45,927 bases of DNA, from contig JAFSXD010000053.1 in assembly GCA_017444245.1 (NCBI GenBank), positions 1 to 45,927 of the forward strand, in the 5' to 3' direction. This document shows positions 1 through 45,927 of the stretch, piece after piece (position 1 is the stretch's first letter; every line of letters begins with the position of its first letter). Under the pieces are notes generated by a model, which did not search any database, had not been told where the DNA came from, and saw only the letters and a list, made by a program, of their open reading frames with translations. The position numbers and the translations under genes were made by a program. Source of the DNA: Selenomonadaceae bacterium. GTDB lineage: Bacteria; Bacillota; Negativicutes; Selenomonadales; Selenomonadaceae.

Positions 1-30
1 CGATCCATCGATCCATCGATCCATCGATCT
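1..30. repeat. Octamer tandem repeat (ATCGATCC type)
   Basis: Almost four copies of ATCGATCC/T lie directly before the Shine-Dalgarno site (AAAGGAG, 34-40) of the first gene. The window edge cuts the array, so its full length is unknown. Confidence 0.95.
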
Positions 31-49
31 AACAAAGGAGTGCCGCGAA

Positions 50-1201
50 ATGTTTGGTTCTCGCAAAGAGACGTACTGTCCATTTTGCTTAAGAAAAATA
101 AAATTCAGTGACTTAAAATTTTTTTGCGTGGACGAAGAAGAAAACCGCCATGAAGTCCGCCCTTCGTTCACGGACAGATTTTTTAAGCGTCTGCCGACTT
201 GCACAAGGCGATTTTGCAGAAATCATGGCTTGACTGTTCGCGAAGTGACTTGCAGATATTGCGAAGAGAAATTGCCCGCGCAGATTTTGTTTCACGACAA
301 ATATTTAAGTTTTTGTGCGGTTGGCGTCGCGGGTGCGGGCAAGTCCAGCTACGTCACGACGGTAATTCATGAATTGCGCTACTCGGATTTGCCGTACATA
401 CTTCAAGCAATGGACACGGAGACAACGGAAGTTGCTTTGTTGAACGAAAAATTGGTTTATGAGGCACGAAATTGTTTGACGGGTACGACTTCCGGAGTGT
501 CGCCGCGCCCGCAATTTTGGACAATCCTTGATAATTCCAAAGACACACACAAAATTCCGACGTACTCTTTGACGCTTTACGACGGGGCGGGAGAAGATTG
601 CGAAAAAATCGGTTACACGCCGATTGATGCGAAAATCAGCCGATACATTTCGGGGGCGCGCATGCTTTTGATAATGTTCGATCCGTTAATTTTGTCAAGT
701 GTTCAAAATGAAGTTCCGCCGGAAATTTTGTATTCGTCCATAGCTCACGAACGCAAGGAGTCCGCGCCGACGAACATGGTAAGCATGGCAAATTCGCTCG
801 TCAATTACATAAAGCAAAGTTGCAATATCAGTCCCGGTCAACGAATCGAAGCGCAAGCGGCAGTTGTTTTAACGAAACTTGACGCGTTGAGGGACACGGT
901 AAACGGATTTGCGCCTGACTCGACGATTAACCGCGAAAGTCCGCATTTGAAGAGCAAAGGCTTTGTTGACGCAGACAGTAAAATGGTTGATTTGGAAATT
1001 AGGGATTGGCTGATACGTCAAGGAGAAATTGCTTTTTTGAATACGATTGACGCGAATTTTAAAAATGTGCGTGTGTTTGGCGTATCCAGTTTTGGAAACC
1101 CGCCGGATTCGCAGAAAAGATTGGCGCGGATTCGTCCGCATAGGGTTTTAGATCCGATTATGTGGATGCTTGCCAGTGAAGGAATTATTCCTGTGATTTA
1201 G
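50..1201 (+). CDS. Zinc-ribbon P-loop GTPase-like protein
   Basis: A 383-residue protein in two parts. Residues 1-75 hold cysteine/histidine pairs (CxxC at 10-13, C51, C56, H59, CxxC at 68-71) that look like a zinc ribbon. A P-loop NTPase follows: Walker A GVAGAGKS at 92-99, a G3-like DGAGED at 178-183 and a G4-like TKLD at 275-278, which points to guanine specificity. This pattern resembles the TRAFAC-clade 'double-GTPase' proteins that comparative genomics places in predicted conflict or stress modules with vWA and other partners; that assignment is inference. No membrane segment is seen. The ATG has a good AAAGGAG site at 34-40. The TAG stop overlaps the first base of the octamer array that follows. 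Upstream partners, if any, lie outside the window. The P-loop GTPase fold is likely; the biological role is unknown. Confidence 0.75.
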   Translation: MFGSRKETYCPFCLRKIKFSDLKFFCVDEEENRHEVRPSFTDRFFKRLPTCTRRFCRNHGLTVREVTCRYCEEKLPAQILFHDKYLSFCAVGVAGAGKSSYVTTVIHELRYSDLPYILQAMDTETTEVALLNEKLVYEARNCLTGTTSGVSPRPQFWTILDNSKDTHKIPTYSLTLYDGAGEDCEKIGYTPIDAKISRYISGARMLLIMFDPLILSSVQNEVPPEILYSSIAHERKESAPTNMVSMANSLVNYIKQSCNISPGQRIEAQAAVVLTKLDALRDTVNGFAPDSTINRESPHLKSKGFVDADSKMVDLEIRDWLIRQGEIAFLNTIDANFKNVRVFGVSSFGNPPDSQKRLARIRPHRVLDPIMWMLASEGIIPVI

Positions 1202-1224
1202 ATCGATAGATCGATAGATCGATA
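1201..1224. repeat. Octamer tandem repeat (GATCGATA type)
   Basis: Three GATCGATA copies start on the last base of the preceding TAG stop codon and run directly into a heptamer array. Confidence 0.95.
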
Positions 1225-1268
1225 GAAGCTTAAAGCTTGAAGCTTGAAGCTTGAAGCTAACAGCTAAC
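1225..1268. repeat. Heptamer tandem repeat (AAGCTTG type)
   Basis: About six copies of an AGCT-centred heptamer (AAGCTTG, ending in CAGCTAA) fill the space up to the secA Shine-Dalgarno site. A TTG inside this array at 1251 is in frame with secA and can be mistaken for its start. Confidence 0.93.
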
Positions 1269-1286
1269 CTGAAAGGAGAGAAAAAA

Positions 1287-3818
1287 TTGTTCGGATTCCT
1301 GAAAAGATTTTTCGGAGACGATAACGAAAAAGAAATTAAACGCATGAGAAAAATCGTCGACAAAATAAATTCCCTTGAATCAACATACCAAACATTCACC
1401 GACGGTAAACTTACCGACCAGACGGAAATTTTTCGTGACCGCCTAAGAAACGGCGAAACCCTCGAAAATATTTTGCCTGAAGCTTTCGCCGTTTGTCGTG
1501 AAGCGTCGCGCAGAGTTTTGGGCATGCGCCATTTCGACGTTCAACTTATCGGCGGAATTTGTCTTCACGAAGGAAAAATTGCCGAAATGAAAACCGGCGA
1601 AGGTAAAACCCTCGTGGCGACGCTCCCCGTTTATCTGAACGCGCTCGAAGGTAAAGGCGTCCACATGGTAACCGTCAACGATTATCTTGCAAAACGTGAC
1701 AGCGAATGGATGGGGCGGCTGTATCAATTTCTCGGCTTGACTGTCGGATTGATTGTCCATGACATGGATTTCCCCGAAAGAAAATTTTCTTACAGTTGCG
1801 ACGTAACTTTTGGCACGAACAACGAATTTGGTTTTGATTACCTGCGCGATAACATGGTAATTCACAGCGAACAAATGGTTCAGCGTCCGTTGCATTACGC
1901 GATTGTCGACGAGGTTGATTCAATTTTAATAGACGAGGCACGCACGCCGTTGATTATCTCCGGACCGGGCGCGAAGTCTACGGAAATGTACGCAGTCATG
2001 GCGCGGGCGGTTGAAGGGTTAGTCGAAGGAAAAGATTACACCGTTGACGAGAAACAAAAAACCGTTGCGCCGAAAGATGAAGTCATTCCAAAGATTGAAA
2101 AAAAATTGGGCATTCAAAATCTTTACGCCTCTGAAAATATTGAACTGTCACATTGCTTTAACGCGGCATTGAGAGCTAAGGCGTTGATGAAACGGGATCG
2201 CGATTACGTTGTTCGTGACGACGAAATTATTATCGTCGACGAATTCACGGGGCGATTGATGACGGGGCGTCGTTACTCTGACGGTTTGCATCAAGCGATT
2301 GAGGCGAAGGAAGGCGTAAAAATTCAGCGCGAATCCCAAACGTTGGCGACGATTACTTTCCAAAATTATTTTCGCATGTATGAAAAACTTGCGGGCATGA
2401 CAGGCACGGCGAAGACAGAGGAAGATGAGTTTTTAAAAATTTACAAGTTGCCCGTCGTCGTCGTTCCCACAAACATGCCCGTTCAGCGCGTGGATCATCC
2501 CGATGTAATTTACAAGAACAAACGCGCCAAGTACAAGGCGGTTGGTAACGCCGTCGAACAAATTCATGCGAAGGGACAGCCCGTCTTAATCGGCACGACT
2601 TCAATCACGCAGTCCGAAGAGCTTAGCAGCATTTTGAAAAAGCGCGGCATTCCCCACAGCGTTTTGAATGCAAAATTTCATGAGAAGGAAGCGCAAATTG
2701 TTGCTGACGCGGGACAACGCGGCGCGGTTACCATTGCGACGAACATGGCGGGGCGCGGCACGGATATAAAACTTGGTGACGGCGTTGCGGAACTCGGCGG
2801 GCTTTTCATTATCGGCACTGAACGCCATGAATCACGGCGCATTGATAATCAGTTACGCGGACGTTCAGGGCGTCAAGGAGATCCCGGCGAATCTCGTTTT
2901 TATCTTTCGCTTGAAGATGATTTGATGCGTTTGTTTGCGTCGGACAACGTTGCAAAAATCATGGAAAAGCTCGGCATGGAAGAGGACGAACCCATTGAAC
3001 ACACGCTGATTACAAAATCGATTGAGCACGCGCAGAAAAAAGTTGAGGCTCGTAACTTCGATATTCGCAAGCACGTTTTGGAATACGATGACGTTATGAA
3101 TCAGCAACGCGAAATTATTTACAGCGAACGGAAAAAGATTTTGAGCGGCGAAAATCTGCGCGAAAATGTCATGGGCATGGTCAAGCACATAATCAAACAG
3201 GAATTGAATCAGTACGCCGACGAAAAACTTTATCCCGAAGAATGGCAACTCGATGAATTAATCAAGGACGCTGAAAAAATTTACGCCGGCGAAGGAGATT
3301 TGGACAAGGAAGAAATGGAAAAGCTTAGCCGTGAAGAACTGCGCGAATATTTAGAGCAGACGGCTGAAGATAATTACCGCGACCGTGAAGAAAGTTTTGG
3401 CGAACCCGTGATGCGTGAACTTGAAAAAGTTATAATGTTGCGCGTCGTCGACAATAAATGGATGGAACATCTCGACCACATGGACATGCTCCGCGAAGGA
3501 ATTAATTTGCGCGCGTACGGACAACGTAACCCGCTCGTCGAATACAAAATTGAAGCGTTGGCAATGTTTGAAGAAATGGAAGCGGCGATTCAAGACCAAA
3601 TTGCGGCGTTGATGTTCCATGTCTCCGTTGTCCAGCGTGAAGAAGACCAACTTCAAGACCGTTTACAAAATGCTACGGCGTCACACGGCGGCGATGCTAC
3701 TCCCGCTGAATCTAAAAAAGTTCCCAAAAATGCTGACGGAAAAAAAGTTGGGCGTAATGATCCTTGTCCATGCGGTTCAGGGAAAAAATACAAAAATTGT
3801 TGCGGAAGAAGGAAGTAG
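1287..3818 (+). CDS. secA: Preprotein translocase ATPase SecA
   Basis: SecA is the cytoplasmic/membrane motor that drives unfolded preproteins through SecYEG. The 843-residue product has the expected order: Walker A GEGKT after the N-terminal helices, a DEVD Walker B in [15 protein letters not shown], the helicase-like motif [12 protein letters not shown], the [11 protein letters not shown] motif of the second nucleotide-binding fold, and a C-terminal SEC-C zinc motif [19 protein letters not shown]. The C-terminal motif binds zinc and SecB or ribosomes in known SecA proteins. I chose the TTG at 1287, not the in-frame TTG at 1251, because GAAAGGAG lies 8-10 bases before it and the product then begins [10 protein letters not shown], typical of SecA. 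The 1251 start would lie in a tandem repeat. Full length with all motifs intact. Confidence 0.98.
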
Positions 3819-3821
3819 GTT

Positions 3822-3855
3822 GGATCGATAGATCGATGGATCGATGGATCGATAG
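3822..3855. repeat. Octamer tandem repeat between secA and argB
   Basis: Four copies of GATCGATA/GATCGATG between the secA stop and the argB ribosome site. Both octamer variants occur in one array. Confidence 0.95.
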
Positions 3856-3875
3856 TAGGTAGAAAGGTAAATTTC

Positions 3876-5027
3876 ATGATTAACGAAGATAAATTGAAAG
3901 ACGAATTGACTGCGCGTATTCTGAAAAGTTTCAAGACTTCCGGAAAAGTTTCTACGGAAGATTTATTTGAAGACGCGAAAGTTGACGAAAAATTTTTGTA
4001 CAACTTGGCAATGGAGTTGCTCGGCACGGTTGGCATCAGCGAAGACGCGGACGACGAAGGTAAAGCCGAAGAAATTATAAAAATGTCAGAGAAATTCAAC
4101 AAAACCGATTTTCCAAACGAAGACGCGCAATCAGTACAAAATTTCAGTGCCGCGCAGAAAGCAGAAGTTCTCGTTGAGGCTCTTCCGTACATTCAAGAAT
4201 TTTACGGCAAGACAATCGTCATCAAGTACGGCGGCAACGCAATGATTAACGCCGAATTGAAAGAAAAAGTCATGCAAGATGTTGCGTTGATGAAGTACGT
4301 CGGCTTGCGTGTTGTAATTGTTCACGGCGGCGGTCCGGAAATTACCCAGTTTCTCAAAAAAGTTGGCAAGGAAAGTTCTTTCGTCAGCGGACTGCGCGTC
4401 ACGGACGAAGAAACCGTAGAAATTGCTGAAATGGTTCTCGACGGCAAAGTTAATTCGGAAATTGTCACGCTGTTAAATCGTCGCGGACTTCGTGCCGTCG
4501 GTCTTAGCGGAAAGGACGCGGGATTAATTCAGGCAGAAAAAAAACTTGCCACCGTTTACGAACAAGGCGACAAGAAAAAAGTTGATATTGGTTACGTCGG
4601 CAAGTCAAAGAAAGTTGACATCACAATACTTGAAGATTTGCTCGCGCATAATTACGTGCCGGTCGTTGCGCCAATCGGAGTGGGCGAAGGCGGCGAAAGT
4701 TACAACATCAACGCGGATTATGTTGCGGCGGACATTGCGGGGGCGTTGCACGCAGAAAAACTTTTGTTGCTCACGGACACAGACGGCGTCTACAAAAATT
4801 TTGAGGACAAAAAAACTTTTCTGTCGACGTTGACTGCTGCTGATGCGCGCGATTACATCAAGGAAGGAATAATTTCAGGCGGCATGATTCCAAAAGTCGA
4901 AGCTTGCCTTCACGCTTTGTCAAGTGGCGCGAACAAGGCGCACATCATTGACGGGCGACTTCCTCACTCGATAATTTTGGAATTGTTCACCGCCGCAGGT
5001 ATCGGCACTCAAGTTGTCAGGAATTAG
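3876..5027 (+). CDS. argB: Acetylglutamate kinase with an N-terminal extension
   Basis: ArgB phosphorylates N-acetylglutamate, the second step of arginine synthesis. Residues from about 91 onward are a complete amino-acid-kinase domain: IKYGGNAM (phosphate-binding lysine and glycine loop, about 116-123), VIVHGGGPEI (substrate loop), GLSGKDAG, NADYVAADIAGAL, LTDTDGV and SGGMIPKVEACL. Family members usually have about 290-300 residues; this one has 383 because about 90 acidic residues, predicted helical, precede the kinase. A modest AGAAAGG site precedes the ATG at 3876. An internal ATG at residue 70 has no good ribosome site, so the extension is probably translated. No other arginine gene is in the window. 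The kinase assignment is firm; the role of the extension is unknown. Confidence 0.93.
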   Translation: MINEDKLKDELTARILKSFKTSGKVSTEDLFEDAKVDEKFLYNLAMELLGTVGISEDADDEGKAEEIIKMSEKFNKTDFPNEDAQSVQNFSAAQKAEVLVEALPYIQEFYGKTIVIKYGGNAMINAELKEKVMQDVALMKYVGLRVVIVHGGGPEITQFLKKVGKESSFVSGLRVTDEETVEIAEMVLDGKVNSEIVTLLNRRGLRAVGLSGKDAGLIQAEKKLATVYEQGDKKKVDIGYVGKSKKVDITILEDLLAHNYVPVVAPIGVGEGGESYNINADYVAADIAGALHAEKLLLLTDTDGVYKNFEDKKTFLSTLTAADARDYIKEGIISGGMIPKVEACLHALSSGANKAHIIDGRLPHSIILELFTAAGIGTQVVRN

Positions 5028-5068
5028 ATCGCTAGTAACTTGCGCCCCTAATTAATCATCTATGAATG

Positions 5069-5112
5069 AAAATCGTCGTTAACTTTTTTCTTTGAAAGTC
5101 GGCGATTTTTTT
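5069..5112 (+). terminator. Probable terminator of argB, overlapping the end of the convergent gene
   Basis: AAAATCGTCG at 5069-5078 pairs with CGGCGATTTT at 5100-5109, followed by a T run. The loop of about 21 bases contains the last codons and stop of the convergent TrkH-type gene, so the hairpin may serve both strands. The loop is long for an intrinsic terminator. Confidence 0.5.
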
Positions 5113-6617
5113 GTTGCGGACGCAAAAATTATCAGCAACGCAAAAATTTCAAGTCGTCCAATCACGCAGATTATCGCGCAAAAAATTTTTGCAACGTTGG
5201 ACAATGCCAAAAAATCATGCGGCTCAACGATTTGCGGAAAAATTCCCACGTTCGTCAAACAAACGGCGGACATCGCAACTGATTCAGAAAAACTTGGGTC
5301 AGTGCAACTCAACAACGCCGAACTTACGAAAAGCGTCAAGCAACTCAAGAAAAAAAATCCTAAAATCCTTCCGACAATTTCCGGCGGCACTGCGCTACCG
5401 TTTACCCTAATGCTCGGCATCATGTGCGGATGAATCGTTTTCTTCAACTCAACCGCAGAAGTTTTCAGCAGGACAAGCACGCGGACAATTTTCAAGCCGC
5501 CCGTCACAGAACCCATGCAACCGCCGATTATCGCCGTGAAGAAAATTAAAAATTTGTCGAAGTCGCTCTGCAATTCGTCGCCGTAGTTCAAATTTATTCC
5601 CGTCGTGCTGATGTACGAAACAACGTGAAAAAGTGCGTGACGAAAATTTTCATGCAAATCAAGTTCACTGTCGCGGAACTCCGCCAACCAAAAAATTGTG
5701 GACGTGCAAAATAAAATTATTACGGCTAAAGTTTTAACTTCAGAGTTCGACGCAAATTTTTTTACGTTGTCAATGAAATTTTGCCGAAATCTTTTCACGT
5801 AATTAATCGCGCGGACAAAAAATTTTTCCTTTTCACCCGTGCGCGGCGGCGGCAAAGTTTGAATCAATCGGTAGTACAACAAAAAATTTCCGCAGGCAAG
5901 CAACATTGAAAAAATTGCCGCGTACTCAACATAAATATTTGAGCTTGACGGAAAAAATTTTCCTCCGCCCGTCGAAATGCAACGCAACGCCATGAGAACA
6001 GAATTTTCCACGTCCAAGCCCGCCAACTTGAACAGAAAAAAACTTGCCAACGTCAACAGCGAATAAACTTTAATCATGCGTTGCGAAATTGCATTCATTT
6101 GCCCGAAGAGCGGACTGAAAAGTTGCCCGCCCTGCAACGTCATAGTCAAGCCGAAACATCCGCCGACCGTTGGCATGATTGTGACGAGAATCACTAGAAA
6201 AAGTAGCGAGCCGAACCACATCAGCAGACTTTGCCACAGCGTGAGAAGATACGGCGCGTTTACCGGAATCAGCGACAAGCCCGCCGAAGTCAAATTGGAA
6301 ATTGTTTCCAAAAATGCGTCGAAGGGAAGCAACCAACCCGTCCACCAGAACGGCATCATTCCGATTAACGCGACGATTGGATAAATAATCAGCATTGAAA
6401 TTGCAGATTCGATGATTGGTAGCCGACGCCGATGATTTTTTCCAAAACGTGCTAGAGAAATTCCAAAGTTTAACGTAAAAATTGCCGGTAATAAAAAAAT
6501 TGCGACTGCGTAAAGAGATTTCATGACCAGTGCCGCGTACAAAATTGGAGCGATGAAAATAAATGCGAAGGCGATGAGTACGCTACCGATTAAACTTGAA
6601 ATAATTTTTTTGTCCAT
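5079..6617 (-). CDS. TrkH-family potassium transporter membrane subunit
   Basis: A 512-residue polytopic membrane protein. The four pore-loop filters of the TrkH/KtrB superfamily can be read in order: NLTSAGL (about 108-114), CISTGGG (213-219), ISTTGIN (336-342) and CLTNVGI (453-459), each with its filter glycine. It should be the K+-translocating subunit of an uptake system. No regulatory TrkA/KtrA gene lies beside it; the window's only ktrA sits with a second, different ktrB near 44-45.7 kb. It lies downstream of the PLP gene on the same strand. No clear Shine-Dalgarno precedes the ATG at 6617: octamer repeats and a degenerate copy (GATCGCTAG) come right up to it, so translation efficiency or the exact start is uncertain. 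Confidence 0.85.
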   Translation of the reverse strand: MDKKIISSLIGSVLIAFAFIFIAPILYAALVMKSLYAVAIFLLPAIFTLNFGISLARFGKNHRRRLPIIESAISMLIIYPIVALIGMMPFWWTGWLLPFDAFLETISNLTSAGLSLIPVNAPYLLTLWQSLLMWFGSLLFLVILVTIMPTVGGCFGLTMTLQGGQLFSPLFGQMNAISQRMIKVYSLLTLASFFLFKLAGLDVENSVLMALRCISTGGGKFFPSSSNIYVEYAAIFSMLLACGNFLLYYRLIQTLPPPRTGEKEKFFVRAINYVKRFRQNFIDNVKKFASNSEVKTLAVIILFCTSTIFWLAEFRDSELDLHENFRHALFHVVSYISTTGINLNYGDELQSDFDKFLIFFTAIIGGCMGSVTGGLKIVRVLVLLKTSAVELKKTIHPHMMPSIRVNGSAVPPEIVGRILGFFFLSCLTLFVSSALLSCTDPSFSESVAMSAVCLTNVGIFPQIVEPHDFLALSNVAKIFCAIICVIGRLEIFALLIIFASATKKSPTFKEKS

Positions 6618-6620
6618 GTT

Positions 6621-6692
6621 AGATCGCTAGATCGATGGATCGATGGATCGATGGAGGGCTATCGATCTACTAACTATCGATCTATCGATCCA
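6621..6692. repeat. Octamer arrays flanking the TrkH/PLP-gene junction
   Basis: Two octamer arrays with a short unrelated core. The distal one overlaps the stop codon and last four codons of the upstream minus-strand gene, giving it a Ser-Ile-Asp-Arg end. Confidence 0.93.
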
Positions 6693-7906
6693 ACTACCTC
6701 CAAAAGTGCAATAAGCGCGTGTTCAAAAGTCAAACCGCCCTGCAAGTAAACGGCATAAGGCGGGCGCAAAGGTCCATCCGCGCTTAACTCAATCGACGCA
6801 CCTTGTACAAAAGTTCCCGCCGCCATGATAACTTTATCTTCGTAGCCCGGCATGTCCCACGCTTCAGGAACGGCGTACGAATCGACGGGAGAAAATTTTT
6901 GTATCGCGCGACAAAACGAAATTAATTTTTCCGCGCAGTTCAATTCGATTGCTTGAATAATATCTCCGCGTGTTTCGTCGACGGCAGGAAAAGTTTTGTA
7001 GCCGAGCCGTGAAAAAATTCCCGACGCAAAAATTGCCGCCTTCAACGCCTGCGCCGTCACGTGAGGAGCTAGAAATAATCCTTGATACAAAAGACGCGGC
7101 GTCCCCAAACTTGCGCCGAGTTCCGCGCCCATGCCCGGTGCTGTCAACCTGTACGCGGCAAGTTCGACTAAATTTTTTTTCCCGACGACGTATCCGCCCG
7201 TTGGTGCAAGTCCGCCGCCAATATTTTTTATCAAACTTCCCGCAACGATATCCGCGCCGACTTCCGTAGGCTCGCAACGTTCGACAAATTCTCCGTAGCA
7301 GTTGTCCACAAAAATTGTGCAGTTCGGATTCGCTGACTTCACCGCCGCGCAAATTTTTTCGATATCGACGTTCGTCAAAGTTTTTCGCGTGGAGTAGCCG
7401 CGTGATTTTTGAATCAACGCCAACTTGGTTTTCGCCGTCACGGAATTTTTTATTTCGTCGAAATAATTTTTTCCGTCCGTCAATTCAATTTCGCGGTAGC
7501 CGACGCCAAATTCTTTTAGTGAGCCTTTCGATTCGACGGCGTGACCAATTACCGTTTGCATTGTGTCGTACGGCGCGCCCGTCAAGGAAATCATTTCGTC
7601 GTTTGGGCGGAGGATGCCGAACAAAACCGTTGCCAACGCGTGAGTTCCCGAAACAAATTGCGTCCGCACCAACGCTGATTCTGCGCGGAAAATTTTTGCA
7701 AAAAGTTCCTCCAACTTTTCGCGCCCGATGTCGCCGTAAGCATAGCCCGTTGAAGTTTTGAAATGCGCGTCAGAAATTTTAAGTTCGCGCATGGCGTCCA
7801 AAACTTTTTTTGTGTTGAAGGTTGAAATTTCGTCGACGCGCTGAAAAATTTCTTCCACGTCGCGCAAAACTTCCGCTTTTAAGTTTAAAATTTTTTCGTC
7901 AATCAA
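6674..7906 (-). CDS. Methionine gamma-lyase family PLP protein (YnbB / aluminium-resistance type)
   Basis: A fold-type I PLP enzyme of 410 residues. Features include STGYAYGDIGREKLE near the start, FVSGTHALATVLFG (cofactor phosphate region), IFVDNCYGEFVE (Asp for the PLP nitrogen) and GSLIKNIGGGLAPTGGY, whose lysine should form the Schiff base. Members are annotated 'methionine gamma-lyase family' or 'aluminium resistance protein', and the true substrate is not settled. The start is TTG at 7906 with GGAG about ten bases upstream. The C-terminus VVGSIDR and the stop codon are written by the octamer repeat. It heads a probable transcript with the TrkH-type gene. Confidence 0.88.
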   Translation of the reverse strand: MIDEKILNLKAEVLRDVEEIFQRVDEISTFNTKKVLDAMRELKISDAHFKTSTGYAYGDIGREKLEELFAKIFRAESALVRTQFVSGTHALATVLFGILRPNDEMISLTGAPYDTMQTVIGHAVESKGSLKEFGVGYREIELTDGKNYFDEIKNSVTAKTKLALIQKSRGYSTRKTLTNVDIEKICAAVKSANPNCTIFVDNCYGEFVERCEPTEVGADIVAGSLIKNIGGGLAPTGGYVVGKKNLVELAAYRLTAPGMGAELGASLGTPRLLYQGLFLAPHVTAQALKAAIFASGIFSRLGYKTFPAVDETRGDIIQAIELNCAEKLISFCRAIQKFSPVDSYAVPEAWDMPGYEDKVIMAAGTFVQGASIELSADGPLRPPYAVYLQGGLTFEHALIALLEVVGSIDR

Positions 7907-7924
7907 TTCAAAAGTTCTCCTGAT

Positions 7925-7957
7925 TAGCTGGTAGCTGGTAGCTTGTAGCTTGTAGTT
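7925..7957. repeat. Heptamer tandem repeat (TAGCTGG/TAGCTTG)
   Basis: About four to five heptamer copies upstream of the PLP gene's ribosome site, ten bases from the next octamer array. Confidence 0.93.
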
Positions 7958-7966
7958 TGAAAAATT

Positions 7967-7992
7967 CTATCGATCTATCGATCTATCGATCT
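7967..7992. repeat. Octamer repeat overlapping the 3' end of the GT41 gene
   Basis: Three octamers. Read on the minus strand they encode the last residues of the GT41 protein (EIDRSIDR) and its TAG stop. Confidence 0.95.
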
Positions 7993-9805
7993 CTAAATTC
8001 AGCCGATTGAACCGCCGTTGCTCTAATTTTTCCTTGCAAAACTTCCGCCAAATTTCGCGATAAACTTTTTCCAAATTCAGCATGTAATTTTTTGCGTCCA
8101 TGAGTTTTGACTTCGCAAGTTGCCCCCGCAATCCCGCATGGTAACCCGCGACAAACGCCCGTTGAGTTCCAACTTGAATTGCCTTTCTGATATATTCCAT
8201 TGGATTTATCGCGATGAGTTCAGTCAAATCTGCGGCAGTCAAAATCGAACTGCCGAACCGTGAGCCATGAGATTTTCCGCGCAGAACAATCACGGGAACG
8301 CCCATGTACAACGCCTCGCACGTCGTCAGCCCGCCCGTGTACGGAAAAGTGTCCAACGCAATGTCAATGTCGCGGTATTGTTCCAAATAATCCGGACTGT
8401 ACGGACGAAATTCAATTCGCTCAAGTGGAAAACTCATTTTTTTTAATCGGCTCGTCAAAATTTCCACGCCGGATTCAACGCTACAAATTTTATTTTTGAT
8501 GACAAGCCGCGCGGTTGGAACTTCCTCAAGAATCGCACGCCACGCGTAAAGGACACCGTCGCTTACTTTCGCAAAATTATTGAAACTGCCGTACGTAACA
8601 AAATCATTTTTGAAAACGGGCGCAATCAAACCCGGTTCAGGAATTTTTTGAATAATTCCCGGCGCGTAACAGAGATGACAGCCGTCAACGCGCAAAATTT
8701 TTTCCGTGAAGTCCAACGGCTCGCCCTTCTCCGGCATGCAAATATTATCCGACAAAAAATAATCTATCGCGTTCAATCCCGTTGACGCCGTGTAACCAAT
8801 CGCGCAAATTTGAATCGGCGCAGGTTTACGCGCCATGACGGGCATACAATTATTTTGCGAATGCCCCGACAAGTCAACGAGAATATCAATTTGGTCTTCG
8901 TTTATGACGCGTGCAATTCTTTCCGCCGGCAATCTGCTGACATCGTGCCACGTGACTTTGAAACGTTTCAACTTATCAGTGACGAAATCGCGCCGCCCCG
9001 TTTGATAGCAAGTGACGGAAAAATTTTTTGCGTCAAAATTTTTAAGCAACGGCAAAATAAAATTTGCTACGGCGTGCTGTCTGAAGTCGGGGGAGATGTA
9101 ACCGATTTTCAAATTTTTTTCCGGCGCGTAATTAATTTTGTCGTGAGAAAATTTCGTGATGCCCGCAAAAAAAGTGTCGTACTTTTCGACGGCTTGCTTG
9201 ACTTTGTTGGACGAAACTTCGCGATAGTTGCTCAAAAATAAATGCTTGGAATAAAGTTCAGCCGCCTGCTCATTATCCTTCGTCAATGTGCTTGCTTCAC
9301 GTAAGGCATTCGACGCGGAGAGAGCGTCACCGGCGAGATAAAGTCCGTTGGATATCAGGCAAAGAGTTTTGTATAGAATTGAAGTCGTCAAAAAAATTTT
9401 TTTCTCGTCGTCTTCGGAAAGTTTTCTGTCGTCCGCGAAAAGAATTTTAAATCTGCCGCCGTTGGGAATTGAATTTAACGTGTCCAAAATTTTGTGAGCG
9501 TCATCGATAACGCCGCGCAGAATTTTCAGTTCGTCGACGAGTTCAAATTTTTCTGCCGCGACTCCGCCAAGTACGAAACGGGCGCGCAAATTATTTTTGT
9601 CAAGCGTCAAAGCGTCACGCGCCAAAATTTCCGCTTCGTCCAACTTCCCCAAGTAGAGAGCCGATTCAGCCATAATTGCAGGACCTTCAGCCGAGTTTTT
9701 ATCCAAATCAAAAATTTCACGGGCAGCACCACGCATTGAATGGGGATCGCCATTTGCCGCAAATTTTTCAGCGAGTACCAGCCAACTCAATTTCTCGTCC
9801 GCCAA
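7967..9805 (-). CDS. TPR-containing O-GlcNAc-transferase-like glycosyltransferase (GT41)
   Basis: About 612 residues. The N-terminal 230 residues are helical and TPR-like (ESALYLGKLDEAEILARDAL and similar). The C-terminal part is the two-lobed GT41 catalytic region: IGYISPDFRQHAVANF, where the histidine is the conserved one of the family, DILVDLSGHSQNN, FVTYGSFNNFAKVSDG, and the donor-site stretch DTFPYTGGLTTCEALYMGVP. Proteins of this family move a sugar from a nucleotide donor to Ser/Thr of proteins; in bacteria they often modify flagellin or adhesins. No acceptor gene is nearby, so the target is unknown. I prefer the TTG at 9805 (GAGG eight bases upstream) to the TTG at 9826, whose purine run abuts the codon. 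The gene faces its own promoter at 9850-9878. Confidence 0.85.
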   Translation of the reverse strand: MADEKLSWLVLAEKFAANGDPHSMRGAAREIFDLDKNSAEGPAIMAESALYLGKLDEAEILARDALTLDKNNLRARFVLGGVAAEKFELVDELKILRGVIDDAHKILDTLNSIPNGGRFKILFADDRKLSEDDEKKIFLTTSILYKTLCLISNGLYLAGDALSASNALREASTLTKDNEQAAELYSKHLFLSNYREVSSNKVKQAVEKYDTFFAGITKFSHDKINYAPEKNLKIGYISPDFRQHAVANFILPLLKNFDAKNFSVTCYQTGRRDFVTDKLKRFKVTWHDVSRLPAERIARVINEDQIDILVDLSGHSQNNCMPVMARKPAPIQICAIGYTASTGLNAIDYFLSDNICMPEKGEPLDFTEKILRVDGCHLCYAPGIIQKIPEPGLIAPVFKNDFVTYGSFNNFAKVSDGVLYAWRAILEEVPTARLVIKNKICSVESGVEILTSRLKKMSFPLERIEFRPYSPDYLEQYRDIDIALDTFPYTGGLTTCEALYMGVPVIVLRGKSHGSRFGSSILTAADLTELIAINPMEYIRKAIQVGTQRAFVAGYHAGLRGQLAKSKLMDAKNYMLNLEKVYREIWRKFCKEKLEQRRFNRLNLEIDRSIDR

Positions 9806-9849
9806 TCCCGTCACCTCGTCCGTCAATCCTTCATAACAAAACTTACCTA

Positions 9850-9878
9850 ATATTAACGCAATTATCGCCTAAAGACAA
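9850..9878 (-). promoter_or_regulatory. Sigma-70-type promoter of the GT41 gene
   Basis: On the minus strand, -35 TTGTCT (9878-9873) and -10 TAATAT (9855-9850) with a 17-base spacer. Confidence 0.65.
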
Positions 9879-9900
9879 GCAAGACGCGCCGAAAAAAAAC

Positions 9901-9929
9901 TTGAAATAACTTTCGCCGTGAAATATAAT
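9901..9929 (+). promoter_or_regulatory. Sigma-70-type promoter of the CMD-cupin-MBL operon
   Basis: TTGAAA at 9901-9906 and TATAAT at 9924-9929, exactly 17 bases apart. It overlaps an upstream in-frame ATG at 9918, which supports the downstream start at 9948. Confidence 0.75.
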
Positions 9930-9947
9930 TTCATTGAGGTGTGCTTA

Positions 9948-10373
9948 ATGTTTAAAAAATTTTTGACGGCGGCTGTTGCAGTCGGCTTGTTGGTAACAAA
10001 TTTTTCAGCAACGGAGGCAAAAGACATGGACAATGAAAAGAAAGTTCCCGTGAAAGTTGTGCAGACGGCGGGGCGTGACAGATTGGGAGAATTTGCGCCG
10101 GAGTTTGCGCGTTACAATGACGACGTTCTTTTTGGCGAAATTTGGTCGCGCAACAATATTCTTTCAATGCACGACAGAAGTTTAATCACGGTTTCGGCGT
10201 TGATGAGCATGGGACTTGTGAACGATTCTTTCAAGCATCATTTGGAGTTTGCGAAGAAAAACGGCGTCACGAAAGCAGAAATGGTTGAAGTCATCACGCA
10301 GTTGGCATTTTATACCGGCTGGCCAAAAGCATGGGCGGCGTTTAACATGGCTAAGGAAGTTTACGCGGAATAA
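9948..10373 (+). CDS. Exported carboxymuconolactone decarboxylase-like protein
   Basis: A 141-residue protein. It opens with a classic signal peptide (MFKKFLTAAVAVGLLVTNF, then SATEA before a likely cleavage). The rest matches the PcaC-like branch of the carboxymuconolactone decarboxylase fold: FGEIWSRNNILSMHDRSLIT, then HHLEFAKKNGVTKAEMVEVI and QLAFYTGWPKAWAAF. It has no cysteines, so it is not an AhpD-type peroxidase. Export is unusual for a family that is mostly cytoplasmic. I chose the ATG at 9948 because GAGGTG lies about eight bases before it and the earlier ATG sits inside the promoter. The next genes are a cupin and an exported metallo-hydrolase. The reaction is unknown. Confidence 0.85.
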   Translation: MFKKFLTAAVAVGLLVTNFSATEAKDMDNEKKVPVKVVQTAGRDRLGEFAPEFARYNDDVLFGEIWSRNNILSMHDRSLITVSALMSMGLVNDSFKHHLEFAKKNGVTKAEMVEVITQLAFYTGWPKAWAAFNMAKEVYAE

Positions 10374-10415
10374 AAGCTTTAAGCTTCAAGCTTTAAGCTT
10401 CAAGCTTTAAGCTAA
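10374..10415. repeat. Heptamer tandem repeat (AAGCTTT/AAGCTTC)
   Basis: Six AGCT-centred heptamers between the first and second genes of one operon, alternating AAGCTTT and AAGCTTC units. They would be in the mRNA and are self-complementary. Confidence 0.93.
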
Positions 10416-10430
10416 CATGGAGAACTTATC

Positions 10431-10868
10431 ATGGCAGACAAAAAAACTTTGGAAGAAATTAAAAACGAAAGTATTTTTCCTGTCGGCGGAGAAAATGTCA
10501 ACTACGCAAAATATTTTGACGGCACAAGTTACTTGAACATGATTTCAATGGATCAAGTCGTTATCGGCAACGTGACTTTCGAGCCCGCCTGCAGAAATCA
10601 TTGGCACATTCATCACGCGAAAAGCGGCGGCGGTCAAATTCTTTTGGTGACTTGCGGGCGCGGTTGGTATCAAGAGTTCGGCAAACCCGCGCAGGCACTC
10701 AAGCCCGGCGACGTCGTTCACATTCCCGCGAACGTCAAACACTGGCACGGCGCGGCAAAAGATTCTGCGTTCCAACATCTGGCGGTTGAAGTCGACGGCG
10801 CAGAAAAATCTACCGAATGGTGCGAACCTGTCGACGCGCAAGAGTACGACAAATTAATTTGGAAATGA
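10431..10868 (+). CDS. Cupin-domain protein
   Basis: A 145-residue single-domain cupin. Motif 1 is HWHIHHAKSGGGQILLVTCGRG (metal-binding histidines at about 57, 59, 61/62) and motif 2 is PGDVVHIPANVKHWHGA (histidines 104 and 106). These would coordinate one divalent metal in a beta barrel. Cupins of this type are often next to, or fused with, carboxymuconolactone decarboxylase-like proteins, as here. No signal peptide is seen, although both neighbours are exported. An AGAAC-type ribosome site precedes the ATG. The stop overlaps the start of the next gene (ATGA), so the two are likely translationally coupled. The substrate is unknown. Confidence 0.88.
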   Translation: MADKKTLEEIKNESIFPVGGENVNYAKYFDGTSYLNMISMDQVVIGNVTFEPACRNHWHIHHAKSGGGQILLVTCGRGWYQEFGKPAQALKPGDVVHIPANVKHWHGAAKDSAFQHLAVEVDGAEKSTEWCEPVDAQEYDKLIWK

Positions 10869-11992
10869 ACCGCAGGAATTTTTTAAAAAACATGCTTTTA
10901 GGTTTAGTCGGCGTGACGGCGGCGGCGGGTGGCGGCGCGTACTATTTCATTCATCGTCCGGAATTTGGAAGACTTCCTCAAGGCGCACGTCTTCAAAAAA
11001 TTTTGGCGTCGCCGCATTATTTTACAGATCACTTTGAATGTTTGACGCCCGTAACCGTAATGTCAAACGAAGTTCAGGAAAAAGAAAATCGTATCGTCGC
11101 CACTGCAAAATTTTTGTTCGGCGATAAATCAGAATTGTTGCCGCCCGCGCCGCTTACGACGGAAAAAACAAATTTGTTGACGCTCAATCCAAAATCAAAC
11201 TGCGCGGTTTGGATGGGACATTCGACGATTTATTTGCAACTGGCTGAACGAAAAATTTTAATCGATCCTGTTTTCTCCGCGTACGCGTCGCCGATTTTTT
11301 TCATCAATCGCGCGTTTGAAGGCAGCAACGTTTACACGGCGGACGATTTCCCGACGATTGACATACTGGCGATAACTCACGACCATTGGGATCACTTGGA
11401 CTATCCTTCGGTAATTGCGTTGAAACCGAAAATAAAAAAAATTCTCTGTCCGCTTGGCGTTGGAGAATATTTCGAGCAATGGGGTTTCGACGTTGAAAAT
11501 ATTGTTGAAGAGGATTGGGACACGGCGGTTGATTTTGGCGCGGGACTTCAAGCAAATATTTTGCCGAGTCAACATTTTTCCGGCAGATTCACGACGCAAA
11601 ATCCAACTGAATGGTGCGCGTTTGCCTTCGTGACGCCGAACAAAAAAATTTTTTGCAGTGGTGACGGCGGCTACTCTCCACACTTCAAGGACATTGGAAA
11701 AAAATTTGGCGGATTCGACTTTGCATTCATGGAAAATGGGCAATACAATTTGGCTTGGCACGCGATACATTGTTTGCCGAACGAAACGGCGGCGGCATCG
11801 GTTGACATTGGCGCAAAAAAAGTTGTACCGATTCATTCGGGGAAATTTGCGTTGGCGCGTCACGCTTGGAATGAACCGTACAACGATTTAATTTTGGCAA
11901 GCGCAGGAAAATCCTACGAACTTTTGACGCCGAAGATTGGAGAGTTAATTCCCTTCGACGAAGAAAAAAAATTTACGATATGGTTTAACTAA
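10865..11992 (+). CDS. Tat-exported metallo-beta-lactamase-fold hydrolase (UlaG/NAPE-PLD-like)
   Basis: A 375-residue protein. The N-terminus MNRRNFLKNMLLGLVGVTAA carries a twin-arginine motif and hydrophobic core, so it is probably folded before export. The mature part has the metallo-beta-lactamase fold: WMGHSTIYLQL, ILIDPVFS, the metal motif ITHDHWDHLD (HxHxDH), CSGDGGYSPHF, and a late IHSGKF histidine. The order fits the UlaG/NAPE-PLD-like branch of L-ascorbate lactonases and phosphodiesterases. The ATG at 10865 overlaps the cupin stop by four bases; an in-frame codon at 10817 would lie inside the cupin gene and lose the Tat signal. It ends the operon just before a heptamer array. Confidence 0.88.
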   Translation: MNRRNFLKNMLLGLVGVTAAAGGGAYYFIHRPEFGRLPQGARLQKILASPHYFTDHFECLTPVTVMSNEVQEKENRIVATAKFLFGDKSELLPPAPLTTEKTNLLTLNPKSNCAVWMGHSTIYLQLAERKILIDPVFSAYASPIFFINRAFEGSNVYTADDFPTIDILAITHDHWDHLDYPSVIALKPKIKKILCPLGVGEYFEQWGFDVENIVEEDWDTAVDFGAGLQANILPSQHFSGRFTTQNPTEWCAFAFVTPNKKIFCSGDGGYSPHFKDIGKKFGGFDFAFMENGQYNLAWHAIHCLPNETAAASVDIGAKKVVPIHSGKFALARHAWNEPYNDLILASAGKSYELLTPKIGELIPFDEEKKFTIWFN

Positions 11993-11994
11993 AA

Positions 11995-12020
11995 ACTACA
12001 AGCTACAAGCTACAAGCTAA
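11995..12020. repeat. Heptamer tandem repeat (CTACAAG)
   Basis: About four heptamers in the short gap between two convergent genes, at 11992 and 12023. Confidence 0.93.
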
Positions 12021-12022
12021 AA

Positions 12023-13315
12023 TCACTTAACCAAAACTCTTTTCAACTTCACGGTAAATTTCGTTCCCTTATTCGGCTCGGACTCCACAGAAATATTTCC
12101 TTCGTGAATTCGCAAAATTTCCGTAGCGATTGACAAACCCAAACCGTTGCCGCCCATTTCTCTTGAACGCGCTTTGTCGACGCGATAAAATCTTTCAAAA
12201 ACTTTTTTCTGGTCTTCAGGCGCAATTCCAATTCCGCTGTCTTGAACGGAAAAATACGCCGCCTGTTCGTCAGCGTCGCCCAAAATTACTTTCACGCGTC
12301 CGCCATTCGGCGTGTACTTAATCGCGTTGTCGACGAGAATCAAAATTAATTGCTTAATTTTTTGTTCGTCGCAGTCAATCATAACTTTTCTAAAATCCTC
12401 CCCTTCAAGGAGGATTTCTTTTTTTTCGGCAAGCGGCGTCATCATACGAACGTTTTGGCTCAAAAGTTTTCCTAAATCCGCTTTTTGAATTTTAACTTTC
12501 AGCGCGTTGTTGTCACTTCGCGCAACCATCAGCAAATCGCTGACGAGTTTCGTCATTTTTTTAACTTCGCTCTTCACGTCGCCGATGACTTCTTTCAAAA
12601 ACGGTTCTTGTATCGACGGGTCCGCCAAAAGCAAATCGGCAGACGCCATGACGACTGAAAGCGGCGTCCTCAATTCGTGAGAGGCATCAGCGGCAAATTG
12701 TTTTTGTTTTTCGTACGCCTCCTGCAACGGAATAATCGCGCGCCCCGCCATAATGTGACCGAACGCCGACGCAATTACCAGCGCAATTACGCCCAAAATT
12801 AAAAGCATGTTCGTCGCTTTTTGCAAGCCGGAATACAACGCCGTCACGTCTTTGCCGACGTAAACAATTTGATTGGTTTCGTCAATTTGAATAACTTTGC
12901 AAGTCATCATTACGTTGATTGGGCGTCCTGATTCGCTGGGCAAATCAAAAACTTGGACTTCTGCGCCTTCAAATTTTTCCTGCGACATAAATTCCAAAAC
13001 AAACGGTTCGATACGGAAAGACGCGCGGACAAAATCCAGCAGTTGACCTTCGGGCGTGAAGACGTAGAAAAATAATCTGTCGTTGGTATTTTTGTAGTAG
13101 CGACTTTCATCAACAATCGCGTTGGGATGATGAATGTGGTACGCCTGCGCCTCTGCAACGTCGTCAGCCGCGTCGGAAATTTCTTGTGCCTGTTCGGAGA
13201 ACATCGCCCAATCCATTGAAAGATGAACCAGAAAAATTAGTAGGATTAAAAAAATTCCCATGATTACTGAATATACCAGCGTTAAACGCAGGCGGCTACT
13301 CTGAAAAATTTCCAC
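12023..13315 (-). CDS. Membrane sensor histidine kinase
   Basis: About 430 residues. A first membrane helix lies at about residues 12-33, an extracytoplasmic sensing region follows to about 165, and a second helix lies at about 170-190. The HisKA box is FAADASHELRTPL (phosphorylated histidine), followed by the N box LVDNAIKYTPNG, the G1 box DSGIGIAPED, the F box FYRVDKARSR and the G2 box NGLGLSIA. It should phosphorylate the OmpR-type regulator encoded just upstream on the same strand. I prefer GTG at 13315 (GAGG ten bases upstream) to GTG at 13324, where the purine run abuts the codon. The signal it senses is not evident from the sequence. Confidence 0.92.
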   Translation of the reverse strand: MEIFQSSRLRLTLVYSVIMGIFLILLIFLVHLSMDWAMFSEQAQEISDAADDVAEAQAYHIHHPNAIVDESRYYKNTNDRLFFYVFTPEGQLLDFVRASFRIEPFVLEFMSQEKFEGAEVQVFDLPSESGRPINVMMTCKVIQIDETNQIVYVGKDVTALYSGLQKATNMLLILGVIALVIASAFGHIMAGRAIIPLQEAYEKQKQFAADASHELRTPLSVVMASADLLLADPSIQEPFLKEVIGDVKSEVKKMTKLVSDLLMVARSDNNALKVKIQKADLGKLLSQNVRMMTPLAEKKEILLEGEDFRKVMIDCDEQKIKQLILILVDNAIKYTPNGGRVKVILGDADEQAAYFSVQDSGIGIAPEDQKKVFERFYRVDKARSREMGGNGLGLSIATEILRIHEGNISVESEPNKGTKFTVKLKRVLVK

Positions 13316-13332
13316 GCGGCTCACACCTCTTT

Positions 13333-13363
13333 TCAGCTTTTAGCTGCTAGCTTTTAGCTTGGA
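13333..13363. repeat. Degenerate heptamer repeat
   Basis: AGCT-centred units (CAGCTTTTAGCTGCTAGC and onward) with variable spacing, between the response regulator and kinase genes. Confidence 0.75.
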
Positions 13364-13384
13364 GAAAATATTTTTCGCGACCAG

Positions 13385-13411
13385 CTATCGATCTATCGAT
13401 CTATCGATCTA
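13385..13411. repeat. Octamer tandem repeat
   Basis: Three ATCGATCT copies directly downstream of the response-regulator stop codon. Confidence 0.95.
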
Positions 13412-13412
13412 G

Positions 13413-14087
13413 CTAAGCTTCCAAACGGTAACCGATTCCGCGCACCGTTTTGATTGAAATATTTCCGTCGACTTCATTCAACTTTTTGCGCAAAATTTTC
13501 ATGTACGAATCGATGTTGTTGGAAGTGATATCGCGTTCAAGTCCCCAAATTCTGTCCAAAATAATTTCACGCGGCACGACGACGCCCAAATTTTGCGACA
13601 GCAAATCGAAAAGCTGAAATTCACGCGGCGAAAGTTGTATGACTTGATTTTTTTTCTTCAAAACTTTTGTCGTACGGTTCAGCGTGAAATCGCCGACTTC
13701 AACAATTTCTTGCTGGATTCGTTGACTGGTACGCCGACCAAGTGCGCGAAGTCTTGCTAAAAGTTCTTCAAATTCAAACGGCTTTACAAGATAATCGTCC
13801 GCGCCCGCGTCCAAGCCCGTCACGCGATCTTCAACGGTATCTTTCGCAGTCAACATCAAAATTGCTTTTTCGTAGCCGGCTTCTCTAAGTGCGCGGCAAG
13901 CGTCAATCCCCGAAACGTTCGGCATCATCCAATCCAAAATTAAAATATCGTACTCGGAATACATTGCATATTCGTAAATGTCCGCGCCGTTGACGACCCA
14001 TTCAACTTGTATTCGATTTTGCGTCAGCATATATTCAATCAATCTGCCCAATCGCTTATCGTCTTCAGCAAGTAACACTCTCATCAT
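13413..14087 (-). CDS. OmpR/PhoB-family response regulator
   Basis: A 224-residue two-domain regulator. The receiver has an acidic pair EDD at 8-10, the phospho-acceptor D52 in LILDWMMP, the LTAKD threonine region and the VKPFEFEEL lysine. The C-terminal winged helix (about 125-224) includes LSPREFQLFDLLSQNLGVVV and the recognition-helix region DSYMKILRKKLNEVD, ending TVRGIGYRL. It will be phosphorylated by the kinase encoded next to it and then bind DNA. A strong AAGGAGG site precedes an ATGATG start. The first 23 bases overlap the end of pth, which suggests one transcript with the upstream genes. Confidence 0.95.
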   Translation of the reverse strand: MMRVLLAEDDKRLGRLIEYMLTQNRIQVEWVVNGADIYEYAMYSEYDILILDWMMPNVSGIDACRALREAGYEKAILMLTAKDTVEDRVTGLDAGADDYLVKPFEFEELLARLRALGRRTSQRIQQEIVEVGDFTLNRTTKVLKKKNQVIQLSPREFQLFDLLSQNLGVVVPREIILDRIWGLERDITSNNIDSYMKILRKKLNEVDGNISIKTVRGIGYRLEA

Positions 14088-14670
14088 TTTTAATTTCCTC
14101 CTTACGCTTGGGATTAAATTTATTCATTGCGTTATCAATTCCTTCACGGAAAATGCAAATTACGGCGGGGACAAGTTCAGCGATTGTCGAAGAAATTTTT
14201 TCTGCGTCTTCCGAATTGAACGGACTCAAAACATGCCCGTTGACTGTCCAATTTGCGGGCGGGCGTCCAATTCCAATTCGCACGCGCGGAAATTTTTTTT
14301 CTCCGCCGAGAAATTGAATTATCGATTCAATGCCGTGATGTCCGCCGCCGCTCCCCGAAGGTCTCAAACGAATTTTCCCAACAGGCAAATCCATATCGTC
14401 ATGAGCCACGATTAAATTTTTCGCGTCGACTTTGTAAAAATCTGTCAACGGTCCGACTGCCTCTCCGCTTGCGTTCATGAAAGTTTGCGGCTTGACGATT
14501 AAAATTTTTTCTCCTTCAAAAAAAGTTTCAGCAATTTGCGCATTAAAATTTTCTCTCCAATTTTCTGCGCCAAGTTCCGCCGCAATTTTGTCCGCCAACA
14601 TAAAACCGACGTTGTGTTTCGTCGTCGCGTACTCTTTGCCGGGATTGCCGAGCCCCACAAAAATTTTCAT
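14065..14670 (-). CDS. pth: Peptidyl-tRNA hydrolase
   Basis: Pth releases peptides from peptidyl-tRNA that has dropped off ribosomes. The 201-residue product starts [20 protein letters not shown], with the catalytic histidine in TKHNVGF. It also contains PQTFMNASGEAV, the general-base region AHDDMDLPVGKIRLRPSG, and GGGHHGIESI. The last residues (KEEIKNDESVTC) form a tail that overlaps the start of the response-regulator gene. Its start overlaps the last base of the uppP stop (TAATG), so the two are tightly coupled. Confidence 0.96.
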   Translation of the reverse strand: MKIFVGLGNPGKEYATTKHNVGFMLADKIAAELGAENWRENFNAQIAETFFEGEKILIVKPQTFMNASGEAVGPLTDFYKVDAKNLIVAHDDMDLPVGKIRLRPSGSGGGHHGIESIIQFLGGEKKFPRVRIGIGRPPANWTVNGHVLSPFNSEDAEKISSTIAELVPAVICIFREGIDNAMNKFNPKRKEEIKNDESVTC

Positions 14671-15509
14671 TAAACAGGGTCTCCTATCAAGAACAAGTAG
14701 CCGAGCACGACGAGCCCTAAAATAATTCTGTACCAGCCAAACGCCGTGAAGTCATTCTTTTTAATGTAACGCAACAAAAATGTTATTGACAAAATCGAAA
14801 CGATAAACGCGGTTATCATGCCGACGGCTAGAATTATCATTTCGGCGGCGTTGAAGTTGAAACCGAACTTGACGAGCTTAAGCAACGACGCGCCAAACAT
14901 TACCGGTATCGCCAAAAAAAATGTGAACTCTGCGGCAACGACGCGACTTGTTCCGAAAATTATTCCGCCCAAAATCGTTGAGCCACTGCGCGAAGTTCCC
15001 GGCACGAGTGACAGCACCTGAAATATTCCGATTATCAACGCGGTCTTGTAGTCGAGTTGTTCCAGCTTGTAAAATTTTGGCGTACGGTAGCGGTTGAAAC
15101 GTTCCACGATGATAAAAAGTATTCCGTAGAAAATTAATGCGCCCGCAACGACCGGAGCTGTCATCAAATGTTCTTCCATGTAATCGTTCAGCAAAATTCC
15201 GATGACGCCCGCAGGTACGCAAGCCACGATAACTTTGTACCACAACTGAAAAGTTTCTTTGCGCTGTCCTGAAGATTTGTAAGGCGAAAAAGGATTCAAT
15301 TTGTCGAAGTTCAGTACAACGACTGCCAAAATTGCGCCCAGCTGAATCACGACAAGAAACATGTCCATGAAACTTTTGCTGACGTTTAATTTTATGAACT
15401 CGTCAACCAAAATCATGTGACCGGTTGAGGAAATCGGCAACCACTCCGTCAAGCCTTCTACAATTCCGATTATGACTGTCTTTAAAATTTCTATGAAAGT
15501 TAATTCCAA
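14670..15509 (-). CDS. uppP: Undecaprenyl-diphosphatase
   Basis: UppP (BacA family) recycles the lipid carrier undecaprenyl diphosphate to the monophosphate for wall synthesis and can give bacitracin tolerance. The 279-residue polytopic protein has both family signatures: [17 protein letters not shown] near the N-terminus and [14 protein letters not shown] in the second half, with the catalytic Glu, Ser and Arg residues present. Several hydrophobic helices follow. The start is TTG at 15509 with AGGAG eight bases before it. Confidence 0.95.
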
Positions 15510-15553
15510 TTTTCAAACTCCTTTGTTGGGAATTAGGAAAAATTTTTTCCCCA

Positions 15554-16189
15554 CTAAATAAAAATTCCGATAATCGCTTGGAAAATTCCTAAAACCAATC
15601 TTTGCAACGGCAGAAATACGTAGCCCAAAATCGGCGTCATCAAGAAAATTATCAGAATCAAAAAACTGTAACGCTCAATGTACGAAAAATAATAAGCCAT
15701 TTTGTACGGCAATAAATTTCTCAAAATTTGCGAACCGTCAAGCGGCGGAATCGGCAACATGTTGAATATCGCAAAGTTTATGTTGATTATCATAATCAGC
15801 TGGAGCACTGACGCCGCACCTTCGGACAGCGGCACGCCGAGCCGAAGCAAAACGACCCAAACGACCATTGCCACGAATGCCATGATTAAATTTGACATCG
15901 GTCCCGCCAACGAAACTAAAATGTCATCTCTGCGCGGGTTACTAAAATTATTCGGGTTGATGCGCACGGGTTTTGCCCAGCCAAAGTGAACGATAAAAAG
16001 CATCAGCAACCCAAATATGTCAACGTGTGCGGCGGGATTCAGCGTCAATCGCCCGTCAAGTTTCGGCGTGTAATCGCCCAACGCATAAGCAACACGAGCG
16101 TGCGCCCATTCGTGAATCACCATAGCGATTATAATTCCCGGCAACGACACTATTGCGCCGATTAAAAATCCTCCAAAGTCATCAAACAT
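15554..16189 (-). CDS. M50-family membrane metalloprotease (site-2 protease type)
   Basis: A 211-residue integral membrane protease. The zinc motif is HEWAHA in the first helix (about residues 26-31), and the third ligand lies in NMLPIPPLDGSQIL near residue 145, as in the short S2P-like branch without PDZ domains. Family members cut transmembrane substrates such as anti-sigma factors; no anti-sigma gene is seen nearby. It starts at ATG 16189 with an AGAGAGG site and overlaps the doc gene by eight bases. Confidence 0.92.
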   Translation of the reverse strand: MFDDFGGFLIGAIVSLPGIIIAMVIHEWAHARVAYALGDYTPKLDGRLTLNPAAHVDIFGLLMLFIVHFGWAKPVRINPNNFSNPRRDDILVSLAGPMSNLIMAFVAMVVWVVLLRLGVPLSEGAASVLQLIMIININFAIFNMLPIPPLDGSQILRNLLPYKMAYYFSYIERYSFLILIIFLMTPILGYVFLPLQRLVLGIFQAIIGIFI

Positions 16190-16598
16190 TTGTTAACCTC
16201 TCTCTACTTCTCAACCACAAAGCTAACTTTTCCGGTGAAATTTTACTTTCAGCAATATCAAGCCCGATTTGCACAAGCTCTTCCTGCGTGTAATCTAAAT
16301 CAATGCCGTTAATCATCAAGTAAACCAACATTGCATGAATTGCAACTCGTTTGTTACCGTCAACGAATCCATGATTTTTTGCCAAACCATAGGCTAAGTG
16401 AGCCGCCTTTTCAAAAATTGTTTTGTATAAATCTTGACCATCGAAAGTTTGAAACGGAGCATTGACCGCTGATTCAATCAATCCAAAATCACGGATACCC
16501 ACACCCGTTGAAAAATCTTTGAAATTTTCTAATTCGGCATAAAACTCCAATACGTCATTGAGAACCAACTCAATCTGATATTCAATTTTCGCGCTCAT
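16182..16598 (-). CDS. doc: Doc-type Fic-fold toxin
   Basis: A 138-residue Fic/Doc protein. The active motif HGFVDGNKRVA matches the Doc form HxFxDGNKR, with the lysine that Doc kinases have in place of the glycine of AMP-transferring Fic proteins. Known Doc phosphorylates EF-Tu and stops translation. The protein has the right length and the leading FGLIESAVNAPFQTF helix typical of the family. A 49-codon gene directly upstream, overlapping by four bases, is the likely antitoxin. The pair is unusual in lying within a run of cell-envelope and translation genes. The toxin motif looks intact. Confidence 0.9.
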   Translation of the reverse strand: MSAKIEYQIELVLNDVLEFYAELENFKDFSTGVGIRDFGLIESAVNAPFQTFDGQDLYKTIFEKAAHLAYGLAKNHGFVDGNKRVAIHAMLVYLMINGIDLDYTQEELVQIGLDIAESKISPEKLALWLRSRERLTNV

Positions 16599-16744
16599 TT
16601 GTTGGAAAGTTCCCGATAAGCTTTTTTGTTTCGTTCCATGAGAATTTTTGACGCACGACGAATTTTTTCCTCAACGTCTTTGTCATTTTCACTTGTCAAA
16701 ATAATTTTCCCGGCGTCCGATTTAGAAATATTTTCCTTGTCCAT
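16595..16744 (-). CDS. Small antitoxin partner of Doc (49 aa)
   Basis: A short gene read from the minus strand: ATG at 16744, TGA at 16597-16595, overlapping the doc start in an ATGA. GGAGAG lies about six bases before the ATG. The product begins MDKENISKSDAGKIILTSEN and continues into a charged helix with EEKIRRASKILMERNKK, ending AYRELSNK. It is shorter than Phd (about 73 residues) and has no evident DNA-binding domain, so it may consist mainly of the Doc-neutralising segment. Assignment rests on position, coupling and size. Confidence 0.75.
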   Translation of the reverse strand: MDKENISKSDAGKIILTSENDKDVEEKIRRASKILMERNKKAYRELSNK

Positions 16745-16779
16745 AAAAATCTCTCCTACAAAATTTCAACGAAAAATTT

Positions 16780-17343
16780 TCATCGCGCCAAATGTTTAGC
16801 CAAAAGCAAAATCGAAATGATAGACTTGGCGTCAATGATTTTTCCCGTCTCAACCATTTGAATAGCGGCAGTCAAAGGAATTTTCACGGTGTTAATAAAT
16901 TCGTCGTCATCGGGGTGTTGCTTGCCCGCCGTCAAATTTGTTGCCGCATACAAATGAATTACTTCGTTGCTGAATCCAACCGTCGTTGCGATCGTCGTGA
17001 GTTTCCAAATTTTTCCTGCGGTGTAGCCGGTCTCTTCGGACAATTCCCTAACCGCGCAAACTAACGGGTCTTCGTCCTTGCTGTCGAGTTTGCCGGCGGG
17101 AACTTCCAAAGTTACTTGACCAATCGCGTAACGAAATTGTTTCACCAAAATAATTTGATTGTCCGGCAAAAGCGGAATTACTGCCGACGCGCCCTGATGA
17201 TCTATCCATTCGCGCACGGATTTATGACCGTTCGGAAGTTCAACGTCATCTTTTTTCACGTGCAAAAGGACGCCGTCGAAAACGCTTTCACCGGAAATTT
17301 TTTTCTCCACCAAATTTTTATCGTCGTTGTCAATCATCGCCAT
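16780..17343 (-). CDS. NUDIX hydrolase, ADP-ribose pyrophosphatase type
   Basis: A 187-residue NUDIX protein. The box reads GKLDSKDEDPLVCAVRELSE followed by ETG, with the RELxEE metal-binding core and one extra residue between the leading Gly and Glu compared with the consensus. The flanks VKQFRYAIGQVTLEVPAG and an HLYAATNL-like strand fit the ADP-ribose pyrophosphatase branch (NudF/YqkG-like), which splits ADP-ribose to AMP and ribose 5-phosphate. A near-perfect AAGGAGG precedes the ATG at 17343. It lies upstream of the antitoxin gene on the same strand. Confidence 0.9.
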   Translation of the reverse strand: MAMIDNDDKNLVEKKISGESVFDGVLLHVKKDDVELPNGHKSVREWIDHQGASAVIPLLPDNQIILVKQFRYAIGQVTLEVPAGKLDSKDEDPLVCAVRELSEETGYTAGKIWKLTTIATTVGFSNEVIHLYAATNLTAGKQHPDDDEFINTVKIPLTAAIQMVETGKIIDAKSIISILLLAKHLAR

Positions 17344-17360
17344 TTAATTTTCCTCCTTTT

Positions 17361-17398
17361 TAGCTGTTAGCTTGTAGCTTATAGCTTATAGCTTAAAA
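17361..17398. repeat. Heptamer tandem repeat
   Basis: Five AGCT-centred heptamers (TAGCTTG, TAGCTTA variants) between the hybrid kinase stop and the NUDIX gene. Confidence 0.93.
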
Positions 17399-17408
17399 AA
17401 ATTTTCTA

Positions 17409-20400
17409 CTAACTCAAATATTTTTTCAGCGTCGCCAGCAAATTTGAAATATCCAGCGGCTTGGCAATGTGATCGTCCATTCCCGCTTCAAGAACGTTAT
17501 TTTTATCTTCGTCAAAAGCGTTGGCAGTCATCGCAATTATCGGCGTCGTCTTTGAATCTGCGCGTGGAAGATTCCTAATCGCACGCGTCGCATCGTAGCC
17601 GTTCATCTTCGGCATCTGAATATCCATTAACACGGCGTCGTAATAATTCAGCGGGGATTTTTCAAACATTTCAACGGCATCAACGCCGTCAACCGCCTCG
17701 TCAATTTCCAATTCCATTTCGTACAAAACCATTTTTGCAATTTCGCGGTTAACTTCAATGTCCTCAACCAAGAGAATACGTTTGCCCTTGAAACTCGTCT
17801 CCGATAATTCGTCCGCCTTCTCTTCTTCGACGTGACCAACCGCCTTCGCCAAAGCTTTTTTCAAATCGGAAGGAAACAGCGGCTTGATACAAAATCCCGT
17901 TGCGCCGGCGGTCTTCGCCTCGTCAACAATATCCGTGTAATCGTACGCAGTCAAAATTAAAATCGGCGCGGAATCTCCCGCAATTTTACGAATCTGTCGC
18001 ACGGTTTCAATCCCATTCAACTCCGGCATCAGCCAATCGACAATGTAAACGTCGAAAGAATCGTTACTGTTGACTGCTTTTCGCGTGCGGAAAATTGCTT
18101 CACGCGGCGAAGTCGTCCATTCACTGCGCATGCCCAGATTGTTCAACATCTCCGTCAACGAATCGCAGGTATGAAAATCGTCGTCGACAATCAGCGCACG
18201 AAGACCCTCAAGGTTGCCATCGGAAATTGGAATTGTCGTCTCACTAAGTTTTAAATCCAGCGTGACGATAAATTCACTGCCCTTGCCCTTTTCACTCGTC
18301 ACGGAAATTGTTCCGTTCATGAGCTCAACCATTTTTTTCGTGATTGTCATGCCAAGACCGGTGCCTTGAATGCCTGACTTCGTGCTTGTCGCCTCGCGCT
18401 CAAAAGGATCGAAGATGTGTTTCAAAAATTCTTCGCTCATTCCCATGCCGTTATCTTTGACGTGAAATTCGTATTGAGCATAGCCTTCCTTATCGGAATT
18501 TTTTTGCACGATGGTGAAATTTATTTTGCCCGTCGCCTGCGTGTACTTAATCGCGTTGCTCAAAAGATTTATCAAAATTTGATTTATTTTAAGCTTGCCG
18601 GCAAGCACATCTTCATTTTGAATTTGCACGGCGTCAATCTGAAAAGTTTGTTCCTTCGCTGTAATTTGCGGCTGAATTATGTGAATCAAACTGTGGATGA
18701 TTTCTGAAAGGTTGCAGTCTTCCACTTGAACTTCAACGCGCCCGCTTTCGATTCGGCTCATGTCCAAAATGTCATTTATCAAACCTAAAAGATGTTTGCC
18801 GGACGTCAAAACTTTTTCCAGAGAATCTTTAACCTGCACTTGATTTTCAAAATTTCTCAACGCCATTGTAGTGAATCCGATAATTGCGTTCATCGGCGTG
18901 CGAATGTCATGGCTCATGTTTGAAAGAAAAGTTGTCTTAGAAATATTTGCTTGCTGTGCTTGATTCAGCGCGTAAACCAACGCTTCATTTTGCGCCATTG
19001 ATTCGCGCGTTTGTTCGTCGACGTTTGCAAATCCGATTCCTACGGCGTGAATTTCTTTTGAATCATCAATGCGGGCAACTCGAATCATTTCGTAACAACT
19101 TTGTCCGTCACGATTTGTTAAAAATCTGTGAGAGATAATATCTTCTTTCTTCAACCGTTCACGCAAATTTTCTTTGGACAAAAATTTTTGGACGCCTTCC
19201 CTGTCCGCCGCCGTCACGACAGTTGAAACGTAGCGTGAAATAAATCCGCTGAACGACGGAACTTCTTCACCTTCGCGATAACTCGTCACGCCTTCCAGCG
19301 AACGATAGCAAACGCCGTTGTCAAAATCCAAATTGTAGTAGTAAACCGAACGATAATCAGAACTTAACGCCCGTATCATTTCGTTTTGATGACTGCGCTG
19401 ACGCTCTTCGTCCAAAAGTTTTTGTTGCAACGCAAATTTTTCTGCCATCTCCTCCTGCTTAACTTTGTTGGCAGTTTCGGCAAGCTCTTTTTCGTGAATG
19501 ATATTCGCGGTGTCCTTCGCCTGCTTGAGGATGAACGCGCAGATTAACGCCATAACCGCAATAGTCAAGACAATTTGAATCAAACTGCTCCGCATGATTT
19601 CCGCGCTGACAATTTCAATTTTTGAGGCGACAGCACTTTCTTGAATCAGACAAATCAAAATCCAATCGGTATTTTTTATCGGCGAATACAAAAGCATTTC
19701 GTCGTTGCCGTCAATTTTGAACGCGCTGAATCCCTGCGTGCCATTCGCAAAATCTTTTTTTATTTTGTCAACGGAATAATCGTCTGTGAAAGTAAAATTT
19801 TGGATTGCGGAAAATAAATTCTCTTCGACGGAAAATTTTGTGTTATCGTTGTGCGTCACGGGTTCGCCGTCTCTGTGGTACAAATTGCAAACCGCGCTGC
19901 TACCGTCTTCGTGCATGTGATTCTTGTCCAAAAAATTTTCGACGTCGAGATTGACGAATGCGGCGACAATTTGCGTGTCCATGAACGGCACGGCTTTAAT
20001 TTTTATTTCGACAAGCGGCGTTTCGTAAATCGAAAGATTATTTTCGGCGAAGGTGGAAATTTTCCGCGCAGTGTAACAAATTCCGTTGGCGTCGACTAAA
20101 ATTATTTCGTTAGCACCGCTGACAAATTCCAAACGACTAAGCCAACTTTGCAAGGCGGCTTGACTTTGTGAACTTGCCGCGTCGAGTGCGGAAAGTGAAT
20201 TGCGAATTACGCCCGTCGTCACGTCCAGTTTTGACTCTACAACTTGTCGGCAGTGTCCTGACAAATCCGAAAGGTAAAATTTATTGACGGACTTAACGGC
20301 GTCGTTTGTAGTTTCCTGCGCGTTGCGGTTAACCAAAATTTCCGTGAAGATTAGCAATGCCGCCAAAATCACAGCACCAACTGCGATTAGCTTGAACGAT

Positions 20401-20441
20401 CTTTGATTTTGCTTGTCCTTGAAAAAATTATTTTCGTCCAA
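17409..20441 (-). CDS. Hybrid sensor histidine kinase with extracytoplasmic sensor and two receivers
   Basis: About 1010 residues. Domains in order: membrane helix (about 20-38), a CACHE-like extracytoplasmic region (about 45-285), a second helix (about 290-310), a coiled coil, a PAS-like region around 370-490, HisKA with NMSHDIRTPMNA, HATPase with LLSNAIKYTQ, DNGMGM and GTGLGM, then two receivers. The first receiver has VDDD and the Asp in YIVDWLMPELNG; the second has VEDIEVNREIAKM and LMDIQMPKMNGYDA. I prefer TTG at 20441, which follows AAAGGAAG at a good distance. A TTG at 20483 would put the first codons inside an octamer array (MIQRSID). It lies directly downstream of the EAL protein gene on the same strand, so they probably act in one pathway. 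The ligand is unknown. Confidence 0.9.
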   Translation of the reverse strand: MDENNFFKDKQNQRSFKLIAVGAVILAALLIFTEILVNRNAQETTNDAVKSVNKFYLSDLSGHCRQVVESKLDVTTGVIRNSLSALDAASSQSQAALQSWLSRLEFVSGANEIILVDANGICYTARKISTFAENNLSIYETPLVEIKIKAVPFMDTQIVAAFVNLDVENFLDKNHMHEDGSSAVCNLYHRDGEPVTHNDNTKFSVEENLFSAIQNFTFTDDYSVDKIKKDFANGTQGFSAFKIDGNDEMLLYSPIKNTDWILICLIQESAVASKIEIVSAEIMRSSLIQIVLTIAVMALICAFILKQAKDTANIIHEKELAETANKVKQEEMAEKFALQQKLLDEERQRSHQNEMIRALSSDYRSVYYYNLDFDNGVCYRSLEGVTSYREGEEVPSFSGFISRYVSTVVTAADREGVQKFLSKENLRERLKKEDIISHRFLTNRDGQSCYEMIRVARIDDSKEIHAVGIGFANVDEQTRESMAQNEALVYALNQAQQANISKTTFLSNMSHDIRTPMNAIIGFTTMALRNFENQVQVKDSLEKVLTSGKHLLGLINDILDMSRIESGRVEVQVEDCNLSEIIHSLIHIIQPQITAKEQTFQIDAVQIQNEDVLAGKLKINQILINLLSNAIKYTQATGKINFTIVQKNSDKEGYAQYEFHVKDNGMGMSEEFLKHIFDPFEREATSTKSGIQGTGLGMTITKKMVELMNGTISVTSEKGKGSEFIVTLDLKLSETTIPISDGNLEGLRALIVDDDFHTCDSLTEMLNNLGMRSEWTTSPREAIFRTRKAVNSNDSFDVYIVDWLMPELNGIETVRQIRKIAGDSAPILILTAYDYTDIVDEAKTAGATGFCIKPLFPSDLKKALAKAVGHVEEEKADELSETSFKGKRILLVEDIEVNREIAKMVLYEMELEIDEAVDGVDAVEMFEKSPLNYYDAVLMDIQMPKMNGYDATRAIRNLPRADSKTTPIIAMTANAFDEDKNNVLEAGMDDHIAKPLDISNLLATLKKYLS

Positions 20442-20460
20442 ATCTTCATCACTTCCTTTT

Positions 20461-20541
20461 GGATCGATGGATCGTTGGATCAATGGATCGATGGTAAAAT
20501 TTTTCTATCGATCCACCGATCTATCGATCTATCGATCTAAC
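20461..20541. repeat. Two octamer arrays between the EAL gene and the hybrid kinase
   Basis: One array (20461-20495) contains variants such as GTTGGATC. The second (20506-20541) overlaps the last codons and the stop of the EAL gene. Confidence 0.93.
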
Positions 20542-23481
20542 CTCCGCATTGCGTTTCTCAAAAAATTCTACGAAATCTTTCATTGGCAACGGCTTTGAAT
20601 TTAAAAAGCCCTGCCCATAGTAACAACCAAGCTCCAACAACAATTCTTCTTCTTCGCGCGTCTCAATTCCCTCACACAAAACTTTCATCTTCAGCGCATT
20701 GCCCAGCTGAATGACATTTGCCAAAATGTTCCGCATGCGTTCAGATTTATCCGCGCCCGTCAAAAGCGACCTGTCAATTTTCATAACGTCCATAGGCAAC
20801 GAACCCAACATCATGAACGAAGAGTAACCCGAACCGAAATCGTCAACCGAAATAAGAAATCCCATTTTGTGCAACTCGTCAATCACGTAGGCGGCGTTGT
20901 CATGTCCTGCTTTCGCGTCGAAGTCCCCAAACATCGTTTCGGTCACTTCTAATTCAATCAAACCTGCAGGAATTTCGTAAGCGTCCATTATCATTTTAAT
21001 TTTTTCCAGATAACCTTCCTCCGTCATATGCAAGCGCGATTGATTTACGGAAATTGGAACGACTTCTTTTCCTTCGTCCAAACGCTGACGTTGCAGACGA
21101 CAAGTTTGCTCCAAAAGAAAGTAATCAACTTGAATGACAAAACCGTTGCGTTCAAAAAGCGGGATGAAATCGCCCGGCGGCATAAATCCCATTTCAGGAT
21201 TAATCCAGCGAACAAGGGCTTCCGCGCCGACAATTTCGCGCGTCCTTATGTCGTACTTCGGCTGATACCACGCTTGAAATTCTCCGTCGATAAGTGCCTG
21301 CTCCATGCGTCCTTCGATATTGTGATCCATCGTCAAGGTAGCTTGCAATTTTTCGTCGAAAACTTTTACTTCGTCGCTTATATTTTGATGACAGGCAATC
21401 AGCGCACGATCAACCGCCTGTTGTACGTCGGTAAATTTATCGTAAGGCGTGATACCTGCGCGGGTATGCAAAACAATTTTTGCGCTGTCAACGGCAGTGT
21501 CCATGTAACTGTTTTTTTCAATAATACTTTTTGCCCAGTCAACCAAATTGTCCAGCGATTCGGCTTTGCAAAAACAAATTATGTGGTCCGTGTCAATGCC
21601 CGCCGCAGTCAACACGACGGGATTTTCCTCCGCAAGATTCGCCGCCAATTTTCTGAACTGCTTGTCAACCAATCTGTGCCCTTGCGTCTTCGTTGCCGCC
21701 GCACTGGAAACTAAGGAGAAAACCACGAAAAACATTTTCATGCCCGATTCAAGATTTTCCATGACTGTCGGCACTTCACGTTCCAGCCAACGAACATTCG
21801 GCAAATCGTATCGTAAATCAGTGTACGCCATGTGTTCGACAAGCTCAAAGTGACGATGTCGCATTCTGGCACGATAGACGAAAAATCCGCCAATCGCCGA
21901 CAATATCGCGAGGGCAACAAAAAAAGTTTTTACCGGATGATGATGAGTTATTGACGAAATAGAAAATTCCGCCTCCGATTGTTGATTCGTGTTAATCACG
22001 TCACGAATCCAATCCGGATCGATGTGCCCAATTTCCTTGTTCAAAATTTGCCAAAGGTGCGGGTCTTCGTCAGCGCATATTCCCAAACTGCGCGGCTCTG
22101 AAAAAAGTGACGCGGGTTTAATTTCCAATGAATAAGTTCCCGTTGAATCGATAATTGTATTTGCCGCACTGCGCTGAACCAACGCCATATCTGCGCGCCC
22201 TTCATTGACGGCTTGCACTGCCTCTTCATAGGAGGAAACATAAACGCGTTGAGACTCCGGAAAATGTGATTCGACAAAGTGCGTCGTGTGATAAAGTTTT
22301 CTTACGCACGCAACTTTTAACGGTTTCTCCAAATTTATGACGTAATCGCGACGAGTTACGGGGACGTATTCAACCGTCATGTACGGCGAAACGGGCACGG
22401 CGTTAAATTCTCCGGTCCAGCTGAAATCGCAGACGGCATCAGCGGCAAAATCAATTTCACCTTTGCTGATTCTGTCTTTAATGTCTTGAAAATTTTTTCC
22501 TTCGACAATTTCAATTTCAATGTTCAAGTCTTCGGACATTTTTCTTATGAGTTCGGGAACGACGCCGACGAGTTCTCCTTTATCGTTGCGATAGGCAAAG
22601 GGGCGGTGCTCCAAAAAAATTGCCGCTTTGAGTTTCTTTTTCTGCTCCAGATATTTTTTTTCGCTACCGCTAAGCGTCAAAGGAAATCCGTTTTTGCGAA
22701 GATATCGCAAGTTCAATGTGTCGCGAATATTTGGTTGGTACAACAAAAGCTGTTCCATTGCGAAATTAATTCTGTCGTAAAGTTCCTTGCGATTTTCGAG
22801 AATCAGCAAACGGTAACTTTGTCTGTCGAAAACCGCCCAAACATTTGTCGCAAAACGCGGATCAATCAACGCATCAATGTAGCCGTCAATTTCGCCGTGA
22901 TCAAAAGCTTTTTTTATGTCGTTAATTTTTTGAAAAGGAATCATCGTGTAAGTGAATCCTTCAACTCTGGCAATGTTCACCAAAGTTGGCGTCGAATGAA
23001 AAAATGGCGCGTATCCGATTTTCATTTGCGGCTTTATTTCTTTCGTGACTAATTCCATTGGATAACGCCCAACGACATGATCTGTTCGCTTGGCGTTGGC
23101 AACTTTTTTGTAATCGCCCGGCATATCGGGGATTATGTCAACTTCGCCGGCTTGAAAATTTTTTACGAGCTCGTCCCAAGTTTCAAATTCAACATATTCA
23201 AATTTACAGTTGGCGTAATTTGAAAGATACTCCATGTATTCGTAGCCGTAACCTGATTTGTGGTTCGGAATATCTTCGTAGACAAATGAAGTGCCTTTCA
23301 AGTATCCAACTTTAACTTTATCGTGGTGAGTGTTCAAAATCGGTTCGCTGAAATAAGATTCTGCCTGCGCCACCGCCGTAGTCATGCTTACATATTCGTC
23401 GTTGGGTTCTGCATTGCAAATTGCTGAAATCGATTCAAAAATCGTTGTCATGAGTAGAAAAATTTTTAAAAGTTTCACCAT
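20521..23481 (-). CDS. EAL phosphodiesterase with two periplasmic solute-binding domains and a degenerate GGDEF
   Basis: About 986 residues. A signal peptide (KLLKIFLLMTTIFESISA) is followed by two solute-binding-protein (family 3) domains at about 35-255 and 270-500, the second starting LKAAIFLEHRPFAYRNDKGE. A membrane helix lies near 525-545 (FFVALAILSAIGGFFVY). A GGDEF-like domain follows whose signature is replaced by TAAGIDTD, so it should not make c-di-GMP. The EAL domain looks active: GAEALVRW, SVNQSRLH, ELEVTETM, SVDDFGSGYSS, MKIDRSLL and CEGIETREE are all there. It probably hydrolyses c-di-GMP in response to a periplasmic ligand, likely an amino-acid-like compound (inferred). The start ATG at 23481 has GAGG eight bases before it. 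The C-terminal EVRSIDR and stop come from the octamer array. Confidence 0.92.
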   Translation of the reverse strand: MVKLLKIFLLMTTIFESISAICNAEPNDEYVSMTTAVAQAESYFSEPILNTHHDKVKVGYLKGTSFVYEDIPNHKSGYGYEYMEYLSNYANCKFEYVEFETWDELVKNFQAGEVDIIPDMPGDYKKVANAKRTDHVVGRYPMELVTKEIKPQMKIGYAPFFHSTPTLVNIARVEGFTYTMIPFQKINDIKKAFDHGEIDGYIDALIDPRFATNVWAVFDRQSYRLLILENRKELYDRINFAMEQLLLYQPNIRDTLNLRYLRKNGFPLTLSGSEKKYLEQKKKLKAAIFLEHRPFAYRNDKGELVGVVPELIRKMSEDLNIEIEIVEGKNFQDIKDRISKGEIDFAADAVCDFSWTGEFNAVPVSPYMTVEYVPVTRRDYVINLEKPLKVACVRKLYHTTHFVESHFPESQRVYVSSYEEAVQAVNEGRADMALVQRSAANTIIDSTGTYSLEIKPASLFSEPRSLGICADEDPHLWQILNKEIGHIDPDWIRDVINTNQQSEAEFSISSITHHHPVKTFFVALAILSAIGGFFVYRARMRHRHFELVEHMAYTDLRYDLPNVRWLEREVPTVMENLESGMKMFFVVFSLVSSAAATKTQGHRLVDKQFRKLAANLAEENPVVLTAAGIDTDHIICFCKAESLDNLVDWAKSIIEKNSYMDTAVDSAKIVLHTRAGITPYDKFTDVQQAVDRALIACHQNISDEVKVFDEKLQATLTMDHNIEGRMEQALIDGEFQAWYQPKYDIRTREIVGAEALVRWINPEMGFMPPGDFIPLFERNGFVIQVDYFLLEQTCRLQRQRLDEGKEVVPISVNQSRLHMTEEGYLEKIKMIMDAYEIPAGLIELEVTETMFGDFDAKAGHDNAAYVIDELHKMGFLISVDDFGSGYSSFMMLGSLPMDVMKIDRSLLTGADKSERMRNILANVIQLGNALKMKVLCEGIETREEEELLLELGCYYGQGFLNSKPLPMKDFVEFFEKRNAEVRSIDR

Positions 23482-23532
23482 AAAACGCACCTCGTACTAA
23501 ATTCGTTGCCTGAAAAAAATTTTTTGCGTCTA

Positions 23533-23561
23533 AGTTTATCAAAGTATTGCGCTTTAATCAA
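23533..23561 (-). promoter_or_regulatory. Promoter of the EAL gene
   Basis: On the minus strand, TTGATT (23561-23556) and TAAACT (23538-23533) with a 17-base spacer. Confidence 0.6.
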
Positions 23562-23581
23562 TTTATTACAAAAAATTTCTC

Positions 23582-23610
23582 TTGCTGATTTTTCTACAGG
23601 GCTTTATAAT
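23582..23610 (+). promoter_or_regulatory. Promoter of the yaaR-holB genes
   Basis: TTGCTG at 23582-23587 and TATAAT at 23605-23610, 17 bases apart, divergent from the EAL promoter. Confidence 0.65.
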
Positions 23611-23644
23611 TTTGAGAATTAGTAAGTAGGGAAGAGGGAAAAAC

Positions 23645-24103
23645 ATGGCAGTTAAAATTAATGTGATGTCGGCGCAATCGTCCCCGTTTGAAATGGTTCG
23701 TGACGTTGGCGAAAGAGTTCATGAAACGTCGCAATCTTTTTCTGATGAACTTTTTGAACAGCAACACGAAGAGAGCATCACTCACGGGCAAATGGAGGCT
23801 ATGCTCAAAAAAATTGACGAGCAGGCGGGAAGATTGAGCCGCACGCCAACTTATGACGAACTGAAAGAATATCGCACGTTGATAAAAAATTTTGTCAGCG
23901 CGGCAGTCAGCGGCATGTACGAATTAAATACCCAAGCCGGCTGGGACAGAATGGGCAGACAACGCGTCTTCACCACCGTGCGAAAAATAGATCGCAAGTT
24001 GGAAGAAATGGCGGAGAAAATTCGTTTGGGGCACGCCGATAAATTGGACGTTGTCGCAAGTCACGACGCAATACGCGGAATGCTCGTCGATCTTTATATG
24101 TGA
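23645..24103 (+). CDS. yaaR: YaaR-family protein (DUF327)
   Basis: A 152-residue helical protein. The stretches SDELFEQQHEESITHGQMEA, TPTYDELKEYRTLIKNFVSA and RMGRQRVFTTVRKIDRKLEE, together with a C-terminal DAIRGMLVDLYM, match the DUF327/YaaR family of Firmicutes. The gene lies directly before holB, as in Bacillus subtilis, which supports the call. The family's function is not known. AGAGGGA precedes the ATG, and a clean promoter lies 35 bases upstream. Confidence 0.85.
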   Translation: MAVKINVMSAQSSPFEMVRDVGERVHETSQSFSDELFEQQHEESITHGQMEAMLKKIDEQAGRLSRTPTYDELKEYRTLIKNFVSAAVSGMYELNTQAGWDRMGRQRVFTTVRKIDRKLEEMAEKIRLGHADKLDVVASHDAIRGMLVDLYM

Positions 24104-24135
24104 AAGACCAAGCATTATGAATCGGGTGTCGAAAC

Positions 24136-25134
24136 GTGGAAAATAAACTTAGCTGGAAAAATTTTGTCGGCAACGACGCGACAGTTTCACGGCTGAAAAA
24201 ATCTTTGGCTGAAAAAAAATTCCCTCACGCCGTAATTTTTTCCGGCATTGAAGGAATCGGAAAAAGAGAGTTCGCAAAAATCTGCGCGGCTGTTTTGATG
24301 TGCGACAATCCTTCGGACGGAGAACCGTGCGGCACTTGCGAAAATTGCGTTGCAATGGCGACGGGCAATCATCCGGATTTTTATGTAGTTGAACCCGAAG
24401 ACACCAAAGCGACGCGCGTAATTAAAATTGCGCAAATCCGTGAATTGCAACGAGAAACGTCATTGCGCCCGCTGAAATCCGAAAGGCGCGTTGTGGTTAT
24501 CGACGGCGCAGAACTTTTTAACAAGGCGGCGGCAAATTGCATACTGAAAACTTTGGAAGAGCCCGTCAGCCAAACGATATTTATTTTGTTGACGGCAAAT
24601 CGCGCAAATCTTTTAATGACAATTCGTTCAAGGTGTATCACGGTAAATTTTGACAAACTTTCCACCGCGCAGATTTACGAAGTGCTTTTGTCGCAGGGCA
24701 TTGACGCCGTAAAAGCAAAAACACTTTCGGTAGTTGCGGACGGAAGTTTGGGGCGGGCATTGGCACTTGAAAAATCCGGCGGTTACGAATTGCGCAACGA
24801 GGCATTGACTTTAGTCACTCAACTTTTTTCACATGAATTGAACGAAGAAATAATTTTTGCGAAGGGAAAAATTTTTGAGAAATGGTCACGCGAAAATTTT
24901 TCAGAGTTCGTGACGTACGTTCAAAAAATTTTGCGCGATATTTTTTTCATCAAGAGCAAAAAACTTTACAACGAGGACTTGAAAGAAAAATTTGAGTGGA
25001 TGCGCTTTCCGGAAAAAACTTTGTACCAAATGATAGCCGAAGGCACGCAAGCTCAACGGCGCGTGAAATCTAATGCGAACCTTCGACTTTTGGCAGAATC
25101 TTACTTGATGAGACTTGTCAGATCGCTAGATTGA
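24136..25134 (+). CDS. holB: DNA polymerase III delta-prime subunit
   Basis: HolB is part of the clamp loader. The 332-residue AAA+ protein starts WKNFVGNDATVSRLKKSLAE and has a P-loop-like FSGIEGIGKREFA, then the four-cysteine zinc module (CDNPSDGEPCGTCENC), VVVIDGAELFNKAAANCILK, LEEPVSQTIFILLTA and the sensor-like IRSRC. The first cysteine of the module is in LMCDN. The start is GTG at 24136 with a weak ribosome site. The last codons (VRSLD) and the TGA stop are written by a degenerate octamer copy. It forms an operon with yaaR. Confidence 0.92.
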   Translation: MENKLSWKNFVGNDATVSRLKKSLAEKKFPHAVIFSGIEGIGKREFAKICAAVLMCDNPSDGEPCGTCENCVAMATGNHPDFYVVEPEDTKATRVIKIAQIRELQRETSLRPLKSERRVVVIDGAELFNKAAANCILKTLEEPVSQTIFILLTANRANLLMTIRSRCITVNFDKLSTAQIYEVLLSQGIDAVKAKTLSVVADGSLGRALALEKSGGYELRNEALTLVTQLFSHELNEEIIFAKGKIFEKWSRENFSEFVTYVQKILRDIFFIKSKKLYNEDLKEKFEWMRFPEKTLYQMIAEGTQAQRRVKSNANLRLLAESYLMRLVRSLD

Positions 25135-25160
25135 TAGATCGCCAGATTGATAGTTAGTTA
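25118..25160. repeat. Degenerate octamer repeat
   Basis: GATCGCTA, GATTGATA, GATCGCCA and GATTGATA: mutated octamers overlapping the end of holB. Confidence 0.85.
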
Positions 25161-25176
25161 GAAAAATATTTTCTAC

Positions 25177-25212
25177 CAGCTACCAGCTACAAGCTACAAG
25201 CTACAAGCTAGA
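25177..25212. repeat. Heptamer tandem repeat overlapping the 3' end of the RibD-like gene
   Basis: Five CTACAAG/CTACCAG heptamers up to the stop region of the convergent RibD-like gene. Confidence 0.93.
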
Positions 25213-25893
25213 AACTAAATACCTTATCCAAACTGCGCCGCTGTCGTAACTTTGCACGCTTTTGAGTTTCAACGGAATTGGTTTTCGATTTTTTGGAAGT
25301 CCGTCAAACACAGCCGCCATGCCTTCGCGTCCGTCTATGCCCGCGCCGATAAGCAAGCTCACTTCATCAATTAATCCCGCGTCGAGAAATCCGCCGTTGA
25401 TGTGTCCGCCGCCGACAATGGACATGCGATTCACGCCGAATTTTTCCGCAAGAATTTCTACAGCTTTAACCAAATCAATTTTTTCTTTTCCGCAGACAAT
25501 CCATGAAATATTTTTGCTGTCGAGATACGAAATATATTCTTTGCTGACTTTTTCGGAAGTGATGATGAGATGATGAGCGTCGTACTCTTCGTCGTTTTTC
25601 CAGAGCAACACGCCGTTTGTGTCGACGATAATTTCATAGCCGGACGTTGACGCGTCTTTCTTTTTTGAAAAATCCTGCTTGCCGTAAGGCTCATAATTTG
25701 TCGGCTTAAATTCTCCTTCGAGTGCCAACTCCAACATAGCCGTCACTCTGCCGCTCAATACGGTTGGGGTTTCCAGTGCGTCAAGCGTGCTGTAATATTC
25801 GTCGACGCCTTTCAGTTGTGCTGTCATGTCACAATCAATTCTGCCGTCCGCCGAAATCATCATATGGCAAATAATGTACGGTCTTTTGTTCAT
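25201..25893 (-). CDS. RibD C-terminal/dihydrofolate reductase-like protein
   Basis: A 230-residue protein of the RibD_C/DHFR-like fold: YIICHMMISADGRIDCDM at the start, ETPTVLSGRVTAML, a central IVCGKEKIDLVKAVEILAE, and MSIVGGGHINGGFLDAGLID, DEVSLLIGAGIDGREG near the end. Such proteins are NAD(P)H-dependent reductases; the stand-alone forms are often annotated as pyrimidine reductase-like with unknown substrate. ATG at 25893 has a GGAGGAA site; the in-frame start at 25956 would add 21 residues with no ribosome site. It sits in reverse orientation inside the holB-ricT cluster. Confidence 0.87.
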   Translation of the reverse strand: MNKRPYIICHMMISADGRIDCDMTAQLKGVDEYYSTLDALETPTVLSGRVTAMLELALEGEFKPTNYEPYGKQDFSKKKDASTSGYEIIVDTNGVLLWKNDEEYDAHHLIITSEKVSKEYISYLDSKNISWIVCGKEKIDLVKAVEILAEKFGVNRMSIVGGGHINGGFLDAGLIDEVSLLIGAGIDGREGMAAVFDGLPKNRKPIPLKLKSVQSYDSGAVWIRYLVSSL

Positions 25894-25956
25894 GAAAAAT
25901 TCCTCCACGTTGAAAAAAATTTTTTTCATGGTAACACCGGCGAAAAATTTTATCAA

Positions 25957-25992
25957 CTATCGATCTATCGATTTATCGATCCATCGATCTAC
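25957..25992. repeat. Octamer tandem repeat
   Basis: Four octamers, including an ATCGATTT variant, between the divergent RibD-like and ricT genes. It ends three bases before the -35 of the ricT promoter. Confidence 0.95.
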
Positions 25993-25994
25993 TC

Positions 25995-26023
25995 TTGCTT
26001 TAAGTTTCCAAAAATGCGATAAT
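25995..26023 (+). promoter_or_regulatory. Promoter of ricT
   Basis: TTGCTT at 25995-26000 and GATAAT at 26018-26023, 17 bases apart. Confidence 0.55.
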
Positions 26024-26055
26024 GTCACGAAAAATTTTTGAAGGAAGAATTTGTA

Positions 26056-27138
26056 TTGCAAAAAATTATAGGAGTAAGATTTAAACAGGCGGGAAAAATT
26101 CATTTGTTCGATCCAGGCGACGATGACATAGTTGCGGGAGATTTTGTGATTGTCGAAACGTCACGCGGTTTGGAATGTGGCAGCGTTGTTGTCGGCGTTC
26201 GTGAATTGCCAACGGCTGATGATTTGTCAGAAGATGTTCCTTTGCTTAGACGGATTTACCGCAAGGCAACGAAAGCCGATTTGGTGCGTGTCGAAGAAAA
26301 TCGCGAAAAGGAACGTCAAGCATTTGAAATTTGCCGCGAAAAAATTGCTGAACATCAACTGCCGATGAACTTAATCAATGTGCGTTACACTTTCGACGTC
26401 AGCAAAATAATTTTTTACTTCACTGCGGAAGGGCGCGTAGATTTTCGGATGCTCGTCAGAGATTTGGCGTACATTTTCCGCACGCGCATTGAACTTCGTC
26501 AAGTTGGCGTTCGTGAACAGGCGAAAGTTTTGGGCGGCGTCGGTTGTTGCGGACGAAAACTTTGTTGCACGACTTTTTTGGGCGACTTCGCGCAGGTTTC
26601 AATCCGCATGGCGAAGGAACAAAATCTTTCGCTCAATCCCGCAAAAATTTCCGGCGTATGCGGACGCTTGCTTTGCTGTTTAAAATTTGAAAGTGAATAT
26701 TACCACGAATGCTACATGAAAAATAATCCTGTCTTTGAACCGCACGTTGGCGACCGCGTGATTTTAGACGAAGGCGAAGGGCGCGTTGTCAGCGTCAACG
26801 TTCAGCGAAAAATCGCTACGGTTTTAATCGGCGGGAATAAAACTGTCACGTCGAGCTGGGAAGATTTATTGCCTGCAGATTATGACGGCGCGCAGAAATT
26901 TTCCAAGCCCGATGAAGAAATTCCGAACGAAGACGAGGAAAAAGAAATTGAGCCGCCGCAGGAAACAAAACCTTCAACGACAAAATTTTCCGGCGCAAAA
27001 TCTCCACGCAAAAAATTTGTTCGCGGCGAAGATTCGGCGAAGGGAAAAGACGCGGCGGATTCTGCGGATGAGCGAAATAAAATGTGGATAAATCGTCCGC
27101 GCAAACCTCGTCGTCCAAAAGGAAATTTTAGGAGTTAG
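26056..27138 (+). CDS. ricT: PSP1/YaaT-family iron-sulfur protein RicT
   Basis: In Bacillus, YaaT (RicT) joins YlbF and YmcA in a complex that binds [4Fe-4S] clusters and supports RNase Y-dependent mRNA maturation. The 360-residue product has the PSP1 region starting IGVRFKQAGKIHLFDPG, and the cysteine clusters GCCGRKLCCTTFLGD and SGVCGRLLCCLKFESEYYHE that are the likely cluster ligands. The last 90 residues are a charged, low-complexity tail. The gene keeps its usual place after holB and before trmN6. I chose TTG at 26056 (AAGGAAG eight bases upstream) over the TTG at 26038. Confidence 0.92.
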   Translation: MQKIIGVRFKQAGKIHLFDPGDDDIVAGDFVIVETSRGLECGSVVVGVRELPTADDLSEDVPLLRRIYRKATKADLVRVEENREKERQAFEICREKIAEHQLPMNLINVRYTFDVSKIIFYFTAEGRVDFRMLVRDLAYIFRTRIELRQVGVREQAKVLGGVGCCGRKLCCTTFLGDFAQVSIRMAKEQNLSLNPAKISGVCGRLLCCLKFESEYYHECYMKNNPVFEPHVGDRVILDEGEGRVVSVNVQRKIATVLIGGNKTVTSSWEDLLPADYDGAQKFSKPDEEIPNEDEEKEIEPPQETKPSTTKFSGAKSPRKKFVRGEDSAKGKDAADSADERNKMWINRPRKPRRPKGNFRS

Positions 27139-27210
27139 TTAGCTAGTTAGCTAGATCGCCAGATCGCCAGTTAGTTTTCTACAAGCTACAAGCTACAAGC
27201 TAACAGCTAA
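27137..27210. repeat. Degenerate octamer plus heptamer repeat
   Basis: TTAGCTAG units and two GATCGCCA units are followed by four CTACAAG heptamers just before the trmN6 ribosome site. Both repeat families occur together. Confidence 0.85.
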
Positions 27211-27222
27211 CGAGGTATGTCA

Positions 27223-27960
27223 TTGGAAAATTTTTTGCGCCAAGATGAACGGCTTGATGACTTGATGAGGTCGGGAAGAAAAATTATTCAGAACGTTCAC
27301 GGATTTTGTTTCGCGACGGATTCAGTTTTAATTTCCCACTTCCCAAAATTCAAACGCCACCAAAAAGTTTTGGACTTGGGCACGGGCACGGGCGTTATTC
27401 CGTTGCTGATTGCCGACGAAGTCGAAAAAATTTTCGCGATTGAAATTGATTCGGCGATGGCTGAAATGGCGCGTCGAAACGTCGAACTGAACGGATTGAC
27501 GGAAAAAATTTCTGTCGTTGAAGGAGATTACCGCCAAATACGGAAATTTTTTTGCGCAGAAAGTTTTGACGTAGTGATTGCCAATCCGCCGTACTATCCG
27601 ATAAAAAACGGCGAAGTCAACAAATTGGAAGGCGTTGCACGTGCCAGACATGAATTTACGGCGACGCTTGAAGATGTTGTGACGGCGGCGCGGTTTGCAT
27701 TAAAATTTCACGGAAGTTTTTGCATGATTCATTCTTCTGCGCGGCTTTGCGAAATTGTCGACGCGTTGCACCGGCATCAATTTGAAATGAAACGTTTGCA
27801 GTTGATTTATCCAAAAAAAAATCGTGACGCCAACCTTGTGATGATTGAAGCGATTGTCGGTGGGAATGCCGGTAACTTGAAAATTTTGCCGCCGCTTGTC
27901 ATTCACGAGGACGACGGAGCGTATACGGACGACGTGAAAAAAATTTATTCCAGCTTGTAG
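27223..27960 (+). CDS. trmN6: tRNA1(Val) (adenine-N6)-methyltransferase
   Basis: A 245-residue SAM-dependent methyltransferase. Motif I is VLDLGTGTGVIPLLIAD, motif II is FAIEIDSAMAEMARRN, and the amino-methylating motif IV is VIANPPYYP, matching YfiC/TrmN6 (B. subtilis YabB), which modifies A37 of tRNA1(Val). I prefer TTG at 27223 with GAGG seven bases before it; the ATG at 27217 almost touches that site. It occupies the Bacillus yabB position, next to rsmI. Confidence 0.9.
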   Translation: MENFLRQDERLDDLMRSGRKIIQNVHGFCFATDSVLISHFPKFKRHQKVLDLGTGTGVIPLLIADEVEKIFAIEIDSAMAEMARRNVELNGLTEKISVVEGDYRQIRKFFCAESFDVVIANPPYYPIKNGEVNKLEGVARARHEFTATLEDVVTAARFALKFHGSFCMIHSSARLCEIVDALHRHQFEMKRLQLIYPKKNRDANLVMIEAIVGGNAGNLKILPPLVIHEDDGAYTDDVKKIYSSL

Positions 27961-27982
27961 GTTGTAGCTGGTAGGTTGTAGG
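27952..27982. repeat. Heptamer repeat overlapping the trmN6 stop
   Basis: GTAGGTT and GTAGCTG heptamers. The final trmN6 codons SSL and the TAG stop fall in the first unit. Confidence 0.88.
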
Positions 27983-27991
27983 GATAATTTT

Positions 27992-28816
27992 ATGGCGACA
28001 GGAATTTTATACTTATGCGCGACGCCAATAGGAAACCTTGACGACATGACTTTCCGCGCAGTGAAAATTTTGCGTGAAGTCGATTTAATTGCGGCGGAGG
28101 ATACCAGAAGGACGCGAAAACTTTTGACGCATTTTGAAATACACACGCCGCTGATTCGCTACGATGAATTTTCAAAAGCTCATGGCGAAAAAATTTTGTC
28201 ACTCCTGCGCGAAGGAAAATCAGTTGCCTGTGTGAGCGATGCGGGGTTGCCGGCAATTTCAGATCCGGGCGCGGAACTTGTTAAACTTGCCGTCGAAGAA
28301 AAAATTTCAATTTGTCCGATACCGGGCGCGAATGCCGCGTTGAGTGCGCTGATTTGTTCGGCGTTGGACACGACAAAATTTACCTTCGTCGGATTTTTGC
28401 CGAAGACTTCAAAAAATCGCCGTGAAGTTTTGACGGAACTTTCCACGCACAAAGAAACGTTAATCTTCTACGAATCTCCGCACCGTTTGAAAAAAATTCT
28501 GAATGAAATGCTTGAAGTTTTCGGAAACCGCCGCGCAGTTTTGGCACGAGAATTGACGAAGATTCACGAAGAATTTTTGCGCGGGGAACTTGCCGAGCTT
28601 GCGAAAATTTCTGAACCGATTGGTGAATTTGTTATCGTCGTGGAAGGAAAAATTTTTTCTGACGAATTGCAAACGCCGAATGAAAATTTCCTTGACGTGT
28701 ACAAAAATTTTGTGGTGCAAGGCATGGAAAAAAAAGTTGCCATTCGTGAAGTGGCGAAGAAATTTAACATGAGCCGTCGCGACGTTTACAACGCGGTTGT
28801 TTTGATGAATGATTAA
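27992..28816 (+). CDS. rsmI: 16S rRNA (cytidine-1402 2'-O)-methyltransferase
   Basis: RsmI methylates the ribose of C1402 in the decoding centre. The 274-residue protein has the tetrapyrrole-methylase fold: LYLCATPIGNLDDMTFRAVK at the N-terminus, LIAAEDTRRTRKLLTHFEI, VSDAGLPAISDPGAELV, PGANAALSALI and TLIFYESPHRLKK. The C-terminal helical domain ends KKFNMSRRDVYNAV. It completes the holB-ricT-trmN6-rsmI group. Confidence 0.95.
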   Translation: MATGILYLCATPIGNLDDMTFRAVKILREVDLIAAEDTRRTRKLLTHFEIHTPLIRYDEFSKAHGEKILSLLREGKSVACVSDAGLPAISDPGAELVKLAVEEKISICPIPGANAALSALICSALDTTKFTFVGFLPKTSKNRREVLTELSTHKETLIFYESPHRLKKILNEMLEVFGNRRAVLARELTKIHEEFLRGELAELAKISEPIGEFVIVVEGKIFSDELQTPNENFLDVYKNFVVQGMEKKVAIREVAKKFNMSRRDVYNAVVLMND

Positions 28817-28861
28817 CGGTTAATAGTTGGTGACGCGCACTGTTCACCGGTTTGGAGAATT

Positions 28862-30034
28862 ATGGACGACATTACATGGAAGCGGAGGTTGGAGAAACGC
28901 AGAAGTCAACGACGAATCGAAAAAATAATTTCCGTGATGTTCGTCGTGGCAATGATAAGTTGCGTGATTTGGTACGTGGCGAGTTACACAAAAACGCCAA
29001 GCTACGCAATGAATGAAGCACTGGCGTCCCTTCACTCCGAAGACACAAAAACTTTTCAGGAGCACGTAGATTTTACCGCCGTCACTCACGCGGGCTACGA
29101 CGATTTAACATCAGACCTTTTCAAGTACGACAAAGAACTTTCGGATCACGAACGCGCCGTATTTGAAAATTTTTACGTGCTGATTCGTTCGCGAATGTGT
29201 CAAGGCGCAGTGAAAGTTATCGAAACGCGGCTGAATACCGGCGAATGGACTTTGCCCGAAGAAATGTTGAAGGGGCGTCAACTTGGAATTGATTTTGATT
29301 TATTGTTGGAGCGCAGTTTAATTCGGCACACGTCGATTGTCTCTGTCGAAAACGTTGAACATTTTGGCGAAACGGCGACGGCGGACGTTCACGTTGTCGA
29401 AGATTATACTCAACAACCTTTCACGTTGAAAGTGACGCTGGAAAATTCCGGCGAAGGTTTTAATATCGGCAACACGGACTTTGAATTTTTCGGCAAGACT
29501 TTTAAAATTTCGGGCGTGAGTTTCAAGCTCGGCAATAACGAATGGAAAGTTACGCGCGTCGACAATTACCGCGAATATTTGGACGCCGTCTCTCCTGCGC
29601 TGAAAAAAGATTTGGAAAATTACATTGACGCGACGGAAGAAATTGTCGAACATTACAACGAAATTTTCCAAGATGAGCAAGCAAATTTTGTTGAGTTGCA
29701 ACGAACTTCGACGGGAATTATCAGCGAAGATCGCCGCAGTGAAATTGCCGATTACATTAACAAAACAATTATTCCGATGTTGAGTTATCGGCAGGAGGCG
29801 TTGGACAAAGTCGACGTTCCGAAGGGCGCGGAGTATCTTTCAAACTTGCGCAAGGCATCAACCGCCGTGACGATTCAAGCTTGGCAATTTTATTCAATCG
29901 GATTGCTTGAGGATAATTCCGCCGCGTTCGACACTGCGGAAAGTTTGCACAAACAGGAACTTGCGCTTGACCAACGCATTGAAGAGTTGATTCACAATTC
30001 CGCCGTCACTAGGGAACTTCCCGCTTTACCATGA
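28862..30034 (+). CDS. Unrecognised single-pass membrane protein
   Basis: I do not recognise this 390-residue protein. It starts with a very basic cytoplasmic segment (KRRLEKRRSQRRIEK), then one membrane helix at about 24-42 (ISVMFVVAMISCVIWYVASY). A large acidic domain follows, predicted outside the membrane, with a repeated beta-like stretch (TLKVTLENSGEGFNIGN, then FGKTFKISGVSFKLGNNEWK) and a long helical C-terminus. The ATG has TTGGAGA eight bases upstream. It follows rsmI by 45 bases and may be co-transcribed. A short inverted repeat (GGTGA...TCACC, 28830-28850) lies in that gap. Confidence 0.75.
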   Translation: MDDITWKRRLEKRRSQRRIEKIISVMFVVAMISCVIWYVASYTKTPSYAMNEALASLHSEDTKTFQEHVDFTAVTHAGYDDLTSDLFKYDKELSDHERAVFENFYVLIRSRMCQGAVKVIETRLNTGEWTLPEEMLKGRQLGIDFDLLLERSLIRHTSIVSVENVEHFGETATADVHVVEDYTQQPFTLKVTLENSGEGFNIGNTDFEFFGKTFKISGVSFKLGNNEWKVTRVDNYREYLDAVSPALKKDLENYIDATEEIVEHYNEIFQDEQANFVELQRTSTGIISEDRRSEIADYINKTIIPMLSYRQEALDKVDVPKGAEYLSNLRKASTAVTIQAWQFYSIGLLEDNSAAFDTAESLHKQELALDQRIEELIHNSAVTRELPALP

Positions 30035-30057
30035 TTAGTGGCTATAGAAAAATTTTC

Positions 30058-30088
30058 CCTACAAGCTACAAGCTGCAAGCTATAAGCT
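30058..30088. repeat. Heptamer tandem repeat
   Basis: Four CTACAAG/CTGCAAG-type heptamers upstream of the EF-G-like gene. Confidence 0.9.
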
Positions 30089-30167
30089 TTTCAAAAGCAG
30101 GATTATAGAATTTTAAATAGAATACTACCTTCAAAGTTTTGAAAAAAAAGTTGGAGGTTTTTTTTGT

Positions 30168-32246
30168 ATGAAGGAATACGCAAGCGAATTTATACGAAAC
30201 GTTGCGGTTGTCGGACACGGCAAAACGGGTAAGACAAGCATTCTTGACGCATGCATTTTTAACAGCGGCGCGGCAAAACGTCTCGGCAAAGTCGACGACG
30301 GCACAAGCCTTCTCGATTACGAGGCAGAAGAAACAAAACGCAAAATGACGATAAGCGATTCCCTTGCCGTGACTGAATGGAAAAATCACAAAATAAATTT
30401 CATCGATACGCCGGGCTATCCTGATTTCGTTGCTGAAGTTCAAGGCGCACTTGCCGCCGCAGATTCCGCGCTGATAATCGTTGCCGCAAACGCAGGCGTC
30501 GAAGTCGAAACGGAAAAAGCATGGGCACTCGCCGAAGAACTCAACCTTCCCCGCGCTTTCTTCATCAACAAAATGGATCGCGAACACGCCGACTTCAATA
30601 AAGTACTTGCTGAACTGCGCGAAAAATTCGGTAACGGCGTCGTCCCCGTTCAAATTCCAATCGGCAAAGAAAGTTCTTTCAAAGGCGTTATCGATTTGAT
30701 TAAAGTTTATGCAAAACTCGGTGAAGAAGTCAAAGGCGATACTCCCGCAGACCTCGAAGACGCCGTAGAAGAGGCGCGCCTTGAAATGCTTGACACCGTC
30801 GCGGAATTTCATGATGAACTCATGGAAAAATATTTGGAAGGCGAAACGGACGACCTTGACGAAAAAGAAATTTCCGAAGCTCTTGCCGAAGGTGTCAGCC
30901 AAGCAAAAGTTTTTCCCGTCTTCGTCGGCTCCGGTCTTCAAAACGTCGCTATTGACAAACTTTTAAACGGCGTTGTAGAATATCTTCCCGCGCCTAATTA
31001 CAAAAATTATTTCGGCGTCAATCCCAACAACGACGAGGAAGTTGAGCGCAAACTCACGGACGGTTTCAGCGCGCAGATTTTCAAGACGATGGTTGACCCG
31101 TTCGTTGGGCGTATGTCATACATCCGCGTTTTTTCCGGCGACATGAAAGGCGACGCTACGTATCAACTTTACGGCGACGGTTACGAGGGGCAGGAACGTA
31201 TCAGCGGAATTTTCACAATGCAGGGCAAAAAACAAATTCCTATGGACGTTGCTCACGCCGGCGATATTGTCGTTACGTCGAAACTTTCTGCGGCAAAAAC
31301 TTGCGACACTCTCTGTGAAAAATCTGCGGCAATAAAATATCCGCGCGTGAATTATCCCGAACCGATGCTTGCAATGGCTGTCACGTCGACGAAGAAAGGC
31401 GAAGAAGATAAAGTTTACACCGCGATTGCCCGTCAACAAGACGAAGACCCGACGATTAAACTTTACAAAAATGCGGAAACTAAGCAAACAATTTTGAGCG
31501 GCGTCGGCGAAGTTCACTTGGATATTTTGAGCGACAAAATTCAGCGCAAATTCGGCGTGCAAATGCAACTTGGCGAACCGCGCGTTGCTTATCGTGAAAC
31601 CATTCGCAAGACCGTCGAAGTCGAAGGCAAGCACAAAAAACAATCCGGCGGGCACGGACAATACGGACACGTTTGGCTGAAAATCGGTCCGAACAAAGAA
31701 CCGGACGGCAAAAACGTTTTCAGCGAAAGTATTTTTGGCGGGAGCGTTCCGCGTCAATACTTCCCCGCTGTCGAAAAAGGCACGAACGAAACTTTGGCGG
31801 ACGGCGTCATTGCGGGTTATCCTGTCGTCAACGTCAACGTCAACCTTTACGACGGGTCTTACCACGCCGTTGATTCCAGCGAAGCCGCGTTCAAAATGGC
31901 AACGTCGATTGCGATTAAAAAAGGAATTCTCTCCGCAGATCCGATTTTGCTTGAGCCGATTGATGAAATTACCGTGTTGACGCCTGAAACTTACATGGGT
32001 GACATTATCGGCAAGCTCAATTCCAAGCGAGGAAAAATTCTTGGCATGGATCCCAAAGGCAAGGGAATTACCGAAGTTAAAGCGTTGATTCCCGAATCGG
32101 AACTTTACAAGTACGCAACGGATTTGCGTTCGCAGACTCAAGGGCGCGCGTCGTACAGCCTGAAGTTTTCGCATTACGATCCGATGCCTGACAAGTTGGC
32201 TGAAAAAATTATCGAAGAGAACAAAGCTAAATCAGCTGAAAAATAG
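30168..32246 (+). CDS. Elongation factor G-like translational GTPase (FusA2 type)
   Basis: A 692-residue EF-G-family GTPase. G1 reads VVGHGKTGKTS instead of the GHIDAGKT of housekeeping EF-G, G3 is DTPGYPDF, G4 is NKMD, and the switch-I region KVDDGTSLLDYEAEETKRKM is unlike the usual MDWMEQEQERGITI. These features place it in the EF-G-like paralogue group (EF-G II/FusA2-like), whose role is not settled, rather than the main translocase. The C-terminal domains IV and V are complete (GQYGHVWLKIGPN, ETYMGDIIGKLNSKRGKILGM, LRSQTQGRASYSLKFSHYDPM). A GGAGG site lies ten bases before the ATG. No str-operon genes (rpsL, rpsG, tuf) are nearby, which agrees with a paralogue. Confidence 0.92.
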   Translation: MKEYASEFIRNVAVVGHGKTGKTSILDACIFNSGAAKRLGKVDDGTSLLDYEAEETKRKMTISDSLAVTEWKNHKINFIDTPGYPDFVAEVQGALAAADSALIIVAANAGVEVETEKAWALAEELNLPRAFFINKMDREHADFNKVLAELREKFGNGVVPVQIPIGKESSFKGVIDLIKVYAKLGEEVKGDTPADLEDAVEEARLEMLDTVAEFHDELMEKYLEGETDDLDEKEISEALAEGVSQAKVFPVFVGSGLQNVAIDKLLNGVVEYLPAPNYKNYFGVNPNNDEEVERKLTDGFSAQIFKTMVDPFVGRMSYIRVFSGDMKGDATYQLYGDGYEGQERISGIFTMQGKKQIPMDVAHAGDIVVTSKLSAAKTCDTLCEKSAAIKYPRVNYPEPMLAMAVTSTKKGEEDKVYTAIARQQDEDPTIKLYKNAETKQTILSGVGEVHLDILSDKIQRKFGVQMQLGEPRVAYRETIRKTVEVEGKHKKQSGGHGQYGHVWLKIGPNKEPDGKNVFSESIFGGSVPRQYFPAVEKGTNETLADGVIAGYPVVNVNVNLYDGSYHAVDSSEAAFKMATSIAIKKGILSADPILLEPIDEITVLTPETYMGDIIGKLNSKRGKILGMDPKGKGITEVKALIPESELYKYATDLRSQTQGRASYSLKFSHYDPMPDKLAEKIIEENKAKSAEK

Positions 32247-32285
32247 TTTTTAGCTTGTAGCTTGTAGATAGTAGCTTGTAGGTTT
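32247..32285. repeat. Heptamer repeat downstream of the EF-G-like gene
   Basis: TAGCTTG units with a TAGATAG interruption, between the stop codon and the tRNA gene. Confidence 0.9.
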
Positions 32286-32315
32286 TGAAATAATTTTTCC
32301 CTACCGGCTAAAAAC

Positions 32316-32392
32316 GCGGTTGTAGCTCAGCAGGATAGAGCAACTGCCTCCTAAGCAGTAGGTCGCGCGTTCGAATCGCGCCAATCGCACCA
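32316..32392 (+). tRNA. tRNA-Arg (anticodon CCT)
   Basis: A full cloverleaf can be drawn. The seven-pair acceptor stem is GCGGTTG with CAATCGC (one G-T pair), the D stem GCTC/GAGC, the anticodon stem ACTGC/GCAGT with loop CTCCTAA (anticodon CCT, reading AGG), and the T stem GCGCG/CGCGC with TTCGAAT. The discriminator is A and the CCA end is encoded (32390-32392). It lies alone, not in a tRNA cluster. Confidence 0.95.
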
Positions 32393-32424
32393 GTTTAGTA
32401 AATCAACAGCAAGTAATAAATCGA

Positions 32425-32456
32425 AAATCCCCCGTTGAATGACGAGGGATTTTTTT
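32425..32456 (+). terminator. Intrinsic terminator after tRNA-Arg
   Basis: AAATCCC pairs with GGGATTT, with an inner CGT/ACG pairing across one mismatch, and a run of T follows. It should end the EF-G/tRNA transcript before the convergent rlmB gene. Confidence 0.8.
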
Positions 32457-32483
32457 CGCTTAATTCCAAACTCAAATTTAAAT

Positions 32484-33212
32484 TCAAATTCTCTGCCGGA
32501 AAATTTCGTACATCAAAACGGCGGCGGCGGCACTTGCATTGAGCGAATTAATTTTTCCCGCCATAGGAATTTTTACGAGCACGTCGCATTTTTCCCGCGT
32601 CAAGCGTCGCATGCCTTTGCCTTCGTTGCCGATTATCAAAACAATTCCGCCCGTCAAATCCGCTTGAAAAAAATTTTCTTCGGCGTCCATGTCACTACCG
32701 ACAATTTTTAAATCCAACTCATGAAGTTTGTCCAAAGTTTGAGCGACGTTGACGACTTGAGCAACTTTGACGTATTCGACAGCACCGGCAGAAATTTTTG
32801 CTACGGTTGAATTTAACGACACGCTACGACGTTTTGGAATTATCACGCCGTGAACTCCCGCCGCGTCAGCCGTTCGCAAAATCGCGCCGAAATTGTGAGG
32901 GTCTTCCAATTCGTCAAGCAAAATTATAAACGGCGGCTCGTTGCGCGATTCGGCAACCGCTAAAATTTCTTCAATGCTTGCGTATGCAACGGGCGCGGCA
33001 ACTGCGATAACTCCTTGATGACGCCCGTCAAAAAGTTTGTCCAACTTCGCGCTATTCGTGAACTCAAAAAAAATCCCCGCCTCCTTAGCGAGTGCGAGAA
33101 TTTTTTTTATTGAACCTTCACTGCCCTGCGCGATAAAAATTTTGCTGATACTTCGTCCCGCCTTCAACGCCTCTGTCACGGCATTGCGACCGACGATTAA
33201 ATTTTCTTGCAT
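32484..33212 (-). CDS. rlmB: 23S rRNA (guanosine-2251 2'-O)-methyltransferase RlmB-type
   Basis: A 242-residue SpoU-family (SPOUT) enzyme. The N-terminal substrate-binding part starts VGRNAVTEALKAGRSISKIF. The catalytic knot has the three family motifs: HNFGAILRTADAAGVHGVII, IVLIIGNEGKGM and NSLNASAAAAVLMYE. RlmB methylates G2251 in the P loop of 23S rRNA; related SpoU paralogues exist, so the exact target is likely but not certain. ATG at 33212 is preferred to a TTG five codons upstream. It ends the minus-strand run after the vWA gene. Confidence 0.9.
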   Translation of the reverse strand: MQENLIVGRNAVTEALKAGRSISKIFIAQGSEGSIKKILALAKEAGIFFEFTNSAKLDKLFDGRHQGVIAVAAPVAYASIEEILAVAESRNEPPFIILLDELEDPHNFGAILRTADAAGVHGVIIPKRRSVSLNSTVAKISAGAVEYVKVAQVVNVAQTLDKLHELDLKIVGSDMDAEENFFQADLTGGIVLIIGNEGKGMRRLTREKCDVLVKIPMAGKINSLNASAAAAVLMYEIFRQRI

Positions 33213-33257
33213 AAAATCACCGCGCAAATTTTACCAAAAATTTTTCAAGCGTGCAAT

Positions 33258-33917
33258 TTATTTTCCGTCCGATTTGCGCTCTTCAAAATCTTTGTCGACT
33301 TCTTCACGCCAAGCATCGCCAATGACTGCGGAGATCGGCGCGGCGGCAAGAGCACTTATGAAACCGCCGACGGCGCGATATTTCAGTTCCGTACCAAGTT
33401 TGTCGTTGTGATAATTTACTGCGCGGTTTGCATGAATGCCCATGCGTCCGGCAACTTCGACTGAATCAATATTCGCGCCCAAGAAAAGAAATTCCCAACC
33501 TTTTCCTTGTTGCTCCTCAATAAGTTTTTTTATGTTACGGTAAGAAAATTTTCTGCTGGCATTTTCCATACCGTCCGTCGTGATGACAAAAAGAGTTTTA
33601 GCCGGTCTGTCCTCTTCGCGCGCGTACTTGTGAACGTTTTTGATGTGCTTAACCGCGTCGCCAATCGCGTCAAGCAGTGCCGTCGTGCCGCGAACTTGAT
33701 AATCTTCCCTCGTCAACGGCTTAACTTCCTTGAGCGGAACGCGGTCGTGAAGAACGATAGATTCATGGTCAAAAAGAATTGTTGAGATTAAAACTTCGCC
33801 TTCAACTTTTTTCTGACTCTCCAACGTCGAATTGAAGCCGCCGATTGTGTCATCCTCAAGACCGCCCATTGAGCCGCTGCGATCCAAAATAAAAACCACT
33901 TCCGTCAAATTTTTCAT
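33258..33917 (-). CDS. von Willebrand factor A-domain protein
   Basis: A 219-residue vWA protein. The metal-ion-dependent adhesion site is complete: FILDRSGSMGGLEDDTIGGF (DxSxS), the threonine in RGTTALLDAIG, and the aspartate in TTDGMEN. There is no signal peptide, so it is cytoplasmic. It resembles stand-alone vWA proteins of the TerY group. The upstream gene on the same strand encodes a helical DNA-binding-like protein often found beside such vWA genes, so they probably form a functional pair (inferred from memory of gene neighbourhoods). I chose ATG at 33917 (GGAGG nine bases upstream) over the TTG at 33926. Confidence 0.88.
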   Translation of the reverse strand: MKNLTEVVFILDRSGSMGGLEDDTIGGFNSTLESQKKVEGEVLISTILFDHESIVLHDRVPLKEVKPLTREDYQVRGTTALLDAIGDAVKHIKNVHKYAREEDRPAKTLFVITTDGMENASRKFSYRNIKKLIEEQQGKGWEFLFLGANIDSVEVAGRMGIHANRAVNYHNDKLGTELKYRAVGGFISALAAAPISAVIGDAWREEVDKDFEERKSDGK

Positions 33918-34002
33918 TACAATCAACCTCCAATGTTTGATGATGTCATTGTAACAGAAAAATTTTTGAAGTGGTCACTTGTCAGGCGACAAAAAAATTT
34001 TT

Positions 34003-34509
34003 TCAACCGCCGAGCAAAGACTGGTTGTACTCGTGAAGATATTGATTGATTAAAACCAAATCGTAGATTTTGCGCTTGATGAAAAAAGTTACAATAACGT
34101 CACCCAAATTTGTATTCGTCAACGTGTAACCGGCAGTCGACAGCAAATTTTTCGTCTGCTCAAGATTCAATTTAAGCGCGACAGCAAATGCAAGTGCCGT
34201 TTCGCGGGTGGTACGATAATTTTCGTTGTTGGCGATTTTTGAGAAGTGACGGCGGTCGATATTGGCGCGATTATACACGTCAGATTTTTTTTCGCCGCTC
34301 TCGTCAATCAAACGCATCAACATGGTTGAAAAAGTTTCGCCCTTCTCTTCTTCGTACATTTCGCGAAAATTTATTTTACTCAACGGCAACGGGGACGCCG
34401 CTAAACATAATATTGTCGGTGCAAAAAAATCTGCGCGGGCGTCTTCAAAATTTTCGTCTATAAAATTTTCGTCAATGTACTGTTGAAGTTCGGACTTTAG
34501 ATTTTCCAT
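34003..34509 (-). CDS. Helix-turn-helix-like protein paired with the vWA gene
   Basis: A 168-residue helical protein. The core ETFSTMLMRLIDESGEKKSD, then VYNRANIDRRHFSKIANNEN and a long helix with ETALAFAVALKLNLEQTKN, looks like an XRE-type helix-turn-helix in which ANIDRRHFSKI would be the recognition region. The C-terminal DVIVTFFIKRKIYDLVLINQ is also helical. I recall similar proteins encoded next to TerY-like vWA proteins, as here, but have no database hit. ATG at 34509 is preferred to the TTG at 34521, which lies nearer the octamer array. Whether it binds DNA is unproven. Confidence 0.7.
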   Translation of the reverse strand: MENLKSELQQYIDENFIDENFEDARADFFAPTILCLAASPLPLSKINFREMYEEEKGETFSTMLMRLIDESGEKKSDVYNRANIDRRHFSKIANNENYRTTRETALAFAVALKLNLEQTKNLLSTAGYTLTNTNLGDVIVTFFIKRKIYDLVLINQYLHEYNQSLLGG

Positions 34510-34525
34510 TTCAATCACCAATAAT

Positions 34526-34568
34526 TCATCGATCTATCGATCCATCGATCCAACGATCCAACGATCCA
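34526..34568. repeat. Octamer tandem repeat with variants
   Basis: Five octamers, two of them with AACGATCC in place of ATCGATCC, filling the gap between the rubrerythrin fusion and the HTH gene. Confidence 0.95.
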
Positions 34569-34569
34569 C

Positions 34570-35757
34570 TCAATAATTTTCTGCAGTGATTTCAAAATAA
34601 CTTTGCGGGTGATTGCAAACGGGACAAATATCAGGCGCGGCAGTTCCAATGACGAGATGTCCGCAATTACGGCACTCCCAAATTTGCACGCCGGCTTTTT
34701 TGAAAACTTCCTGCACTTCAACATTTTTCAAAAGTTTGCGGTAACGTTCTTCGTGATGTTTTTCAATCGCGGCGACGCCTTTAAATTGTTCCGCCAATTC
34801 GTGGAAACCTTCTTCTTCGGCTTCACGCGCCATTCGCGGATACATGTCCGTCCACTCGAAATTTTCTCCTTCAGCGGCATGCAAAAGATTTTCTGCCGTG
34901 TCTCCAAGTTCACCCAGTGCCTTGAACCAAAGTTTTGCGTGTTCCTTTTCGTTGTCCGCCGTCTTCAAGAAAAGTGCCGCAATTTGTTCGTAACCATTTT
35001 TCTTGGCGACTGACGCAAAGTAAGTGTACTTGTTGCGTGCTTGAGATTCTCCGGCGAAAGCTTCGCGCAGATTTTGTTCAGTCTTCGTGCCCTTCAAAGA
35101 TTTTTTCTCTGTGGAAATTTCCACGACGGGAACAACTTTTTCAAAATCCGTTGAAGGATGTTTACAGATTGGGCAAACAAAATCTGCCGGAATTTCTTCG
35201 CCGACGTATTCATAGCCGCAAATTCTGCAACGCCAAATAGTTTTTCCTTCAGCAGTTTTGCCGACGGGCTGGGGTTTCGGCTTGATGTGCGATTGATAGA
35301 AATTGTACGTCGTCGAAGGCACGTCACTAAGCTGTTCCATGTCAACAACTTCCGCAACGAAAATTGAATGAGTGTCCAGTTCGACTTGCTGAATGACGTT
35401 TGCGCTGATGTAGGCGTTAGTGCCTTCGGTAATGGCAAGCGTACCGTTGGCGGTGCGTTTCACTTTGTCGAAGGTGGCGAACTTGTCAACGTCCTTTCCG
35501 GATTGAAAACCAAAGTGTTTGAAAAGTTCAAAAGTCGCCGCCTCGCTGATGATTGACACGGTAAATTTTTTTGATGCCGCAATCAAATCGTGCGTGAAAT
35601 TGGATTTGTTGACGCAGATTGTGATTCTGTCCTTAGTGATTGGTGCCGCCGTGACTTGCGTGACGGTGTTGATTATGCAGGCGTTGTCCTTCGTGTCATT
35701 CTTCGAGCTCAACACGAACAGCCCGTACTGAATTTTAAACATAACTTTGCTATCCAA
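34570..35757 (-). CDS. Flavin reductase-rubredoxin-rubrerythrin fusion
   Basis: A 395-residue multi-domain redox protein. Domain 1 (about 5-155) is an FMN-binding flavin reductase of the DIM6/NTAB type ([20 protein letters not shown]). Domain 2 (about 170-215) is a rubredoxin with CRICG and CPICK. Domain 3 (about 225-345) is a rubrerythrin diiron bundle: [33 protein letters not shown] and [11 protein letters not shown] give the expected Glu/His ligands. Domain 4 is a C-terminal rubredoxin-like site with CRNCG and CPVCN. Domains 1 and 2 match the high-molecular-weight rubredoxin of acetogens. The fusion could carry electrons from NAD(P)H via FMN to peroxide reduction in one chain. I prefer TTG at 35757 (GGAG eight bases upstream) to the upstream ATG at 35844. 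Confidence 0.93.
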
Positions 35758-35798
35758 AAAAATCACTCCCAAAAAACAAATTTTCTGAACTGTGTGTA

Positions 35799-35827
35799 AT
35801 TGTACCAGATTGAACGCGTCATGTAAA
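35799..35827 (-). promoter_or_regulatory. Promoter of the rubrerythrin fusion gene
   Basis: On the minus strand, TTTACA (35827-35822) and TACAAT (35804-35799) with a 17-base spacer. The inverted repeat at 35828-35852 abuts the -35. Confidence 0.6.
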
Positions 35828-35852
35828 TTGTCAACTTCATTCACAATGACAA
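35828..35852. promoter_or_regulatory. Inverted repeat next to the rubrerythrin promoter
   Basis: TTGTCA and TGACAA form a perfect dyad around 13 bases, just upstream of the -35. It fits an operator for an activator or repressor. It does not match the PerR or Fur consensus as I know them. Confidence 0.45.
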
Positions 35853-35913
35853 GTTCATTACAAAATTGAATGGCGTAAATTAATTTCGGATGATTTAAAG
35901 TCGATTGAGGTAA

Positions 35914-35960
35914 ATAACTATCCCTAAACGTGCGTATAAGTGTTGTTGAGGGGGAGTTAT
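35914..35960. other. Inverted repeat upstream of the nrdD promoter
   Basis: ATAACT and a CCC block at 35914-35923 can pair with the GGGG and AGTTAT at 35951-35960, with a long intervening loop. It ends five bases before the -35 of the nrdD promoter. It has no T run and does not look like an NrdR box. Confidence 0.35.
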
Positions 35961-35965
35961 CGGTT

Positions 35966-35994
35966 TTGATTTAAGTTTCAGATTCTGGTAAAAT
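35966..35994 (+). promoter_or_regulatory. Promoter of nrdD
   Basis: TTGATT at 35966-35971 and TAAAAT at 35989-35994 with a 17-base spacer, 45 bases before the start codon. Confidence 0.65.
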
Positions 35995-36039
35995 TCTCCA
36001 TGCGACAGAAAAATTTTTTACGAAGGGGGGGTGATTCTC

Positions 36040-38223
36040 TTGACGCTAAAAACTGTAACGAAACGGTCGGGCAACAGCGTTGTTTACGACCGCAGAAAAA
36101 TTTTCAATGCCATTGCCGGCGCAAATCGCGACGCTACTACCGAAGATAAAAAATTGACTTTGGAAGATGTGGAACGCGTGACGAATTACGTTGAGCAAAA
36201 AATTTCAGACCGTGAAGGCATTGGCGTTGAAGAAATTCAAAATGTAGTTGAAGAAGCGTTGATGGCTCACGGTTTTTTTGACGTTGCGAAACAGTACATC
36301 TTGTATCGCTACAAACACGCGCAGAGACGTGACGCCAAACAAAATTTGATGGACATCTACAAAGATATTTTCTTTGCTGATTCGGAAGACGTCGACTTAA
36401 AGCGCGACAACGCGAACATCAACGCTGATGCGTCAATGGGAATTATGCTTAAGCTCGGCGCGGAAGGATCGAAATTCTTCGTCGACAATTACGTTTTGCC
36501 GGAGGAATTTGCAAAGGCAGACAAAGAAAACTGGATTCATATCCATGACAAAGATTTCAGTTTAATAACGTTGAATTGCTGTCAAATTGATCTGCTGAAA
36601 CTTTTTCGCGGCGGATTTTCCACAGGTCATGGTTTTTTGCGCGAACCAAATTCAATTCGTGCTTATTCCGCGCTGGCGTGCATTGCCGTTCAGAGCAACC
36701 AAAATGATCAATTCGGCGGACAAAGCATAAACGCGTTTGATTACGCTATGGCTGAAGGCGTAAGAAAATCTTTCAAGAAGGCGATAAAGCTGGCGGTTAA
36801 ACGCGCCGCAGAATTTTGTGACGTTCAACCTGCCGCAGAAATTGATCTTGAAGTTTGCACTTATTCTGAAGGCGTTAATCCTGCCGCCGTAGAAAATTTG
36901 ACGAAAGTTGTCGGCACAAAGGAACTTGCCGAAAAAGTTTATAAATCTGCCTGCAGGGACGTTGAAGAGGAAACTCATCAGGCAATGGAGGCATTGATTT
37001 TCAATTTTAACACACTTCATTCACGGGCAGGAGCGCAAGTGCCCTTCAGCTCAATAAATTATGGAATGGATACAAGCCCCGAAGGCAGATTGGTAATCAG
37101 AGAAGTTTTAAACGCCACTGAAGCCGGCTTAGGCAACGGAGAAACGCCGATTTTTCCAATTTCCGTTTTCCAACTTAAAGCCGGCGTAAATTACAATATC
37201 GACGATCCAAATTACGATTTATTCCGCCAAGCTTGCAAAGTCAGCGCAAAACGTTTATTCCCAAATTTTTTGTCAATCGACGCGTCGTACAATTTGCCGT
37301 ATTACAAAAAAGGCGATTACAATTCCGTCGTCGCAACAATGGGCTGCCGCACCCGCGTAATGTCAAACGTCAACGGTCCTGAACAATCCGGCTCGCGTGG
37401 AAATTTCGCCTTCGTGACAATTAACTTGCCGAAACTTGCGATTGAATCGAAAGGCAACCTTGAAAAATTTTTCCAACTTTATGACAAGTACATAACGGTT
37501 TGTCATGACTACTTGCTTTTCCGTCTCAAGACCATTGAAGAAAAACACGTCTACAATTTCCCGTTCCTCATGGGGCAAGGCGTTTGGCTTGATTCGGATA
37601 AACTCAAGCCGACCGATAAAATCAAGGACGTTTTAAAGCATGCGTCGTACTCAATCGGATTTTGCGGACTCGCTGAATGTCTCGTGGCACTCATCGGCAA
37701 ACATCACGGGCAAAGTGAAGAGGCTCAACAACTCGGTTTGAAAATCGTCAGCCACCTTCGCCAACGTACCGACGAATACGCGAAACTTGAAACGCGAAAC
37801 TGGACGACGTTCGGAACTCCCGCCGAATCCACCGCCGGACAATTTCAAAAAGCCAATCGAAAAGATTACGGCGTAATTAAAGGCGTGACGGACAGAGATT
37901 ACATGACGAATTCAAGTCACGTTCCCGTTTATTTTCCGATTCGCGCCCATGACAAAATTCAAATCGAAGCACCTTACCATGCACTTTGCAACGCTGGGCA
38001 CATCGCGTACATCGAAATGGACGGCGACCCTACGAAAAATCTTTCAGCATTTGAAGCCGTTGTTCGCGCAATGCATGATGCGGACATGGGTTATTTCTCA
38101 ATCAACCACCCCGTCGATCGCGATCCCGTTTGCGGGTACACCGGAATAATCAAAAACGAGTGCCCGCATTGCCACAGAAAAGAAATTCAGCGCGGCACTT
38201 TCCACATCGACAGATTGAAATAA
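36040..38223 (+). CDS. nrdD: Class III anaerobic ribonucleotide reductase, lacking the glycyl-radical tail
   Basis: NrdD makes deoxyribonucleotides without oxygen. The 727-residue product starts with an ATP cone (TKRSGNSVVYDRRKIFNAIA to about 95), followed by the class III body (NADASMGIMLKLGAEGSKFF, WIHIHDKDFSLITLNCCQID, QFGGQSINAFDYAM, GFCGLAECLVALIGK). Near the end comes a zinc ribbon, DPVCGYTGIIKNECPHCHRK, whose first usual cysteine is Asp. The protein then stops at FHIDRLK. In homologues I know, this is followed by about 25-30 residues with the essential R-x-x-GY-L glycyl-radical motif. That segment is absent in all three forward frames, and an intrinsic terminator follows. No nrdG activase gene is adjacent. 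TTG at 36040 is the better start (purine run at 36024-36031); GTG at 36031 is the alternative. Confidence 0.93.
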   Translation: MTLKTVTKRSGNSVVYDRRKIFNAIAGANRDATTEDKKLTLEDVERVTNYVEQKISDREGIGVEEIQNVVEEALMAHGFFDVAKQYILYRYKHAQRRDAKQNLMDIYKDIFFADSEDVDLKRDNANINADASMGIMLKLGAEGSKFFVDNYVLPEEFAKADKENWIHIHDKDFSLITLNCCQIDLLKLFRGGFSTGHGFLREPNSIRAYSALACIAVQSNQNDQFGGQSINAFDYAMAEGVRKSFKKAIKLAVKRAAEFCDVQPAAEIDLEVCTYSEGVNPAAVENLTKVVGTKELAEKVYKSACRDVEEETHQAMEALIFNFNTLHSRAGAQVPFSSINYGMDTSPEGRLVIREVLNATEAGLGNGETPIFPISVFQLKAGVNYNIDDPNYDLFRQACKVSAKRLFPNFLSIDASYNLPYYKKGDYNSVVATMGCRTRVMSNVNGPEQSGSRGNFAFVTINLPKLAIESKGNLEKFFQLYDKYITVCHDYLLFRLKTIEEKHVYNFPFLMGQGVWLDSDKLKPTDKIKDVLKHASYSIGFCGLAECLVALIGKHHGQSEEAQQLGLKIVSHLRQRTDEYAKLETRNWTTFGTPAESTAGQFQKANRKDYGVIKGVTDRDYMTNSSHVPVYFPIRAHDKIQIEAPYHALCNAGHIAYIEMDGDPTKNLSAFEAVVRAMHDADMGYFSINHPVDRDPVCGYTGIIKNECPHCHRKEIQRGTFHIDRLK

Positions 38224-38240
38224 TTTCGTCGTAAAAAAAA

Positions 38241-38275
38241 TTTCCCGTAAGCAAAATTGCCTACGGGATTTTTTT
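38241..38275 (+). terminator. Intrinsic terminator of nrdD
   Basis: CCCGTA/TACGGG plus an inner GCAA/TTGC stem, followed by a T run, 18 bases after the nrdD stop. Confidence 0.88.
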
Positions 38276-38279
38276 ATTA

Positions 38280-38325
38280 ACTATCGATCCATCGATCCAT
38301 CGATCTATCGATCTATCAATCTAAC
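38280..38325. repeat. Octamer repeat overlapping the 3' end of the DUF3298-like gene
   Basis: Five octamers between convergent genes. The last, variant copy (ATCAATCT) supplies the TGA stop and final Leu-Asp of the minus-strand gene. Confidence 0.95.
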
Positions 38326-38936
38326 GTCGCGTCAAGATCAATTATTCCTGCCGCGTAAGGCGCAACGTCGTATTCCTGAAAAATAAAGTGCAGATGAAAA
38401 TTTTCGTCGAAGTAAAAATTCTCCGGCAAACTTTCCAAGCCTTTGAACTCGGGGAAAAGATAAATTTCATTTTTCTTGGCATAAGCCAGCAATTTTTTTG
38501 TTATGCCCTTCGGTGAATACTCCGCCTTCGCATATTCGCTTGAAATTTTTTTCAAATCTCCAAGACCAAGCAATTTTCCCGTCCGCGTGTCAAAATTCAA
38601 CGCGGCTTTGTAGTTCGACGGATGCGCCGCGCCTTCGTTGTAGTGACTGCAAAGCAGAGTTATGCTCAAAATATTTTTTTTGCTGCAAGTAATTCTGTAG
38701 TTAACTATCGACGTAATCGAATTTGGCGGTTGGCTCGACGCGCTGAAAAAATCTTTCACACGCTCAAGAATTTTTTCGTTAATCATCGAATCAACATGCG
38801 CATTTCCGGTTTTCACGACGGGATAATTGTAATCAAAAGTGCCGTTGTAATTCGCGGGCTCAATTTCCATTGCGCCGCAAATATTTTGAAACGCCAACAT
38901 CGTCAGCAAAATCATCGTACAAAAAATTTTTTTCAT
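38316..38936 (-). CDS. Exported DUF3298-like protein
   Basis: A 206-residue protein with a signal peptide (MKKIFCTMILLTMLAFQNICG). The mature part has YNYPVVKTGNAHVDSMINEK, YRITCSKKNILSITLLCSHY, then ALNFDTRTGKLLGLGDLKK and a final FHLHFIFQEYDVAPYAAG, the pattern of DUF3298/RsiV-like extracytoplasmic domains. Some relatives bind lysozyme, but no sigma factor is nearby. Its ATG overlaps the ecfA2 stop (ATGA), so it is translationally coupled to the ECF ATPase genes, in the place where ecfT would be expected. Confidence 0.8.
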   Translation of the reverse strand: MKKIFCTMILLTMLAFQNICGAMEIEPANYNGTFDYNYPVVKTGNAHVDSMINEKILERVKDFFSASSQPPNSITSIVNYRITCSKKNILSITLLCSHYNEGAAHPSNYKAALNFDTRTGKLLGLGDLKKISSEYAKAEYSPKGITKKLLAYAKKNEIYLFPEFKGLESLPENFYFDENFHLHFIFQEYDVAPYAAGIIDLDATLD

Positions 38937-39775
38937 GCCCGTTTACTTTTACCTCCCAACATTTTTAAAATTTCCCGTTCCACTTCATCAATCGTCAGGC
39001 TCAACGGGAAATTTTCAAAACCTGCGCGGGAAATTTTTTTCGCAAGAGCGGCTGTCGAAGGCGTCAAAAGTCCCGCACGTTTCAAAATTTCTTCCTGCGC
39101 AAAAAGTTTTCGCGGCGCACCGTCGAACAAAATTTCCCCGTCCGCCAAAACAATCACACGCCCCGCCAAAGCCGCAATGTCTTCCATTGAGTGCGTCACT
39201 AAAATTATCGTCACGCCCAATTTGTGAAGATTTTTTATTTCGGACAAAATTTTTTTTCGTGCGCGCGGATCTAACCCCGCAGTCGGCTCGTCCAAAATCA
39301 AATACTTCGGCTTGAGTGCCAAAATTCCCGCAATGGCAACACGTCGACGTTGACCGCCTGAAAGTTCAAACGGCGAAGAATTTTTCAGCTCGACACCAAG
39401 TCCCACCAACTTCAACGCCTCATCGACACGCGCCGCAACTTCGCTTTCACTCAACCCAAAATTGATTGGACCGAAGGCAATATCTTTTTCGACAGTCTCT
39501 TCAAAAAGTTGGTGTTCGGGATACTGAAAGACAATTCCGATGTTGCGCCGCGCAGATTTTTCTTTGACGGGCTCGCCGTCCACTTCAACGCTACCAAATT
39601 TAATTTCAATCAGCCCTGCAATAATTTGAATCAGTGTCGATTTGCCGCTTCCCGTGTGTCCCGCTATGGCAAGAAAATTTCCTTCGTCCACGCTCAAAGA
39701 AATATTTTTCAGCGCGGTTTTCTCAAAAGGCGTTTTCTCCATGTAAGTGTACGTCAAATTTTTTACGTCAATCAA
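38933..39775 (-). CDS. ecfA2: Energy-coupling factor transporter ATPase EcfA2
   Basis: One of the two ATPases that power ECF-type uptake of vitamins or metals. The 280-residue ABC protein has Walker A GHTGSGKST, the Q-loop IVFQYPEHQLFEETV typical of EcfA2/CbiO, the signature LSGGQRRRVAIAG, Walker B LILDEPTAGLDP and the switch histidine in VTHSMED. A C-terminal extension (about 220-280) is usual for the family. It overlaps ecfA1 by four bases. No ecfT membrane gene follows. Confidence 0.95.
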   Translation of the reverse strand: MIDVKNLTYTYMEKTPFEKTALKNISLSVDEGNFLAIAGHTGSGKSTLIQIIAGLIEIKFGSVEVDGEPVKEKSARRNIGIVFQYPEHQLFEETVEKDIAFGPINFGLSESEVAARVDEALKLVGLGVELKNSSPFELSGGQRRRVAIAGILALKPKYLILDEPTAGLDPRARKKILSEIKNLHKLGVTIILVTHSMEDIAALAGRVIVLADGEILFDGAPRKLFAQEEILKRAGLLTPSTAALAKKISRAGFENFPLSLTIDEVEREILKMLGGKSKRA

Positions 39776-40605
39776 TTTTTTAATTCCTTCAGCGCGGTTA
39801 TAAATTCTTCGTCCGTCAAAATATTTTTGGGAAGTTTAAAGCCGCGTCGTCTCAATCTTTCGGCAAGCTCAACGGCAACGGGAACGTCAAGACCGAGCCG
39901 TTTAATTTCGGCGGCGTCAGAAAAAATTTCTCGCGGCGTACCGATTTTTAAAATTTTTCCGTTCTCCATGAGAAAAATTCTGTCCGCGACTGCCGCTTCC
40001 TCCATGAAATGAGTGATGTAAATTATCGTCAAGCCCTGCGCGTTGAGTTTTTGCGCGGTGTCCAAAATTTCGCGCCGTCCGACGGGGTCTAACATTGCCG
40101 TCGGTTCATCGAAGACGATTATTTTTGTGCGCATTGCCAAGACGCCGGCGATAGCAATTCGCTGTTTTTGTCCTCCGCTCAATTTGCTTGGAGAAAATTT
40201 TCTGTAAGCAGTCATATTCACGGCGGCAAGTGCCGAGTCGACGCGACGCGCAATTTCCTCCGGCTCAATCCCCAAATTTTCACAGCCAAACGCCACGTCG
40301 TCTTCAACTACGGCGGCGACAATTTCGTTGTCCGGATTTTGAAAAACCATGCCGACGTTTTCGCGAACGTGCCACAAATTATTTTCGTCCGAAGTGTCGA
40401 AACCCGTCACGAAAATTTTTCCATTCGTCGGCAAAAGCAACGCGTTAAAATGTTTCGCCAGCGTCGACTTGCCGGAACCGTTTGTGCCAATGACGGAAAT
40501 AAATTCGCCTTCGTCAATGGAAAAATTCAGCCCGTCCAACGCGATTTTGCCGCCGTCGACGAGATTGTAAACATGCGTTAAATTTTCTGCGCGGATAATT
40601 TCCAA
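39772..40605 (-). CDS. ecfA1: Energy-coupling factor transporter ATPase EcfA1
   Basis: The partner ATPase of EcfA2. The 277-residue product has Walker A GTNGSGKST, the Q-loop GMVFQNPDNEIVAAVVEDD that is diagnostic of EcfA1, the signature LSGGQKQRIAIAG, Walker B IIVFDEPTAMLDP and the switch THFMEE. I prefer TTG at 40605 (GGAG eight bases upstream, giving MEIIRAENLTHVYN) to the TTG at 40626. In many Firmicutes the pair is followed by ecfT and truA; here a DUF3298-like gene follows, so EcfT must be encoded elsewhere. Confidence 0.95.
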   Translation of the reverse strand: MEIIRAENLTHVYNLVDGGKIALDGLNFSIDEGEFISVIGTNGSGKSTLAKHFNALLLPTNGKIFVTGFDTSDENNLWHVRENVGMVFQNPDNEIVAAVVEDDVAFGCENLGIEPEEIARRVDSALAAVNMTAYRKFSPSKLSGGQKQRIAIAGVLAMRTKIIVFDEPTAMLDPVGRREILDTAQKLNAQGLTIIYITHFMEEAAVADRIFLMENGKILKIGTPREIFSDAAEIKRLGLDVPVAVELAERLRRRGFKLPKNILTDEEFITALKELKN

Positions 40606-40650
40606 AATCAAAACTCCAAGTTTCAAACTCCAAATTGATGATGATAAAAA

Positions 40651-40687
40651 ATCTCCGAAGAAAATTTTCGTCGGAGATAATTTTTTT
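40651..40687 (-). terminator. Intrinsic terminator, both strands possible
   Basis: An eight-pair stem, ATCTCCGA (40651-40658) with TCGGAGAT (40671-40678), flanked by A/T runs on both sides. On the minus strand it ends the 40.7-41.0 kb gene before ecfA1. Confidence 0.85.
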
Positions 40688-40697
40688 TATCGATCGT

Positions 40698-40985
40698 CTA
40701 TTTTTCGTTGGCTTTACTTTCTTCAGCCTTTGCATTTTCGTCAACTGGGGGCTTTTCTTCCTTAGCTGACTCCTCCGCTTTTCTGCCGCTAATTTTGCTG
40801 AAAAGAGCTTGAGCCTTCAAAGTTTTTTCGTCGAGCGGCTTCGTATATTTTTCAGTTTTTGACAACTCCTCAAGCGCACTCTCCAAAACGTAGCCGCTGT
40901 TAATCAAGTAGTCAATATCGTTTTGCTCGTAAAAAGCTCCGTTGGGTGCTTTGAAATTTGAAAGTTTCTTCTGCTTTACTGCCAT
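40698..40985 (-). CDS. Small hypothetical protein with charged tail
   Basis: I do not recognise this 95-residue protein. It starts MAVKQKKLSNFKAPNGAFYE, has a short helical core (DIDYLINSGYVLESALEELSK), and ends in a long Glu/Lys/Ala-rich tail (AEESAKEEKPPVDENAKAEE and onward) that is probably disordered. No membrane segment or signal peptide is seen. ATG at 40985 has GGGGGAA eight bases upstream; the earlier in-frame start at 41042 lacks one. A clear terminator follows. Confidence 0.7.
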   Translation of the reverse strand: MAVKQKKLSNFKAPNGAFYEQNDIDYLINSGYVLESALEELSKTEKYTKPLDEKTLKAQALFSKISGRKAEESAKEEKPPVDENAKAEESKANEK

Positions 40986-41083
40986 AATAATTTCCCCCCA
41001 CGCCAAATTAATTGAATAGCATGATACAACAAAATTTTTCACTTTGCAACAATTTCTGCGAACAAAAAATCTCCGCCAAACTT

Positions 41084-41701
41084 TTAACTGCTCTTTTTGT
41101 CGCTGATAAACTCTTTTACTGCTTGATAAATTTTTCCGCCCCTATCCTTAAATTTTTTCCCCAGATTACTGTTGACATCAGTTTTTGTCTTTGAACTCTG
41201 TATAATTTTTACAGCCTCGTCAATTTCAGCATCTGTTTTCAAAATTTTTCTCAATGCCATTTTCAATTCGGTCAAATTATTTTTCGTAGCAGTGGGAGTA
41301 CTTTCGGCGTCAGATTTTTTGGGAATAAATTGAACTTCATTTTTTGTCAAATCGCTAACAAGTTTTAAATCAATTCCAAATTTTTTGCAGTAATTAGGCA
41401 AAACTGCGTATCCGCCATCGTTTGACACAATGTAATAAAAATTCTCTTCGCTCATTTTTTCATGAATCAAAAATCCAAGATAGGTGCAAAGTTGAAAGTC
41501 CAGCGCATTTTTTTCCTTTACATCGACTCTTTGAAATTGAATGTCGGCTTTTGATTCATTAATTCGCCTGTGCATTCCGAAAGTCAAGGTATCTGCGTTT
41601 TCACTGTAAAAAATAATTACAACGTCATTTTCTGTGAGCTTTGAAATTCCGTTTAATCCGTTGACGTGCACATTTTCATAATCGATTAAAAAGTAGTTCA
41701 T
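41084..41701 (-). CDS. PIN/NYN-like domain protein
   Basis: A 205-residue protein. The N-terminal 130 residues look like a PIN/NYN nuclease-like domain: MNYFLIDYENVHVNGLNGI with an early Asp, then VIIFYSENADTLTF, LDFQLCTYLGFLIH, and a typical late NDGGYAVLPNYCKKFGI. The acidic residues that bind metal in active PIN domains (D7, the Asp of LDFQ, the Asp of SNDGGY) are present. The C-terminal 70 residues are a Lys-rich helical region. RNA is the likely substrate (inferred). ATG at 41701 with GAAGGA upstream is chosen over the ORF start at 41788. Confidence 0.8.
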   Translation of the reverse strand: MNYFLIDYENVHVNGLNGISKLTENDVVIIFYSENADTLTFGMHRRINESKADIQFQRVDVKEKNALDFQLCTYLGFLIHEKMSEENFYYIVSNDGGYAVLPNYCKKFGIDLKLVSDLTKNEVQFIPKKSDAESTPTATKNNLTELKMALRKILKTDAEIDEAVKIIQSSKTKTDVNSNLGKKFKDRGGKIYQAVKEFISDKKSS

Positions 41702-41745
41702 AATGTGTCCTTCGCTGTTAAAAAATTTTTCTGTATTGTAACACA

Positions 41746-41773
41746 AAAAATCTCCGCCAACATTCGACGGAGA
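41746..41773 (-). terminator. Intrinsic terminator of the 41.8-42.3 kb gene
   Basis: TCTCCG (41751-41756) pairs with CGGAGA (41768-41773). On the minus strand the hairpin is followed by TTTTTT. Its stem matches the terminator at 40651. Confidence 0.8.
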
Positions 41774-41795
41774 AAATTTTTTCTGCAAAATTTTT

Positions 41796-42278
41796 TCAAG
41801 GCTGAAATGAAATCGTATAAATTTTTGGTTGGTTTTCTTCTTCAGAAGTTTCTATACTCACTTTTATTTCCTTGCCTGTGGAAGTTTTCATCGCCACGTT
41901 TTCAAGTCCTTCTTTGAATGGCGCGTTGGGAAGGTCCAGCGTGACGAGCATGGCTTTGAAAATTTTTATGGCAAAATCTTTGTCGTCAGTCACGGCGGAC
42001 ATTCTCAAAATTCCTTGAGTTTTGCTCTTGAGTAACAGCACTCCGTTGAAGTCGCCGCGCCCTTCAAAATCCGCCGCGTAAAGTTCGCCGGAATCCAAGT
42101 TGTCGATAAATTCAAAGTCCGTAAGTTTCACGTTTTTAAAATCTTTTGCCGCGTCGTTGAAATCTTCGGCGAATTTTTTTTCGTCCCCGCTGAAAATTTC
42201 CTCTTCGTCATTCGCCGCCGCTTGATTGAAAGTCAACATCAGCAACGCCACTACCAACACTGAAATTTTTTTTAACAC
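41796..42278 (-). CDS. Small exported hypothetical protein
   Basis: A 160-residue protein that I do not recognise. It begins with a signal peptide (KKISVLVVALLMLTFNQAAA) and an acidic mature part. GVLLLKSKTQGILRMSAVTD and a TGKEIKVSIETSEEE strand suggest a small beta domain. GTG at 42278 with GGAGG eight bases before it is preferred to the TTG at 42293. It is followed by a terminator and lies 24 bases downstream of the PheC-like gene. Confidence 0.7.
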   Translation of the reverse strand: MLKKISVLVVALLMLTFNQAAANDEEEIFSGDEKKFAEDFNDAAKDFKNVKLTDFEFIDNLDSGELYAADFEGRGDFNGVLLLKSKTQGILRMSAVTDDKDFAIKIFKAMLVTLDLPNAPFKEGLENVAMKTSTGKEIKVSIETSEEENQPKIYTISFQP

Positions 42279-42301
42279 GCTAAAAACCTCCAAAAATTTT
42301 T

Positions 42302-43093
42302 CTACTCAATCCCGCGCAAATATTTGTTTTCAAGTTTCTCAAGCGTCCCGTCCATGCGAATTTCTGCCAAAACAAAATTTATGTAGTTCAAAAATTCTTG
42401 ATCGCCCTTCTGCATCAAAATCCCGCAAGAATGTTTTGTGAACGGCTTGCTGATTAACGGCGCGGCTAAATTTTTGTCCGCCTTTATGTAATTCAACGCC
42501 TCAACCGTCTCCGTAATCATAATGTCAGCTTTGCCGATAGAAATTTGATGAGGAATTTCCGCATTCTCGTTGTGAACAATCAAGGTTGCATTTTTCAAAT
42601 TCGCCAGCGCAAATTTTTCATTCGTGCCGCCGGGATTTATCATAACTTTCACATTCGGCTTGTTAATATCGTCAAGGGTTTTAAATTTTTTCGCGTCAGC
42701 TTTTCTGCACAAAATAGTTTTGCCGAAAATTCCAACGCCGTAGCCGTCCGACATTTCCAAAACTTTTTCGCGCGCGTAATTTCTGGAAATTCCGCAAAGA
42801 GCAATGTCAAATTTCCCGTCCAAAGTGTCTTGCGTCAACGTCGGCCACGTCGTAGGAACGTATTCAATTTTCACGCCTAAAGACTCGGCGATAATTTTTG
42901 AAAGTTCCGCGTCAATGCCTTCGTATTCGCCGGTTTTTTTGTTCAAGTACGACATCGGCTTGTAATCGCCCGTCGTACCGATTCTTATCGTTCCTCGCGC
43001 CAGAATTTCTTCAAGATGACCCGCCTCAACATTTCCGACAGGCGACAAAAAAATTATCGCGACAAATATCGCCAAAAAAATTTTTCTCAACAT
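42302..43093 (-). CDS. Exported solute-binding-type protein similar to cyclohexadienyl dehydratase (PheC-like)
   Basis: A 263-residue protein with a signal peptide (LRKIFLAIFVAIIFLSPVG). The mature part is a family-3 solute-binding fold: GTIRIGTTGDYKPMSYLN, EGIDAELSKIIAESLG, PTWPTLTQDTL-like segment, FDIALCGISRN, VMINPGGTNEKFA and ITETVEALNYIKA. The stretches RIGTTGDYKPMSY and INPGGTNEKFA match, as I recall it, the periplasmic cyclohexadienyl dehydratase PheC of Pseudomonas better than ordinary amino-acid-binding proteins, and the Glu of TETVEA could correspond to its catalytic Glu. No permease or ATPase gene is near, so it is either a secreted enzyme or an orphan binding protein. ATG at 43093 has AAGGAGAAC upstream. 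Confidence 0.85.
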   Translation of the reverse strand: MLRKIFLAIFVAIIFLSPVGNVEAGHLEEILARGTIRIGTTGDYKPMSYLNKKTGEYEGIDAELSKIIAESLGVKIEYVPTTWPTLTQDTLDGKFDIALCGISRNYAREKVLEMSDGYGVGIFGKTILCRKADAKKFKTLDDINKPNVKVMINPGGTNEKFALANLKNATLIVHNENAEIPHQISIGKADIMITETVEALNYIKADKNLAAPLISKPFTKHSCGILMQKGDQEFLNYINFVLAEIRMDGTLEKLENKYLRGIE

Positions 43094-43119
43094 GAAAGTG
43101 TTCTCCTTCAAAAATATTT

Positions 43120-43554
43120 TCAGTAGCCGGAAGTTAAAAGTTTCCATTCGCCGTCAACTTCGTAAAATCCGAAATACCAGCCGTAATTTTTATATTCGCT
43201 GTCGTAATTCCAAGCGGTAATTTTTCCGTCGTGAGGATCGGGCGGCGAAATGAAATCCGTTTCAAACAGCAGGCACTTGGAAAATTTCTTTTGAAAATTT
43301 CTAGACTCCGCCAGTTCGTTGAGGTATTTAATATTTTCTTTGGTGTTGGAAATTTCGTCGCCGACGTAGCGAACACTTTTCAGCGTGCAACCCCATTCAT
43401 TCAAATTTTTTTCGATAATCTCCATGCACGTGGCAATTTCGCACCGCGTAAAAATTTTTGAATCACCGTAATCAACTTGAATGTATTTAGCTTGAGCCGA
43501 CGCAGAAAAAATTAAAATCGAAAACGCCAACACCGCAACAAAAAATTTTTTCAT
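43120..43554 (-). CDS. Small exported hypothetical protein
   Basis: A 144-residue protein with a signal peptide (MKKFFVAVLAFSILIFSASA). The mature part has cysteines at FTRCEIATCMEII, NEWGCTLK and SKCLLFE that could form disulfides, and ends in a beta-rich DGKITAWNYDSEYKNYGWYF, then FYEVDGEWKLLTSGY, like a small lipocalin- or NTF2-like fold (inferred weakly). I do not recognise the family. ATG at 43554 with a GGGGGG run upstream is preferred to the longer open frame, which would overlap ktrA. It is 27 bases upstream of the PheC-like gene. Confidence 0.7.
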   Translation of the reverse strand: MKKFFVAVLAFSILIFSASAQAKYIQVDYGDSKIFTRCEIATCMEIIEKNLNEWGCTLKSVRYVGDEISNTKENIKYLNELAESRNFQKKFSKCLLFETDFISPPDPHDGKITAWNYDSEYKNYGWYFGFYEVDGEWKLLTSGY

Positions 43555-43606
43555 GAAAAATCCCCCCACAAATAATTTTCTCTCAAAACTTTTTCTCAAA
43601 AATTTT

Positions 43607-44272
43607 TCAATCTCGCTCAATGCCTTCTTCAAATTTCGTGAGGGCGGCGGGACTTCCCAACAAAAAAATTTTGTCGCCTTCCGCGAAAACGTACGTGGGC
43701 GGCGGCGTGACAATCGTCGTTCCCTTGCGAATTATGGCAATGACATTTACGTTGTAAGTTGCGCGCAGGTTTGATTCTATCAAATTTTTTCCGACAATAC
43801 TTTTCGGCGTCTTCAAACTCAAAACTTTTATGTTGGCGGCAATGTCAATGTAATCAACGGCGTTGTCCGAAACTAAATGCATGGCAAGTCGACGCGCGGT
43901 GTCACGTTCGGAAAAAATTACTTGAGTTGCGCCGAGCCGACGCGCCATTCCCGCGTGACGTTCGTCCACTGCCTTGACGACAATTTCAGAAATATCCATT
44001 TCCTTGCAGAGCATCGTAGCCATTAAACTTGCCTCAAGGTTGGCGGACGCGATAACTACGGTGTCGCAATTTGCAATTCCCGCCTGCATTAACGCGCGTT
44101 CGTCTCTTATGTCGAAACTCACGACGTGCGTCAAATCTTCCGCCAAATCTTCGACGATACTTTCATCTTTATCAACTGCCAAAACGTCATAGCCCATTGT
44201 TTCCAAAGTCAAGGCGACGTTCCTGCCGAATCGTCCCAGTCCAAGTACTGCAAATTGTTTTCCCTTCGCCAT
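43607..44272 (-). CDS. ktrA: Potassium-uptake regulatory subunit KtrA
   Basis: KtrA forms the cytoplasmic octameric ring that gates KtrB. The 221-residue protein has the RCK N-domain with the nucleotide loop VLGLGRFGRNVA and the acidic LAVDKDE that contacts the ribose, then IASANLEASLMATMLC and the C-terminal RCK_C part (VLSLKTPKSIVGKNLIE, GDKIFLLGSPAAL). It lies directly downstream of ktrB on the same strand, separated by a heptamer array. Confidence 0.93.
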   Translation of the reverse strand: MAKGKQFAVLGLGRFGRNVALTLETMGYDVLAVDKDESIVEDLAEDLTHVVSFDIRDERALMQAGIANCDTVVIASANLEASLMATMLCKEMDISEIVVKAVDERHAGMARRLGATQVIFSERDTARRLAMHLVSDNAVDYIDIAANIKVLSLKTPKSIVGKNLIESNLRATYNVNVIAIIRKGTTIVTPPPTYVFAEGDKIFLLGSPAALTKFEEGIERD

Positions 44273-44286
44273 CTTTCAACCTCGTT

Positions 44287-44320
44287 TTAGCTTGTAGCTT
44301 GTAGCTTGTAGCTTGTAGAA
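44287..44320. repeat. Heptamer tandem repeat between ktrB and ktrA
   Basis: Four perfect TAGCTTG units, the cleanest heptamer array in the window. Confidence 0.95.
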
Positions 44321-44343
44321 AATTTTTTCATCACGCATTAAAC

Positions 44344-45705
44344 TCAACCAATCATGATATTTTCTGCCGGATATTTTATCAGCGTGGCATTTTGTTTAAT
44401 CAATGCCAACATGAAAGTCATTATTCCAACCCTGCCGACCAACATCGTCAACGACAAAACTAATTTCCCAACAATATCCCATTCGCCGGTAATTCCAATT
44501 CCCATGCCAACCGTGCCGAATCCCGACACAGTTTCAAAAATTATTTCCGTCAGAACATGTGCGCCGTTGTCAATCGCCGACAAAATTATTCCCGCCGTCG
44601 CCACCCAAATTGTTCCCATAGTGAATATGGCGAAGGCTTGATCTCGTAATTGTTGAGTGATTCTCCTGTTGAAAACTATTATTTCATTTCTGCCGCGAAA
44701 GACCGCCCACATCGACATTAAGATTATGAAAAAAGTCGTGCTCTTTATGCCGCCGCCCGTCGATAACGGTGACGCACCGATAAACATTAAAATTATCATT
44801 ATCAGCTGGGAATTTTGATGCGCCGACGCCAAATCGAAAGTATTCATTCCCGCCGTCCTGCACGACACCGAAGTAAATATAGTGTTGGCTAATTTATCTT
44901 CCAAACGCATGTTGCCAATCGTCGCGGGATTGTCGCACTCCGTCGCGAACAAAAGCAACGCCCCTGCAAAAATCATGACGACGTTGATTATCAAAACAAT
45001 TTTTGTGTGCAAGGAAAATTTTTTCCAACTGCGCTTGTGTGTGAAATCGTAAATCACGGTAAAACCAATGCCGCCCAAAAATATCAGCAGACCAAAGCAC
45101 GTCATCAAAAAATAATCGTCGTTGCGCTTGCAGAGGCTGTCGTAGTTTCCGAATAAATCAAATCCGGCATTACAAAATGCTGACACTGAATGAAAAATTC
45201 CATAACCCACTGCGCTGAATCCAAATTCGGAATAAAAATGTATTGCCAACAGCAACGCGAAAAATCCTTCAATCGCGAACGTGTAAATTATGATTCGTTT
45301 CAGCAAATCAAAAATTCCAGCTTGCCCGCCTTGATTCAGCGACTCCTGCAGGACTAAACTTTCTTTCATCTGAAATTTGTAGCCCATTGTGTGAAAGACG
45401 AGCGTTGCCAACGTCATTATTCCCAGCCCGCCGATTTGGATTAGGAAAAGCATGACAATCGTTCCGAAAATTGTTAAATCGTTGTGTAAGTCGACGACCG
45501 TCAAGCCGCACACGCAAGACGCTGAAGTTGAAGTGAAAAGCGCGTCGATTGGGTGGAGTCCTTGCCCGTCCGTCGTGCTAATCGGCAACATCAAAAGCAC
45601 CGTCCCGATTAAAATCATCGCAACGAAACTTAAAATAATTATTTGCGTGCTTCGGAATTTAAAAATTTCCTGAAGGATAACGTTGTTTAAAGTTAAGCGT
45701 TTCAA
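44344..45705 (-). CDS. ktrB: Potassium-uptake membrane subunit KtrB
   Basis: The ion channel subunit of the Ktr system, 453 residues with many membrane helices. The four filter segments are SASCVCGLTV (about 61-70), AFCNAGFDLFG, CRTAGMNTFD and GFGTVGMGIG. The open frame runs upstream to 45873 through both repeat families, giving a spurious N-terminus with MDRWIDSLFQ-like and ATSYQLQA-like sequence. The true start is most likely TTG at 45705: AGAGGA lies eight bases upstream and the product then starts MKRLTLNNVILQEIF. Confidence 0.93.
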   Translation of the reverse strand: MKRLTLNNVILQEIFKFRSTQIIILSFVAMILIGTVLLMLPISTTDGQGLHPIDALFTSTSASCVCGLTVVDLHNDLTIFGTIVMLFLIQIGGLGIMTLATLVFHTMGYKFQMKESLVLQESLNQGGQAGIFDLLKRIIIYTFAIEGFFALLLAIHFYSEFGFSAVGYGIFHSVSAFCNAGFDLFGNYDSLCKRNDDYFLMTCFGLLIFLGGIGFTVIYDFTHKRSWKKFSLHTKIVLIINVVMIFAGALLLFATECDNPATIGNMRLEDKLANTIFTSVSCRTAGMNTFDLASAHQNSQLIMIILMFIGASPLSTGGGIKSTTFFIILMSMWAVFRGRNEIIVFNRRITQQLRDQAFAIFTMGTIWVATAGIILSAIDNGAHVLTEIIFETVSGFGTVGMGIGITGEWDIVGKLVLSLTMLVGRVGIMTFMLALIKQNATLIKYPAENIMIG

Positions 45706-45723
45706 AAATTTGTTCCTCTTGTG

Positions 45724-45927
45724 AGCTTGTAGCTGGTAGCTGGTAGCTTGTAGCTTGTAGAAAATTTCCAGACTGAAATAAACTATCGATCCATCGATCC
45801 ATCGATCTAAATTGTAGCTTGTAGCTGGTAGAAAATTTCCAAGCTGAAATAAACTATCGATCCATCGATCCATCGATCTAAATTGTAGCTGGTAGCTGGT
45901 AGAAAATTTCCAAGCTGAAATAAACTA
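45724..45927. repeat. Composite tandem array of heptamer plus octamer repeats
   Basis: Each unit holds a heptamer tract (TAGCTTG/TAGCTGG), then GAAAATTTCC, a short linker, then three octamers ending ATCTAAATTG. One complete unit, 45815-45885, is 71 bases. A longer relative precedes it and a third is cut by the window edge, so the array continues beyond 45927. Confidence 0.93.

Follow-up and report, generated by a model that had tools for sequence, protein, structure and literature searches.

The window, which is the whole 45,927-bp stretch of DNA analysed here, is contig C26 in full, one of 110 contigs in a MAG of 1.64 Mb (G000). At its right end a tandem array lies upstream of trkH, which encodes a potassium uptake protein (Table 1). 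Relatives of this TrkH protein at 71–83% identity all come from Selenomonadaceae/Selenomonadales MAGs, mostly from ruminant gut and two of them named Quinella, and on this evidence we treat the host genome as that of Quinella or of a close relative. The array has a period of 71 bp at 45743–45927 (2.6 copies, 96% matches, TRF score 342), is the highest-scoring tandem repeat of the window and extends as far as the contig end at 45927. As the window is the entire contig, it is an assembly break that truncates the array. The trkH ORF as called runs wrongly into the array, to position 45873. The left end of the contig (positions 1–29) is also an octamer array, and assembly thus broke at arrays on both sides.

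Table 1 Array and gene features of the window at trkH and at the spacers used for comparison
Feature	Position	Strand	Basis
Octamer array at stop codon, then heptamer array before secA; ordinary two-sided spacer	1199..1268	+	Array detector
Second two-sided spacer: octamer at stop codon, heptamer before next Shine-Dalgarno site	7925..7992	-	Array detector
Single heptamer array before trkA; ordinary comparison case	44288..44318	-	TRF, array search
trkH, potassium uptake protein, downstream of the array	44344..45705	-	Pfam TrkH, E 2e-54; start set separately from ORF list
Heptamer array, CTACAAG/CTACCAG on trkH sense strand, adjoining trkH Shine-Dalgarno region	45718..45760	-	Sequence, TRF
71-bp composite unit, copy 1 (heptamers, AAAATTTCC block, CAGACTG linker variant, three octamers)	45743..45813	-	Sequence, TRF, genome search
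Octamer array of first 71-bp unit, ATCGATGG/ATCGATAG on trkH sense strand	45785..45807	-	Sequence, octamer search
71-bp composite unit, copy 2	45814..45884	-	Sequence, TRF, genome search
Octamer array of second 71-bp unit	45856..45878	-	Sequence, octamer search
71-bp composite unit, copy 3, cut at base 43 by contig end; variant also at right end of C85	45885..45927	-	Sequence, linker search, overlap

Each full 71-bp unit consists, in order, of heptamers ending in GTAG, the AAAATTTCC block, a linker, three octamers with an ATCGAT core, and CTAAATT; a heptamer tract that starts near 45718–45724 precedes the first unit. A preliminary description of this DNA had reported heptamers, a constant GAAAATTTCC block, a linker and three octamers in at least two copies with a third cut short, and had proposed that the two families can be duplicated jointly as a block. 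Both statements agree with the TRF result, in which the two families lie inside one unit repeated head to tail, as in a higher-order tandem repeat. Among the copies the heptamers vary (CTTG/CTTG, CTTG/CTGG, and CTGG/CTGG) and the linker occurs as CCAGACTG or CCAAGCTG; since the copies differ at a few bases, the array is not a single k-mer loop written out repeatedly.

A genome search for the constant block places GAAAATTTCC at 68 sites. It is enriched beside arrays (6 observed vs 0.8 expected), but was rejected as a marker specific to the composite because A/T words are ubiquitous, with AAAAATTTT and its like ranking among the most frequent 9-mers. Within a 439-kb sample of the same genome (the window plus 394 kb of other stretches, 27% of the genome), AAAAATTTT/AAAATTTTT occurs 918 times, and A(n)T(n) words in general are extremely common.

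Searching the genome with the 71-bp unit returned the three copies of the window and one near-full match at the very end of contig C85. The 26-nt linker, with up to two mismatches, occurs at only four places genome-wide, three in C26 and one at the right end of C85. Reverse-complemented, C26 opens with 39 bp identical to those that end C85; this overlap has the copy-3 variant and matches the third copy only. Given this 39-bp overlap, C26 and C85 probably flank a single 275-nt spacer that runs from a MATE-family gene, whose product matches Pfam MatE and HATPase_c_2, to the called start of trkH. Closed in this way, the spacer would contain octamers from the stop codon onwards, a linker, heptamers, three octamers, a linker, heptamers, three octamers, the linker variant, heptamers, and the Shine-Dalgarno site. 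There would thus be three linker-heptamer copies in the MATE-trkH spacer if the two contigs adjoin. In a synteny comparison for this join, the upstream neighbor of trkH is another gene in the relatives, so that gene order lends the join no confirmation.

Both families are widespread in the genome. Exact searches of the 1.64 Mb returned 123 heptamer 18-mers and 41 octamer 23-mers, and in the 439-kb sample a simple detector identified 125 arrays, 73 of heptamers (3–10 units each) and 52 of octamers, all but 5 of them outside genes as called, starts included, by a small simple script. Strict tandem runs in intergenic DNA have periods of 7, 8, 14, 16 and 21 only. Most units carry a stop codon, and as neither 7 nor 8 is a multiple of 3, the stops fall in every frame. 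Another direct duplication, of 97 bp, comprises an octamer spacer with neighboring sequence and adjoins a gene start (L058, 11900–12026). The same heptamer tract, (CAAGCTA)n, is present without mismatch in fifteen viral contigs of IMG/VR (L162–L176), in some of them next to GC-rich stretches that resemble hairpins; no exact match to the octamer was found in that collection.

In the sample, arrays fill the spacers between stop codons and Shine-Dalgarno sites, and their orientation is strongly biased. The strand bearing TAG (TAGCTTG in the heptamer, TAGATCGA in the octamer) tends to have its start at a gene border and to point away from the gene; exceptions exist, so that this is a bias and not a law. 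The 5′ side of the TAG strand is nearer the gene border in 38 heptamer arrays vs 16 with the opposite orientation, and in 34 vs 9 octamer arrays. Where an octamer array meets a gene end, its usual starting point is the stop codon itself or a position 8, 16 or 24 nt within the frame; for heptamer arrays the starting point lies 2, 9, 16 or 23 nt within it. TAG is the stop codon of 22 of 27 genes bordered by octamers and 16 of 19 bordered by heptamers, vs 23% of other genes. The C-termini of three ORFs in the window (6674–7906, 7967–9826, and 20521–23490) are written by octamer arrays, and all end in SIDR. Polarity at stop codons is partly a matter of definition, because the TAG strand ends the frame; this does not apply at gene starts. 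There TAG lies on the non-coding strand, and most arrays end 13–23 nt before the start codon, immediately 5′ of the Shine-Dalgarno site. Summed over G000 and its relatives, the 5′ side lies at Shine-Dalgarno distance in 50 arrays and the 3′ side in 22.

The same rule accounts for the arrangement of neighboring arrays. All 12 cases in the sample in which an octamer and a heptamer array are neighbors fit it (O+H+ six times, H-O- five times, H-O-O- once), and no other octamer-heptamer arrangement was found in the 439 kb. The fixed order of octamer then heptamer arises because each array alone obeys the rule that the TAG strand reads away from the gene. Two octamer-octamer pairs in the sample also converge. 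Of the facing pairs, 19 are convergent and none divergent; in the relatives the corresponding counts are 13 and 0.

Among the comparison genomes, all MAGs and one per species, other Quinella species use a range of different units, including TAAGAAT, TAGGAAT, TAGGAGT, TAGGAAC, and TAATGCG, mostly of period 7 with a few of 8. Where relatives with other units have trains of TAG at a spacing of 7 or 8, polarity is again biased (76 vs 29, p = 5e-6), in genomes that were sampled unevenly and in part around known arrays; oriented by TAG or TAA, the counts are 15 vs 10, with TAA often present on both strands. The nearest relative sampled at length (G011; TrkH 82% identical) has 21 heptamer arrays in 227 kb, and the octamer was not found in those 227 kb. 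It is common to G000 and G097, whose shared proteins have a median identity of about 70–74%. Inheritance between sister species alone was rejected as an account of the octamer, which is present in G097 but was not found in the 227 kb sampled from the closer G011 (75–80%).

Orthologous spacers hold different families, either octamers vs heptamers or two kinds of heptamer, between flanking proteins that are 80–95% identical. At two sites G000 and G097 both have octamers in the corresponding spacer, one of which precedes a gene called HSP70-like on the basis of its N-terminal residues. Orthologs of trkH are preceded by other repeats, by a hairpin-like stretch (recognized by eye, L075) or by no array. 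G097 also contains higher-order arrays in which units of 8 and 7 bp are interleaved, with 15-bp (8+7) and 23-bp (8+7+8) periods (L180, 328–446; L182, 3043–3106; L187, 2814–2886; and L190, 4379–4474), and the 23-bp unit independently combines two unit lengths in a single tandem repeat. Different heptamer families, for example TAGGGGC and TAGGGAA, face each other within single spacers of this genome (L187, 1528–1645; L183, 15250–15315; and L199, 955–1051).

These observations are probably best explained by local tandem multiplication of one intergenic spacer, that between the MATE-family gene and trkH, within a two-sided layout that holds throughout the genome and in which arrays turn over singly. 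The composite is a normal two-sided spacer, and the finding is that one such spacer was then multiplied in tandem. The TAG strand of each array tends to have its 5′ end at a gene border and to run inward, so that paired arrays converge on an A/T-rich middle; read in the orientation of trkH, the order is a TAG stop supplied by the octamers, octamers, an A/T-rich linker, heptamers, the Shine-Dalgarno site, and trkH. We infer that the 71-bp unit was born by slippage or unequal recombination within this spacer and that slippage and unequal exchange alter copy number. Arrays may be replaced one by one, with copying between arrays keeping each family alike within a genome, while selection would preserve the flanking stop codons and Shine-Dalgarno sites. 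The arrays would then be fast-evolving spacer DNA that supplies stop codons, and not a sequence-specific switch for trkH.

Slippage alone leaves the presence of one unit sequence at many loci unexplained. A broader proposal is that in Quinella species the gaps between genes are filled directionally, with units of 7 or 8 bp, most of them bearing a stop codon, being added from each border inward; the unit sequence would be replaced between species while period, polarity and position stay fixed, and the 71-bp tandem would be a spacer caught in the act of multiplying. We regard this general form as unlikely.

A function in gene expression is also unlikely. The arrays might form a weak RNA stem-loop or bind a repeat-recognizing protein, and so tune trkH, or might insulate both genes through stops in three frames. 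Their position directly before Shine-Dalgarno sites and the stop codons of most units, which fall in every frame, are consistent with such a role, and the 142-nt sense strand folds slightly better than shuffled sequences (z = -2.2). This fold score is modest, however, and is expected from the self-complementary ATCGAT. Unrelated genes are preceded by arrays, orthologous genes have other repeats or none, and upstream of starts the TAG stops are on the antisense strand. A possible regulatory role for trkH is therefore not needed to account for the array.

The preliminary description had also offered the composite as a model for the spread of arrays, with partial loss of the unit leaving a single family at most other loci. 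According to such an account the unit is a mobile or copyable module, in which octamer, linker and heptamer travel as a block and single-family loci are its remnants. The roughly one dozen other octamer-linker-heptamer neighbors in the genome do keep a fixed order, and several have a GA(3–6)T(3–6)C block in common. Yet each has its own linker, often GA(n)T(n)C but differing between loci, and that of the 71-bp unit is confined to C26 and C85 at up to two mismatches. As the genome has no further copy of this linker, the unit has not spread in modular form, and the whole unit is not seen at several unrelated loci as it would be for a mobile composite repeat of MITE or BIME type. Moreover, 90 of the 107 array clusters in the sample are a single array, heptamers occur without octamers in the 227 kb sampled from G011, and both octamer-octamer facing pairs and pairs with other partner families exist. 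Neither part of the proposal is borne out, and we give modular spread little credence.

Arrays could instead arise by directional addition at 3′ DNA ends, in a telomere-like manner with templated steps of 7 or 8 nt, followed by joining at A/T microhomology to yield two convergent arrays. The TAG strand points away from gene starts and gene stops alike, array borders are sharp on its 5′ side and fuzzy on its 3′ side, and AAATTT is found at 31% of inner array ends, vs 17% for other intergenic DNA and 10% for outer ends, all as such a process would leave them. The same polarity could nevertheless result if stop codons, start codons or words resembling Shine-Dalgarno sites were selected against, and there is no candidate enzyme: a telomerase-like activity was rejected, as the sole reverse transcriptase found in the genome is of the group II intron type. 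Directional addition is accordingly a very improbable source of the arrays. The reverse transcriptase/maturase in question, which also has an HNH domain, is the only RVT_1 match in the genome and lies about 0.2 kb from an octamer array (L161, 658–2574, on contig C17). Equally improbable is an assembly artefact, in which a repeat graph collapsed or unrolled at the contig end produced the tandem units: the array does lie at a contig end in a 110-contig MAG, and the opposite end of C26 is an array too, but the copies differ at several bases and a second contig, C85, ends in the 71-bp unit with the copy-3 variant.

The arrays resemble several known repeat systems. In Xanthomonas and Nostoc, GGGAATC and GGGGA(C/T)T arrays, respectively, have period 7 and many dispersed, mostly intergenic copies near ORF borders, where they lie on the coding strand at stops, overlapping the stop codon, and on the non-coding strand before starts; they form G-quadruplexes, and each genome in that study has one family (PMC4692102). 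The heptamers described here likewise form 7-bp tandems of few copies at many intergenic loci, with matching strand geometry at ORF borders (PMC4692102). Unlike those arrays, they have another sequence, share the genome with a second family of period 8, enclose an A/T-rich middle, and turn over between congeners.

The TAACTGA direct repeats of marine Beggiatoaceae, Cyanobacteria and Bacteroidetes also have period 7, contain stop codons, and occur near starts at many loci in a patchy set of taxa; their stop-bearing strand reads towards the start codon and replaces the Shine-Dalgarno site (PMC4679880). The period, the stop-bearing unit, the occurrence at many loci, the patchy distribution among taxa and the proximity to starts are alike here. 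In contrast, the units are others, the stop-bearing strand mostly reads away from the start, and the array stops short of a Shine-Dalgarno site that is kept, mostly 13–23 nt from the start codon. Borg elements carry recently formed, fast-evolving tandem repeats and resemble the present arrays in this respect, but are extrachromosomal elements of archaea, and their published abstract does not describe shared families of 7 or 8 bp (PMC9879509). When the Quinella genome paper (PMC9585023) was searched by term, no account of repeats of this kind was found. Dispersed heptamer arrays are thus already known; the two-sided layout with its convergent pairs, the coexistence of periods 7 and 8 in a single genome, and the replacement of families between congeners appear, by comparison with these reports, to be new detail.

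Distantly related bacteria are known to contain dispersed heptamer arrays, and this genus bears on how such arrays arise and spread. It offers dozens of species with different units at corresponding spacers, a genome with two families, arrays that face each other, and a higher-order duplication of recent date. A comparison of orthologous spacers could directly follow the gain, loss and replacement of arrays. Seeding of single arrays by composites is a testable idea and looks wrong.
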